The notes under the pieces are model-generated. The model was not told the DNA's origin, searched no databases, and saw only the letters and a list, made by a program, of their open reading frames with translations. DNA of 44,992 nt from Oscillospiraceae bacterium. GTDB taxonomy: Bacteria; Bacillota; Clostridia; Oscillospirales; Acutalibacteraceae. Shown here in pieces: positions 1 to 44,992 of this stretch (the stretch's first letter is position 1; each line of letters opens with the position of its first letter). A program made the translations under genes and the position numbers. The DNA lies in NCBI GenBank assembly GCA_015066385.1, contig SVOJ01000023.1, positions 1-44,992 on the forward strand, read 5' to 3'.

Positions 1-171
1 TTTTGCGGCAAAGGGATTTCGCCCGTTGCGACGGGCGACGAAAGGCTCCGCCTCTCGACACCGCAAACTTTTGAAAAAGTTTGATCAAAACTTTTTAATG
101 ACTGACGAAAGACATAAATTAACCCGATAAACCGTAATTTGTTAATTTTTCAAACAATCCGTGCTTAGCCG
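1..171. repeat. Intergenic palindromic repeat
   Basis: No gene is seen here. Positions 20-37 form a perfect hairpin (CGCCCGT, loop TGCG, ACGGGCG). Positions 64-83 form a second one (CAAACTTTT / AAAAGTTTG), followed by the overlapping palindrome AGTTTGATCAAAACT. Positions 129-140 hold the 12-mer AAACCGTAATTT, which recurs at 24298 and 32772 and, inverted, at 32520. The layout suggests a mobile intergenic repeat at the window edge; its left boundary lies outside the window. Confidence 0.55.
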
Positions 172-204
172 CAAAAACACGGCAGTACCGAAAGGTACTG
201 CCGT
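172..204 (-). terminator. Rho-independent terminator of the EF-G-like gene
   Basis: On the minus strand an 11-bp perfect stem (ACGGCAGTACC / GGTACTGCCGT, positions 179-189 and 194-204) with a 4-nt loop is followed by a U tract (plus-strand A run 173-177). It lies 26 bp beyond the stop codon at 230. Confidence 0.9.
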
Positions 205-229
205 AATGCTTTTATAAGTGAGCGAAGAC

Positions 230-2275
230 TTAGTCTTCTTCTTCCATGTTCTTCTTGGCTTCTTCGATAACCTTCATGGCTACGTTTGCGGGAGCTTCTT
301 CGTAGCGGGTGAATTCAAAGCTGAAGTAGCCTCTGCCTGCAGTGACGGAACGAAGAATGGTTGCGAAGTCGCCCATTTCTGCCATGGGAACTTCTGCTTC
401 CAGGCACTGGAGTTTGGGATCTTCTGCAGGACCCATGCCCTGTACACGGCCGCGGCGCTTTGTGACGTCGCCCATGATGTCGCCCATGTTGTCGCTGGGC
501 ATGTAAGCCTTCAGTGTGCCGATGGGTTCAAGGATAGCGGGGGATGCATCGGGATTGAGCTTCTTGAAAGCAAGGGAAGCGGCGGTCTTGAATGCCATTT
601 CCGAAGAGTCAACAGGATGGTAAGAACCATCGTACAGGGTAGCCTTCAAGCCGACAACGGGGTAGCCTGCTACAAGGCCTCTTGCAACACATTCGCGAAG
701 ACCTTTTTCAACTGCGGGGAAGAAGTTCTTGGGAACGGAGCCGCCGAAGACTTCTTCGTCGAAGATCAGATCATCGCTGTCGCAGGGAGAGAAGCGGATC
801 CAAACATCACCGAACTGACCGTGACCGCCGGACTGCTTCTTATGACGGCCCTGGACTTCAACGGTCTTGCGGATGGTTTCTCTGTAAGCAACGCGGGGAA
901 CAACGAGGTCAACTTCAACGCCGAATTTGGTTTTGAGTTTGTTGACGATGATGTCAAGATGCTGTTCGCCGAGACCGGAGAGAACCTGTTCCTTGGTTTC
1001 TTCGTTGATGGTGAATGCGATGGTGGGATCTTCTTCCATGAGCTTCTTAAGACCGGAAGCGACCTTTTCTTCTTCACCTTTCTTGCGGACTTTGACTGCC
1101 ATGGAAAGGCAGGGAGCGGGGAAGGAAACGCCGTCAAGTTCAACGGGACTCTTCTGTGCGCTCAGGGTATCACCTGTGATGGTGTTGGAAAGCTTTGTAA
1201 TAACACCGATGTCACCTGCGGGGATGGCTGCGGTGTCTTCCTGCTTGCCGCCGCGGACGGTGATCAGTTTGCCCATTCTTTCGGGTTCACCCGTACGGCT
1301 GTTGACAACAGCAGCGTCAGCGGTGAGTTTGCCGGAAATGACCTTGAAGAAGCTCATCTTGCCGACGAACGGGTCAGCGACGGTTTTGAAGCAGATCGCG
1401 GCAACATTGCCGTTTTCGTCACACTTGAGATCTTTTTCAACTATTGTGGAAGCGGCAGGAGCAAAGTTAACGATAGAATCAAGAAGAATGTCAACTGCAT
1501 CGGTGGTGTAACCCGCGCAGGCGAATACGGGATATACGGAACCGTCAGCAATACCTGCGGACAGACCCTTGACGATTTCTTCGTGGGTGAATTCTTCTTC
1601 CATGAAGAACTTTTCCATCAGTTCGTCGTCAGCGGAAGCAACGGCTTCGCTGAAGATTGCCTTCATTTCAGCAATAGCATCGTTTTCGGGCATGGCAACT
1701 TCGCTTGCTTTGCCGTTATTGTATGCAAATGCCTTGCCCTGTGCAAAGTCAACATAAGCCTTGACTGCATCGTTTTCCATGTAGGGAACAACGACGGGGC
1801 AGATGGGTGCACCGTATTCTTCTTTCAGGGCTTCAAGAGTCTTGAAGAAGTCGGTGTTTTCAGCGTCGCAACGGGTAACTGCGAACATCTTGGCAATATT
1901 TCTCTGGGAAGCTGCTGCATAAGCCTTTTCAGCACCAACGTCGATGCCGCTGCCTGCGGAAAGAACGATAAGTGCGGCATCAGCTGCGCGCATACCTTCG
2001 GAAACACCGCCTGCAAAGTCGAACAGACCGGGTGTGTCAAGAAGGTTGATCTTTGTATTTTTCCATTCAAGGGGAGCAACTGCGGTGGAAACGGAAGCCT
2101 TGCGGCGCTTTTCTTCCGCATCAAAGTCCATGACGGTGTTGCTGTCGGCAGTTCTGCCGAGTCTGTCGGTTGCACCGGCAATGTAAAGCATTGCTTCGGC
2201 AAGTGTGGTCTTACCCTTGCCGCCGTGACCGGCGATGGCAATGTTACGAATGTTTTCTGCTGTGTAGAGTTTCAA
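230..2275 (-). CDS. EF-G-like translational GTPase
   Basis: The 681-residue product has the full elongation factor G domain order: GTPase domain, beta-barrel domain II, then domains III-V. The P-loop GHGGKGKT is at about residues 16-23 and the G3 motif DTPG at 80-83. The G4 motif, normally NKxD, reads TRCD (about 134-137), so guanine recognition may be weakened or altered. This resembles the second, EF-G-like paralogue of many Clostridia rather than the str-operon fusA; no rpsL or rpsG lies nearby. I chose the TTG at 2275 because AAGGAGG lies about 8 nt upstream; the in-frame ATG at 2305 would place that site inside the gene. It is a single-gene unit with its own promoter and terminator. Its exact role (translocation, ribosome rescue or stress) cannot be read from sequence. 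Confidence 0.88.
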   Translation of the reverse strand: MKLYTAENIRNIAIAGHGGKGKTTLAEAMLYIAGATDRLGRTADSNTVMDFDAEEKRRKASVSTAVAPLEWKNTKINLLDTPGLFDFAGGVSEGMRAADAALIVLSAGSGIDVGAEKAYAAASQRNIAKMFAVTRCDAENTDFFKTLEALKEEYGAPICPVVVPYMENDAVKAYVDFAQGKAFAYNNGKASEVAMPENDAIAEMKAIFSEAVASADDELMEKFFMEEEFTHEEIVKGLSAGIADGSVYPVFACAGYTTDAVDILLDSIVNFAPAASTIVEKDLKCDENGNVAAICFKTVADPFVGKMSFFKVISGKLTADAAVVNSRTGEPERMGKLITVRGGKQEDTAAIPAGDIGVITKLSNTITGDTLSAQKSPVELDGVSFPAPCLSMAVKVRKKGEEEKVASGLKKLMEEDPTIAFTINEETKEQVLSGLGEQHLDIIVNKLKTKFGVEVDLVVPRVAYRETIRKTVEVQGRHKKQSGGHGQFGDVWIRFSPCDSDDLIFDEEVFGGSVPKNFFPAVEKGLRECVARGLVAGYPVVGLKATLYDGSYHPVDSSEMAFKTAASLAFKKLNPDASPAILEPIGTLKAYMPSDNMGDIMGDVTKRRGRVQGMGPAEDPKLQCLEAEVPMAEMGDFATILRSVTAGRGYFSFEFTRYEEAPANVAMKVIEEAKKNMEEED

Positions 2276-2362
2276 GTGTTTTTCCTCCTTATTCCTTCCG
2301 CGCATGGAGCGGACAGGACCTATTTACAAAGTAACGTGTTAAAAAACACGGCAACAGAAATA

Positions 2363-2391
2363 ATTATATCATAGTTAAAAACTATTTTCAA
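2363..2391 (-). promoter_or_regulatory. Sigma-A promoter of the EF-G-like gene
   Basis: On the minus strand a TTGAAA -35 (2391-2386) and a perfect TATAAT -10 (2368-2363) are separated by 17 bp. The spacer contains the palindrome ATAGTTTTTAACTAT, a possible operator. The 5' leader holds a short CGTGTT/AACACG hairpin near 2335-2350. Confidence 0.75.
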
Positions 2392-2450
2392 TTATTAGAT
2401 ATTTCAATATTTGAGCCTTACTTTTAGGCAATCTGCATATTTTTTTGCAA

Positions 2451-3731
2451 TTATCTGCCGTTTGTGAGCGTTTGCAGGTTTCTTTCCATCAAATCAAAGA
2501 ATCGCTCAACAATGCGTTTGTCTTCTTCATTTCCGCGTACACACATCGACAATGTGAGCACACCGCCCAGGGATGTGGCAGACACAAGGGCAAAGGGTTT
2601 GTATTTGACAGCACCCGTCATGAAGCCGTCTTTCGGCGCATGACTGCAAAGGGAATAGCCCTCGCTGTCGAGCACACCGATGTTGCTCATGGCAAGCAGC
2701 GGGTTGGAATAGCCGAGTTTGATGACCCCTTCCGCTGCGGTCTGCGGTAAAATGCCGTAGCCGAATTTAAGAAGCGGCAGACCGTAAAGTCCCATAAACG
2801 GATCATTCTTGAATTTTTCAACTGATTTTTGGGTGTATTTCAACGTTTCAAAAATGTCTTTTCCGCGTTCGGGAATGTTGCATTGCATGAATGCGGTGTG
2901 GTTGGTAATGCCAAGTCCGTCGGTGTTTTTTATGTGTCTTCGCAGGTCAATGGCGCACGAAATGGTGACACTGTCCGAAAGTGCATAGTTGCCTAACTCA
3001 TAAAGGCTGAAAAAGTAAGCGGCAACAAGCAGGTCATTGACGGTGGCGCCGAGTGTTTTGCCGGCTTTTCGCAGAGCCGTAAAACGGTCGGCATCGATTT
3101 TGCGAAGGGCAATAAAGGATTTGTCATGCAGGTTGTTTTCTGTCAGCGGAAAACGGTGATCGTCTTTTGCACACACATTTTTGTAGAGATTCTGTGCCAT
3201 TTTCTTTTCACGGCGGGAGAAATCCCTGTAAATTTCATCATAAGAACGACTGCCATCCCGAAGTCCGATGGGGCTTTTGCCGTTCTCCACATAGTCTGTG
3301 TATGCCTGACAGAAACTGCGTACAAAATATTTCAAATCGCCGCCGTCCATACACATGTGGTTTTCCACAATGCAAAGCACGCTTTCGGTTTCATTGTAAA
3401 ATACGGCAACGCGGATCTGCACGGGGGCATCAGGCTCAATGTACTGGGTCAGGAATGCATCCGCATCCGCCTGCAGGTCATCACTTTCGCAGACGGTCAG
3501 TACATCGTCAATGGTATAGTCATTGACTCTCCAATGGGCGGTCAGTTTTGTGTCAATGAATGAAGAATGAAGTACCGGTGCTTTTTCCATAAAGCACAGC
3601 AGCACCGTTCTGAGTGCCTGTATATCTATTTTATAATCATAATATAAAGCAACATGAACCATACGGTCGTTGAAACCGCGGAACAGGTAGTGCATTTTAT
3701 CCCATAATTCGGCTGTCAGTCTTCTTTCCAT
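2451..3731 (-). CDS. Condensation/CAT-superfamily acyltransferase
   Basis: The 426-residue protein has the fold signature of the CoA-dependent acyltransferase superfamily (chloramphenicol acetyltransferase, NRPS condensation domains, PapA/alcohol acetyltransferase). The catalytic motif reads NHMCMDG (residues 124-130). It keeps the catalytic second His and the DG of HHxxxDG, but the first His is Asn. A hydrophilic N-terminal half and a C-terminal half carrying a DFGWG-like region, here degraded, fit the family length of 400-450 residues. There is no signal peptide or carrier domain, so the acyl donor is probably acyl-CoA; the acceptor is unknown. It is the last gene of an overlapping minus-strand set: its start overlaps the upstream membrane-protein gene by 16 bp, implying translational coupling. 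Confidence 0.7.
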   Translation of the reverse strand: MERRLTAELWDKMHYLFRGFNDRMVHVALYYDYKIDIQALRTVLLCFMEKAPVLHSSFIDTKLTAHWRVNDYTIDDVLTVCESDDLQADADAFLTQYIEPDAPVQIRVAVFYNETESVLCIVENHMCMDGGDLKYFVRSFCQAYTDYVENGKSPIGLRDGSRSYDEIYRDFSRREKKMAQNLYKNVCAKDDHRFPLTENNLHDKSFIALRKIDADRFTALRKAGKTLGATVNDLLVAAYFFSLYELGNYALSDSVTISCAIDLRRHIKNTDGLGITNHTAFMQCNIPERGKDIFETLKYTQKSVEKFKNDPFMGLYGLPLLKFGYGILPQTAAEGVIKLGYSNPLLAMSNIGVLDSEGYSLCSHAPKDGFMTGAVKYKPFALVSATSLGGVLTLSMCVRGNEEDKRIVERFFDLMERNLQTLTNGR

Positions 3732-4522
3732 ATATTTTCCAACTCCTGTTTAATGGAATATCTGCCTTTGTAAAGTACTGTGCCGAGCACAAGAAGGATA
3801 TCCGCAACCACTGCAGCGACCATCATCCACCAGCCCGGGTTCCATGCGATGAATCCCGCAAGTCCGAGCAGGGCATACAAAAGCCCCGTAACGGCAGGGA
3901 TATATAAAAGCCAGCTTAAAAACGCAAATTTCTGTTTTGTCAGGCTTGCCAGTATGCCGTCCCCCAGAAGCATCAGTGCAACCGCTGCCAAAAACAGCAG
4001 ATAAGCATTTTCAACACCGAACGGAAGGCGGATAACAAGGAATATGAACTGCGCAAGCACCATGACCGACCCTGCTACACAAAGTCGTGCAATGGGATAA
4101 AAGGGTGTGTCGGTCAGATGCGAAGCCAGAAACACCAGCAGATAAACGACCATGAGCGATACACCGCCCTCGATGATCAGCCATGTCGGATGCCAGACAC
4201 TTGTTGCAAACCCGATGCCGAGAAATGCAATCACAAGAGCGAGCATATAAATACCGATGTTTCGCGGCAGATTCCGGATTCTCTTTTTGTCCTTTTCTTT
4301 TGCAAGAAAGTCAAAATATCCTTGTTCGATATGCATATTCTCACTGCATACAAGGTCTATGATGACATTTTCATCATCAAGCCCCCGTTTGTGCAGGAGT
4401 GCACTACGTTTTTCCATCGCTTCTAAAACCGACCTTTTGTAAGAAAAGGTCAGTTCATCATTCGGCTGGTCTTTCATCTGATTTTCAATGAAATCAGGGT
4501 AGTTTTTCATTTTACTTTTCAC
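3716..4522 (-). CDS. Polytopic membrane protein of unknown function
   Basis: The 268-residue product has a charged cytoplasmic N-terminus (about 90 residues, rich in Lys/Asp/Glu) followed by about six hydrophobic helices and a short charged C-tail. I do not recognise the family securely; the soluble N-terminal part resembles the helical domains of DUF1700/HAAS-type proteins only in composition. The start is a GTG that overlaps the stop of the upstream gene (GTGA overlap at 4519-4522). The ATG at 4510 is the alternative and has AAGGA about 14 nt upstream. Overlaps with both neighbours show one transcript. It may anchor the acyltransferase at the membrane or form its transport partner; this is inference. 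Confidence 0.7.
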   Translation of the reverse strand: MKSKMKNYPDFIENQMKDQPNDELTFSYKRSVLEAMEKRSALLHKRGLDDENVIIDLVCSENMHIEQGYFDFLAKEKDKKRIRNLPRNIGIYMLALVIAFLGIGFATSVWHPTWLIIEGGVSLMVVYLLVFLASHLTDTPFYPIARLCVAGSVMVLAQFIFLVIRLPFGVENAYLLFLAAVALMLLGDGILASLTKQKFAFLSWLLYIPAVTGLLYALLGLAGFIAWNPGWWMMVAAVVADILLVLGTVLYKGRYSIKQELENIWKED

Positions 4523-6639
4523 TTTCCTTTTTTGCCGCCGACGGTGTATTCAAGCAGTTTGAATGTTTCTCCCGATTTGGTGTCATAACGGAACATCCAT
4601 CTTGCGCTGCCGCCGTCGGACGTTGCGGCATTTTTGAAGAAGTCGATTTCTTTGTCATTGAAGCACTGCGTATCGGAAACGGCATGTGCTATTTTCTGTA
4701 ATTGTGTACCGTCTGCATGTATGCTGTACAGCGATTGCAGTTCCTTGGTGTGCAGATTGCCCTCTTCATCGCGGAAGGAATGAATTTCATCAGCCGCAAG
4801 GAAGAAAAGCATCCCGTTTTGCATGATCAGCATCTTACGCATATCTGCAAACAAAACCAGCTTACCTGTGCCGTCCGGCAGACAAGAGCAGAGATTGCCG
4901 TCTGTATCTGCATAATAAAGTCGGCCGCAGTGCATGCCGCAGAGTGTGCGGACGCCGTCGGTGATGTTTGTCTGCTTGTGATTCTGCGTGTCAATGCGGT
5001 ACAGAATGCGGTTGTTTGCATCGCCGACGGTCGCGTATGCATAATGACGGTCTGTCAGTTCAACCGTATCCGCAATTTTCAGCAGTTGTTCGTCTTGTCC
5101 GCTTTGCAGGTCAACACAATACAGGCTTTTCTGCAATTTGTTGCCGATTGTGTAATAAACCAGATTACCGTTTATTACGCAGACAGAATAAATGTTGCTT
5201 GCCAATAACCGTTCGTGCGGGTCTTGTCCAATGGTAAAAACATAAAGATTTTTGTTGTCTGCCGTCGGTGCATTGCGTGTGTAGAGAATGCTGTTTTCTT
5301 CAAATCCGCACAGTTCAATGCGGTTGCGGCAGACGGGAAAAACCTCTCCGCTTGCAAGGAAGAATGCAAATGTTTCACCGCGACTGTCCGCGAAAAGCAG
5401 AATTCCGTTGCCGGTACCGTGAATGGTTGCAGTATCTTCCAGAAGAACGGTTTCGGCCATGGTTTCGGGGTTTATGCGTGCGAATACTTTCGGTCCTTTT
5501 CCTTCTTTGGAGCGATAGGTGCAATACAAAGAACAGGGATCGTCCGTTTCAACCGCCGTCATTTCGGGAAATGTGCGTTTGCGGTCGAATTCGATGCTTG
5601 TTTTTTCGGTCAGATCAAACTGCAGGAGTTTGTTTTTTACATCCAGATACAGAATGCGGTCGGCATTTGTCAGCAGAATTTTTGCAAGCCCTCTGATGAT
5701 CGGTTCTGCGGACGGTTTTCCGTTTTCGAGTGCATACAAGGCATTGCCTTTTTCAATATACAAACGACCTGCGATTTGCAGAATTTCAAGAAAACGATAA
5801 CAACGGTTTACATCTTTGAGCAGTGTTGCTGTGTTTTTATATCCTTTGAAGCGTTGCAGGGCATTGACGGCTTCTTTGACCTGTTTTTGTGCTAACTGAT
5901 TGCCGATTTTACGGTATTCGACTTCCAGATCGATACCGACTTCGGCAAAACGCTCGGACATGGCACGGTTGTTGGTATCAAGATTTGCTTTGACGGCGGG
6001 AATTTCCTCAACCGTGCGCGGAAGTTGTATTTCAGTGAGAACAGTTTGAATATGCTGTATTTTTTCATGCAAGACAGCGCAGTCGTTTTCATTGGCACCG
6101 AACAGTTTTGCATTTTCGGTATAATAGGTCAGCAGACGAATGATTTCGCTGCTTTTATTCTGTGTAAATGCCACCGCCTGACGCAAAGAATCAAAGTATG
6201 CGGCGGCTTCTTTCTTTTGATTTTGCGTATACAGGTCTGCTGCCGCTGTAACTGCAAGAGAAAAGCCCTGTGCTTTTTTCAGAACCGGGGTATAAATGCA
6301 TTCAAAGGCAAGCATCCATGCGGCGGCATCATTGCAGGCACTCTGCAGAAAACGGCTGACGAGCTGTTCGGTCTGCTCAACGGTATAACGGTGTGCAAGT
6401 ACCCACGCATCCCAATCGAAGGAGTCAAAAAAGAATCTTACAAATGCAAGTGCGGTGCGTACGTCGGCAATATCGGCAAGCACATCCGCTTCATTTTGAG
6501 TCGGTGCAGACGGTGTCTGTGTCGGGCGAACGGGAATGCCGCAATAAGGACAAATGACTTTGCGGACATCGTTTGCAATTTTCAGGGAATGTGTACAATG
6601 CGGGCAATACAGCAGGCGCAAGCGTTTTTCTTTTTCCAT
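4519..6639 (-). CDS. Zinc-ribbon protein with DUF5050-like beta-propeller C-terminus
   Basis: The 706-residue product opens with a zinc ribbon (CPHC at about residues 12-15, CPYC at about 30-33), followed by a Pro/Thr-rich linker. A helical region runs to about residue 280. The C-terminal 400 residues are made of repeats of the form 'gn.iyYtd....l..i..dG....l', typical of DUF5050/YWTD-like propellers, with the repeated pattern LYYADTDGNL or VYYTIGNKL. No signal peptide or membrane segment is seen, so it is probably cytosolic. AGGAGA lies 6 nt upstream of the ATG. It leads the three-gene overlapping set; a scaffolding or ligand-sensing role is possible but unproven. Confidence 0.65.
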   Translation of the reverse strand: MEKEKRLRLLYCPHCTHSLKIANDVRKVICPYCGIPVRPTQTPSAPTQNEADVLADIADVRTALAFVRFFFDSFDWDAWVLAHRYTVEQTEQLVSRFLQSACNDAAAWMLAFECIYTPVLKKAQGFSLAVTAAADLYTQNQKKEAAAYFDSLRQAVAFTQNKSSEIIRLLTYYTENAKLFGANENDCAVLHEKIQHIQTVLTEIQLPRTVEEIPAVKANLDTNNRAMSERFAEVGIDLEVEYRKIGNQLAQKQVKEAVNALQRFKGYKNTATLLKDVNRCYRFLEILQIAGRLYIEKGNALYALENGKPSAEPIIRGLAKILLTNADRILYLDVKNKLLQFDLTEKTSIEFDRKRTFPEMTAVETDDPCSLYCTYRSKEGKGPKVFARINPETMAETVLLEDTATIHGTGNGILLFADSRGETFAFFLASGEVFPVCRNRIELCGFEENSILYTRNAPTADNKNLYVFTIGQDPHERLLASNIYSVCVINGNLVYYTIGNKLQKSLYCVDLQSGQDEQLLKIADTVELTDRHYAYATVGDANNRILYRIDTQNHKQTNITDGVRTLCGMHCGRLYYADTDGNLCSCLPDGTGKLVLFADMRKMLIMQNGMLFFLAADEIHSFRDEEGNLHTKELQSLYSIHADGTQLQKIAHAVSDTQCFNDKEIDFFKNAATSDGGSARWMFRYDTKSGETFKLLEYTVGGKKGK

Positions 6640-6695
6640 GTCTTTTCTCCTGTTATTTTATAATGATATGTAAAACATTAAAAATACTGAAAATT

Positions 6696-8306
6696 TTAAT
6701 GATAAGTGCCGAAATGAATCGGTTCCATGATTGATTCCAGTTTTTTTAATCCCTTGTCCGCCAATCTTTTCATGGTTTGTCCTTTTGCCATATCTCTGAC
6801 AAAACCGGCAATGTTATCAACCATCATGGAAACAGACGGATACATGGTCGGAAGCATGGTCACGGTTCCGTTTTCAAAGCGGAACACAAGAATACGGGAT
6901 GCAAGGCATTCCATCGGGCGGATAACGACCTTTAATGTGTAGTTGTCCTCCCAGACGGCCGCAGCAGCAAACAGGTAAGGACGACTGCAAACAAAGCCCT
7001 TTGTATAGCGGTAATTACCGTCCATGCCGCATTCGATGGTGTTCATACAGTTGCTTTCGTGCCAGGTGAAACGGCAGCAGTCTGTCAGAAATTCAAATTT
7101 AACCGTGTGAATATTCCCGCCGCGGTCTTTGGTCATGTAGGTCGCGGGAACGGGGATGACGCTGAACGGAAAACCGATGGTGTTGATCAGTCTGTGCTTT
7201 GCAAAATGAATATTTCTGCCGTCAAGCAGTTTTTCCATCGGGCTTCGGATTTGTGAATCCTGCAGGGTATCAAACGGGTTATTGTTGCAGAAATCTTTTA
7301 ATTCTTTTTGTGCATTTGCATCGGGTGCATTCCCGCTGATTGCATTGGTAAATAAATCCGTAACGGCTTGCCAGATCGGGCCGTTGTCGGTTTCGCCGCC
7401 TGTAAAGCAAACAAGCATTCCGTTGTTGCGGTGCACGGCGGCAATCTGGCTGTACATTCCTTCACCGCAATACACGTTTTCGTCTCGCATCCAGAAACTG
7501 TAGCCGTATCCGTTTTGCAGTTGCGTGTCGTTGGCAATATCGTCTTTTTGTTGGCTGACGGTGGCTTCTTGTAACCATGCGGCGGGAATGACCTGTTTGC
7601 CGTTGAATACGCCGCCGTTCTGTATGCAGACAAATATTTTTGCCATGGATTCAGGGGAGAGGTTGATGCCCCAACCGCCCGATTCAATGCCTTTATGGTC
7701 GGTTTCCCAGAACGGAGTGCGGATGCCGAGCGGTTGCCACAGTCGTTCTTCAAGATAGTCAACCACGCTTTGTTTCAATACGCGGTTGAGGATGGCACAG
7801 ACACAGTAACTGTTTTCATTGACATATTCAAATTTTTCGCCCGGTTCATGGATCCATTTCGCATCAAACAAATGCGGCAGCCAATCCTTGTCTGTTTTGT
7901 TCAGCAGATAACTCGGTCTTTTTCCGCTGTTCATGCTGATGAGATTGCGGACGGTCATATTTTTCATTTTTCCGGCATCGGAGCCGAAATCGTATTCGGG
8001 GAACCAATCAACAACGCGGTCATCCAATGAGAGTTTTCCTTCCGTCACCGCAAAACCGAGTGCAATGCCCGTGATATTTTTACTGATGGAATACATGCAA
8101 TGCGGCTGATTTGCCGCAAACGGAAAACGGAAACACTCTGCGGCAACAATACCGTTGCGAATGATCATGCAGGAATGCCAGTTGCAGTTGCTTGTGTTCA
8201 ATTTTTGTAATGCCGCAAGAATAACAGCACTTGAAAGCCCTGCTTCTTCAGGCGTTTTTGCACGCGGAAGATAAACATAATCGGCATCATTCGGAAGTTT
8301 TTTCAT
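6696..8306 (-). CDS. Serine hydrolase, class-C beta-lactamase/DD-peptidase fold
   Basis: The 536-residue protein has the active-site SxxK motif SISK (residues 73-76) in the context MYSISKNITG. A Tyr motif (YVN) lies about 100 residues later, followed by a His/Gly-rich third motif region, as in the Beta-lactamase (PF00144) family. The C-terminal 180 residues form an extra domain of beta-rich character. There is no signal peptide, so the enzyme is probably an intracellular esterase or amidase rather than a drug-resistance lactamase. I chose the ATG at 8306, which has a G-rich ribosome site just upstream; the longer frame reads through the intergenic region. It is divergent from the dockerin protein gene and 57 bp ahead of the zinc-ribbon operon, so it may be co-transcribed with it. 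Confidence 0.8.
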   Translation of the reverse strand: MKKLPNDADYVYLPRAKTPEEAGLSSAVILAALQKLNTSNCNWHSCMIIRNGIVAAECFRFPFAANQPHCMYSISKNITGIALGFAVTEGKLSLDDRVVDWFPEYDFGSDAGKMKNMTVRNLISMNSGKRPSYLLNKTDKDWLPHLFDAKWIHEPGEKFEYVNENSYCVCAILNRVLKQSVVDYLEERLWQPLGIRTPFWETDHKGIESGGWGINLSPESMAKIFVCIQNGGVFNGKQVIPAAWLQEATVSQQKDDIANDTQLQNGYGYSFWMRDENVYCGEGMYSQIAAVHRNNGMLVCFTGGETDNGPIWQAVTDLFTNAISGNAPDANAQKELKDFCNNNPFDTLQDSQIRSPMEKLLDGRNIHFAKHRLINTIGFPFSVIPVPATYMTKDRGGNIHTVKFEFLTDCCRFTWHESNCMNTIECGMDGNYRYTKGFVCSRPYLFAAAAVWEDNYTLKVVIRPMECLASRILVFRFENGTVTMLPTMYPSVSMMVDNIAGFVRDMAKGQTMKRLADKGLKKLESIMEPIHFGTYH

Positions 8307-8387
8307 TTTTATTCCCCCCCACTCTATTATACCAAAAAAAGAAATAACAGTCAATTTTTGTTTTTCTTTTTATTTCTGATAAAATCA

Positions 8388-8416
8388 TTGCAATATCTGA
8401 AAAAGTGTTGTATAAT
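8388..8416 (+). promoter_or_regulatory. Promoter of the LCAT-like dockerin gene
   Basis: TTGCAA (8388-8393) and a perfect TATAAT (8411-8416) are separated by 17 bp. The ribosome site GGAGG follows about 25 bp downstream. Confidence 0.7.
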
Positions 8417-8451
8417 AATTATAATTATGTACTTCTTTGGAGGAACAACAG

Positions 8452-10248
8452 ATGAAAAATCTTCTCAAAAAAACGGTCAGCATTTTGCTTTGTGTCACGA
8501 TGTTGTTCGGTTTATTCGGCATAAGCGGTTCGGGTGCATCTGTAACCCCCGTTATTTACATTGCCGATATTGTAAATTCACCGATATATTCCAATCCCAA
8601 TAAAGCATCCGCAGAGGCAGTTTTTTTGCCTGCAGAGGAAAAATTGAGAGAATCATTTCTTTTCATCGTGGTAGGTTTTATGTGTTATGCAGTGGCGGGA
8701 GAAGAAAAGCAGGGAAAAGATATGATTACAAGAGGAATCAATTCTCTTGTCAAGGATGTGGCCTGCAATGAATTCGGGGAAACGCAGGACGGGCTCGGTG
8801 TCAATGATTATAAATATCCGCTGTCTTATTATAAAGATGATCCTGCTGTTGTAACCGACCTTATGATGGCTTTCGATGCAGCTGAAAACAGCGCAGGACT
8901 TGAGCACTCCTATCTTTTTACATATGACTGGCGCTTGGATCCGCTTGAAAATGCTGCAAAACTGGATGACTTTATTGCACATGTCAAATCCAGAGAGGGT
9001 GCAAAAAAGGTTGCTTTGCTTTGCGCGGGGAACGGTGGTGTTGTTGCAAATGCTTATCTGTATGCGTTTGCCGATACGGCCGCGAATGATGTCGCTTCCT
9101 GTGTGTTCCTGAACTCTCCCTTGACCGGGCATAATCTTGTCGGTGATATTATGAGCGGGAATTTAACACACATCACCGATGAAAGCGAAAGCCTTCTTGA
9201 TTCACTGATTCAGATTTCAAAAATCGAACGTGCGAATGCGATGGTTCGTTATATCAATGATGACCCGCAGGGCCTTATCAAGCAGTTGTTTGACGATGTT
9301 TTCGGTTCAGACGAACTTATAAGCCGGTTGGGTTTTGCAATTATCTGGATTGTCAATGCCGCACTCGGCGGACAGAATGTATGGTCCGATATGGCAAAAA
9401 CATACAGCGATTTTCTGTCTGCAAACAAAGACGGCCTTTATACTGATTACCTGAGAGCATTCCTCGCCAATTCTCCCGGACTGTGGGCTCTTGTGCCGGA
9501 AGATAATTTTGATGATGCGCTGTATTTTATGTTCGGAAATGAAGAAATTTCCGCAAAACTTGAAAAGAAAATCAACGATTACCGCCCCGTGCAGGCTGCA
9601 ACCAAAACAACATTGCAGACTGCCAAAGACAATGGAATCAATGTTTGTCTTGTTGCAGGCTATAATATGCAGGTGCTGCCCATTTCGGGCACCATTGATC
9701 AGCACAGCGACAGCATGTTGCTGACCAAATATGCTTCGGCAGGTGCAACAACCGCAAAACACGGTTCTTCCGATATCCTTTCACAAAAAGTGAAAGACGG
9801 CCATGAACATCTTTCTCCCGATGAACAGATTGATGCCTCCACAGGCGCACTGCCCGAGCATACATGGTATATCCGCAATCTTCCCAATATGCGTTTTGAA
9901 AGCGAATCTGCCGCCGATTTTGTCACATGGCTGCTCATGAGCGATCATCAGCGGACCATCTGGGAAGAGCCTCGTTATCCGCAGTACTTGGCTTATTCAA
10001 AAAACAAGAAGATTGTTTCTGCACTCAGCAACGGTACCACGGTCTACTATTACGGCGATGCCAACGTGGACGGATTTGTAACGGCAGGCGATGCAAGACT
10101 TGCCTTGCGTGTTGCCGTCGGACTGGATACAATTCCGACCGAAATCGGTTTTGTTCTTGCCGATGTGGACTGCAACAGCGAAATCACGGCAGGCGATGCC
10201 CGTCAGATCCTGCGTTATTCCGTAGGCCTTGACCTTGGTGAAGAATAA
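8452..10248 (+). CDS. Secreted LCAT-like alpha/beta hydrolase with C-terminal dockerin
   Basis: The 598-residue product starts with a Sec signal peptide (basic KNLLKK then a hydrophobic core to about residue 28). The middle is related to lecithin:cholesterol acyltransferase-like hydrolases (GVNDY...YDWR...LLCAGNGG). At the nucleophile elbow, where GHSMGG is expected, the sequence is CAGNGG (residues 191-196), so Gly193 replaces the catalytic Ser and Ala192 the His. Residues about 534-597 form a type I dockerin with two F-hand calcium repeats (GDANVDGFVTAGDA and ADVDCNSEITAGDA). The ATG at 8452 is 8 nt after GGAGG. It may be a cohesin-docked binding protein or pseudoenzyme rather than an active lipase; no cohesin gene is in the window. 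Confidence 0.85.
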   Translation: MKNLLKKTVSILLCVTMLFGLFGISGSGASVTPVIYIADIVNSPIYSNPNKASAEAVFLPAEEKLRESFLFIVVGFMCYAVAGEEKQGKDMITRGINSLVKDVACNEFGETQDGLGVNDYKYPLSYYKDDPAVVTDLMMAFDAAENSAGLEHSYLFTYDWRLDPLENAAKLDDFIAHVKSREGAKKVALLCAGNGGVVANAYLYAFADTAANDVASCVFLNSPLTGHNLVGDIMSGNLTHITDESESLLDSLIQISKIERANAMVRYINDDPQGLIKQLFDDVFGSDELISRLGFAIIWIVNAALGGQNVWSDMAKTYSDFLSANKDGLYTDYLRAFLANSPGLWALVPEDNFDDALYFMFGNEEISAKLEKKINDYRPVQAATKTTLQTAKDNGINVCLVAGYNMQVLPISGTIDQHSDSMLLTKYASAGATTAKHGSSDILSQKVKDGHEHLSPDEQIDASTGALPEHTWYIRNLPNMRFESESAADFVTWLLMSDHQRTIWEEPRYPQYLAYSKNKKIVSALSNGTTVYYYGDANVDGFVTAGDARLALRVAVGLDTIPTEIGFVLADVDCNSEITAGDARQILRYSVGLDLGEE

Positions 10249-10265
10249 TAACGTAAATGCAAAGG

Positions 10266-10291
10266 CGGGTGCTTCGGCATCCGTTTTTTTT
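10266..10291 (+). terminator. Rho-independent terminator
   Basis: A 7-bp stem (CGGGTGC / GCATCCG, one G-U pair) with a stable TTCG tetraloop is followed by eight T residues, 18 bp after the dockerin gene stop. Confidence 0.92.
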
Positions 10292-10349
10292 ATCTGTTTG
10301 TTATTGCGATAAAAAGTAAATAATTTCCAACGTTAAAAGATAAATATTG

Positions 10350-10378
10350 TTGACATTGTAAATAAATCTACATATAAT
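10350..10378 (+). promoter_or_regulatory. Promoter and possible operator of the antitoxin gene
   Basis: A consensus TTGACA (10350-10355) and TATAAT (10373-10378) are separated by 17 bp. The dyad TGTA-AATAAATC-TACA lies in the spacer and could be the RelB-type autorepression site; that role is inferred. Confidence 0.8.
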
Positions 10379-10401
10379 ATAACATGAAAGGTGGAATATA
10401 A

Positions 10402-10680
10402 ATGGCTCAAACAAATGTAAATATCAGAATGGATTCGGAATTGAAGCAGCAACTCGATTTGTTTTGCAGTGAAATCGGAATCACAGCCAGTGCGGCATTT
10501 AATATTTTTGCAAAAGCAGTGGTAAGGCAGCAACGTATTCCTTTTGAACTGTCTCTTGATGTTCCGAATGAAACAACAAGACTTGCAATCGAAGAAGGAA
10601 GAAGAATTGCGCATGATAAAAATGCAAACAGATATGCAAGTATTGCTCAGTTGAGGACGGCTCTTGAAGATGAAGTATGA
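10402..10680 (+). CDS. RelB/DinJ-family antitoxin
   Basis: The 92-residue protein has the RelB/DinJ ribbon-helix-helix N-terminus (NVNIRMDSELKQQLDLFC then helix GITASAAFNIFAKAVV). The C-terminal part is acidic and toxin-binding. AAGGTGG lies 9 nt upstream of the ATG. It would normally neutralise a YafQ-type ribosome-dependent mRNA interferase encoded just downstream, but that toxin survives only as a remnant starting at 10670 (overlap of 11 bp). The antitoxin frame itself is intact, so it may act as a solitary DNA-binding regulator or an anti-addiction factor. Confidence 0.88.
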   Translation: MAQTNVNIRMDSELKQQLDLFCSEIGITASAAFNIFAKAVVRQQRIPFELSLDVPNETTRLAIEEGRRIAHDKNANRYASIAQLRTALEDEV

Positions 10681-10755
10681 TATTCAGTTCGTTTTGCTGA
10701 TGTGCTTGTGCTGATGCTGAACAGAACAGGCAGCCATTCCCAGCTTTTTAAATAA
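10670..10755 (+). pseudogene. YafQ-type toxin remnant, internal deletion
   Basis: An ATG at 10670 overlaps the antitoxin stop and encodes MKYDIQF, the normal start of YafQ/RelE toxins, then runs out of frame to a stop at 10712. In another frame, 10696-10755 encodes ADVLVLMLNRTGSHSQLFK and stop. The RTGSHSxLF ending is the conserved C-terminus of YafQ. A full gene would need about 270 bp and only 86 remain, so roughly 190 bp of the middle, with the catalytic core, is gone and the two ends are out of register. Confidence 0.82.
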
Positions 10756-10758
10756 AGC

Positions 10759-10790
10759 AATCCGCACTGCCGGTGCGGATTTATTTTATG
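10759..10790 (+). terminator. Rho-independent terminator of the toxin-antitoxin unit
   Basis: The stem AATCCGCAC / GTGCGGATT (10759-10767, 10773-10781) has a 5-nt loop and is followed by a T-rich tail. Confidence 0.82.
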
Positions 10791-10893
10791 CAATTATTTA
10801 AAAATCATTCATCAGCAAATGGTATGAAAATGCGAGGAAAATGGAGAAAATAAGAGCAAATGCGAAATATTTTAAAATTTCTTCAAAATGGTG

Positions 10894-10922
10894 TTGACAA
10901 ACCCATTTGAACATGATAATAT
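10894..10922 (+). promoter_or_regulatory. Promoter of rplM-rpsI
   Basis: TTGACA (10894-10899) is followed by an A/T-rich -10 region, GATAATAT (10915-10922). Spacing is 15 bp to GATAAT or 17 bp to TAATAT. The transcript would begin about 30 nt before the rplM start. Confidence 0.7.
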
Positions 10923-10959
10923 ACACGAGCAAAGATAAATGAAATCAGGAGGAACCACA

Positions 10960-11388
10960 ATGTCTACTTACATGGCAAACGCTGCTACTGTTGAGCGCGC
11001 ATGGTACGTTCTTGATGCTGAAGGCAAAACCCTCGGTGCTCTCGCTGTCGAAGCTGCTAACCTTCTTCGCGGCAAAAACAAGCCCACCTTCACTCCTCAC
11101 GTTGACTGCGGCGACAATGTTATCGTCATCAACGCTTCCAAGATCGTTCTGACCGGCAAAAAGCTCGAACAGAAACATTACTATCATCACACCGGCTACA
11201 TCGGCCACCTCAAGGATGTCAAATACGGCACCCTCATCAAAGAAAAACCCGAATTCGTCGTTGAAAAGGCAGTTAAAGGCATGCTTCCCAAGAACTCTCT
11301 CGGTAGTGCTGCTTTCACCCGTCTTCACGTTTATGCAGGTGCTGAACACAAACATGCTGCTCAGAAGCCCGCTAACTATGAATTTTAA
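10960..11388 (+). CDS. rplM: 50S ribosomal protein L13
   Basis: The 142-residue product is a full-length L13: [24 protein letters not shown] near the N-terminus, the conserved [13 protein letters not shown] at about residues 45-57, and [11 protein letters not shown] in the middle. L13 is an early-assembling 23S rRNA-binding protein. I chose the ATG at 10960 because AGGAGG lies 7 nt upstream; the longer frame starts inside the leader. rpsI follows after 20 bp, the usual rplM-rpsI pair. Confidence 0.98.
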
Positions 11389-11408
11389 GGAAAGGGAGGC
11401 AAATTAAA

Positions 11409-11807
11409 ATGTACGAAGGCAATCCTTATTTCTATGGTACCGGCAGAAGAAAGAAATCTGTCGCTCGTGTCCGTGTATATCCCGGCACCGGCAAAATCAC
11501 CATCAATGACAGAGATATCGACAATTATTTCGGTCTTGAAACTCTCAAGCTCATCGTTCGTCAGCCTCTCACCTTGACCGGCACAGAAGAAAAGTTCGAC
11601 ATCGTCTGCCGTGTTGCAGGCGGCGGCGTTACCGGTCAGGCAGGCGCAATCCGCCACGGCCTTTCCCGTGCTCTTCTGCAGTATGACGAAGAACTCCGTT
11701 CTCCTCTCAAGAAGGCCGGTTTCCTTACCAGAGACCCCAGAATGAAGGAAAGAAAGAAATACGGTCTCAAAGGCGCTCGCCGTGCACCGCAGTTCTCCAA
11801 GAGATAA
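11409..11807 (+). CDS. rpsI: 30S ribosomal protein S9
   Basis: The 132-residue product is a complete S9 ([19 protein letters not shown] at the N-terminus, [15 protein letters not shown] in the middle). It ends in the conserved C-terminal tail QFSKR, whose last Arg reaches the P-site tRNA. GGGAGG precedes the ATG. The last codons (TTC TCC AAG AGA TAA, 11793-11807) are the anchor for a series of repeats downstream: the same peptide end recurs at 11946, 12100 and 14744. A known integration hotspot for some Firmicute integrative elements is the rpsI 3' end, and this locus shows the signs of such use. Confidence 0.98.
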
Positions 11808-11825
11808 CAATTTATGTTTACTCTT

Positions 11826-11859
11826 CCCCGAAAGTCTTGCGATTTTCGGGGCTTTTTTT
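11826..11859 (+). terminator. rpsI terminator (first copy)
   Basis: The stem CCCCGAAA (11826-11833) and TTTCGGGG (11844-11851) is followed by a run of seven T residues. A diverged second copy lies at 11984, so the terminator travels with the repeated rpsI 3' end. Confidence 0.92.
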
Positions 11860-11869
11860 ATATCACGCC

Positions 11870-11963
11870 GAACTGCGGTCCTCGCGGCACAGCCGCTGCG
11901 GTCGAAGCTAAAAATGTGCCACCGGCACATTTTTTTAACGTTTCGAAGTTCAGCAAACGCTGA
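11870..11963 (+). repeat. Palindromic element, rpsI copy A, with FSKR-stop tail
   Basis: An 82-bp element (11870-11951) starts GAACTGCGGT, the inverse of the rpsI end ACCGCAGTTC, and ends in AGTTC. Inside are the stem CGCGGC/GCTGCG and a central perfect hairpin AATGTGCC/GGCACATT. The sequence then continues as AAG TTC AGC AAA CGC TGA (11946-11963), encoding KFSKR-stop with codons that differ from the host's QFSKR-stop. It has the same length as copy B at 12024, and the central stem differs from that copy by paired, compensating changes. Confidence 0.8.
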
Positions 11964-11983
11964 CCTTATATTTCTGCTTATTA

Positions 11984-12013
11984 CCCCGAAAGCTTTGTCT
12001 TTCGGGGCTTTTT
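11984..12013 (+). terminator. rpsI-type terminator (second copy)
   Basis: CCCCGAAAG (11984-11992) pairs with CTTTCGGGG (11999-12007), followed by a T tract. It follows the FSKR-stop of copy A at about the same distance as the first terminator follows rpsI, so gene end and terminator are duplicated together. Confidence 0.9.
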
Positions 12014-12023
12014 GTTGTTTGCT

Positions 12024-12117
12024 GAACTGCGGTCCTCGCAGCACAGCCGCTGCGGTCGAAGCTAAAAACAGTCCAGCGGACTGTTTTCTTAACGCTTCGA
12101 AGTTCTCCAAGAGATAA
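12024..12117 (+). repeat. Palindromic element, rpsI copy B, with FSKR-stop tail
   Basis: An 82-bp element (12024-12105) with ends GAACT and AGTTC. It holds stems CGCAGC/GCTGCG and AACAGTCC/GGACTGTT. It runs into AAG TTC TCC AAG AGA TAA (12100-12117), which encodes KFSKR-stop and is identical over TTCTCCAAGAGATAAC to the true rpsI end at 11793. This copy is the left boundary of the low-GC island. Confidence 0.8.
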
Positions 12118-12134
12118 CTTCTTCTCAAAAATTT

Positions 12135-12166
12135 CAGCTCTCACGCAAGTGGGGAGCTGTTTTTTT
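12135..12166 (+). terminator. Terminator following copy B
   Basis: CAGCTCTCAC and GTGGGGAGCTG form a stem with one bulge and a GCAA loop, followed by seven T. Close relatives lie at 14563 and 14777, each just after another copy of the rpsI end. Confidence 0.85.
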
Positions 12167-12226
12167 CTTGCTGAACACATTTTTGATAAAAAATATCCGA
12201 GTATTTTTATAATACTCGGATAACGG

Positions 12227-12775
12227 TTATTTGTTTATTTTTTTAAGTATGTCATCTAATAATTCTACTTGCTTTGCATTGTTTTTGGATATTTCAAGAA
12301 GCACCATTGTAAAGCAAACTATGATACCGCCCACAATTGCACCAAGCAAGGCACCGAAAATAAGTCCTTCTTCTTCATAAAACTGATATCCAAAAATAGC
12401 ACCGGCAGCAATCAGCATAAAGAAAAAAATTCCAATTACTAAAGAGGCAATATTTGTCCAAAAATCATTGGGGCGTGTTTTTTTAACTTTTTCTTCTTTT
12501 TCTTGTGCTCCGCTGTATTCCTCTTTTTGAATAGAGGCATTAGTTATGCAATTTCTTAAAATATCCTTTACAAATGTTTGCATATCGGAATTGTTTTCTA
12601 AGCAGTTATTAAGAGTATCTATTGATTCTATCTTTTTGCTTCTAAAGCTACTAGAATCAATTAAACTTTCACAATTATCTTTGCATCTTTTACAAATACA
12701 GGGGATGCATTGACCACCGTAACTGAACCACAAATTATCACTTTGGCCGCTGCAAATTGAACACTTATTTGCCAT
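12227..12775 (-). CDS. Zinc-ribbon membrane protein, accessory
   Basis: The 182-residue protein has four CxxC-like pairs at the N-terminus (CSIC at about 5-8, then CIPCICKRCKDNC at about 23-35), which look like a zinc-binding treble-clef or ribbon. A charged linker follows, then two hydrophobic helices (about 107-130 and 138-160) and a Lys-rich tail. I do not recognise the family. Its base composition is clearly AT-richer than rplM-rpsI, and it lies between two copies of the rpsI end, so it is cargo of a horizontally acquired segment. It is transcribed against the flanking genes. Confidence 0.65.
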   Translation of the reverse strand: MANKCSICSGQSDNLWFSYGGQCIPCICKRCKDNCESLIDSSSFRSKKIESIDTLNNCLENNSDMQTFVKDILRNCITNASIQKEEYSGAQEKEEKVKKTRPNDFWTNIASLVIGIFFFMLIAAGAIFGYQFYEEEGLIFGALLGAIVGGIIVCFTMVLLEISKNNAKQVELLDDILKKINK

Positions 12776-12890
12776 TCTTTTTTCCTCTTTCTTTTATTGT
12801 TTCTTACATTATAGCCCGAATACGGGCAATTGTCAAGTCAATGTCATGATTTTATAATGAAAGAAAATTCTGTGTTTCATTGGTGATATT

Positions 12891-13103
12891 GTGATAATTT
12901 ATGATAACTTATGGATTACTTTAAAAGAAAAAGGCATAAGTCAATATCGGTTAATAAAAGAATATGGTATCAGTTCCGGACAGCTTGACAGACTCCGAAA
13001 AAACGGAAATGTAAATGCGTATACGCTCAATACTTTATGTGAAATACTCGGATGTAAATTAGAAGACATTGCACAATATATTCCCGATGAAAAAACAGAA
13101 TAA
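12891..13103 (+). CDS. XRE/Cro-family HTH regulator
   Basis: The 70-residue protein is a single Cro/C1-type helix-turn-helix domain (MIIYDNLWITLKEKGISQ, then recognition helix GISSGQLDRLRKNGN, then TLNTLCEILGCKLEDI). It is of the small type common on integrative elements. The start is GTG at 12891; the MxxYDxLW opening matches the family and supports it. It probably controls mobility or cargo genes of the island. The following integrase is truncated, so its original target may be lost. Confidence 0.85.
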   Translation: MIIYDNLWITLKEKGISQYRLIKEYGISSGQLDRLRKNGNVNAYTLNTLCEILGCKLEDIAQYIPDEKTE

Positions 13104-13154
13104 TCGATATTAATCAACAAAAAAATAGACAGGGTTCAGCAATGCCCCTAATAA

Positions 13155-13334
13155 GTAACACACGAGCTCCGACATAGCAATGCAAGTCTTATGATAAATA
13201 AGGGTATTGTTGTTAATGTGGCTTCCGAGCATTTAGGCCATTGTAATATTGCAATTACGGGAGATATTTATTCCCATATCTTTGAGGAATACAAGGAGAG
13301 AATAGAAAAGTGTCTTGAAGATGACCTAATATAA
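13155..13334 (+). pseudogene. Tyrosine recombinase (integrase) C-terminal remnant
   Basis: An open stretch with no start encodes THELRHSNASLMI, then SEHLGH, then the nucleophile region TGDIYSHIFEEYK, ending at TAA 13332-13334. These are box II residues of phage-type integrases (HxLRHS with the catalytic Arg, HLGH, and the active-site Tyr in IYSH). A stop at 13152 closes the frame upstream, and the box I Arg and arm-binding domain are missing. It shows that the island was once integrase-mobilised. Confidence 0.88.
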
Positions 13335-13405
13335 ACAAACGGGGGAATTTTTAGACTCTCCCGTTTGCGTTCTATATTATTAAAATGTTAAAGCTATAAA
13401 AAGCG

Positions 13406-13434
13406 TTGACAAAACAAATTGCTCATGATATAAT
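13406..13434 (+). promoter_or_regulatory. Promoter of the two unknown island genes
   Basis: A consensus TTGACA (13406-13411) and TATAAT (13429-13434) are separated by 17 bp, about 70 bp ahead of the small gene at 13505. Confidence 0.8.
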
Positions 13435-13504
13435 ATTTTGGCTATCTTTTGCTATAATATTATTGAAGTATTATAGTAGTTACATGATTTTAGAAGGTAA
13501 TAGT

Positions 13505-13756
13505 ATGTATAATATGTCATCAAAAACCAAAAAAGCAATTGAAGAAACTGTGGGTTTGCCACTACAAAAAATTTCAAGCATGTCTGTTTTAGAAGAAAAA
13601 CAATGGGTTGAAAAAACAACCAAAAAAGAATTGGTATTTTCTCGTAATCGGCATTATGGGATTATTGGACGCGGCAATCCTTTATTGGCAAGAAAAAAAA
13701 TCAGAACAATGTCGTATGTCGACGATAAGATAGCTAGTATTATAGGGACTAAATAA
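13505..13756 (+). CDS. Small basic accessory protein of unknown function
   Basis: The 83-residue product is rich in Lys/Arg, with the segment SRNRHYGIIGRGNPLLARKK in its middle. There is no membrane segment or recognisable domain. I chose the ATG at 13505, which follows AGAAGG by 7 nt. The longer frame begins within the -35 element and cannot be translated from that promoter. It is low-GC and shares a transcript with the gene 15 bp downstream. Its association with a mobile island is clear; its function is not. Confidence 0.6.
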   Translation: MYNMSSKTKKAIEETVGLPLQKISSMSVLEEKQWVEKTTKKELVFSRNRHYGIIGRGNPLLARKKIRTMSYVDDKIASIIGTK

Positions 13757-13771
13757 AACGGTGATTTATTT

Positions 13772-14344
13772 ATGGCAACAAATGATGATGTTACAAAAGT
13801 CGAATTTGAAATCTATCAAACTTATCAGGATGTTATAGCTCCTTTAATTGCCACTCTTGAGGTTTTGGATAGTGAGTATCCAATAGAAATATTTAATGAA
13901 ATACGGTCTATATTTTTGCATTTATCTAGATATAAAGTGCAAAGTTCCGAAAAAGATGTGTTTACTGCAAAGAGACATGTAAAAAGAGCGATTTTAGATT
14001 GCTACAAATACATATGTGTTTCATATGCGGAAAAATTAGAGAAGTTTCGTATTGAATATAAAGAAGTTAATTTGAATTTGGCGGACAATGGAGAATTTTT
14101 GCCACAATTAAATAAATTGGATGTAGAGGCAAGAGAAAAACTATTTAAGGCAAAAGAGTTTGAAATTCAAACCCATTTAGAAGATAGTGAAGCAAATGAT
14201 AATTATTTATATTCCTTATATGAAGAAGCATATCTGTCGTATAAAGGGGTAAATGACTTTATTACAGACTCAAATGAAGCTATACAGTTTTGTTGCTCAG
14301 AAACAAAAAAGAGTGATATGATAAATAAGGCATCGTTGGCATAA
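13772..14344 (+). CDS. Helical accessory protein, C-terminal membrane anchor frameshifted
   Basis: The 190-residue protein is mostly helical and acidic (for example VEFEIYQTYQDVIAPLIATL and EAREKLFKAKEFEIQTHL). No family is recognised. Immediately after the last codons, in the -1 frame, 14329-14400 reads GIVGIIGFVVGVAGIIISIL and ends with a stop at 14398-14400. That is a typical tail-anchor helix. Restoring one G near 14330 (AAG GGC instead of AAG GC) would join the two, so a single-base deletion has probably removed the anchor. A dnaX-type A-AAA-AAG heptamer lies at 14304-14310, but a -1 slip there meets TGA at once. Confidence 0.6.
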   Translation: MATNDDVTKVEFEIYQTYQDVIAPLIATLEVLDSEYPIEIFNEIRSIFLHLSRYKVQSSEKDVFTAKRHVKRAILDCYKYICVSYAEKLEKFRIEYKEVNLNLADNGEFLPQLNKLDVEAREKLFKAKEFEIQTHLEDSEANDNYLYSLYEEAYLSYKGVNDFITDSNEAIQFCCSETKKSDMINKASLA

Positions 14345-14411
14345 TTGGTTTCGTTGTTGGTGTTGCTGGCATTATCATTTCAATCCTTATGTCAATTTAA
14401 ACATTTTGTTT

Positions 14412-14522
14412 TTTGGTGCAAATTTGGTGCAAAACTTTATGAAACAACAAATGATATTCAATTTTGACAAAACAAAACCGCACAATATAAACGATTTTCA
14501 ACAATATTGCACAATATAAACG
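14412..14522 (+). repeat. Arm-site-like direct repeats at the island's right end
   Basis: TTTGGTGCAAA is repeated head to tail (14412-14422 and 14423-14433). GCACAATATAAACG occurs twice (14480-14493 and 14509-14522). They sit 15-125 bp before the right copy of the att-like core. Paired short direct repeats beside a core are the usual layout of integrase arm-type sites in attP; that assignment is inference. Confidence 0.6.
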
Positions 14523-14535
14523 GTATGCTAAAAAC

Positions 14536-14548
14536 CCCAAGAGATAAC
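14536..14548 (+). repeat. Right att-like core copy (rpsI end)
   Basis: CCAAGAGATAAC, the last bases of rpsI, recurs here. Together with the copy at 12107-12118 it brackets the low-GC segment of about 2.4 kb that contains the integrase remnant. The bases before it (AAAAACC) are not from rpsI, as expected for an attR junction. Confidence 0.7.
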
Positions 14549-14562
14549 TATTTCTCAATTTT

Positions 14563-14594
14563 CAGCACTCACGTAAGTGGGTGCTGTTTTTTTT
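14563..14594 (+). terminator. Terminator after the right att-like core
   Basis: CAGCAC (14563-14568) pairs with GTGCTG (14581-14586), with an inner TCAC/GTGG stem and eight T. It is homologous to the terminators at 12135 and 14777. Confidence 0.85.
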
Positions 14595-14605
14595 GTTTCT
14601 GCACA

Positions 14606-14761
14606 GAATTGCGGTCCTCGCAGCACAACCGCTGCGGTCGAAGCTAAAAACAGTCTGATGGAATCGTCCCCTTTTGTCTGCTTCGCAGACATTTTCCCCA
14701 CACTGTGGGGAAATCTTCACCGGACTGTTTTCGTAACGCTTCGAAGTTCTCCAAGAGATAA
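14606..14761 (+). repeat. Palindromic element, rpsI copy C, with FSKR-stop tail
   Basis: The element (14606-14749) matches copies A and B at both ends (GAATTGCGGTCCTCGCAGCA on the left, CGCTTCGAAGTTC on the right). Its centre is opened by a 60-bp module (14665-14724) with hairpins TGTCTGC/GCAGACA and TTTCCCCACACTGTGGGGAAA. AAG TTC TCC AAG AGA TAA (14744-14761) again encodes KFSKR-stop. The same module sits inside the tRNA-Arg element at 15819-15877. Confidence 0.78.
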
Positions 14762-14776
14762 TTGTTTCTCAAGTTT

Positions 14777-14807
14777 CAGCTCTCACGCAAGTGGGAACTG
14801 TTTTTTT
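14777..14807 (+). terminator. Terminator after copy C
   Basis: CAGCTCTCAC / GTGGGAACTG with a GCAA loop and seven T; third member of the terminator series. It probably marks the original chromosomal DNA downstream of rpsI. Confidence 0.75.
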
Positions 14808-14819
14808 AGTTTCTACACG

Positions 14820-14851
14820 GAACTGCGATCCTCGCAGCACAGTTGCTACAC
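14820..14851 (+). repeat. Truncated palindromic element, copy D
   Basis: GAACTGCGATCCTCGCAGCA and the following bases match the left arm of copies A-C. The match then stops, so this is a decayed left half. Nothing else is seen between it and the promoter of the next gene. Confidence 0.6.
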
Positions 14852-14958
14852 AGGCGGATTTAAGAACGGAATATATTGTAAAATTTTCACCGTTGTGTTC
14901 AATTTTGAATGAATTTATGCTATACTGCTTTCAATGATGAAAATGCGGAGTATTTGAC

Positions 14959-15615
14959 ATGATTGATATATCTCTTTGGATGGATTTATTTTTGAAAGGG
15001 CTGGAGGTGCACTTCTCCGACCGCGTGTGGTTTGTCGGCTTGCAGGGCAGCTACGGCAGAAATGAAGCCAAGGCAAGCAGCGACATTGACATGGTTGTGA
15101 TTCTCGACGAGCTGACTGCGGATGATATAAAAGTATATAACCGATTTCTTGACACCCTGCCGCACAGGGATCTTATCTGCGGTTTTCTGTCGGGCAAAAA
15201 GGAGATTCTGAATTGGGAGCCTGCCGACCTGTTTCAGTTTTATTACGACACAACCCCGATTCGTGGAAGTCTTGATGTGTTAGTCCCCTTACTTGATGAT
15301 ACGGCAATCCGCCGTGCCGTCAGAACGGGTGCGTGCAACATTTATCACGGCTGTGTGCACAATATGCTCTATGAAAAAAGCGAAGAAATTCTGCGTAGTC
15401 TGTATAAATCCGCTTCGTTTGTCGTGCAGGCGATCGCATTCATGCAAACGGGAAAGTATGTAAAGTATCAAAAAGACCTGCTTGGTGTTGTGTCGGCAGA
15501 CGAAAAGGCAATCGTAAGCACATTTCTTGCCTTGAAAAACGGGGCAAATGTCGATTTTAACGCAATGAGTGAAACGCTTTTCAAATGGGCTTCAAAGCTG
15601 CTTGAAAGAATATAA
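14959..15615 (+). CDS. Nucleotidyltransferase-fold protein
   Basis: The 218-residue protein carries the DNA polymerase beta-like nucleotidyltransferase signature GSYGRNEAKASSDIDMVV (residues about 30-47), that is GS...DxD with both metal-binding Asp. An all-helical C-terminal half (from about 130) resembles HEPN/KNT C-terminal domains in layout. Such stand-alone proteins transfer NMP groups to small molecules or proteins; the substrate here is unknown. GGAG lies 9 nt upstream of the ATG and TATACT lies at 14921-14926. It is a single-gene unit ending in a strong bidirectional terminator. Confidence 0.82.
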   Translation: MIDISLWMDLFLKGLEVHFSDRVWFVGLQGSYGRNEAKASSDIDMVVILDELTADDIKVYNRFLDTLPHRDLICGFLSGKKEILNWEPADLFQFYYDTTPIRGSLDVLVPLLDDTAIRRAVRTGACNIYHGCVHNMLYEKSEEILRSLYKSASFVVQAIAFMQTGKYVKYQKDLLGVVSADEKAIVSTFLALKNGANVDFNAMSETLFKWASKLLERI

Positions 15616-15643
15616 CGTTTTTTTTCGATGTTGCCGGAAAAAT

Positions 15644-15686
15644 AAAAACAACTTCACATTTCGTTGACAGGTGTGAAGTTGTTTTT
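15644..15686. terminator. Bidirectional terminator
   Basis: A perfect 15-bp stem, AAAAACAACTTCACA (15644-15658) with TGTGAAGTTGTTTTT (15672-15686), serves the nucleotidyltransferase gene on the plus strand and can stop transcripts on the minus strand. Confidence 0.9.
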
Positions 15687-15712
15687 GCTTTATAATCATG
15701 ATAGTATATAGT

Positions 15713-15740
15713 AAAAAACGACCTGCGTTCACAAGTCGTT
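15713..15740 (-). terminator. Terminator behind the duplicated tRNA-Arg end
   Basis: On the minus strand AACGACTTG pairs with CAGGTCGTT (one G-U), followed by a U tract. It lies just past the second copy of the tRNA-Arg 3' end, as the terminator at 15924 lies just past the real one. Confidence 0.8.
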
Positions 15741-15744
15741 TCTT

Positions 15745-15908
15745 TGGCGCGCCGGAAGGGACTCGACTCTCGCACTGCGGTGCTCGGTCAGGCGCGGCTC
15801 TGAACGGGCAACTGCCCCCGTCCCCCTTTGTCACTTCGTGACATTTCCCCCACACTGTGGGGGAATCTTCCACCGGACGTTCATTCACTCCCGCGCCGCT
15901 TCGAGTCC
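15745..15908 (-). repeat. Palindromic element at tRNA-Arg with duplicated tRNA 3' end
   Basis: The element (15759-15908, 150 bp) has 8-bp perfect terminal inverted repeats GGACTCGA / TCGAGTCC that equal the T-loop region of tRNA-Arg. Positions 15745-15766 repeat the last 22 bases of that tRNA (15958-15979) with one mismatch. Inside, in minus-strand orientation, lie GGCGCGG/CCGCGCC, the 60-bp module shared with copy C at rpsI (15819-15877), and GCAC-CGCA-GTGC. Apart from the module it is nearly identical to the tRNA-Gly element at 43628. Confidence 0.82.
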
Positions 15909-15923
15909 TTCATTAAAGAACGC

Positions 15924-15951
15924 AAAAAAACACCACCGAAAGGGTGATGTT
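15924..15951 (-). terminator. tRNA-Arg terminator
   Basis: On the minus strand AACATCACCC and GGTGGTGTT flank a TTTC loop, with one mismatch, and a run of seven U follows. It lies immediately beyond the tRNA CCA end. Confidence 0.85.
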
Positions 15952-15957
15952 TTCTCT

Positions 15958-16034
15958 TGGCGCGCTGGAAGGGACTCGAACCCCTGACCTACTGGTTCGT
16001 AGCCAGTTACTCTATCCAACTGAGCTACCAGCGC
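15958..16034 (-). tRNA. tRNA-Arg (ACG), CCA encoded
   Basis: The minus strand folds as a complete cloverleaf: acceptor GCGCUGG/CCAGCGC, D-arm with AGCUCAGUUGGAUAGAGU, anticodon loop CUACGAA (anticodon ACG) and T-arm GGUUCGAGUCC. Discriminator G and an encoded CCA follow. A-to-I editing of the wobble base lets it read CGU, CGC and CGA. Its 3' end from the T-loop on is duplicated at 15745-15766. Confidence 0.97.
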
Positions 16035-16115
16035 ATTTCTTATTGCTCAAGTATATTAGCACTTTTTGAAGCAAATGTCAACCTTTATTTTTAAAATTTT
16101 TAAATTATTTTTATT

Positions 16116-16781
16116 TTAATTTTCGCTTTCTTCGTGCAAAGAAATCTTCGGCAGACTCCAATGGAAAACGGTTGCGCAGATGCGGATCAGAACAATCAGA
16201 ATCATTGCAATTGCAGCGGCAGCGGTGCCGTTGCAATTAAAATGCAGCAATGCATAATAAACAGCGCCGCCGATGATAGAAGCGGTTGCATATACGCGTT
16301 TTGTAAAAACAAGGGGAATTGTACGGCTCATGCAGTCGCGCAGAATGCCGCCGCCGACACCCGTAAGCATCCCCAAAAAGACACAGAAATAGGGGTTTTC
16401 GGCTTCGCCCGCTGTGATAGCCGCCTGAATGCCCGATACGGTAAAAGCGGCAAGACCGACGGAATCAACGATATTATTGATATTATCGATCAGTTTTTCA
16501 CGGCGGAAATAGTCTTCGCGCAATATGTAAGCAATTACAAAAACTGCCAACGCCGACACAAATGCCGCCGCAAGCAGACGAAAGCTGTAAAAACAACGGG
16601 GCGGCACATATCCGATGAGCAGATCACGAACCGCACCGCCGCCGAATGCAGTGACCATGCCGAGTGCCAACACGCCGAAGGCATCCAATTTTCTTGCAAT
16701 TGCAATCATGGCACCTGATACCGCAAATGAAATGGTGCCGATCATTTCCGTTAAACTGAAAACAAAATCCGTGATTTCCAT
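16116..16781 (-). CDS. TRIC/UPF0126-family membrane channel protein
   Basis: The 221-residue protein has seven hydrophobic segments arranged as two homologous three-helix halves. Each half has the Gly-rich pore signature GGGxxRD (GGGAVRDLL at about 47-55 and GGGILRDCM at about 140-148), followed by a final helix. This is the prokaryotic trimeric intracellular cation channel family (YicG/YadS, UPF0126), which conducts K+ or acts as a small-molecule transporter. AAGGAG precedes the ATG by 7 nt. It is a single-gene unit; the C-terminal tail is acidic and cytosolic. Confidence 0.92.
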   Translation of the reverse strand: MEITDFVFSLTEMIGTISFAVSGAMIAIARKLDAFGVLALGMVTAFGGGAVRDLLIGYVPPRCFYSFRLLAAAFVSALAVFVIAYILREDYFRREKLIDNINNIVDSVGLAAFTVSGIQAAITAGEAENPYFCVFLGMLTGVGGGILRDCMSRTIPLVFTKRVYATASIIGGAVYYALLHFNCNGTAAAAIAMILIVLIRICATVFHWSLPKISLHEESEN

Positions 16782-16854
16782 TTTGACGCTCCTTTTAAAT
16801 GCACAATAAGACTATCACAAAGCAGTGCAAAAAGCAAGCGGGATTTTTTATTTG

Positions 16855-16884
16855 TTGACACCCTGCGTAAAATGATGATATAAT
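16855..16884 (+). promoter_or_regulatory. Promoter of the YcxB-like gene
   Basis: Consensus TTGACA (16855-16860) and TATAAT (16879-16884) with an 18-bp spacer. GAGGTG follows about 6 nt downstream, so the leader is very short (about 12 nt). Confidence 0.8.
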
Positions 16885-16901
16885 ATTTTTGAGGTGATTG
16901 T

Positions 16902-17447
16902 ATGCAAATTCGGGCAAGCGGAACATTGAATCTTGAAGCTGTAAAAGCATTGTATTATTTTCATATTTTCAAGAAAAAATCTCCGCAAAAAGAAATGCGG
17001 AAAAACTTCATTTTAACAGGTGTCGCTGTTGTTGTGGCTATCTTTGCTTTTCTTTTGAGTGATAGCATGGATCTGCCGTCCAAATTTTTGTTGGGGCTTG
17101 TTGTCGGTCTTGTTGCGTGTGTCGTTTTGCTTGCGGTTTTGCTGTTCGCAATGCCGAAGTATCAATACAATGCCCTGGAAAAAATGAAAGATGCCGTCAA
17201 TAACTTTGCTTTTTATGATGACAGCATACATATTGTGTTATCAGCACAGGAATATAACGGTGAAACGGATATGCAATACAGCATGATTTTTAAAGTCGGT
17301 GAAACAAAACGATATTTCTTCATCTATCAGAACAAGACGCAGGTTTTTGTTGTTGATAAATCGACATTCGCAGACAATGAACACCAACAAGTTGCCCAAC
17401 GGTTGCAAGCCGTTTTGGGAGAAAAATATGTTTTGTGTGATTATTAA
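16902..17447 (+). CDS. YcxB-like membrane protein
   Basis: The 181-residue protein has a short N-terminal beta segment (MQIRASGTLNLEAVKAL), two adjacent transmembrane helices (about 36-53 and 59-82) and a C-terminal soluble domain of about 95 residues. That domain follows the YcxB pattern (F.dd.i.i........yS.i.kv.et...f.iy.......v.dKs.f). The function of YcxB proteins is unknown. GAGGTG precedes the ATG. The gene 24 bp downstream is probably co-transcribed. Confidence 0.72.
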   Translation: MQIRASGTLNLEAVKALYYFHIFKKKSPQKEMRKNFILTGVAVVVAIFAFLLSDSMDLPSKFLLGLVVGLVACVVLLAVLLFAMPKYQYNALEKMKDAVNNFAFYDDSIHIVLSAQEYNGETDMQYSMIFKVGETKRYFFIYQNKTQVFVVDKSTFADNEHQQVAQRLQAVLGEKYVLCDY

Positions 17448-17470
17448 AAAATTACGCAGGAGCCAATCTT

Positions 17471-17938
17471 ATGTGCTATATTTCAAACAGTCTGTGCGAT
17501 TTTGAGTTTCATGATGCCGAGTTTTGGGATGGGTATGTTTCTGAACGCCGCTTCATCGCAAATGTAAAGTTTTTGAATATTCACAGCAATGCCGAACAGA
17601 ATCCGTTTGATAAGGACATGGAAATTGAACAAGCACAAATTGTTTTTGACGGTTTTTATATAATCTCCTATGAACACGGCAGAGCATGGAAAACAGATGA
17701 AAACGGAGAATGGTACACAGATGAACCGCAGGCCATACTGCAAGGAGATAAGGCTGCACAGGCATTCAAAGAGCAATTGCGTGACAGCGTGACCGTTTTT
17801 GATTTCGATAAAAAAGACGATACAACTTATTTTATTGATGCAATGGCACATGATCCGTTTTTTACGCTGCTGTTTACTTTTGATAGCGTAACCATTTCAT
17901 GGGATGCTTATAAAAAAGCAGCATGGTATGCAAAATAA
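17471..17938 (+). CDS. Hypothetical cytosolic protein
   Basis: The 155-residue product has no membrane segment and no motif I recognise. It starts with an aromatic, acidic region (DFEFHDAEFWDGYVSERR) and is predicted to be mixed alpha/beta. AGGAG lies 8 nt upstream of the ATG. It follows the YcxB-like gene by 24 bp with no terminator between them, so the two are probably one operon. Confidence 0.68.
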   Translation: MCYISNSLCDFEFHDAEFWDGYVSERRFIANVKFLNIHSNAEQNPFDKDMEIEQAQIVFDGFYIISYEHGRAWKTDENGEWYTDEPQAILQGDKAAQAFKEQLRDSVTVFDFDKKDDTTYFIDAMAHDPFFTLLFTFDSVTISWDAYKKAAWYAK

Positions 17939-17940
17939 CA

Positions 17941-17978
17941 GAACAGCCCCCGTATTTTTTAGTTTACGAGGGCTGTTC
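17941..17978. terminator. Likely terminator between convergent genes
   Basis: GAACAGCCC (17941-17949) pairs with GGGCTGTTC (17970-17978), with a further CCGTA/TACGA inner stem. The T tail is weak. It lies between convergent genes and could serve both. Confidence 0.65.
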
Positions 17979-18016
17979 AATTATGCATAATGAAAAATAG
18001 TGAAAAAATAGTGAAA

Positions 18017-18628
18017 TCAAATCTCGTTCCAATCTATTTTTCTGTCCTTGAAATAATACTCTCTGTCATGCTCATTGATTTCACGAAGCACCCTGCACGG
18101 ATTTCCGACGGCAATCACATTGGCGGGAATGTCTTTTGTGACCACACTGCCTGCACCGATGACGGAATTGTTGCCGATGGTAATGCCCGGCATCACGAGC
18201 ACCCCTGCACCCAGCCAGCAGTTCCTGCCGATGTGAACGGGCATATTGTACTGATATGCCTTTTCGCGAAGTTCGGGCAGAATGGGATGTCCTGCCGTGG
18301 CAATCACACAGTTGGGGCCGAACATGGTGTAATCGCCGACATAAATATGCGTGTCATCCACCATGGTGAGATTGAAATTGGCATACACATTTTTGCCGAA
18401 ATGGCAGTGCTTACCGCCCCAATTAGCATGAAAAGGCGGTTCAATATAGCAGTTTTCGCCGATCTCGGCAAACATTTCTTTGAGCATTTTTTCGCGTTTG
18501 TCCAATTCGGTCGGACGGGTCTGATTGAAGTCATACAAACGGTCGAGACAGAGTAATTGCTCTGCCATAATTTCTTCATCACCGGGATCGTAAATAACCC
18601 CTGCGTGCATTTTTTCTTTCTGTGTCAT
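18017..18628 (-). CDS. Maltose/galactoside O-acetyltransferase family enzyme
   Basis: The 203-residue protein belongs to the LacA/Maa left-handed beta-helix acetyltransferases. It has the N-terminal Mac domain (KEKMHAG..YDPGDEEI) and hexapeptide repeats from about residue 60. The catalytic His lies in ATAGHPI (about residue 115), and the loop HIGRNCWLGAGVLVMPGITIG is followed by GAGSVVTKDIPANVIAVGNP. It transfers acetyl from acetyl-CoA to the 6-OH of sugars, possibly for detoxification. AAGGAG lies 8 nt upstream of the ATG. Which sugar is used cannot be told, so no symbol is given. Confidence 0.9.
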   Translation of the reverse strand: MTQKEKMHAGVIYDPGDEEIMAEQLLCLDRLYDFNQTRPTELDKREKMLKEMFAEIGENCYIEPPFHANWGGKHCHFGKNVYANFNLTMVDDTHIYVGDYTMFGPNCVIATAGHPILPELREKAYQYNMPVHIGRNCWLGAGVLVMPGITIGNNSVIGAGSVVTKDIPANVIAVGNPCRVLREINEHDREYYFKDRKIDWNEI

Positions 18629-18709
18629 GGCTTTTCTCCTTGTGGTGTTTGTATCTACTATACCATATTTAATTGTGTTAATAAAGATATTTTTCGTTTA
18701 TTTGTTCAA

Positions 18710-18739
18710 TTGACAAACGGTGGCAAAACATGGTATAAT
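18710..18739 (+). promoter_or_regulatory. Promoter of the metallophosphoesterase gene
   Basis: TTGACA (18710-18715) and TATAAT (18734-18739) with an 18-bp spacer. Confidence 0.78.
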
Positions 18740-18775
18740 TTTTTCTCGGAAAAATAAAAAAAGAGGCTGAAAAAC

Positions 18776-19729
18776 ATGTCTTTCAAGATTTTTATTACAA
18801 AATACATCGCACAGTTCAAGGCAATGAACCCGAAATATGATGTCATTTATGAGGTTTCCAAAGAAAATCCCGTCCGTTTTGAGGATGCACAGAACATAAA
18901 ACTGTCTTTTGCCTGCATGGCAGACACGCATCTGCCCAACCGTGAAAGTGCAGAAAAAAATCTCGGCAATTTCTTTGAAGACCTTGCCAACAGCGAAGTG
19001 CCGTTTGATGCCGCTCTCATGGCAGGGGATATTGCCGACTACGGTTTCAAGAGTGAATACAATCGCTTTTTCCGTGCACTTGACAAGCAGAATGTTATTA
19101 AAAATATGCTAGTCACCATCGGCAACCATGATGCAAGAGCTATTTACAAACGCAATACGGGTATTGTGATGAAAAAAGTCGAAGAGTATCTCGGTATTGA
19201 CACAAAGGGCAAAAGTTATTATTCTTACGATGTCAAGGGTTATACCTTTGTTGTGCTTGCAACCGAAAAGCGAGTGCTCGAAAAGGCACACATCACCCCT
19301 GAACAGATCGCATTTCTTGACCGTGAACTGGCAAGAGGCACCAAGGACGGCAAGCCCGTGTTTGTCATGTGCCATCAGCCGTTTGCCGAAACCCACGGTC
19401 TGCCTGAAGTTTGGAAAACAGGGGACATGGGCGAACAGAATGACGAAGTCCGTGCCGTGATGGAAAAATACAAGAATGTGTTCTTCATCAACGGGCACCT
19501 GCACGGCGGTGTGTTTGACAAAACCCTCGAAGTGTTGAACGAACAGAATAATGTCATTTCTTTGAGCATTCCCGGCTACAGAAAACCCAACAATTTCGGC
19601 TTCACGGATGCAGGGGTCGGTTATTACGGGGAAGTGTACGATGACCGTATTGTGTTCACTGCACGCAACTTCCTCACGGGTGCACCCGTAACAGGGGAAT
19701 ACACACGGTTTGAATTCAAGTTTATATGA
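18776..19729 (+). CDS. Calcineurin-like metallophosphoesterase
   Basis: The 317-residue protein shows all metal-binding blocks of the family: ADTHLP (D-x-H, about residue 45), AGDIADYG (GDxxD, about 81), TIGNHDAR (GNHD, about 115), CHQPF (about 201) and NGHLHGG (GHxH, about 242). It lacks a signal peptide, so it is probably cytosolic. It is paralogous in layout to the secreted enzyme at 42366-43349 (same GNHD spacing and HGLPE.W segment). The substrate is unknown; cyclic nucleotide or nucleotide phosphodiesters are typical. It is a single gene with its own promoter and terminator. Confidence 0.9.
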   Translation: MSFKIFITKYIAQFKAMNPKYDVIYEVSKENPVRFEDAQNIKLSFACMADTHLPNRESAEKNLGNFFEDLANSEVPFDAALMAGDIADYGFKSEYNRFFRALDKQNVIKNMLVTIGNHDARAIYKRNTGIVMKKVEEYLGIDTKGKSYYSYDVKGYTFVVLATEKRVLEKAHITPEQIAFLDRELARGTKDGKPVFVMCHQPFAETHGLPEVWKTGDMGEQNDEVRAVMEKYKNVFFINGHLHGGVFDKTLEVLNEQNNVISLSIPGYRKPNNFGFTDAGVGYYGEVYDDRIVFTARNFLTGAPVTGEYTRFEFKFI

Positions 19730-19740
19730 AAATCATACAA

Positions 19741-19782
19741 AAACAGGGACTGCGGTGTGTGCAGTCCCTGTTTTTTGTTTTT
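19741..19782. terminator. Bidirectional terminator
   Basis: The perfect 13-bp stem AAACAGGGACTGC / GCAGTCCCTGTTT with a 7-nt loop is followed by T-rich sequence. It sits between convergent genes ending at 19729 and 19785. Confidence 0.93.
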
Positions 19783-19784
19783 AG

Positions 19785-20762
19785 TTAAACCGCAAACCCA
19801 ATTTCCGTTGTCCAGTGAATTTCCGTATAGACTTTATCGCAAACTCCGTTTTCGGTTACGATGAAGGTTTCAAGGTGTTCATCGGACGGTTGTAAAAGAG
19901 AACGGGTTTCGACTGTGTTTCCGTTTTCGCCAACGCTTTGTTCGGTAACGAGGATATACACCGTTTCTGCTTTTGTCACAATGGTTTCGGGGAGTTGTCC
20001 TGCTGTGTAAATATCTGTCTGCAAGGGAGTGTGATTTTCGTCCATTTGTGTTAAGGTCACATTTTGCGGGGTGTCGATTTCTTCGCGGTGGATGATGAAT
20101 GTGCCCGTGTAAGAAATTTCCTCGCCGTCTTTTTCAACGGTCACGGTTTCGGTGATGGTTTTGGTAAGTCCTCCTGTACCGCCGATGCCCGTGCCTTCGG
20201 TGATATACACTTCGCCTGTCGGCGTCTGATAAATGGGATTTACATAAACCGTATACAGATCGCTGCCGCGGATGGTGTAAAGCGTGGCTTCCATGGTGCG
20301 TTCTTCGCCGTTGTCTTTGTAGTGGTTGCCGCTTTTTACATCGCAAAGCCCGTCACCTGCAATATTGGTCACATAGTTATTCGGTTCAGCGTAAACGGTC
20401 GCGCAGTACAGATACCAGCTGTCCGTGTCGGGGAACACATACTCTTTGGAATACACCGTTTCGCCCGTTTCTTCGTTTATCGCTGTTTTGTCAACAAGCT
20501 CGGCATAGATGCGGTTGGTGTAGCCGTCCGTTTCGGTTATAACATTGTTTCCGTTGAGGATGTCTTTTGCATGGTCATTGAAATAACTTTCAAAATCGAA
20601 AAGATTCAGCGATTCTTTTGTAATCATGACACCGATCAGCCTGTCACCGCTTTTGTTTTGCGTTGTTTGTGATGGGGCAAGATCGACGGTTTTTGTAATT
20701 CCCAGCACAAAGGAAATAACAAGAATACAAATGCCGATTAAAATCAGGTGTTTATTCTTCAT
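19785..20762 (-). CDS. Membrane-anchored extracellular protein of unknown function
   Basis: The 325-residue protein has one N-terminal hydrophobic helix (about residues 6-23) that acts as signal anchor; the rest is hydrophilic and beta-rich, with many Thr/Val/Tyr. A Gly-rich segment GTGIGGTGGLTKTITETVTV lies near the middle. No family is recognised. The ATG at 20762 overlaps the 3' end of the HTH gene by 11 bp, with AAAGGCGGA just upstream, so translation is probably coupled. It is the last gene of a DUF2975-HTH operon and may be the output or sensor of that regulator. Confidence 0.7.
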   Translation of the reverse strand: MKNKHLILIGICILVISFVLGITKTVDLAPSQTTQNKSGDRLIGVMITKESLNLFDFESYFNDHAKDILNGNNVITETDGYTNRIYAELVDKTAINEETGETVYSKEYVFPDTDSWYLYCATVYAEPNNYVTNIAGDGLCDVKSGNHYKDNGEERTMEATLYTIRGSDLYTVYVNPIYQTPTGEVYITEGTGIGGTGGLTKTITETVTVEKDGEEISYTGTFIIHREEIDTPQNVTLTQMDENHTPLQTDIYTAGQLPETIVTKAETVYILVTEQSVGENGNTVETRSLLQPSDEHLETFIVTENGVCDKVYTEIHWTTEIGFAV

Positions 20763-20979
20763 CGTCAAAGTCCGCCTTTCCGTCAAATTTCAAGATGTCC
20801 CCGACATCGCAGTCGAGATAGAAACAAATTTTATTGATCGTCCCGAAGCGCACGCCTTTTGCTTTTCCGCTTCTGAGAATCGAAAGATTCGCTTCCGTAA
20901 TGCCGATTTGTGCGCACAATTCCTTGGATGTTTTGTTGCGTTGCCTGAGTATTTCATCAAGATGTACTTCAATTGCCAT
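20752..20979 (-). CDS. YozG-like XRE-family HTH regulator
   Basis: The 75-residue protein is a Cro/C1-type HTH of the YozG/HTH_26 kind (VHLDEILRQRNKTSKELCAQ, GITEANLSILRSGKAKGVRF, TINKICFYLDCDVGDIL). It ends in an acidic tail. This small regulator is typically encoded next to a DUF2975 membrane protein, as here (8 bp apart). The pair is thought to form a membrane-linked regulatory unit, but the signal is unknown. Confidence 0.9.
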   Translation of the reverse strand: MAIEVHLDEILRQRNKTSKELCAQIGITEANLSILRSGKAKGVRFGTINKICFYLDCDVGDILKFDGKADFDDEE

Positions 20980-20987
20980 AACCCACC

Positions 20988-21929
20988 TCAGATGATCATG
21001 TCGCTGTCTTCGCGAAGCTGTCTGTTTTCGATAATCAATCTTGCAAACAGCAATGCACCGAGCACAAACGCAAGGCTGACAATCGGAATGTTGAGAGAAA
21101 CGGTAAAATCAGAACAATACTGCAACAGCACAATGTGCACCGCATTGACAAATACACCGAGAGCCGTTGTGACGGCGAGGGCAATACAGCACAGGCGGCT
21201 CATGGTTTTTGCCTTTTGTGTCAACAAAACGGAATCGTCTTCGTAATGCAGAACTATATCCCGCAGTGCGAGTGCTACCGCAATGTCAGTCGCATAGGGG
21301 AATGCGTTTGCGATAAAATGAAGTATTGCAATTAAGAAATCTGCTGTTTGTTGTGCTTCTTTTACTTGTGTAATCAGATTGCCGACACTGTTGAGTGCAA
21401 TGCAGGCGACAAACAGAATGCACAAGGCAAGCAGCATTTTCTGCGCATATTGCAAGAGGTTTTGTTTGTCTGCATTGCTGAACAAGCGCAGAATTCGAAG
21501 AATGCAGAAACAGACCAAAGCTGACCAAAGTGTCAGACAAAGACCCGATTGCACAACGTTTTGCATGTCTTGCGTATAAAAGGGAAGAATGGCAGAAAGT
21601 CTGCCGGGATTTGCGAGTAACGGAAAAACGATACCTGCCAAAACAGAAGTTGCAAGCAAGGCAATGTGCTCAGTCCGTTGCTCTTTTTTGTTTATATTTT
21701 TCAATACATATAGCAAGGGGAGGCAACAGACAGCGGCGGTCAGCATCACGGCAAAACCGTTTGCAACAGTACCAAGTTCTGCCAGCTTGCCGAGCAGAAA
21801 AGCAGGGAGAGAGAACGGAACGCAAAGAGCAGAAAAAACAATTTCCCCGTCAATAAAGTCACCAATATGGAAAAGACACAGCAGAACAAATTCCGCTAAA
21901 AGAAAAAAGAGAATGCTTTTCTTTTTCAT
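20988..21929 (-). CDS. DUF2975-type membrane protein
   Basis: The 313-residue protein has about eight hydrophobic helices. Its C-terminus reads ARLIIENRQLREDSDMII, the hallmark ending of DUF2975 proteins (LarLl.e...L.e.nDltI). It is longer than the usual 160-residue DUF2975 proteins, with an additional N-terminal set of helices. I chose the ATG at 21929, preceded by GAGGTGG. It heads an operon with the YozG-like HTH gene and the anchored protein gene. A role in controlling the HTH partner is inferred from the conserved pairing. Confidence 0.75.
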   Translation of the reverse strand: MKKKSILFFLLAEFVLLCLFHIGDFIDGEIVFSALCVPFSLPAFLLGKLAELGTVANGFAVMLTAAVCCLPLLYVLKNINKKEQRTEHIALLATSVLAGIVFPLLANPGRLSAILPFYTQDMQNVVQSGLCLTLWSALVCFCILRILRLFSNADKQNLLQYAQKMLLALCILFVACIALNSVGNLITQVKEAQQTADFLIAILHFIANAFPYATDIAVALALRDIVLHYEDDSVLLTQKAKTMSRLCCIALAVTTALGVFVNAVHIVLLQYCSDFTVSLNIPIVSLAFVLGALLFARLIIENRQLREDSDMII

Positions 21930-22013
21930 ATGCCACCTCAAATTATTGTTTTATTATAATTTCTGATTTTACTGTAACATAAAAATTATCGTTTGTCAAT
22001 AATTTTTTAATGA

Positions 22014-22042
22014 TTGACAAATGCTTGATTGTACTGTACAAT
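22014..22042 (+). promoter_or_regulatory. Promoter of the YgjV-like gene
   Basis: TTGACA (22014-22019) and TACAAT (22037-22042) with a 17-bp spacer; AAAGGAGAGG follows about 10 nt downstream. Confidence 0.78.
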
Positions 22043-22066
22043 AGGGCAGAAAAGGAGAGGGGAAGA

Positions 22067-22603
22067 ATGGAATTTTTGAATGAACACAGTTTTGTGATTG
22101 CGCAGATCATCGGTTTTTGTGCTATGGCAACGGCAATTGTCAGTTTTCAGCAGAAAAAACGCAAAAATATTATGATCTTTCAGCTTGTCTGCACGGCATT
22201 GTGGTCGTTGCATTTTTTTGTGCTCGGCAACATGACGGGGTGCGCACTCAACGGCATTATGACATTGCGTTGTGTGATTTATTATTTCAAGGAAACGCAG
22301 AAATGGGCACAGCATAAAGTCTGGCTTGTGCTGTTCCTGATTGCAGGTTTTGTTGCAGGGGTGCTGACATGGGAAAGCTGGTGGAGCGTGCTGCCGCTTC
22401 TTGGTATGATCATTTCCACCGTCGCATTGTGGCAGCAGAATCCGAAGCACATCCGCATCATGACCATTCCCGTGGCTGTTTCGTGGTTTGTTTACAACGC
22501 CCACAGTCTGTCCTATGCGGGCATGTGCAACGAGGTGTTTGCCCTCATTTCCATTTTTACAGCCATGTGGCGATTGGACAGACGTAAAAAAGAAGAGGCT
22601 TAA
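22067..22603 (+). CDS. YgjV-family inner membrane protein
   Basis: The 178-residue protein has five or six transmembrane helices and matches the YgjV pattern: IIGFCAMATAIVSFQQKKRK, then LWSLHFFVLGNMTGCALNGI, then RCVIYYFKETQKW. Its function is unknown; it is found in many bacteria near transport genes. I chose the ATG at 22067, 8 nt after AAGGAGAGGGG; the longer frame would begin upstream of the predicted transcription start. Confidence 0.82.
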   Translation: MEFLNEHSFVIAQIIGFCAMATAIVSFQQKKRKNIMIFQLVCTALWSLHFFVLGNMTGCALNGIMTLRCVIYYFKETQKWAQHKVWLVLFLIAGFVAGVLTWESWWSVLPLLGMIISTVALWQQNPKHIRIMTIPVAVSWFVYNAHSLSYAGMCNEVFALISIFTAMWRLDRRKKEEA

Positions 22604-22698
22604 AATTGTGCAAGTTGATGAAAATTTCGGTTTTCGTTGACTTGCTTTTTTGATTGTGTTAGTATCTTAATATATTAAATTTATGAAGGTGATCTGCA

Positions 22699-24252
22699 AT
22701 GAAAAAGAGATTCACAAAAACACTTTGTCTGTTGCTGTCAATGCTTCTTGCATTCGGCTTTGTTCAACCTGTTGCCTTTGCGGCTGAAACGGAAGAAGTC
22801 AATTACATCATTGACAATCCTTACGAAGAAGTCGATTGGGATACTTGGGGTGACTATAAGACCCAGTTGCATTGCCATACGAATGCATCCGACGGCTTTT
22901 TGACAATTGACGAGTTTGTAAGACTCCATTATGCGGCAAACTTTGACATTGTTGCACTGACCGACCACGGCACCATCAACAAGGGTTGGAACGTTGCTCC
23001 CGAACTCGTTCCGCTGATGCGTTTGATCAAGTTTGAACGCACCAACATGGCAGATATTATCCCCATTCCCGAAGAGGAATATCAGGCTTACCTGAACGGT
23101 ACCAACGAAAACCGCACCTATGTCACCACGGACGGCATCACGCTGACCCGAACCCATGAAAACGGCATGCTCGATGTGCCCAAAGGCATCGAACTGAATA
23201 TGGCAACCCCCATCGCAGACTGCCATCTGACGGGTTATTTCTCTGACTACGGTCAGGGGCTTGCCGGTGTGTTCGGTGACTATGAAACCCCATCCGAGGG
23301 TGTTATGAAAGCCGGCGGCATCTCGTATCTGTCGCACGTCGGCGAATATGTTTACACCGATAAGGATTCCGCAGACCATGTCGGTCAGTTGGTGGACGAT
23401 TACTATGCCAACAAGTTTGCAAGACTCTTCCTTGATTATGCAGGCTCGTCGCTTGGCATGGGCATCAACTCCGCGACCGATGCGCACACCCGTTGCGACC
23501 GTATTCTGTATGACCAGATTCTGCAGAAGACCATCCCCAATGGTATTGTGCCGTGGGGAAATACCTTTGCGGATTCCCACAGCGAGTCTTCCGTCAATGA
23601 TGCCTACACCATGTGCTGGATGCCCGAATTGACACTCGAAGCCTTCCGTGCATGTCAGGAAAAGGGACAGTTTTTCTCCGTTTCGCACTTCTCCAACGGT
23701 GTTGAACTCAACGGTATGGAAGAAATGCCCGGTTTTGTAGAACAGAATGTGTATGACACCAAGAGTTATTGGCTGGATGATACACCGCAGGTAACACGCA
23801 TTGATGTGGATGAAGCAAATGACACCATCACCGTTTACGCAGACAATGCAAACATTATCACATGGGTTTCCAACGGCAATGTAATCAAGAGAGAAAATCT
23901 TATAAACGGCGTGGCAACCCTCGATCTTCACAATGATGAACTGCTGGATGAAGCCTATCTGTATGTCCGTTTCTATGTTTCGGGCGACAACGGCATTTGC
24001 TATGCACAGCCGATGGTGCTGCATGAAGAAGGTGCAGATTTTGCTCCCGTGGATGTGCCTGTTACCCGTGATATTTCTACATTCCTTCGCAAATTGGTTT
24101 CCTTTGTGGATCTGATTTTCTTCAAGTTCAGCCCCATTATTTGGGCGTTCAAGTATTTTGCACTCGGTTACGACCCGATTGACAGACTCGGTACGGAAAT
24201 CAAAGACGGATTCAATGAAGTTGTTGACGGCGTTACAGGGATTATTAAATAA
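22699..24252 (+). CDS. Secreted PHP-domain protein
   Basis: The 517-residue product has a Sec signal peptide (residues 1-28, cleavage near AFA-AE). A PHP-type phosphoesterase domain follows, with the metal motifs HCHTNASDG (about residue 56), ALTDHG (about 93), SHVGEY (about 214) and the late TDAHTR (about 257). The C-terminal part has a beta domain and, near the end, a hydrophobic segment (about residues 460-490) that may anchor it to the membrane. Secreted PHP proteins hydrolyse phosphoesters outside the cell; the substrate is unknown. Upstream TTGACT (22637) and TAGTAT (22660) form a plausible promoter with 17-bp spacing, and GAAGGTGAT precedes the ATG. Confidence 0.87.
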   Translation: MKKRFTKTLCLLLSMLLAFGFVQPVAFAAETEEVNYIIDNPYEEVDWDTWGDYKTQLHCHTNASDGFLTIDEFVRLHYAANFDIVALTDHGTINKGWNVAPELVPLMRLIKFERTNMADIIPIPEEEYQAYLNGTNENRTYVTTDGITLTRTHENGMLDVPKGIELNMATPIADCHLTGYFSDYGQGLAGVFGDYETPSEGVMKAGGISYLSHVGEYVYTDKDSADHVGQLVDDYYANKFARLFLDYAGSSLGMGINSATDAHTRCDRILYDQILQKTIPNGIVPWGNTFADSHSESSVNDAYTMCWMPELTLEAFRACQEKGQFFSVSHFSNGVELNGMEEMPGFVEQNVYDTKSYWLDDTPQVTRIDVDEANDTITVYADNANIITWVSNGNVIKRENLINGVATLDLHNDELLDEAYLYVRFYVSGDNGICYAQPMVLHEEGADFAPVDVPVTRDISTFLRKLVSFVDLIFFKFSPIIWAFKYFALGYDPIDRLGTEIKDGFNEVVDGVTGIIK

Positions 24253-24258
24253 GAGAAT

Positions 24259-24291
24259 AAAGGTGCGGTCAGCGATGATCGCACCTTTTTT
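24259..24291 (+). terminator. Terminator of the PHP-domain gene
   Basis: AAAGGTGCG pairs with CGCACCTTT, followed by a T run, 6 bp after the stop codon. Confidence 0.9.
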
Positions 24292-24297
24292 ATGGAT

Positions 24298-24320
24298 AAA
24301 CCGTAATTTATCTGCTTGCC
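24298..24320 (+). repeat. 23-bp dispersed repeat
   Basis: A 23-base sequence starting AAACCGTAATTT is present here and, perfectly inverted, at 32509-32531. Its first 12 bases also occur at 129 and 32772. All copies are intergenic and three of the four lie next to a terminator, which suggests a mobile or end sequence of the REP-like cluster at 32494-32784. Confidence 0.7.
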
Positions 24321-24321
24321 C

Positions 24322-24357
24322 CAAAACAAAACCGACTGCCCTTGCGGACAGCCGGTT
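24322..24357 (-). terminator. Terminator of nifJ
   Basis: On the minus strand AACCGGCTG pairs with CAGTCGGTT (one mismatch) around a GCAA-containing loop, followed by a U-rich tail, 19 bp beyond the nifJ stop. Confidence 0.87.
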
Positions 24358-24375
24358 CTTTTATTGCGATTTTGC

Positions 24376-27300
24376 TTATTCAGCGTCGGGCTCGTACATA
24401 GCCTTGAGCTTGAGCAGGTGAGCATATCTGTCGATGCTGGTCTTTTCAGCCAGTGCGAACAGTTCTTCTGCTCTTTCGGGGAAGGAACGGGTAAGGGAGG
24501 AATAACGTGCTTCGTTCATGATGAAGTCACGATAGCTTGCGGTAGCAGGCTTGGAATCGATGGTGAAGGGGTTCTTTCCTTCAGCTTTGAGAGCCGGGTT
24601 GTAACGGAACATGTTCCAATAACCGCAATCAACAGCCTTCTTCATTTCAGCCTGGCAGTTAACCATGCCGCCCTTGATGGAGTGCATTTCGCAAGGTGCG
24701 TATGCAATGATCAGGGAAGGACCGTTGTAAGCTTCTGCTTCCTTGATTGCCTTGAGGGTCTGGTTCTGGTCAGCACCCATAGCGATCTGTGCAACATAGA
24801 CATAGCCGTAGCTCATAGCGATCTCAGCAAGGCTCTTCTTTGCAATTGCCTTACCGGCAGCTGCGAACTGAGCAACCTGACCGATGTTGGAAGCCTTGGA
24901 GGCCTGACCGCCGGTGTTGGAGTAAACTTCGGTGTCGAATACCATGATGTTTACGTCTTCGCCGGAAGCAAGAACGTGGTCAACGCCGCCGAAGCCGATG
25001 TCATATGCCCAACCGTCGCCGCCGAAGATCCATACAGACTTCTTGCCGAGGTAATCCTTGTCGGCAAGGATATCCTTCTTGAGCTGGCAGTCACAGTCAC
25101 ATGCTTCAAGAGCAGCAACAAGTTCTGCAGCAGCAGTGTTGTTCTTTTCGCCGTCGTTGAGAGATGCAAGATATGCATCAGCAGCAGCCTTGACTTCTGC
25201 CTTTGTGCCTTCGCCTGCAGCGAGAGCTTCAACCTTGGCAATCAGAGCGTTGCGAAGAGCACCCTGGCCGAGGAACATACCGTAGCCGTGTTCTGCGTTG
25301 TCTTCAAACAGGGAGTTAGCCCATGCAGGACCCTGGCCCTTCTTGTTGACGGTGTAGGGCGATGTGGCAGCCGGGCCGCCCCAGATGGAGGAACAACCGG
25401 TAGCGTTGGAGATGTACATTCTGTCACCGAACAGCTGGGTGATCAGGCGGGCATAAGAGGTTTCAGCACAACCTGCACAGGAGCCGGAGAACTCAAGAAG
25501 CGGCTGCTTGTACTGGCTGGAGATAACAGTAGCTGCAGTAGCAACTTCTTTCTTTTCTTCGACATTGGCAACACAGTAGTTGAAAACTTCCTGCTGTGCT
25601 TCCTGGCTGTCTTTTGCGACCATCTTCAGGGAGTTGGTCGGGCAAACGCCGATACATACGCCGCAACCCATACAATCAAGGGGAGATACTGCAAGGGTGT
25701 ACTTGTAGTCGGTCTTGACAATGGGCTTGGGAGCGATCTTGGTTGCAGCGGGAGCCGCGGCAACTTCTGCGTCGGTCATTGCGAAGGGACGGATGGTAGC
25801 GTGCGGACATACGAATGCACACTTGTTACATTTTGCACAGGTGGTAGCATCCCATTCGGGAACCATAACAGCAACGCCTCTCTTTTCGTAAGCGGCTGCA
25901 CCGTGTTCAAATGTACCGTCAGCATGATCCATGAATACGGAAACAGGCAGGCTGTCACCGTCCATGAGAGCAACGGGCTTCATGATGTTGTCGACCATCT
26001 TGACGAGCTTTGCGGGACCTTCGGAAGCAGCAGCTGCTGCATCATCGGAAGCGGTTGCCCAGTCAGCAGGAATTTCAACCTGCACATAAGCGGTTGCACC
26101 TGCATCAATGGCCTTGTGGTTCATATCAACGATATCCTGGCCCTTCTTGAGGTAGGATTTCGTTGCGGCATCCTTCATGTACTGAATTGCTTCTGTCTGC
26201 GGCAGAACTGCTGCAAGGGAGAAGAATGCAGACTGCAGGATGGTGTTGGTTCTCTTGCCCATACCGATTTCAACAGCAAGGTCGATTGCGTTGATGGTGT
26301 AGAGCTTGATATTGTTGTTCGCGATGTAACGTTTTGCTTCAGCGGGCATCTGTGCATTGAGCTCTTCGGGAGTCCACTGGCAGTTGATCAGGAAGATACC
26401 GCCGGGTTTGACGTCGTTGACCATCTTGTAACCCTTGGTAACATAGGACGGGTTGTGGCAAGCGACGAAGTCAGCCTTGTTGATGTAATAGGGGCTCTTG
26501 ATCGGGCTGTCACCGAAACGAAGGTGGGAAATGGTGATACCGCCGGTCTTTTTGGAGTCATACTGGAAGTATGCCTGCACATATTTATCGGTATGGTCAC
26601 CGATGATCTTGATGGAGTTCTTGTTTGCACCGACAGTACCGTCGCCGCCCAGACCCCAGAACTTGCACTCGATGGTGCCTGCAGCAGCAGTGTTGGGAGA
26701 GGGCTTTTCTTCAAGAGAAAGGTAGGTAACGTCGTCGTTGATGCCGAGGGTGAAGTGCTTCTTAGGAGCATCTTTATCCATTTCTTCATATACTGCAAAT
26801 ACGCTTGAGGGAGGTGTATCCTTGGAGCCCAGACCGTAACGGCCGCCGAGCACTTCGATACCGGTTCTGCCTTCAGCGTTGAGAGCAGCGATAACGTCAA
26901 GGAACAGAGGTTCGCCGATGGAGCCGGGTTCCTTGGTTCTGTCAAGAACAGCAATCTTCTTGCAGGTTGCGGGGATAGCTGCAACGAACTTGTCGGTTGC
27001 GAAGGGTCTGTAAAGACGGACTTTGATAAGACCGACCTTTTCGCCCTTTGCGGTCAGGTAGTCGATGACTTCTTCTGCGACGTCGCAAAGAGAACCCATA
27101 GCTACGATAACCTTTTCTGCATCGGGAGCACCATAGTAGTTGAACAGCTTGTAGTCGGTGCCGAGCTTGGCATTGACCTTGTCCATGTATTCTTCAACAA
27201 TACCGGGAACTGCATCATAATATTTGTTGCAGGCTTCTCTGTGCTGGAAGAAGATGTCGCCGTTTTCGTGAGAACCACGCATGACAGGGCGTTCGGGGTT

Positions 27301-27924
27301 GAGTGCGTTCTTTCGGAAAGCAGCAACTGCATCCATATCGCACATTTCTTTGAGGTCTTCATAATCCCAGCAAGCAACCTTCTGGATTTCGTGAGAAGTG
27401 CGGAAACCGTCGAAGAAGTTGATGAAGGGAACACGGCTCTTGATGGATGCAAGGTGAGCAACAGCACCGAGATCCATAACTTCCTGCGTGTTGGTTTCTG
27501 CAAGCATTGCGAAACCGGTCTGACGGCAGGCATAAACGTCGGAATGGTCACCGAAGATGTTCAGAGCGTGGGAAGCGACTGTTCTTGCCGATACGTGGAA
27601 AACGGAAGGAAGCAGTTCACCTGCGATCTTATACATGTTGGGGATCATAAGAAGAAGACCCTGGGAAGCGGTGTAGGTGGTGGTAAGAGCACCTGCTGCA
27701 AGAGAACCGTGAACGGTACCTGCTGCACCTGCTTCGGACTGCATTTCAGCAACCTTGACGGTGGTGCCGAAGATGTTCTTCACACCCTGTGCGGACCACT
27801 GGTCAACATAGTCAGCCATCGGGCTGGACGGGGTGATGGGGTAGATGCCGGCAACTTCAGTAAAAGCATAAGACACATATGCTGCTGCATTGTTGCCGTC
27901 CATGGATTTGAACTTTCTTGCCAT
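24376..27924 (-). CDS. nifJ: Pyruvate:ferredoxin (flavodoxin) oxidoreductase
   Basis: The 1182-residue protein is the single-chain form of PFOR, converting pyruvate and CoA to acetyl-CoA, CO2 and reduced ferredoxin. The N-terminal domain carries the family motif YPITPSSPMAD (about residues 25-35). Two 4Fe-4S clusters are set by CAKCNKCAFVCPHA and CMGCGVCIGVCPTN in the 690-760 region. A further proximal-cluster segment, SGSCAGCAE, is at about 815, and the thiamine diphosphate motif GDGWAYDIGFGG is near 970. Domain order and length are normal. The ATG at 27924 follows GGAGG by 7 nt. It forms a single-gene transcript, divergent from gdhA. It points to an anaerobic fermentative metabolism. Confidence 0.97.
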   Translation of the reverse strand: MARKFKSMDGNNAAAYVSYAFTEVAGIYPITPSSPMADYVDQWSAQGVKNIFGTTVKVAEMQSEAGAAGTVHGSLAAGALTTTYTASQGLLLMIPNMYKIAGELLPSVFHVSARTVASHALNIFGDHSDVYACRQTGFAMLAETNTQEVMDLGAVAHLASIKSRVPFINFFDGFRTSHEIQKVACWDYEDLKEMCDMDAVAAFRKNALNPERPVMRGSHENGDIFFQHREACNKYYDAVPGIVEEYMDKVNAKLGTDYKLFNYYGAPDAEKVIVAMGSLCDVAEEVIDYLTAKGEKVGLIKVRLYRPFATDKFVAAIPATCKKIAVLDRTKEPGSIGEPLFLDVIAALNAEGRTGIEVLGGRYGLGSKDTPPSSVFAVYEEMDKDAPKKHFTLGINDDVTYLSLEEKPSPNTAAAGTIECKFWGLGGDGTVGANKNSIKIIGDHTDKYVQAYFQYDSKKTGGITISHLRFGDSPIKSPYYINKADFVACHNPSYVTKGYKMVNDVKPGGIFLINCQWTPEELNAQMPAEAKRYIANNNIKLYTINAIDLAVEIGMGKRTNTILQSAFFSLAAVLPQTEAIQYMKDAATKSYLKKGQDIVDMNHKAIDAGATAYVQVEIPADWATASDDAAAAASEGPAKLVKMVDNIMKPVALMDGDSLPVSVFMDHADGTFEHGAAAYEKRGVAVMVPEWDATTCAKCNKCAFVCPHATIRPFAMTDAEVAAAPAATKIAPKPIVKTDYKYTLAVSPLDCMGCGVCIGVCPTNSLKMVAKDSQEAQQEVFNYCVANVEEKKEVATAATVISSQYKQPLLEFSGSCAGCAETSYARLITQLFGDRMYISNATGCSSIWGGPAATSPYTVNKKGQGPAWANSLFEDNAEHGYGMFLGQGALRNALIAKVEALAAGEGTKAEVKAAADAYLASLNDGEKNNTAAAELVAALEACDCDCQLKKDILADKDYLGKKSVWIFGGDGWAYDIGFGGVDHVLASGEDVNIMVFDTEVYSNTGGQASKASNIGQVAQFAAAGKAIAKKSLAEIAMSYGYVYVAQIAMGADQNQTLKAIKEAEAYNGPSLIIAYAPCEMHSIKGGMVNCQAEMKKAVDCGYWNMFRYNPALKAEGKNPFTIDSKPATASYRDFIMNEARYSSLTRSFPERAEELFALAEKTSIDRYAHLLKLKAMYEPDAE

Positions 27925-27975
27925 TTTTATTCCTCCATAAATTATTAGCGTGTTTATATTTTTACACCAACGCAT

Positions 27976-28004
27976 ATTATAACTCTTATTGTGCAAAAAG
28001 TAAA
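27976..28004 (-). promoter_or_regulatory. Promoter of nifJ
   Basis: On the minus strand TTTACT (28004-27999) and TATAAT (27981-27976) with a 17-bp spacer. The rest of the 328-bp gap between nifJ and gdhA (27925-28252) is AT-rich, with no gene or clear RNA structure; CATAAT near 28219 may be a gdhA -10. Confidence 0.7.
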
Positions 28005-28252
28005 CAAGAAAATAAACATTTTTTTTGCAAATTTATACTTCTTTTTTACATAATATTTGTATACATTGTTAAAAAAGTGGCAAAGCCTGCTGTCGGGATT
28101 GTCAGATTGTATAGCAGTTTGCTGTGCTAAAGTGATGAAATTTGTGCAAAAGGGAAAAATTCTAAAAAGTAACTATTTTTTTCTTGCAATAGGGTTTTTC
28201 ATGTTTTATTATATGTACCATAATTTTGCTGATGCAAAGGAGTGAATCTGAG

Positions 28253-29596
28253 ATGAATGCCTATATGACCAGAATTCTCGAACAAGTTAAAAAAGTAAAC
28301 GCGAATGAACCCGAATTCATTCAGACCGTAGAGGAAGTTTTTAATTCCATCGCCCCCGTGATTGAAGCCGAACCGGTTTATGAAAAACTGAATATCCTCG
28401 GCAGAATGGTAGAACCCGAACGTCAGATCATGTTCCGTGTTCCGTGGGTAGACGACAACGGTAATGTGCAGGTAAACCGCGGTTTCCGCGTGCAGTTTAA
28501 CAGTGCCATCGGTCCCTATAAGGGCGGTCTTCGTTTCCATCCGTCCGTCTATATCGGCATTATGAAATTCCTTGCTTTTGAACAGACTTTCAAAAACAGC
28601 CTGACGGGGCTTCCCATGGGTGGCGGTAAAGGTGGTTCCGACTTTGATCCCATCGGCAAGTCCGACGGGGAAGTCATGCGCTTCTGCCAGTCCTTCATGA
28701 CGGAACTGTATCGCCACATCGGCCCTGATGTTGACGTTCCTGCCGGCGACATCGGTGTCGGCGGACGTGAGATCGGCTATCTGTTCGGTCAATATAAAAG
28801 AATTAAAAATACCTATGAAAACGGTGTGCTGACCGGTAAAGGCCTTGCATACGGTGGTTCTCTGATCCGTCCCGAAGCCACCGGTTTCGGTGCAGTTTAT
28901 TATCTGCAGTGCATGCTTGAACATTTCGGTGACAGCGTAAAAGATAAGACCGTTGCCATTTCCGGTTTCGGTAACGTTGCATGGGGTGTTGCTACCAAAC
29001 TTACTCAACTGGGTGCAAAAGTCGTCACTCTTTCCGGTCCCGACGGCTATGTGTATGATCCCGATGGTGTGAATACAGCCGAAAAGATCGCATTCATGCT
29101 CGAAATGCGTGCAGGCGAAGGCAAGGTAAAGGCTTATGCCGACAAATTCGGTGTCGAATTCTTCCCCGGTCAGAAACCCTGGAATGTCAAGTGCGATATC
29201 TGCATGCCTTGTGCAACCCAGAATGAAGTCGGTATGGTTGAAGCCGAGCAGATGGTCAACAACGGCGTTTCTTACTATGTCGAAGTTTCCAACATGCCCA
29301 CCACCAACGATGCACTCGCATATCTGCATGACAAAATGCGTTGCGTAGCACCCTCCAAGGCAGTCAATGCAGGCGGTGTTGCCGTTTCGGGTCTTGAAAT
29401 GTCACAGAACTCCATGCGCCTTGCATGGTCTGCAGAAGAAGTCGATGAAAAACTCAAGGGCATCATGAAGAATATCCATGATTCTTCCGTTGCTGCTGCC
29501 GAAAAATACGGCTTCGGCTATGACCTTGTTGCAGGTGCAAACATTGCAGGTTTCCTGAAAGTTGCCGATGCAATGATCGCACAGGGAATTGTGTAA
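28253..29596 (+). CDS. gdhA: NADP-type glutamate dehydrogenase
   Basis: The 447-residue protein is a hexameric-type GDH. The substrate-binding region reads GPYKGGLRFHPSV and the catalytic Lys lies in LPMGGGKGGSDFDP (about residue 125). The Rossmann fold carries ISGFGNVAWG (about 235-244). It reductively aminates 2-oxoglutarate to glutamate, the main ammonia-assimilation route of many gut Clostridia. I chose the ATG at 28253, 10 nt after AAAGGAG. It is single-gene; rpsO follows after its own promoter. Confidence 0.97.
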   Translation: MNAYMTRILEQVKKVNANEPEFIQTVEEVFNSIAPVIEAEPVYEKLNILGRMVEPERQIMFRVPWVDDNGNVQVNRGFRVQFNSAIGPYKGGLRFHPSVYIGIMKFLAFEQTFKNSLTGLPMGGGKGGSDFDPIGKSDGEVMRFCQSFMTELYRHIGPDVDVPAGDIGVGGREIGYLFGQYKRIKNTYENGVLTGKGLAYGGSLIRPEATGFGAVYYLQCMLEHFGDSVKDKTVAISGFGNVAWGVATKLTQLGAKVVTLSGPDGYVYDPDGVNTAEKIAFMLEMRAGEGKVKAYADKFGVEFFPGQKPWNVKCDICMPCATQNEVGMVEAEQMVNNGVSYYVEVSNMPTTNDALAYLHDKMRCVAPSKAVNAGGVAVSGLEMSQNSMRLAWSAEEVDEKLKGIMKNIHDSSVAAAEKYGFGYDLVAGANIAGFLKVADAMIAQGIV

Positions 29597-29625
29597 AAAT
29601 ATTTCAGAAAACTGCAAAAAAGTTC

Positions 29626-29654
29626 TTTACAAACGCAGAACTTTATGCTATACT
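29626..29654 (+). promoter_or_regulatory. Promoter of rpsO
   Basis: TTTACA (29626-29631) and TATACT (29649-29654) with a 17-bp spacer. The predicted transcript start near 29661 leaves a leader of about 100 nt. Confidence 0.78.
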
Positions 29655-29660
29655 GCATTA

Positions 29661-29759
29661 CTGTCCGGGTTCTCGGTCTTTGGAATAAACCGCCAAGCGG
29701 TGCTTGACCTGCCTTTGACTGGGGCTTTTGGATTAAATATTAAATGAGGTGAAAAAATC
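29661..29759 (+). promoter_or_regulatory. rpsO 5' leader, probable S15 autoregulatory region
   Basis: The leader contains CCGCCAAGCGG, a short hairpin, then GGTGCTTGACCTGCC and CTGGGGCTTTTGG before the ribosome site GAGGTG. S15 leaders in Firmicutes are structured and bind S15. The length and paired segments fit such a role, but the structure type cannot be assigned by eye. Confidence 0.55.
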
Positions 29760-30023
29760 ATGACTGCTGCTGAAAAAACCGCAATCATCAACGAGTACGC
29801 TCTTCACGAAGGCGACACAGGTTCTCCCGAAGTGCAGATCGCTGTTCTTACCAAAAGAATCAACGACCTTACCGAGCACCTGAAGACAAACAAGAAGGAC
29901 CATCATTCCAGACGCGGCCTTCTTAAAATGGTCGGTCACAGAAGAAACCTTCTTGCTTATCTGCAGAAGGTTGATATCGAAAGATACCGTTCTATCATCG
30001 CAAGACTCGGCATCCGTAAATAA
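29760..30023 (+). CDS. rpsO: 30S ribosomal protein S15
   Basis: The 87-residue product is a complete S15 ([20 protein letters not shown], then [16 protein letters not shown], ending RLGIRK). It binds 16S rRNA helix 22 early in assembly. The ATG follows GAGGTGAAAAAATC. The order rpsO-pnp is the widely conserved one. Confidence 0.98.
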
Positions 30024-30035
30024 TCGATTCCGAAA

Positions 30036-30065
30036 AAGGCGGCAGGTATTCTGCCGCCTTGTTTT
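30036..30065 (+). terminator. Terminator between rpsO and pnp
   Basis: A perfect 10-bp stem, AAGGCGGCAG / CTGCCGCCTT, with a 5-nt loop and a short GTTTT tail. In other bacteria partial read-through here feeds pnp. Confidence 0.88.
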
Positions 30066-30228
30066 GCATAATGCAATACTTATTTTTGCAAAATATTGTA
30101 AAGTAATCTCCGGCTGTGATAGCAGGATTTTAGCAGTGAATAGAGTATTTTTTCAGGAGAATACTGTATTTATTGTTAAAATCCGAATTCAGGCCGTAGA
30201 AATAAAAAATAACAGTGAGGTAAAAGAA

Positions 30229-32436
30229 ATGTTTGAAGGCTTCAAAAAGTATGAAACCACTCTTGCAGGCCGTCCTTTTGTTGTAGAGGTCGGTAAAATG
30301 GCGCAACTTGCCGGCGGCAGCTGCCTTGTTCGTTACGGCGAAACCGAAATTCTTTGTACCGCTACCATGGCGGACAAACCCCGTGAAGGCGTGGACTTCT
30401 TCCCGATGTCCATTGACTTTGAAGAAAAACTGTATTCCGTAGGTAAAATCCCCGGTTCTTTCCAAAGACGTGAAGGCAAGGCAAGCGACAAGGCTGTTCT
30501 TTGCGGCCGTGTTATTGACAGACCCATCCGTCCGCTGTTCCCCAAGGATATGAGAAACGATGTCGGTATAGTGGCAACTGTTATGTCCGTTGATCCCGAC
30601 TGCCTTCCCGAAATCACCGCTATGATCGGTGTTTCCATTGCTCTTTCCATTTCCGAAATTCCGTGGGCAGGCCCCATCGCAGGTGTTTCCGTCGGTCTTA
30701 TTGACGGTGAATACGTTATGAACCCCACCGCTGAACAGCGTGAAAAGAGTGAAATGGCTGTCACTGTCGCTTCCACCGAAGATCTGATCGCTATGATCGA
30801 AGCAGGCGCAAACGAAATTGACAATGAAACCATGTTCAACGGCATTATGGCTGCTCATGAAGTCAACAAAGAAATGGTTGCATTCATCAAGGGCATTCAG
30901 GCTGAAATCGGCAAAGCGAAAGTTGATTTCCCGTCCAATGATCCTTCCCATGAACTCTACGAAGCAATCAAGGAATTTGCTATCGAAGATGTCAAACTTG
31001 CTCTTGACACCGATGACAAGAGAATCCGTGACGAAAGACTTCGTCCCATCTATGCCGCCGTTCACGAAAAGTTCGACGAACTCTTCCCCGAAGAAGTTGC
31101 CAAGATCGACGACTGTCTGTACAAGCTGCAGAAGTTCATCGTCCGCCGCTGGCTTCTTGACGAAGGCAAGCGTGTTGACGGCAGAGGCATCAACGATATG
31201 CGTCCGCTTCATGCAGAAGTTGACCTGCTGACAAGAGTACACGGCTCCGGTATGTTCACCCGCGGTCAGACCCAGGTTCTCACCGTGACCACCCTCGGCA
31301 CCATCGGTGATGCACAGCTTCTTGACGGTATTGACGAAGAAGAATCCAAGAGATATATCCATCATTACAATTTCCCGGCATACTCTGTCGGTGAAACCAA
31401 GCCCTCCAGAGGCCCCGGCAGACGTGAAATCGGTCACGGTGCACTTGCAGAAAGAGCACTCCTGCCCGTTATCCCCTCTGTTGAAGAATTCCCTTACACC
31501 ATCCGCCTTGTTTCCGAAGTCCTGTCCTCCAACGGCTCCACTTCGCAGGCTTCCATCTGCGGCTCCACGCTTTCTCTGATGGCAGCCGGTGTTCCCATCA
31601 AGGCTCCCGTTGCAGGTATCTCCTGCGGTCTTGTTACCGAAGGTGACCGCTTTATGACCATGGTTGACATTCAGGGGCTCGAAGACTTCTTCGGCGATAT
31701 GGACTTCAAAGTCGGCGGCACCAAGAAGGGTATTACTGCTATTCAGATGGATACCAAGGTTCACGGTCTGACTCCTGAAATCGTAAAGGAAGCATTTGAA
31801 AAGACCTATGTTGCCCGTTGCAAGATCCTTGATGAAGTTATGCTTCCCTGCATCGCAGAACCCAGGGCAGAACTTTCCAAATATGCTCCCAAGATGCTTT
31901 CCACTAAGATCGATGTTGAAAAGATCGGCGATGTTATCGGCAAACAGGGTAAGGTTATTCAGAAGATCTGTGCCGAATGCGACGTTAAGATCGACATCGA
32001 AGACGACGGTTCTGTATTTGTTTCTTCCACTGATCTTGACAATGCAAAGAAAGCACTTGATATCATCCACACCATTGCAAATGATCCGGAAGTCGGTGCC
32101 ATCTATAAGGGTGTTGTCACAAGACTCATGAGCTTCGGTGCATTTGTTGAAATTGCTCCCGGCAAAGAAGGCATGGTTCATGTCAGCCATCTTGATGTCA
32201 AGCGTGTTGAAAAGGTAGAAGATGTTGTCAATGTCGGTGACGAAATCATCGTTGAAGTGCTTCCCATTGATGACCAGGGCAGACTCAATCTCTCCAGAAG
32301 AAATGCTCTTATCAAGGTTGAAGGGCTTGTACCCGAAAACGAAGTTTCCGACGAACCCCGCAAGCCCCGTCAGGGCGGCAACCGCGGCGGCGATCGCAGA
32401 AACAATGACCGCAGACCCCGCAGAAATCACGACTGA
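30229..32436 (+). CDS. pnp: Polyribonucleotide nucleotidyltransferase (PNPase)
   Basis: The 735-residue protein has two RNase PH domains (residues about 10-230 and 300-560) around a helical linker, then KH (near VEKIGDVIGKQGKVIQKI) and S1 domains (GVVTRLMSFGAFVEIAPGKEG). It ends with an Arg/Gly/Asn-rich tail. It performs phosphorolytic 3'-5' RNA degradation and works in the degradosome. I chose the ATG at 30229 with GTGAGG 7 nt upstream; the longer frame covers the leader and the rpsO terminator. The leader of about 160 nt may be the site of RNase III/PNPase autocontrol known from other species. Confidence 0.97.
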   Translation: MFEGFKKYETTLAGRPFVVEVGKMAQLAGGSCLVRYGETEILCTATMADKPREGVDFFPMSIDFEEKLYSVGKIPGSFQRREGKASDKAVLCGRVIDRPIRPLFPKDMRNDVGIVATVMSVDPDCLPEITAMIGVSIALSISEIPWAGPIAGVSVGLIDGEYVMNPTAEQREKSEMAVTVASTEDLIAMIEAGANEIDNETMFNGIMAAHEVNKEMVAFIKGIQAEIGKAKVDFPSNDPSHELYEAIKEFAIEDVKLALDTDDKRIRDERLRPIYAAVHEKFDELFPEEVAKIDDCLYKLQKFIVRRWLLDEGKRVDGRGINDMRPLHAEVDLLTRVHGSGMFTRGQTQVLTVTTLGTIGDAQLLDGIDEEESKRYIHHYNFPAYSVGETKPSRGPGRREIGHGALAERALLPVIPSVEEFPYTIRLVSEVLSSNGSTSQASICGSTLSLMAAGVPIKAPVAGISCGLVTEGDRFMTMVDIQGLEDFFGDMDFKVGGTKKGITAIQMDTKVHGLTPEIVKEAFEKTYVARCKILDEVMLPCIAEPRAELSKYAPKMLSTKIDVEKIGDVIGKQGKVIQKICAECDVKIDIEDDGSVFVSSTDLDNAKKALDIIHTIANDPEVGAIYKGVVTRLMSFGAFVEIAPGKEGMVHVSHLDVKRVEKVEDVVNVGDEIIVEVLPIDDQGRLNLSRRNALIKVEGLVPENEVSDEPRKPRQGGNRGGDRRNNDRRPRRNHD

Positions 32437-32457
32437 TTTTTGTAAATACTGATTATG

Positions 32458-32487
32458 AAGACTGTCCGAAAGGGCAGTCTTTTTTTT
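32458..32487 (+). terminator. Terminator of pnp
   Basis: AAGACTGTCC pairs with GGGCAGTCTT across a GAAA loop, followed by eight T, about 20 bp past the stop. Confidence 0.93.
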
Positions 32488-32493
32488 GTGCAC

Positions 32494-32784
32494 GGAAACG
32501 GGGAGGGCGGCAAGCAGATAAATTACGGTTTGGTGGGGAGTAGCCAATCACGGGGACGAGTACCCTGATTGACTCTATGATATATCCAAAACAGTCAATC
32601 TGGGTTCCGTCCCCTGATTGGCGGCGATGTTTTTGGATATTTATTTGTATTATTTTGTTTAAATTTGTGCGTGGTCGTAAATCAGGGGACAGTACTGCGA
32701 TTGACATTTTGGAAAAATGATTATGTCAATCACAGTAGCCGTCCCCATGATTGACTCCCCAACTCCCCGCTAAACCGTAATTTG
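32494..32784. repeat. Cluster of REP-like palindromes
   Basis: No gene is seen. Four related units combine GGGGACG with GATTGAC/CAATC in alternating orientation (about 32534-32572, 32593-32622, 32680-32706 and 32723-32756). The cluster is bracketed by AAATTACGGTTT (32520) and its inverse AAACCGTAATTT (32772), and by GGGGAG/CTCCCC. Inner ATATCCAAAAC/GTTTTTGGATAT also pair. This is the style of REP/BIME sequences mobilised by RAYT (Y1) transposases; none is encoded here. Confidence 0.75.
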
Positions 32785-33193
32785 TTTTTTTTTCTGAAAT
32801 GTGTAAATGTATAGTCCTGTTAGTTTCTGTATATATGCAATTAAAAGGTAAAAACATACCAAAAACACATATTGATAAAAATTTAACAATGCTGATCGGC
32901 ATCCAAAAAATGGGAGATTTGTGTGAAGTGGTTTTGCTTTACTTGTTGAAAACTCTGTTCAAAATGTTGAAAACTTTTGATATCGGCAACACTTTTTCCC
33001 GTTAAAAAATTAACAAGTAAAGGGATTTACTTGACTTAACAAAAGTTGTTAACATTTTGTTGAAAACTTCAATTCTGTATATACAGTTTTTATCCATTCG
33101 TCGGATTGCGAATATTTTTTACAAAAGTTAAAAAAAGTGATAGTCAAAGTACATAAAATGTGGTAAAATGTTGAACGAAGGGAAGGTGGAAAT
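32785..33193. other. AT-rich intergenic region with three identical 11-mers
   Basis: About 400 bp without a credible gene. TGTTGAAAACT occurs at 32944-32954, 32965-32975 and 33058-33068; the first two are exactly 21 bp apart (two helical turns). The words GTTAAC and AACAAAAGTTGTTAAC lie between. The 11-mer resembles relaxed DnaA-box-like sequences (TGTGGAAAAC), but dnaA and dnaN are absent. A -10-like TAAAAT lies at about 33163 upstream of ispE. Confidence 0.6.
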
Positions 33194-34057
33194 ATGTCCG
33201 TTTCACTTTTGGCAAATGCAAAAATCAATCTTTTCCTCGATCTCGGCGGAGTGCTGATGAACGGCTATCACGGAATCTGGACGGTTATGCAGTCTATAGA
33301 CCTGTCTGACCGTATCACCGTGGAATTGGCCGAAGACGGAATCTGTGTTTCATGTACAGACTGCCTGATTCCGACCGGGGAGAAGAATATTGCTTTCAAA
33401 GCGGCTTCTTTATTTCTGGATCACATCGGAAGTCATCAGGGGGTTCGTATTGAAATAGAAAAAAGAATTCCGAGTCAGGCGGGACTCGGCGGCGGCAGTG
33501 CCGATGCGGCGGGAACTTTGCTTGCACTGAATCGTTTGTTCGGCGATCCGCTGAATAAACAGGAGTTATGCAAACTTGCATTCCGTTGCGGTGCGGATGT
33601 GCCGTTTTGTCTGGACGGCGGTATGCAACTTTGTCAGAATATGGGTGAAATCATTGCGCCCTTACCTGCATTGAAAGATGTGCATATTGTGGTTGCCAAA
33701 CCGCAGGCGGGCATTTCCACGGCAGAAGCGTATGCTGCTTATGATTCGGCTGTGTGGGTGCGCCGTGCCGACAGAGAACAATTTTTGTATTATGCCGCCA
33801 CGGGAAATACACCCGAAATCCTGCGCCGTTGTTCCAACCTTTTTGAACAGTTTATTGAAGTGCCGGGCAGGGCGGATATCAAATCCGTCATGCGTAAATT
33901 CAATGCAAAGGCTGCATGTATGAGCGGCAGCGGTTCGGCCGTGTACGGTATTTTTGTCGATCTGAAAACGGCAGAAGACTGTGCCGCACAACTCAAATCC
34001 GTTGCGCCCGATGTGTTTGTTTGCTCGCCTTGCGAAAACGGTATTATTTTTGAATAA
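33194..34057 (+). CDS. ispE: 4-diphosphocytidyl-2-C-methyl-D-erythritol kinase
   Basis: The 287-residue GHMP kinase has the substrate motif AKINLFLDLGG..NGYH at the N-terminus, the ATP loop PSQAGLGGGSADAAG (about residues 92-106) and the C-terminal MSGSGSAVYG (about 243-252). It phosphorylates CDP-ME in the MEP isoprenoid pathway. GAAGGTGG precedes the ATG. It is followed by spoIIR, an order seen in several Clostridia. Confidence 0.95.
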   Translation: MSVSLLANAKINLFLDLGGVLMNGYHGIWTVMQSIDLSDRITVELAEDGICVSCTDCLIPTGEKNIAFKAASLFLDHIGSHQGVRIEIEKRIPSQAGLGGGSADAAGTLLALNRLFGDPLNKQELCKLAFRCGADVPFCLDGGMQLCQNMGEIIAPLPALKDVHIVVAKPQAGISTAEAYAAYDSAVWVRRADREQFLYYAATGNTPEILRRCSNLFEQFIEVPGRADIKSVMRKFNAKAACMSGSGSAVYGIFVDLKTAEDCAAQLKSVAPDVFVCSPCENGIIFE

Positions 34058-34078
34058 GATCCGGAATATTTTTCCGTG

Positions 34079-34114
34079 AACCGTCCACACTTCAGGGTGA
34101 AAGGACGGTTTTTT
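34079..34114 (+). terminator. Terminator of ispE overlapping the spoIIR ribosome site
   Basis: AACCGTCC (34079-34086) pairs with GGACGGTT (34103-34110), with an inner CAC/GTG stem, followed by T4. The right arm and its flank (AAAGGACGG) are also the only purine-rich sequence ahead of the spoIIR start at 34119, so folding would hide that site. Confidence 0.75.
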
Positions 34115-34118
34115 ATTG

Positions 34119-34754
34119 ATGATCAATACGAGAAATTCTTATTTTTGCGCGGCAGTCAGTTTGCTGTGTGCGTTTGCTCTTTGCCTGAGCAGTACCGCTG
34201 TTTATGCACAGACCTGTTCGCAGGTGCGGGAAGACGTGCTGCGGCTTCATGTGATTGCCAATTCCGACAGTGAAACGGATCAGAACATAAAACTGCTCGT
34301 GCGTGACCGATTGCTTGAAGTCGGGGCTTCTTGTTTTTCGCAGGCAGAAAACCGACAGCAGGCAGTGGATGCTGTGCAACAGGCAAACGAAGTTTTAACC
34401 GCCGCGGCAAACGAAGTGCTTAGCAATAACGGCGCAGACTACACGGCAACCATAACGGTCAAAAAAGAATATTTTGATACCAGAACCTATGACGATATCA
34501 CTTTACCTGCAGGGGTGTATCTTGCCGTCTGTGCCGTATTGGGCGAAGGACAGGGCAAAAACTGGTGGTGCGTGATGTTTCCGCCCCTGTGTTTGCCTGC
34601 CGTAACAGCTCCGCCGGAAGAATTTGCTTTGTTTGATGCTGAAAATGAACCGGTGCTTGCCGCAGAGGACGGGTATGAGATCCGTTTCAAAATCGTGGAA
34701 CTGTTTGAGAAGTGGAAACAAAAAATAAAAGAAAAGCAGACTGCCGACACTTGA
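34119..34754 (+). CDS. spoIIR: Stage II sporulation protein R
   Basis: The 211-residue protein has a signal peptide (hydrophobic core about residues 9-28) and the family motif LRLHVIANSDSETDQNIKLL, then VRDRLLE. SpoIIR is made in the forespore under sigma F, secreted into the intermembrane space, and triggers SpoIIGA to process pro-sigma E in the mother cell. The ATG at 34119 is used; an in-frame TTG at 34116 is the alternative. An ispE terminator ends 4 bp upstream, so a spoIIR promoter must lie inside ispE or the gene is read through. No clear sigma-F promoter was found by eye. Confidence 0.93.
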   Translation: MINTRNSYFCAAVSLLCAFALCLSSTAVYAQTCSQVREDVLRLHVIANSDSETDQNIKLLVRDRLLEVGASCFSQAENRQQAVDAVQQANEVLTAAANEVLSNNGADYTATITVKKEYFDTRTYDDITLPAGVYLAVCAVLGEGQGKNWWCVMFPPLCLPAVTAPPEEFALFDAENEPVLAAEDGYEIRFKIVELFEKWKQKIKEKQTADT

Positions 34755-34779
34755 TTTTGACAAATCTGCATGCTATACT
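34751..34779 (+). promoter_or_regulatory. Promoter of the alkaline-phosphatase-like gene
   Basis: TTGATT (34751-34756) and TATACT (34774-34779) with a 17-bp spacer. The -35 overlaps the spoIIR stop codon. Confidence 0.65.
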
Positions 34780-34796
34780 TTCGGCGGGTGATAAAA

Positions 34797-35594
34797 ATGG
34801 ATGAATTATACAATCAGTTTTGCATAACAGGTGTCACGGCAACGGTACTCAACCTCATGGGACTGCCCGTGACTGCCGAAATCGAAAGTCCGCTTGCGCC
34901 GATCGTGCAGAAATGGAAAAACAAAACCGCCGACCGCGCATTGCTGTATAATCCCGATGCGGTGGCTTTATGGTTGTATCAGAAATACACCAACCTGTTC
35001 ACTCCCGTCATTGCAAACACACAGACGGCACTGCCGTTGCTTTCTGTTATGCCGAGCGTAACCCCCGTTTGTTTTGCATCCATGTATACGGGACTTCTGC
35101 CCGTGCAACACGGAATCCGCAAATATGAAAAACCCGTTCTGCAGGTGAAAACACTGTTTGATTATCTCATCGGAAACGGCAAAAAACCTGCTATTGTGTC
35201 AACATCAAACGACAGCATATCCCGCATCTTTCTTGAGCGGGAAATGGATTATTATATTTACGATACCGTCGCCGAAGTCAATGACAAAGCAATGCAACTC
35301 ATACAGGAAGACAAGTATGATGTGATTGTTATTTACAACGGCAATTATGACAGCCGTATGCACAAAACAGGTCCCGAAGCGCAAGAAGCATTGCGCGCGC
35401 TTTCCGACAATGCCGCAACCTTTGCAAATTTTGTACAGGCAATTCAAAAATATTGGTTCCGACACAACACGTTTTACGGCTTTATGCCGGATCATGGCTG
35501 CCATGCCATTGACGGCGATTGCGGCTCACACGGACTGGATATGGCGGAAGACATGAACGTCATTCACTTCTACGGATTCAATGAAAAACAATAA
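34797..35594 (+). CDS. Alkaline-phosphatase-fold phosphodiesterase-like protein
   Basis: The 265-residue protein is cytosolic. It carries the pattern of the type I phosphodiesterase/nucleotide pyrophosphatase group: a nucleophile region SVTPVCFASMYTGLLPVQHG (about residues 82-101) and a late metal block MPDHGCHAIDG...GSHG (about 230-248). At about 265 residues it is compact and lacks the N-terminal DxDG metal motif of most relatives, so some ligands may differ. The ATG at 34797 follows a modest GGGTG site. The substrate is unknown. Confidence 0.75.
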   Translation: MDELYNQFCITGVTATVLNLMGLPVTAEIESPLAPIVQKWKNKTADRALLYNPDAVALWLYQKYTNLFTPVIANTQTALPLLSVMPSVTPVCFASMYTGLLPVQHGIRKYEKPVLQVKTLFDYLIGNGKKPAIVSTSNDSISRIFLEREMDYYIYDTVAEVNDKAMQLIQEDKYDVIVIYNGNYDSRMHKTGPEAQEALRALSDNAATFANFVQAIQKYWFRHNTFYGFMPDHGCHAIDGDCGSHGLDMAEDMNVIHFYGFNEKQ

Positions 35595-35600
35595 CCCTTT

Positions 35601-35628
35601 GCACCGATCTTTTTCGGTGCATTTTTTT
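35601..35628 (+). terminator. Rho-independent terminator
   Basis: GCACCGA pairs with TCGGTGC around a T-rich loop and is followed by seven T. Confidence 0.9.
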
Positions 35629-35666
35629 GTGTCTTTTTGCATACAAAAAGAGGGGAGTGTGAGAGT

Positions 35667-36260
35667 TTGCGGTTTACGATCGGAAAAACCAAAATCCGCA
35701 TCACCTTTTTCTTTGCGGCCGGAATGGCATTTTTTGCTTTGTGGCGCGGGGGTGCTGCGGTGCTTTGCATACTGTCTGCGGTGCTTCTGCATGAATGCAG
35801 CCATCTTTTTTGTCTGCATACCTGCAAAGCAGTTCCGTCGGAACTGACGGTCGGATTGTTCGGTATGCGATTGTCAGATGAATCGACCCGTTTGTTGCCT
35901 TACAAAAAAGAACTGATTTGCACTTTGACAGCACCGCTTCTGAATTTCTTTTGTTCTGTTTTGTTGTTGCCGTTTTTGCAAAACGGGGAAGAGGTGCAGA
36001 CCCTTTTTGCGGCACATTTCTCGCTCGGATTTTTCAATTTACTGCCCTTGCGGTGTCTGGACGGCGGGCGGAGTCTGCTTTGTCTGTTGCTTTCTTTTTA
36101 TCCGCCATCAAAAGCCGAACGGCTGATGAATGTAACTGAATGGATTTTTTTCTTCGGATTTTTCCTGTTCCTTATTGTATATTTTTTTACTGTCCGCATG
36201 GAACCGACCGCTCTTATCTTTCTGTTTTATCTTTCTTTTCTTTTGTTTTTCCGCAAATAA
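35667..36260 (+). CDS. M50 family site-2 protease, SpoIVFB-like
   Basis: The 197-residue membrane protein has about five hydrophobic segments. The zinc motif HECSH (HExxH) lies in the second, and the second metal block NLLPLRCLDGGR lies about 85 residues later, as in intramembrane metalloproteases. SpoIVFB processes pro-sigma K in sporulation; the nearby spoIIR supports, but does not prove, a sporulation role. I chose the TTG at 35667, 9 nt after AGGGGAG; the ATG at 35637 would place this site inside the gene. No CBS domain is present. Confidence 0.82.
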   Translation: MRFTIGKTKIRITFFFAAGMAFFALWRGGAAVLCILSAVLLHECSHLFCLHTCKAVPSELTVGLFGMRLSDESTRLLPYKKELICTLTAPLLNFFCSVLLLPFLQNGEEVQTLFAAHFSLGFFNLLPLRCLDGGRSLLCLLLSFYPPSKAERLMNVTEWIFFFGFFLFLIVYFFTVRMEPTALIFLFYLSFLLFFRK

Positions 36261-36316
36261 TGCCTTGCAAACGGCATCTTTTATGGTATAATACAATCAG
36301 AAAAGGATGTGTTGTT

Positions 36317-38173
36317 TTGAATAAAAACTTAAAAAAACTTCTTCCGCTTGTGCAAAAGCCTGCCCGTTACACGGGTGGTGAACTCAACAGTGTGATGAAA
36401 GATAAAGAAAAGATAGATATCCGCTATGCATTCTGTTTTCCCGATTCTTATGAAATCGGCATGTCGCATCTGGGTATCAAAATTCTGTATTCGCTTGTCA
36501 ATGCCCGTGAGGATGCATGGTGCGAGCGTGTGTTTGCACCGTGGCCCGACATGGAAGAAAAAATGCGTGAACATGACATTGCACTGTTTGCACTCGAAAG
36601 CGGAGACCCGATCAAGGATTTTGACATGATCGGCTTTACCGTACAGTACGAACTGTGCTACACGAATATCATCAACATGATCGACCTTGCAGGTCTGCCG
36701 CTGTATTCAAAGGACAGAACGGCTCTGACGCCGCTGATTGTTGCAGGCGGGCCGTCCGTTTGCAATGCCGAACCGATTGCGGATTTTGTGGATCTTTGCA
36801 TGCCCGGTGAGGGTGAGGAAATTACCAATGAACTCATTGACCTGCTTAAAATACATAAGAAAAAAGGCTCCACCAAGCAGGAATTTCTGCGTGAAGCCGC
36901 AAAACTGGACGGTATTTATGTGCCGTCGCTTTACGATGTGTCTTACAATGATGACGGCACCGTAAAGGCAATCGAAGCCAAAGACGGTGCCCCTGCAACG
37001 GTCAAAAAGCGTGTTGTCGGCGATCTTGACAATGTGTTTTATCCCGAAAAACTCATTGTACCGTTTATTGAAGTGGTGCATGACCGTGTCACGCATGAAA
37101 TTTTCCGCGGTTGTATCCGAGGTTGCCGTTTCTGTCAGGCAGGTTTTTTATACAGACCCATCCGTGAAAAATCCCCCGAAACGATTTCATGTCAGTGTGA
37201 ACATCTTATCAAGACAAGCGGCTATGACGAAGTTTCTTTGTCTTCGCTGTCTTCGAGTGACTACACACAGCTTGAAACATTGCTTGATAAACTTCTGGAA
37301 TGGACGGTTCCGCAGAAAGTCAATATCGCTCTGCCGTCCTTACGTGTGGATAATTTCCGTAAAGACCTCATTGAAAAACTCACAAGTGTGCGCAGAAGCG
37401 GGCTTACCTTTGCACCCGAAGCCGGTTCGCAGAGAATGCGTGATGTGATCAATAAGAACGTCACCGAAGAAGAAATTATGTCCACTTCACTCAAAGCCTT
37501 TGAGGGCGGCTGGACGGCTGTGAAACTGTATTTCATGCTTGGTCTTCCTACCGAAACCGACGAAGATATCAAAGAAATCGCCGCTTTGGCACGCAGAGTG
37601 GTCGATGTGTTCTATGCCATGCCCGAAAGACCCAAAGGCAAGACCGTTGCCGTGAATTGCAGTGTGTCTACGTTTGTTCCCAAGCCCTTTACCCCGTTCC
37701 AGTGGGAACCGCAGTTGTCAAGAGAACAGATTCTTGCCCGTCAGGAACTGCTGAAAACCACCAACACCAACCGCAAAGTGCAGATCAGTTTCCACGAAAT
37801 GCATGTCAGCTTCCTTGAGGCTGTGTTTGCAAGAGGCGACAGACGGTTGTCCAAAGTCATTGAAACTGCATGGAGAAACGGTTGCAAGTTTGACGGTTGG
37901 GACGAATATTTCAATTTCGATGCATGGATGAAAGCCTTTGCAGAATGCGGTCTTGACCCCGAATTTTATGCAAACCGTACCCGTTCTTACGACGAAGTTC
38001 TGCCGTGGGATCACATGGACTACGGCATTTCCAAAAAATTCCTGATCAGGGAAAGCGAAAAAGCCAAACAGGCACAAACCACCGCCCACTGCCGCGAACA
38101 GTGCGCAGGTTGCGGTGCCGACAAACTCAACGGAGGTGAATGCGATGCGAGATGTAAGAATCTGGTTTTCTAA
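36317..38173 (+). CDS. Radical SAM protein, TIGR03960 family
   Basis: The 618-residue protein has an N-terminal B12-binding-like domain (residues about 20-220). The radical SAM core has the cluster motif CIRGCRFCQAG, CxxxCxxC (about 264-274), then the downstream LSSLSSSDY and TFAPEAGSQRMR segments. A C-terminal Cys-rich tail (CREQCAGCGA, CDARC) may bind another metal. I chose the TTG at 36317 with AAAAGGA about 9 nt upstream. The partner gene overlaps its end by 29 bp. The pair is typical of Clostridia and is often near rplU-rpmA; its substrate is not established. Confidence 0.9.
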   Translation: MNKNLKKLLPLVQKPARYTGGELNSVMKDKEKIDIRYAFCFPDSYEIGMSHLGIKILYSLVNAREDAWCERVFAPWPDMEEKMREHDIALFALESGDPIKDFDMIGFTVQYELCYTNIINMIDLAGLPLYSKDRTALTPLIVAGGPSVCNAEPIADFVDLCMPGEGEEITNELIDLLKIHKKKGSTKQEFLREAAKLDGIYVPSLYDVSYNDDGTVKAIEAKDGAPATVKKRVVGDLDNVFYPEKLIVPFIEVVHDRVTHEIFRGCIRGCRFCQAGFLYRPIREKSPETISCQCEHLIKTSGYDEVSLSSLSSSDYTQLETLLDKLLEWTVPQKVNIALPSLRVDNFRKDLIEKLTSVRRSGLTFAPEAGSQRMRDVINKNVTEEEIMSTSLKAFEGGWTAVKLYFMLGLPTETDEDIKEIAALARRVVDVFYAMPERPKGKTVAVNCSVSTFVPKPFTPFQWEPQLSREQILARQELLKTTNTNRKVQISFHEMHVSFLEAVFARGDRRLSKVIETAWRNGCKFDGWDEYFNFDAWMKAFAECGLDPEFYANRTRSYDEVLPWDHMDYGISKKFLIRESEKAKQAQTTAHCREQCAGCGADKLNGGECDARCKNLVF

Positions 38174-38804
38174 AAGCGGTGCTGTCAAATATGTGTCGCA
38201 TCTGGATATGTTCCGTCTGATGACCCGCGCCGTGCGCCGTGCCGATATTCCGCTGTGGTACACCGAAGGCTTCAATCCGCATCCGTACATTTCATTCCTG
38301 CAACCCCTGCCGTTGGGTGTTGAAACCTGTTATGAACCGCTTGATATCCGCATTGAGGGGGAAATTGAAAACGAAGAAATCAAAGACCGCCTGAATGCCG
38401 TCATGCCGAGTGGTATGCACATTGAAGCCGTCACACAGGCATTTTGCAAGCCTGCGGAAGCGGCATACGGGGAATATAAAATCGTGTTGGATGCCGAGGA
38501 TATTTCCGCCGAAGAAGTTGTGCGTATCATTGAAAACGGGGGATTGACCTGCGAAAAATCCGCCAAGGTACGCGGCAGAAAGGGTACAAAGATCGTCGAT
38601 GTTTCCGCCGCGATTCATTCCTATGAAGTGAAACAGGAAAACGATACAGTTGTTATTTTTGTCACCTTGCCTGCATCACCCGAACTGACCCTCAATCCCT
38701 TGCAGTTCTTAACGGGTATTTCCAACAGTTACGGTACGGTGCTTTATCCTTTGGAAGCCAGCCGCATCCGTCTGTTGTGTGCGGATATGAGTGCATTTTC
38801 ATAA
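38145..38804 (+). CDS. Radical-SAM-linked protein, TIGR03936/DUF2344 family
   Basis: The 219-residue protein opens with RIWFSKSGAVKYVSHLDMFR and TEGFNPHPYISFLQPLPLG, the signature of the DUF2344 family. It is either fused to or encoded after TIGR03960 radical SAM proteins, as here. GGAGGTG lies 7 nt upstream of the ATG at 38145, within the 3' end of the preceding gene, so translation is coupled. It is presumed to bind or present the substrate (perhaps RNA) to the radical SAM partner. Confidence 0.9.
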   Translation: MRDVRIWFSKSGAVKYVSHLDMFRLMTRAVRRADIPLWYTEGFNPHPYISFLQPLPLGVETCYEPLDIRIEGEIENEEIKDRLNAVMPSGMHIEAVTQAFCKPAEAAYGEYKIVLDAEDISAEEVVRIIENGGLTCEKSAKVRGRKGTKIVDVSAAIHSYEVKQENDTVVIFVTLPASPELTLNPLQFLTGISNSYGTVLYPLEASRIRLLCADMSAFS

Positions 38805-38828
38805 TTGTATTATATGTGAATCAATAAA

Positions 38829-38866
38829 AAATTCCCCATCGGACTTCAATCCGGCGGGGAATTTAT
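38829..38866 (+). terminator. Rho-independent terminator
   Basis: AAATTCCCC pairs with GGGGAATTT, with an inner GGA/TCC stem, 25 bp after the stop. Confidence 0.88.
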
Positions 38867-38909
38867 ATTAACGATCACTCCCGAAAATGTATGAAAAATA
38901 CAAAAATGC

Positions 38910-38938
38910 TTGACATTTGTAAACGAATATGCTATATT
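38910..38938 (+). promoter_or_regulatory. Promoter of the DeoR-type regulator
   Basis: TTGACA (38910-38915) and TATATT (38933-38938) with a 17-bp spacer. The leader is about 50 nt long. Confidence 0.75.
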
Positions 38939-38995
38939 GTGCTTGTGATTAGTGTGTAATCGTGAATAATTGTTAATATTTAGGAGTGATATACT

Positions 38996-39766
38996 ATGTT
39001 CATGGAAGAAAGACACGCAGAGATTTTAAGACTTCTTGCCGAGCGGGGAAGAATCTCCAATGCGGAAATACAAGAACTTTTTCAGATCAGTTATGATTCC
39101 GCAAAACGGGATTTAAGAATTCTTGAAGAACAAGGACTTTTAAAAAGAACCCACGGCGGTGCCATTCCTGCCCGTCAGGTCGGTGCAAATGTGATAAAGG
39201 ATCTTGCACCCGATGAGCGCGTCAGGGAAGTGAAAGAAAATTATCTTGCCGTTGCAAAAAGTGCCGTACAGGAGATTGCTCAAAACGATGTGGTGTACAT
39301 CACAAACGCAAGTGTCGGTTTTCTGATGGCACAGAATATGGGCGAAGTACCGTGCACGGTTGTGACCAATTCACTTGCCATTGCCGAGGAACTTCGCAAA
39401 AAAGAAAACATAACTGTTCTGCTTGCAGGCGGTGAAATGCAGAAAAACGGTTGTTTTTATGACAGCTTTGCACTGTCTATGATCAATCGCCTGCGTTTTG
39501 ATAAATGCTTTGTCACCTCTGCGTGTGTGTCGGCAAAATTCGGACTTTCCATTCAAAAATCAAGAAGTGTTGAACTGACGAATGCCGTCATCAACAATTC
39601 AAAAACCGTTTACGGTTTGTATCCGGTTGAAAAAATCGGTTTTGATTCCGTCATCAGCATTTGTCCTGCAAACAAATTGCATTATATCATCACCGACAGC
39701 GAAGCCTCGGAAGACGATTTGGTGCAGTTTGAAGAAATGGGAATCAAAATCAAAACCGCGGAATAA
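38996..39766 (+). CDS. DeoR/GlpR-family transcriptional regulator
   Basis: The 256-residue protein has the N-terminal DeoR winged helix (ERHAEILRLLAERGRISNAE, then SYDSAKRDLRILEEQGLLKR, then THGGA). A C-terminal sugar-phosphate-sensing domain of the DeoRC type follows (VYITNASVGFLMAQ, TNSLAIAEEL, LLAGGEMQ). Such proteins repress sugar or nucleoside genes and are released by a phosphorylated sugar. No sugar operon is adjacent, so its targets lie elsewhere. AGGAG precedes the ATG by 10 nt. Confidence 0.92.
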   Translation: MFMEERHAEILRLLAERGRISNAEIQELFQISYDSAKRDLRILEEQGLLKRTHGGAIPARQVGANVIKDLAPDERVREVKENYLAVAKSAVQEIAQNDVVYITNASVGFLMAQNMGEVPCTVVTNSLAIAEELRKKENITVLLAGGEMQKNGCFYDSFALSMINRLRFDKCFVTSACVSAKFGLSIQKSRSVELTNAVINNSKTVYGLYPVEKIGFDSVISICPANKLHYIITDSEASEDDLVQFEEMGIKIKTAE

Positions 39767-39814
39767 AACCAGCCGAAAAAAACTTTCTCAATATGTCTAT
39801 AATATATCTGATTG

Positions 39815-39843
39815 TTGATTTTTTGTTGGTTTTGATGTAAAAT
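39815..39843 (+). promoter_or_regulatory. Promoter of the Fic gene
   Basis: TTGATT (39815-39820) and TAAAAT (39838-39843) with a 17-bp spacer and a TG extension (39836-39837) next to the -10. Confidence 0.7.
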
Positions 39844-39874
39844 ATAAGTAACAGTAAGATGTTCGGAGGCATAA

Positions 39875-40927
39875 ATGGACGATCATATTTTTGAAGAATA
39901 TCTGCGGGAAAATGAGCCTCAAAAACGAGAAAAAGGCTATGCATGGCATACCGCAATCGGTTTGCAGGCTGTTGACGGACTTGAAACAAGTGATTATCTG
40001 ATTGATATTGCCGGTAAAAATATTGAGGGCGATATCACATTTGAAGAAGCAAACCTACTGATCCACAGCTATTATAAAGAGAATGTCAGACACACGGCAA
40101 ATGACAGAACGGAAGAAGCAGACAAGGTTTCGGTTCGCATTGCACAGCTACTTGCTGAAAAATCCTTTGTTTTGTCACCTGCACAGTATATATCCATTCA
40201 TGCGCGATTGTTTGAGGGTGTTTACAAACATGCCGGCAAAATCAGAGATTATAACATTCCCAAAGCAGAATGGGTGCTTGACGGGGATACCGTTTTGTAC
40301 GGCGGCGCACTTGATTTAAGAGCCACACTTGACTATGATATTTCACAGGAACGTGAATTCAGCTACAAAGACCTGTCCATTGATCAGGTTATAAAACACC
40401 TTGCAAAATTTGTTTCACGCCTTTGGCAGATTCATATTTTTTCAGAAGGCAACACAAGAGCCACCGCAGTCTTTTTTATCAAATATCTGCGTACACTCGG
40501 TTTTGATGTCACCAATGATATTTTTGCGCAGAATGCATGGTATTTTCGCAATGCTTTGGTGCGTGCAAATTACAACAACATTCGGAAAGGTGTACACGAA
40601 ACAACGGAATTTCTTGAACTCTTTTTAAGAAATCTGATTTTGGGCGAAAATAATGAACTTAAAAACCGCCAGATGCATATCAGTGGCACTTTAGAAACTC
40701 CAAAGTGCCAAAATGATTTGCAAAATGTCACTTTGGATGTCACTTTGGATGAATCTGTTGTGCTGAATCTCTTGAAAAAGGAACCTCAAATAACACAAGA
40801 AAAGATTGCTCGTACAATCAATAAATCTTCCCGAACCGTAAAACGCATAATTGACTCTTTGAAAGAAAAAGGACTTATCAAGCGCGAAGGCGGAAAACGC
40901 TTCGGTTATTGGTCGGTTCAGTTTTAA
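39875..40927 (+). CDS. Fic-domain protein with C-terminal winged helix
   Basis: The 350-residue protein has a helical N-terminus, a Fic domain with the active-site motif HIFSEGNTRA (residues 187-196) and, after a linker, a winged-helix domain (ITQEKIARTINKSSRTVKRI, then SLKEKGLIKREGGKR). The Fic motif has Ile where HPFx is usual but keeps the catalytic His, the acidic Glu and the Gly/Asn/Arg of the anion site. Fic enzymes transfer AMP to target proteins. No evident inhibitory helix motif (S/T)xxxE(G/N) is seen, nor a separate antitoxin gene. CGGAGG lies 7 nt upstream of the ATG. The DNA-binding domain hints at autoregulation. Confidence 0.9.
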   Translation: MDDHIFEEYLRENEPQKREKGYAWHTAIGLQAVDGLETSDYLIDIAGKNIEGDITFEEANLLIHSYYKENVRHTANDRTEEADKVSVRIAQLLAEKSFVLSPAQYISIHARLFEGVYKHAGKIRDYNIPKAEWVLDGDTVLYGGALDLRATLDYDISQEREFSYKDLSIDQVIKHLAKFVSRLWQIHIFSEGNTRATAVFFIKYLRTLGFDVTNDIFAQNAWYFRNALVRANYNNIRKGVHETTEFLELFLRNLILGENNELKNRQMHISGTLETPKCQNDLQNVTLDVTLDESVVLNLLKKEPQITQEKIARTINKSSRTVKRIIDSLKEKGLIKREGGKRFGYWSVQF

Positions 40928-40999
40928 TTGTATAGCTCTTTGTTTTTCGCATGCCGCAAAGCAAAGAGTTTTTTGTTTGCAAAAATTTCAAAAACCCTC

Positions 41000-41030
41000 T
41001 TGACTCTCACCTTAACTTCAGGTTTATACT
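41000..41030 (+). promoter_or_regulatory. MerR-type promoter with 19-bp spacer and central dyad
   Basis: TTGACT (41000-41005) and TATACT (41025-41030) are separated by exactly 19 bp. The dyad ACCTTAACTTCAGGT (41009-41023) fills the spacer. An overlong spacer with an ACCT...AGGT dyad is the defining arrangement of promoters activated by MerR-family proteins through DNA distortion. It drives the MerR-type gene itself. Confidence 0.92.
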
Positions 41031-41074
41031 TGTTCTCGTAAGGTACCTTAGAAACTGCAAAAGGAGAGATTCTT

Positions 41075-42307
41075 GTGAAAATCGGAGAATTTGCGCGGGT
41101 GTGCGGAACTAAAATTTCCGTGCTTCGCCACTATGACAAGGAAAAACTGCTTGTGCCCAGCTTTACGGACAAATTTTCGGGATACAGACACTACACATCG
41201 GAACAAATTCTTACTTTTTATCGCATTACGGCACTCAAAAATGCCGGCTTCTCCCTGCAGGAAATCAAGGAGCTGATTTCTTCGCAAAAAACAAGTGAAG
41301 AAATCGCAGATATTTTTGCAAAAAAGGAGAAAATGTTTGCACAGGCTCTTGAAAATCTAAAGGAGGCTGCACTGATGATGACAAATCTGCAAATTCTTTT
41401 CACCGACAAACAGGCAATTATTGAATTGCTGCCTGATAAATCGTTTCTTGATGTGTGCACCCTTGCCGAAGCACAGATCAGATCCGCTGATTATCAACGC
41501 ATTTCACAATACAAAATCAAGGACGGCACAATTCTGTGTGATATTGTGAAATTGGACAAAGATGTCGATCCGCCCGAAGAAAAATTACCCTTTGTCAATG
41601 ACGAAAAGGTAGTCGGCAAGTGGGAGATCATCGGCATTTTCGCTGTAAAACAAGATTTTTACGACAACCTGTTCTGCGTGAAGAATTTTTACGGCGAAGA
41701 ACAGAAATATCTTTATTTTCTGCCCGACGGCGAACGCTACTGGGCTTTCAGTTGGACGAAAGGTGTGCTCAACTCGCCTGTCAACAACGAGTACGAAACA
41801 GAGCTTATCGGGGATGCGTTGTATATGTTCGTCAATCTCAAGGAGTATGAATACACACGCGGCGGGAAACCTACCTGCCTTGTGCTCAAAAAAGTTGATT
41901 CAAACCGCTATACCGCCGAAGAAATTGCAAGAAAAGACAACACAAGTTTGCCTTTTGTAGCGGATGATCGTGTACTCGGCAAATGGAAAGCACATTCGTT
42001 TTTGGGCTATCTGCATCACAAGGCTGACTTCACTACCGAAGCCGAACCGATCGAGGATTTGTATTTCAAGGAAGTCACATTTTTTCCGGACGGTAACAGC
42101 CGTCTGGTGTATGAAGATGCCGTTTTTGAGGGATCTGACACCGTTACATGGACAAAAAACTATCTGCTTCGCCACTGGAATTGGTCTGCCTGCGAATATG
42201 AAATCCGCACCGTGGATGGCATTGATTATCTTATTATTGAATGGAAAAGCGGCGACTGGAGATATGGCGGGTATGATACAAATTACTATGTCTTCACAAG
42301 AGCATAA
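41075..42307 (+). CDS. MerR-family regulator with duplicated C-terminal beta domain
   Basis: The 410-residue protein has an N-terminal MerR winged helix (MKIGEFARVCGTKISVLRHY...GYRHYTSEQILTF...GFSLQEIKELI) and a coiled-coil to about residue 110. Two related beta-rich domains follow, each beginning LPFV.D..V.GKW (about 172 and 293) and carrying a YFLPDG or TFFPDG strand, a lipocalin-like layout. Duplicated barrels suggest binding of a hydrophobic or drug-like ligand, though this is inference. It is probably autoregulated from its 19-bp-spacer promoter. AAAGGAGAG lies upstream of the start, which is GTG at 41075. Confidence 0.9.
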   Translation: MKIGEFARVCGTKISVLRHYDKEKLLVPSFTDKFSGYRHYTSEQILTFYRITALKNAGFSLQEIKELISSQKTSEEIADIFAKKEKMFAQALENLKEAALMMTNLQILFTDKQAIIELLPDKSFLDVCTLAEAQIRSADYQRISQYKIKDGTILCDIVKLDKDVDPPEEKLPFVNDEKVVGKWEIIGIFAVKQDFYDNLFCVKNFYGEEQKYLYFLPDGERYWAFSWTKGVLNSPVNNEYETELIGDALYMFVNLKEYEYTRGGKPTCLVLKKVDSNRYTAEEIARKDNTSLPFVADDRVLGKWKAHSFLGYLHHKADFTTEAEPIEDLYFKEVTFFPDGNSRLVYEDAVFEGSDTVTWTKNYLLRHWNWSACEYEIRTVDGIDYLIIEWKSGDWRYGGYDTNYYVFTRA

Positions 42308-42326
42308 ATTAAAATTTAATAAACAG

Positions 42327-42358
42327 AAGCCGTATCGGTTGTCCGATACGGCTTGTAT
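42327..42358. terminator. Bidirectional terminator
   Basis: AAGCCGTATCGG (42327-42338) pairs with CCGATACGGCTT (42343-42354), a perfect 12-bp stem between convergent genes. Confidence 0.9.
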
Positions 42359-42365
42359 TATACCC

Positions 42366-43349
42366 TTATATAAGCGGGATTTCGTAATCGTATGCGGCGA
42401 ACCAGATGCCTGTTGCATAGTTTCTTGCACGCACAACCACGCGGTCGGCATACACTTCAAACTGGAATCCGTTGCCTAATCCTACCTGACCGTGCGGATA
42501 CATGTACATATACGACGGCATGTTGATGCTGTGAATGTTTCCGTAATGCTCCACGCTCTTGTAGCCGTACAGATCATCGGTCAGATATTCACCGAGCCCG
42601 TTGTGGATGTGACCGGAAATGAAGAAAATGTTTTCGTATTTTTGCAGAATTTCTTCAACCTGCGCAGACTGCTCACCGAAGCCGCCTGTGAATTCGTCGT
42701 AGTCTTCATCGCCCCAGCTTTCGGGCAGACCGTGGGTCAGGTTCATCGGCCAATGGCTGATTACAAAAGTCGGCTTGCCGTCAACACTCGCTTCGCTTAA
42801 GGTGGCATCGAGCCATTCGAGCTGCTCGTCGCTGATATAAGCGTCCGTATGGTCGGCTTCACTGCCCATCACAACAAAGGTGTAACCGCCGATCACTGCG
42901 GAATAATATGCTTTCTCAATTGTTCTGCCTGCAATGACTTCATTGTAATGCAAAAAGTTTGCAAGCGAAGCTTCATACCCGTCATCCGCCCATGTGTCAT
43001 GGTTGCCCTCGGCAAGAATAATTTCGGGCAGATAGTCCGTGTTTGCAAACGCTGCGGCAACGGTATCCCATTCATCAGTTTCTCCGCTGTCGGTGATGTC
43101 ACCCGAAATAATCATCAGGTCAACAGGGTAGTCGGCCATGGCAATGTCGTCAAGTGCAAGTTCGAGCACCGCCTGTCTTGCGGCAGAACCGTCGAGGTGC
43201 GTGTCGGAAATCACGGCAATGTTCAAAAGGCATTCGCCTTCGTCTTTGGGTTCATACGCAATTTTTCCGCCGAGCATCCCGGGGGAAACAAGCATCGTCA
43301 GAATCAGAATCAGCACGGAAAACAAAGATTTAAGCAATGTTACAAGCAT
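42366..43349 (-). CDS. Secreted or membrane-anchored metallophosphoesterase
   Basis: The 327-residue protein has an N-terminal hydrophobic signal (residues about 5-25). Calcineurin-like metal blocks follow: ISDTHLDG (about 48), SGDITDSGE (about 80), AEGNHDTW (about 113), ISHWPMN (about 199) and SGHIHNG (about 246). It resembles the cytosolic enzyme at 18776-19729 in motif spacing and in the HGLPESW segment, so the two are paralogues with different location. AAGGAG precedes the ATG. The substrate is unknown. Confidence 0.9.
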   Translation of the reverse strand: MLVTLLKSLFSVLILILTMLVSPGMLGGKIAYEPKDEGECLLNIAVISDTHLDGSAARQAVLELALDDIAMADYPVDLMIISGDITDSGETDEWDTVAAAFANTDYLPEIILAEGNHDTWADDGYEASLANFLHYNEVIAGRTIEKAYYSAVIGGYTFVVMGSEADHTDAYISDEQLEWLDATLSEASVDGKPTFVISHWPMNLTHGLPESWGDEDYDEFTGGFGEQSAQVEEILQKYENIFFISGHIHNGLGEYLTDDLYGYKSVEHYGNIHSINMPSYMYMYPHGQVGLGNGFQFEVYADRVVVRARNYATGIWFAAYDYEIPLI

Positions 43350-43460
43350 ATTTTGAATCTCCTTTCGACTATTATGTTTTTTATTATAACATACTTATGA
43401 ATATTTTTACAATTGCACAACTGTACAAAAAATAATCATTTTCTTTGTGATAAAAAACAC

Positions 43461-43488
43461 TTGCATTTTTATGTGGTTTATGTATAAT
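43461..43488 (+). promoter_or_regulatory. Promoter of tRNA-Gly
   Basis: TTGCAT (43461-43466) and a perfect TATAAT (43483-43488) with a 16-bp spacer, 20 bp before the tRNA. Confidence 0.8.
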
Positions 43489-43507
43489 GAATAATACAAT
43501 TCAATAT

Positions 43508-43581
43508 GCAGGGTTAATTTATTGGTAGAATTTCTGCTTCCCAAGCAGACCGGGCGGGTTCGATTCCCGTACCCTGCTCCA
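43508..43581 (+). tRNA. tRNA-Gly (CCC), CCA encoded
   Basis: A complete cloverleaf is seen: acceptor GCAGGGT/ACCCTGC, anticodon stem TCTGC/GCAGA with loop TTCCCAA (anticodon CCC), T-arm GCGGGTTCGATTCCCGT, discriminator T and encoded CCA. It reads GGG. Its last 22 bases (43560-43581) are repeated perfectly at 43709-43730. Confidence 0.97.
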
Positions 43582-43585
43582 AAAG

Positions 43586-43613
43586 GAAAAGCACCTTCGT
43601 GGTGCTTTTTCTT
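43586..43613 (+). terminator. tRNA-Gly terminator
   Basis: AAAAGCACC pairs with GGTGCTTTT around TTCGT, with a T-rich tail. The 29-bp segment 43580-43608 that holds it is repeated perfectly at 44838-44866. Confidence 0.92.
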
Positions 43614-43627
43614 TTGGAAATACTGTA

Positions 43628-43730
43628 GGGAATCGAAGCGGCGCGGGAGTGAATGACAGTCCGGTGGACTGTCAGAGCCGCGCCTGACCGAGCACCGCAG
43701 TGCGAGAGTCGATTCCCGTACCCTGCTCCA
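43628..43730 (+). repeat. Palindromic element at tRNA-Gly with duplicated tRNA 3' end
   Basis: The element (43628-43717, 90 bp) has perfect 9-bp terminal inverted repeats GGGAATCGA / TCGATTCCC equal to the tRNA-Gly T-loop region. Inside are GGCGCGG/CCGCGCC (43640-43646, 43678-43684), a perfect 8-bp hairpin GACAGTCC/GGACTGTC (43655-43673) and GCAC-CGCA-GTGC. It continues into a perfect copy of the last 22 tRNA bases (43709-43730). It is nearly identical to the tRNA-Arg element at 15759 except for that element's central module. Confidence 0.85.
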
Positions 43731-43732
43731 AA

Positions 43733-43774
43733 AAAGAAGTAACTTTTGTCTACCAAAAGTTGCTTCTTTTTTTA
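43733..43774 (+). terminator. Terminator after the duplicated tRNA-Gly end
   Basis: AAAGAAGTAACTTTTG pairs with CAAAAGTTGCTTCTTT (one mismatch), followed by seven T. It was probably the tRNA's original terminator before the element was inserted. Confidence 0.9.
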
Positions 43775-43775
43775 T

Positions 43776-43937
43776 CCAAGCCGCAGGCTTGGCATATCAT
43801 CACGCGGTACGCGTGTATATCATCGCCGTAGGCGCATATCATCAGCCGAAGGCTGCATTGCCTGCGGCATGATGAGATACAACACTTCGTGTTGATGATA
43901 TGCCGCAACAAGTTGCGGATGATATACAAGGCTTCGT
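43776..43937 (+). repeat. Array of mini-hairpins with ATATCATC linkers
   Basis: At least seven short hairpins follow each other: CCAAGCC-gca-GGCTTGG, ACGCG-gta-CGCGT, CGCC-gta-GGCG, AGCC-gaa-GGCT, GCC-tgc-GGC, AACAC-ttc-GTGTT and CCGCAAC-aa-GTTGCGG. The linkers read ATATCATC in the left half and GATGATAT in the right half, so the whole array is itself roughly palindromic. An open frame across it on the minus strand is a by-product. No function is known to me. Confidence 0.8.
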
Positions 43938-43973
43938 CTTGATTTGTTCCATCAAAAATACATGCAACACAAA

Positions 43974-44013
43974 CGCCCTCGGCAGCCAGAACGGTTGTCG
44001 GGGGCGCTTTTTT
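43974..44013 (+). terminator. Hairpin with T run upstream of the cat-like gene
   Basis: CGCCCtCGgC and GtCGgGGGCG pair around a GC-rich loop, followed by TTTTTT. It insulates the following promoter from read-through. Confidence 0.7.
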
Positions 44014-44021
44014 GCGTTCGG

Positions 44022-44050
44022 TTGAAAAATTCATAGTTTTGTGGTATAAT
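44022..44050 (+). promoter_or_regulatory. Promoter of the cat-like gene
   Basis: TTGAAA (44022-44027) and TATAAT (44045-44050) with a 17-bp spacer. GCAGGTGAGAG precedes the ATG. No attenuation leader peptide of the inducible-cat type is seen. Confidence 0.78.
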
Positions 44051-44083
44051 CTGTTCGATAAATAAGAATTTGCAGGTGAGAGT

Positions 44084-44752
44084 ATGGAAACAAACCAAAA
44101 TGCGACCTTTTCAAAAATAGATATGGAAACATGGGAAAGAAAAGAATACTTTCTACACTACTACAATAACGTTCGCTGTACCTATAGCGTTACCGTCAAC
44201 GTGGATATAACCGAAATATATAACCGAGTGAAGGAAAGTGGGTTCAGACTGTATCCGACATTGATATGGTGGATCGCAAATGCCGTTAACCATTTTCGGT
44301 TTTTGCGTTTCAATCACGATGAGGATGGCAACATCGGATACTATGAAGAAGTAAATCCGTCCTTCACCTTTATGCCGCAAGGGAGCGAGCAATTCCACGT
44401 ATTGTGGTGCAAGTATGACCGCGGCTTCAAGGTGTTTTACGACCGTTGCGTTGAAGTTATGGATACCTGCGATACAAGCAAAATGTTTCCGATGAGTGAT
44501 ATGCCAAGGAACTGTTTTGACATATCCTCTGTACCGTGGATAGAGTTTACATCCTTCAACCTCAACGTGTTCTCAACAGGCACACACCTGCCGCCTATAT
44601 TTACCACAGGAAAGCTGATCAAAGAAGATGGCAGAGTGAAGCTTCCGTTCTGTCTGCAAGCCCATCACTCGATTTGCGACGGCTACCACGCAGGCCAGTT
44701 TTTTGACTATTTGCAAAACCTTGCAGATGAAGCATATAGCTGGTTGAAATAA
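44084..44752 (+). CDS. Type A chloramphenicol acetyltransferase homologue
   Basis: The 222-residue protein has normal CAT length and blocks: WERKEYFLHYYNNVRCTYSVTVNVDIT at the N-terminus in the family pattern, SFN(L)N in the middle and the catalytic motif HHSICDG (residues 194-200; H195 is the base). It would transfer acetyl from acetyl-CoA to chloramphenicol or to a related hydroxyl compound. Divergence from well-known CATs means that resistance cannot be assumed. It lies between two perfect 29-bp repeats (43580 and 44838) and next to an IS, so it is probably horizontally acquired. Confidence 0.85.
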   Translation: METNQNATFSKIDMETWERKEYFLHYYNNVRCTYSVTVNVDITEIYNRVKESGFRLYPTLIWWIANAVNHFRFLRFNHDEDGNIGYYEEVNPSFTFMPQGSEQFHVLWCKYDRGFKVFYDRCVEVMDTCDTSKMFPMSDMPRNCFDISSVPWIEFTSFNLNVFSTGTHLPPIFTTGKLIKEDGRVKLPFCLQAHHSICDGYHAGQFFDYLQNLADEAYSWLK

Positions 44753-44837
44753 TCAAGTACCAATTTGTCGAACAGCGCTGCCACAATACTTTTGGTCGTT
44801 TTTACCCCCACTTATACACCGTTTGGTCGCTCTTTCG

Positions 44838-44866
44838 CAAAAGGAAAAGCACCTTCGTGGTGCTTT
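44838..44866 (+). repeat. Second copy of the tRNA-Gly terminator segment
   Basis: These 29 bases equal 43580-43608 exactly. They bracket a segment of 1.2 kb with the palindromic element, hairpin array and cat-like gene. The copy breaks off at GGTGCTTT, where IS-like sequence begins. The interval 44753-44837 shows nothing recognisable. Confidence 0.8.
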
Positions 44867-44992
44867 CAGACTGTCGAAAAAGTCCAGTTTTTACTGGGCT
44901 TTTTGTCATATTTATGGTATAATGAATATGGTGATGAAAATGTTAGAAGAAAAGCGAACAGGACAAAACAGAAACGAGGGCGAGATAGTAAG
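44867..44992 (+). mobile_element. Left end of an insertion sequence, probably IS1182-like
   Basis: Sequence after 44866 begins CAGACTGTCGAAAAAGTCC, followed by a hairpin (AAGTCCAGT / ACTGGGCTT), a promoter-like TATAAT (44918-44923) and a transposase start. It interrupts the copied terminator. The right end is outside the window. Confidence 0.55.
44940..44992 (+). CDS. Transposase N-terminus, cut by the window edge
   Basis: The frame from ATG 44940 (or ATG 44934) stays open to the window end and reads MLEEKRTGQNRNEGEIV. This resembles the N-terminus of DDE transposases of the IS1182 group, which begin with a short charged segment before 'lvp.dhllrkid'. Only 17 residues are visible, so the family call is tentative. 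Confidence 0.5.
   Translation, partial: MLEEKRTGQNRNEGEIV

Follow-up and report, generated by a model that had tools for sequence, protein, structure and literature searches.

Stacked gene-less units behind rpsI and tRNA genes carry an inverted arm that matches the target gene end

The rpsI gene of genome G000 is followed by a stack of short palindromic units that each re-supply the gene end and a terminator, and units of the same build are found behind tRNA genes and tmRNA. The window is the whole stretch of DNA analysed, contig SVOJ01000023.1, positions 1 to 44,992. Analysis of the window and of related genomes confirms the stacked rpsI-end units of the preliminary description and shows that they are not restricted to rpsI, as that description had supposed. 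The units appear to be minimal mobile elements of a new kind, with good support for their mobility and for the target rule.

A unit of the rpsI array combines an S9 end (FSKR, stop) with a terminator; the rpsI end in inverted orientation and a body of two hairpins complete it. Palindromes had been reported to start at 11870, 12024, 14606 and, truncated, 14820, and each is located there (Table 1). The left end of the palindrome, GAACTGCGGT, exactly inverts ACCGCAGTTC, the end of rpsI, as originally noted. Palindromes 1 and 2 are in register at 154 bp and are 83% identical over 90 nt. The 32-nt left part of the palindrome occurs three times with at most one mismatch, compared to a mean of 0.00 in 100 dinucleotide shuffles with three mismatches allowed. 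One palindrome copy folded as single-stranded DNA gave −22.8 kcal/mol (z = −4.74 against 200 shuffles).

Table 1. Coordinates of the rpsI array and of the tRNA-associated units in the window.
Feature	Position	Strand	Remarks
rpsI (S9), target gene	11409..11807	+	Functional end AGTTCTCCAAGAGATAA at 11791-11807; same-genus matches
Terminator of unit 1	11808..11866	+	Assigned from sequence
Palindrome 1	11870..11951	+	Inverted target arm GAACTGCGGT (11870-11879), hairpin HP1, hairpin HP2 (stem TGTGCC), right end CGAAGTTC
Re-supplied S9 end AGTTCAGCAAACGCTGA after palindrome 1	11947..11963	+	FSKR-stop, codons differ from those of rpsI
Palindrome 2	12024..12105	+	HP1 12031, HP2 12061-12094
Re-supplied S9 end AGTTCTCCAAGAGATAA after palindrome 2	12101..12117	+	Followed by terminator, about 12118-12170
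Decayed integrative element	12176..14536		Between two rpsI-end copies; inferred extent, about 2.4 kb
HTH_26 (Cro/C1-type) reading frame (P0001)	12900..13103	+	Candidate GTG start at 12891 by eye
Tyrosine integrase C-terminus	13155..13334	+	PF00589, E = 4.1e-8; HELRH...LGH...DIYSH; relatives exist
Two 29-nt direct repeats (family D8)	14471..14528	+	Near right end of decayed element
rpsI-end copy CCAAGAGATAAC (all that remains)	14537..14548	+	Right end of decayed element
Palindrome 3	14606..14749	+	HP2 enlarged by nested hairpin insertion, 14643-14738
Re-supplied S9 end after palindrome 3	14745..14761	+	Followed by terminator
Palindrome 4, truncated	14820..14845	+	Read from sequence
Body class B unit behind tRNA-Arg	15745..15957	-	Terminator, inverted T arm, body, tRNA 3′-end copy (15766-15745)
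tRNA-Arg, target gene of second unit	15958..16034	-	
tRNA-Gly, target gene of third unit	43508..43581	+	
Body class B unit behind tRNA-Gly	43582..43730	+	Terminator, inverted T arm, body, tRNA 3′-end copy (43709-43730)

The proposed succession of units of about 150 bp holds for the palindrome-bearing units and breaks between palindromes 2 and 3, where a decayed integrative element is located. The C-terminus of a tyrosine integrase lies within this element, so the earlier statement that no enzyme is encoded here was wrong. A shorter 45-residue piece of this C-terminus gave no match. The 29-nt direct repeats are possible integrase arm sites. The first ~0.9 kb of the element is also present in G021. 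Among 26 integrase loci found with this remnant, rpsI neighbors the integrase relative in two, both from other genera, and one further locus contains an rpsI-like end copy. The conserved hairpin was seen in none of the 26, and an intact element with integrase and body together was not found.

Units with the same build as at rpsI and a different body lie behind tRNA-Arg and tRNA-Gly in the window. The rpsI-type body hairpin also follows tRNA-Tyr and tRNA-Pro in this genome and numerous tRNAs of other Clostridia, in line with the expectation that copies would sit behind tRNA ends. Partial 5′ tRNA copies adjoin tRNA-Pro. The second body class (B) occurs in close relatives behind other tRNAs and tmRNA. 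The targets are the usual integrase sites, namely rpsI, the T loop of tRNAs and tmRNA, with the anticodon arm used in L097 and L182. Bodies alike in sequence and length recur across tRNAs and genera. The conserved hairpin shows strong covariation, and its unpaired bases are on one arm. Of 19 class B copies, 16 are bounded by exact inverted repeats of 8-13 bp, whose letters vary by target while the body is constant; four class B copies had no tRNA or tmRNA in the surrounding sequence taken.

A filled site in gene orientation reads gene-A-T1-A′-body-A-T0. A is the gene 3′ end (T loop through CCA in tRNAs, GTTC through the stop codon in rpsI), A′ is an inverted copy of part of that end, T1 is the terminator nearest the gene and T0 is the older terminator. 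The tRNA 3′ end is repeated past the hairpin in 23 of the 32 tRNA loci that could be tested, compared to 0/32 controls; this re-supplied gene end with direct repeats at both ends is a hallmark of IMEs and ICEs. A′ matches the local target, which bears out the proposal that the terminal repeats are made of target sequence. The mean run of A′ against the local tRNA is 12.2 compared to 5.8 against other tRNAs, and in 38 of 41 loci A′ fits its own tRNA better than it fits the other tRNAs on average. At rpsI, A′ tracks the wobble base of a variable proline codon in nine of the 11 loci with a readable arm.

T1 sequences resemble one another across loci (23/406 pairs score at least 15) more often than T0 sequences (1/406), and the T run is kept in 25/29 T1 compared to 15/29 T0. 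The likeness among T1 copies may arise partly because T1 is still a working terminator. Within a locus, T1 and T0 are alike in 13/29 tRNA loci, some of them tandem arrays, and in 16/29 their likeness does not exceed that of controls at the 95% level. The terminator is either carried by the unit or partly a local duplicate, and local duplication would give the same within-locus likeness.

Sister genomes show turnover of the units. The content of the rpsI array differs among G000, G021, G001 and G016, and the G016 array includes a segment of ~2 kb and ends (L057) with a terminator near-identical to that of unit 1. The relatives G009, G014, G017 and G019 have rpsI ends free of a palindrome, as had been anticipated. 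G021 and G000 differ by a 138-bp insertion at a tRNA-Arg. The tRNA-Trp loci of the same two genomes were rejected as an empty/filled pair because the sequence past the unit is unrelated. Copies scattered at random sites without target-end duplication, named beforehand as evidence against insertion, were not found within the genus, where eight of nine copies of the exact hairpin pattern are at rpsI ends or intact tRNAs and the ninth is at a tRNA-like end. Outside the genus they are seen in part: 68 of 131 matches to the hairpin pattern fall outside the tRNA and rpsI classes as assigned, dispersed repeats among them. Three of 11 matches in the genome itself are short matches to a different dispersed repeat. 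The arrays, direct repeats and relatives together support repeated insertion at one fixed point close to the gene end, each event giving a new end and terminator.

The explanation to which we assign an even chance is that gene-less integrative units of ~140 to 220 bp are inserted at integrase attachment sites by a recombinase acting in trans. The recombinase would probably be a tyrosine integrase, most likely one from elements sharing these attachment sites. A presumably circular A-T1-A′-body unit would be joined to chromosomal A, the gene would receive a fresh end with its terminator, and the old pair would be shifted downstream at each insertion, so the units would stack. A′ and the hairpins perhaps serve to fold a single strand in which A:A′ forms a double-stranded attachment site, similar to integron attC. 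Ordinary integrases do not account for the tracking of each target by A′, which counts against this explanation, as do the failure to find an intact element with integrase and body, the T1/T0 likeness in 13/29 tRNA loci and the hairpin matches outside rpsI and tRNA sites. The match of A′ to the local target, the direct repeats, the turnover between sister genomes and the integrase remnant within the array speak for it. A tentative alternative, doubtful on present evidence, is a self-adapting micro-element with a constant two-hairpin body and flanking arms rewritten for each target, an integron-like cassette using essential gene ends. The single-strand fold would pair the arm with the gene end as a double-stranded attachment site, and a single element could settle behind rpsI, tmRNA and many tRNAs, giving each a working end and terminator.

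Each unit could instead be the scar of an IME or ICE decayed to its attachment sites, with the palindromes as attachment-site arms. PMC5704250 describes the accretion of CIMEs at the ends of genes; the integrase remnant in the G000 rpsI array is consistent with it, and the ~2-kb segment in that of G016 may be. This origin is unlikely, since independent decay would not produce similar bodies across tRNAs and genera and the hairpin was seen in none of the 26 integrase loci examined; direct repeats are retained as in CIMEs, and there is no sign that the units each derive from a larger element. REP- or MITE-like palindromes moved by an HUH or DDE transposase, with gene-end copies made by local duplication, would fit the unpaired bases on one hairpin arm and the dispersed hairpin copies, such as six in Robertkochia marina and one within an IS630-type transposase gene. 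However, transposase ends would be fixed and the terminal inverted repeats vary by locus and track the target, and a Pfam scan of 22 proteins around 11 non-Clostridia copies found no family with more than one member among the 25 of 44 families listed, which makes such an origin distinctly unlikely.

Mobility would not be needed if replication template switching at the terminator and T-arm palindromes made the inverted and direct copies in place. The inverted local copy A′, the T1/T0 likeness in 13/29 loci and the partial 5′ copies beside tRNA-Pro fit this process, but it is improbable because the body is non-local and recurs between loci and genera, T1/T0 likeness does not exceed controls in the other loci, and one re-supplied S9 end uses other codons. 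RNA-guided insertion, with the body as structured RNA, A′ as guide and a recombinase or nuclease in trans, would suit the hairpin covariation and the adjoining target-specific arm. It is highly improbable: no enzyme or transcript is known, and at the Rfam gathering score seven loci and positions 10800-16200 of the window matched nothing but tRNAs. Simple long target-site duplication fits only in part, given the same 13/29 terminator likeness. Copying from CCA to the T loop by tRNA-primed reverse transcription was set aside, since rpsI is no tRNA. Group II introns and bridge RNAs were also considered. A protein cluster judged by eye to be a serine recombinase lies near hairpins in six loci (31-492 bp away in five) and an integrase-like cluster in four. 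Neither was adopted as the unit enzyme because ten such loci show no constant arrangement with the units by eye, and a recombinase close to a tRNA is no surprise in any case.

The literature search found no described class that fits the units, in agreement with the preliminary description, and a search with the hairpin letters matched only work on duckweed chromosomes. Integron cassettes with attC, as generally understood, likewise stack at one site with the newest next to the gene and use a folded inverted-repeat site, but the units have no cassette gene and their attachment site is the end of an essential gene. MITEs are also small and gene-less with terminal inverted repeats. These are fixed and common to all copies in MITEs, whereas those of the units differ between targets, and the site is a gene end. 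MITEs have a short target-site duplication made by a related transposon; the direct repeat of the units is the gene end, and a related transposon was not found. REP palindromes, which have HUH transposases, likewise form imperfect hairpins whose bulges lie on one arm and occur as dispersed copies, but the units are aimed at gene ends, which they duplicate. CIMEs in tandem accretions (decayed, with attL and attR kept) share the direct gene-end repeats and the stacking behind a gene; the units differ in the conserved two-hairpin body of ~150 bp at many genes and the inverted target copy. IMEs integrated in rpsI, such as IMESag-rpsI with a tyrosine integrase, are described in PMC5704250, and IMEs there or at tRNA 3′ ends use the same kind of target and re-supply the 3′ end. 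IMEs have integrase and relaxase genes and the units have none, because 140-220 bp leaves no room and the integrase remnant lies in the 2.4-kb segment, which is separate from them.

If the units are integrative elements moved in trans, they would come close to the smallest possible integrative element, able to enter essential genes harmlessly by bringing a new end. Because A′ follows the target, the units offer direct access to the question of how elements of this kind locate their sites. The units confuse the annotation of tRNA fragments and attachment sites, and they turn integrase traffic at tRNA ends into a readable history of insertions.

The window spans the complete contig C38 from a draft genome of 3.17 Mb, and the four palindromes behind rpsI lie where the preliminary description placed them. 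Repetition of the palindrome by chance is excluded; its 32-nt left part is present in three places, and 100 shuffles yield it 0.00 times on average. A single palindrome copy has a folding z of -4.74. The end copy after palindrome 1, AGTTCAGCAAACGCTGA, encodes FSKR-stop in codons that differ from those of rpsI, so it probably once served as the end of another rpsI or was derived from one. The last 53-59 nt of rpsI alone are copied in several genomes of the genus (L046-L048, L050-L054), and these short copies probably mark where other elements that target rpsI end on the right. In the related genome G013, one of them stands ahead of a palindrome unit.

Coordinates of features in the window
Feature	Position	Remark
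rpsI	11409-11807	array of S9 end, terminator and palindrome repeats downstream
Palindromes behind rpsI	starts 11870, 12024, 14606, 14820	last one shortened
Tyrosine integrase C-terminus	13155-13334	PF00589, E = 4.1e-8
Class B unit behind tRNA-Arg	15745-15957	
Class B unit behind tRNA-Gly	43582-43730	

The array had been described as encoding no enzyme, which is incorrect: about 2.4 kb between rpsI-end copies contains an HTH_26 frame and a C-terminal tyrosine integrase fragment. An integrase match at E <= 1e-8 is present in 23 of 150 family genomes, own genome counted. rpsI is the neighbor in two of the 26 integrase loci beyond the window's own, L230 and L228, the latter being a stop-containing remnant as well. 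A third, L236, has an rpsI-like end copy. This fits the rpsI-specific IMEs published for streptococci, as described in PMC5704250.

A search of the own genome with one unit found 11 matches. Five are in the window and three lie behind tRNA genes (tRNA-Tyr twice, tRNA-Pro once); the others, only 24 nt long, belong to a different dispersed repeat. The conserved core hairpin of the rpsI units (HP2) has the pattern GCTAAAAACA-stem-loop-stem-TGTTTTCTTAACG; among 59 genomes, own genome counted, five contain it, with nine occurrences in all. Four occurrences are in rpsI-end arrays, G013 and G016 being counted as such with the intact rpsI outside the retrieved stretch, four are behind intact tRNAs (Tyr twice, Pro, Ser) and the ninth (L025) adjoins a tRNA-like end with no intact tRNA. 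The units are present at rpsI as first described but are not limited to it. On the 5' side of tRNA-Pro in the own genome (L195, 2370-2800, contig C17), the tRNA 5' part and upstream flank are partly copied and alternate with other palindromic repeats, which indicates that this side is likewise rebuilt.

A scan of 84,980 species genomes found at least 118 stretches with the hairpin and viral contigs contributed four, giving at least 131 matches in at least 122 stretches. Clostridia make up most of the 80 records listed; Bacteroidetes, Sulfurovum, Sphingomonas and Rhodobacterales account for some of the others. The 131 matches listed divide into 41 at <=220 bp from the 3' end of an intact tRNA, 13 with T-loop sequence, 9 with an rpsI end and 68 assigned to a residual class, which includes truncated gene-end cases (e.g. 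L085, L088, L109) and true dispersed repeats. In Robertkochia marina, 5 of 6 copies lie within a repeat of several hundred bp. Thus, the range of the hairpin exceeds gene-end units. The R. marina repeat (L259, L264, L266, L268, L269) reaches ~700 bp in some copies and has inverted ends and many hairpins, with the same core hairpin inside. The smallest copy noticed is a ~50-nt core-hairpin insertion within an IS630-type transposase gene (L096, ~1190-1245). At L097 and L182, a hairpin unit lies in the anticodon arm of a tRNA-Lys copy and splits it, and the duplicated part is the 5' half rather than the 3' end.

The hairpin is supported by covariation. In 68 aligned hairpins (the 51-nt ones of 93 remaining after thinning, minus a few), 91.7% of cells are paired and 155 cells show both-side changes versus 45.6 in shuffles. 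The covariation score is 0.288 versus 0.084 shuffled, a value attained by 0 of 500 shuffles, and falls to <=0.079 with shifted partners; the search patterns fixed the flanks and left the inner stem free, and kinship inflates the scores. Further pair types show no excess in this alignment (388 of 500 shuffles attain the count).

Gene-end sequence recurs in both orientations. Of the 41 tRNA loci among the matches listed, 32 have >=300 bp upstream, and the tRNA 3' end (T loop to 3' end) is repeated beyond the hairpin in 23 of these (score >=12) versus 0/32 with the wrong tRNA. Between the proximal terminator (T1) and HP2, the T arm is repeated in inverse orientation (A'). Among the matches listed, the mean run of A' is 12.2 against the local tRNA and 5.8 against others, and the local tRNA beats the mean of the others at 38 of 41 loci, which bears out the proposal that the terminal repeat is made of target sequence. 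Among 116 hairpin hits from all classes listed, 41 have inverted matches >=8 across the hairpin; 17.4 are expected with swapped partners. At rpsI loci of several genera, A' read by eye tracks the wobble base of a variable proline codon (CCG 6/6, CCT 3/4, CCC 0/1), a count that leaves aside L053 and L105, where part of the body is present and the arm is not readable.

The tRNA-Arg and tRNA-Gly units in the window share a body unlike that of the rpsI units (class B). The genome has 43 tRNA matches, and the 32 in the window and retrieved loci were checked. Ten were flagged: three have a genuine second tRNA gene downstream and one is a tRNA-Thr upstream of tRNA-Tyr. Of the remaining six, which include the two in the window, a 3'-end copy is present in five; Arg at L270 has the inverted arm alone. 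With <=1 mismatch, the 17-nt class B signature has 19 matches, spread over 4 of 26 same-genus genomes; the reversed pattern used as control has one. Eight copies are <=190 bp from an intact tRNA (Leu, Ala, Gln, Trp, Arg twice, Gly, Met), one is behind tmRNA (L302), tRNA-Pro and tRNA-Trp each have one as a second unit, and two have a more distant tRNA (Gly at ~0.9 kb, Ser at ~0.2 kb). Four retrieved loci contain no tRNA or tmRNA (L301, L307, L311, L316), and the last two copies, L305 and L306, lie outside the rescan of neighbors. Exact inverted repeats of 8-13 bp flank the body in 16 of 19 copies; these are T-arm sequence and vary with the tRNA. Folded with RNA parameters, the tRNA-Gly unit forms a closed three-way junction with the inverted repeat as closing stem. 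An additional body class (GGACGAGCGGTACAGAGAAACAGTCC...GACCGCGAGCGACCAAGCGC) adjoins class B units at L300 and L317.

Related genomes differ in their units. The rpsI of G021 is 98% identical to that of the own genome (G000), and both have the last rpsI-end copy before the decayed element of the window array plus the first part of that element; the units ahead of it differ. In G016, two terminators of the window array stand in changed order; this genome also has its own segment, whose end falls exactly at TCCAAGAGATAAC. No palindrome was found behind rpsI in G009, G014, G017 or G019; G014 may retain a trace (CGAACT after the terminator). The window's tRNA-Arg site holds body B in G000 and another small body in G021, and no unit was seen there in G001. 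At a different tRNA-Arg, 138 bp are inserted in G021 compared with G000, between flanks 94% and 91% identical. Behind the G021 tRNA-Trp lie two units at a spacing of 153 bp; they share their terminator, and the second is shortened. The G000 tRNA-Trp has no unit, although the sequence beyond differs between the two genomes.

With the 95% level for mismatched pairs as threshold, T1 resembles the older distal terminator (T0) at 13 of 29 tRNA loci, some of them tandem arrays, and does not at 16. Between loci, T1 resembles T1 in 23 of 406 pairs versus 1 of 406 for T0, and this mutual likeness favors a terminator that travels with the unit. One caveat is that decay has gone further in the T0 copies (T run retained in 25/29 T1 and 15/29 T0).

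The order of parts, the target rule, the direct and inverted target copies and the turnover are observed features of these loci. That they are gene-less integrative units, circular and inserted at gene ends, has about an even chance of being correct. A recombinase acting in trans would join the circular unit to the gene end; a tyrosine integrase would be the natural candidate, as enzymes of this kind usually use rpsI, tRNA arms and tmRNA as sites. rpsI and tRNA-Lys appear as integration sites in PMC5704250. The tracking of each target by A' is not accounted for by any ordinary integrase. Quasi-palindrome correction could slowly adapt A' to the target, and a folded single-stranded site like integron attC would require A' to match it. 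A folded, self-adapting version of the integrative units is conceivable, though rather unlikely.

A CIME origin is possible for single units but leaves the bodies common to different loci unexplained. IMEs carry genes, whereas these units do not, and MITEs have fixed ends, whereas the unit ends here are not fixed. No described class fitting the units was found in the literature searched, which mostly excluded subscription journals. With IMEs and MITEs each set apart by one feature, the units look like a new kind, possibly of CIME-like origin.
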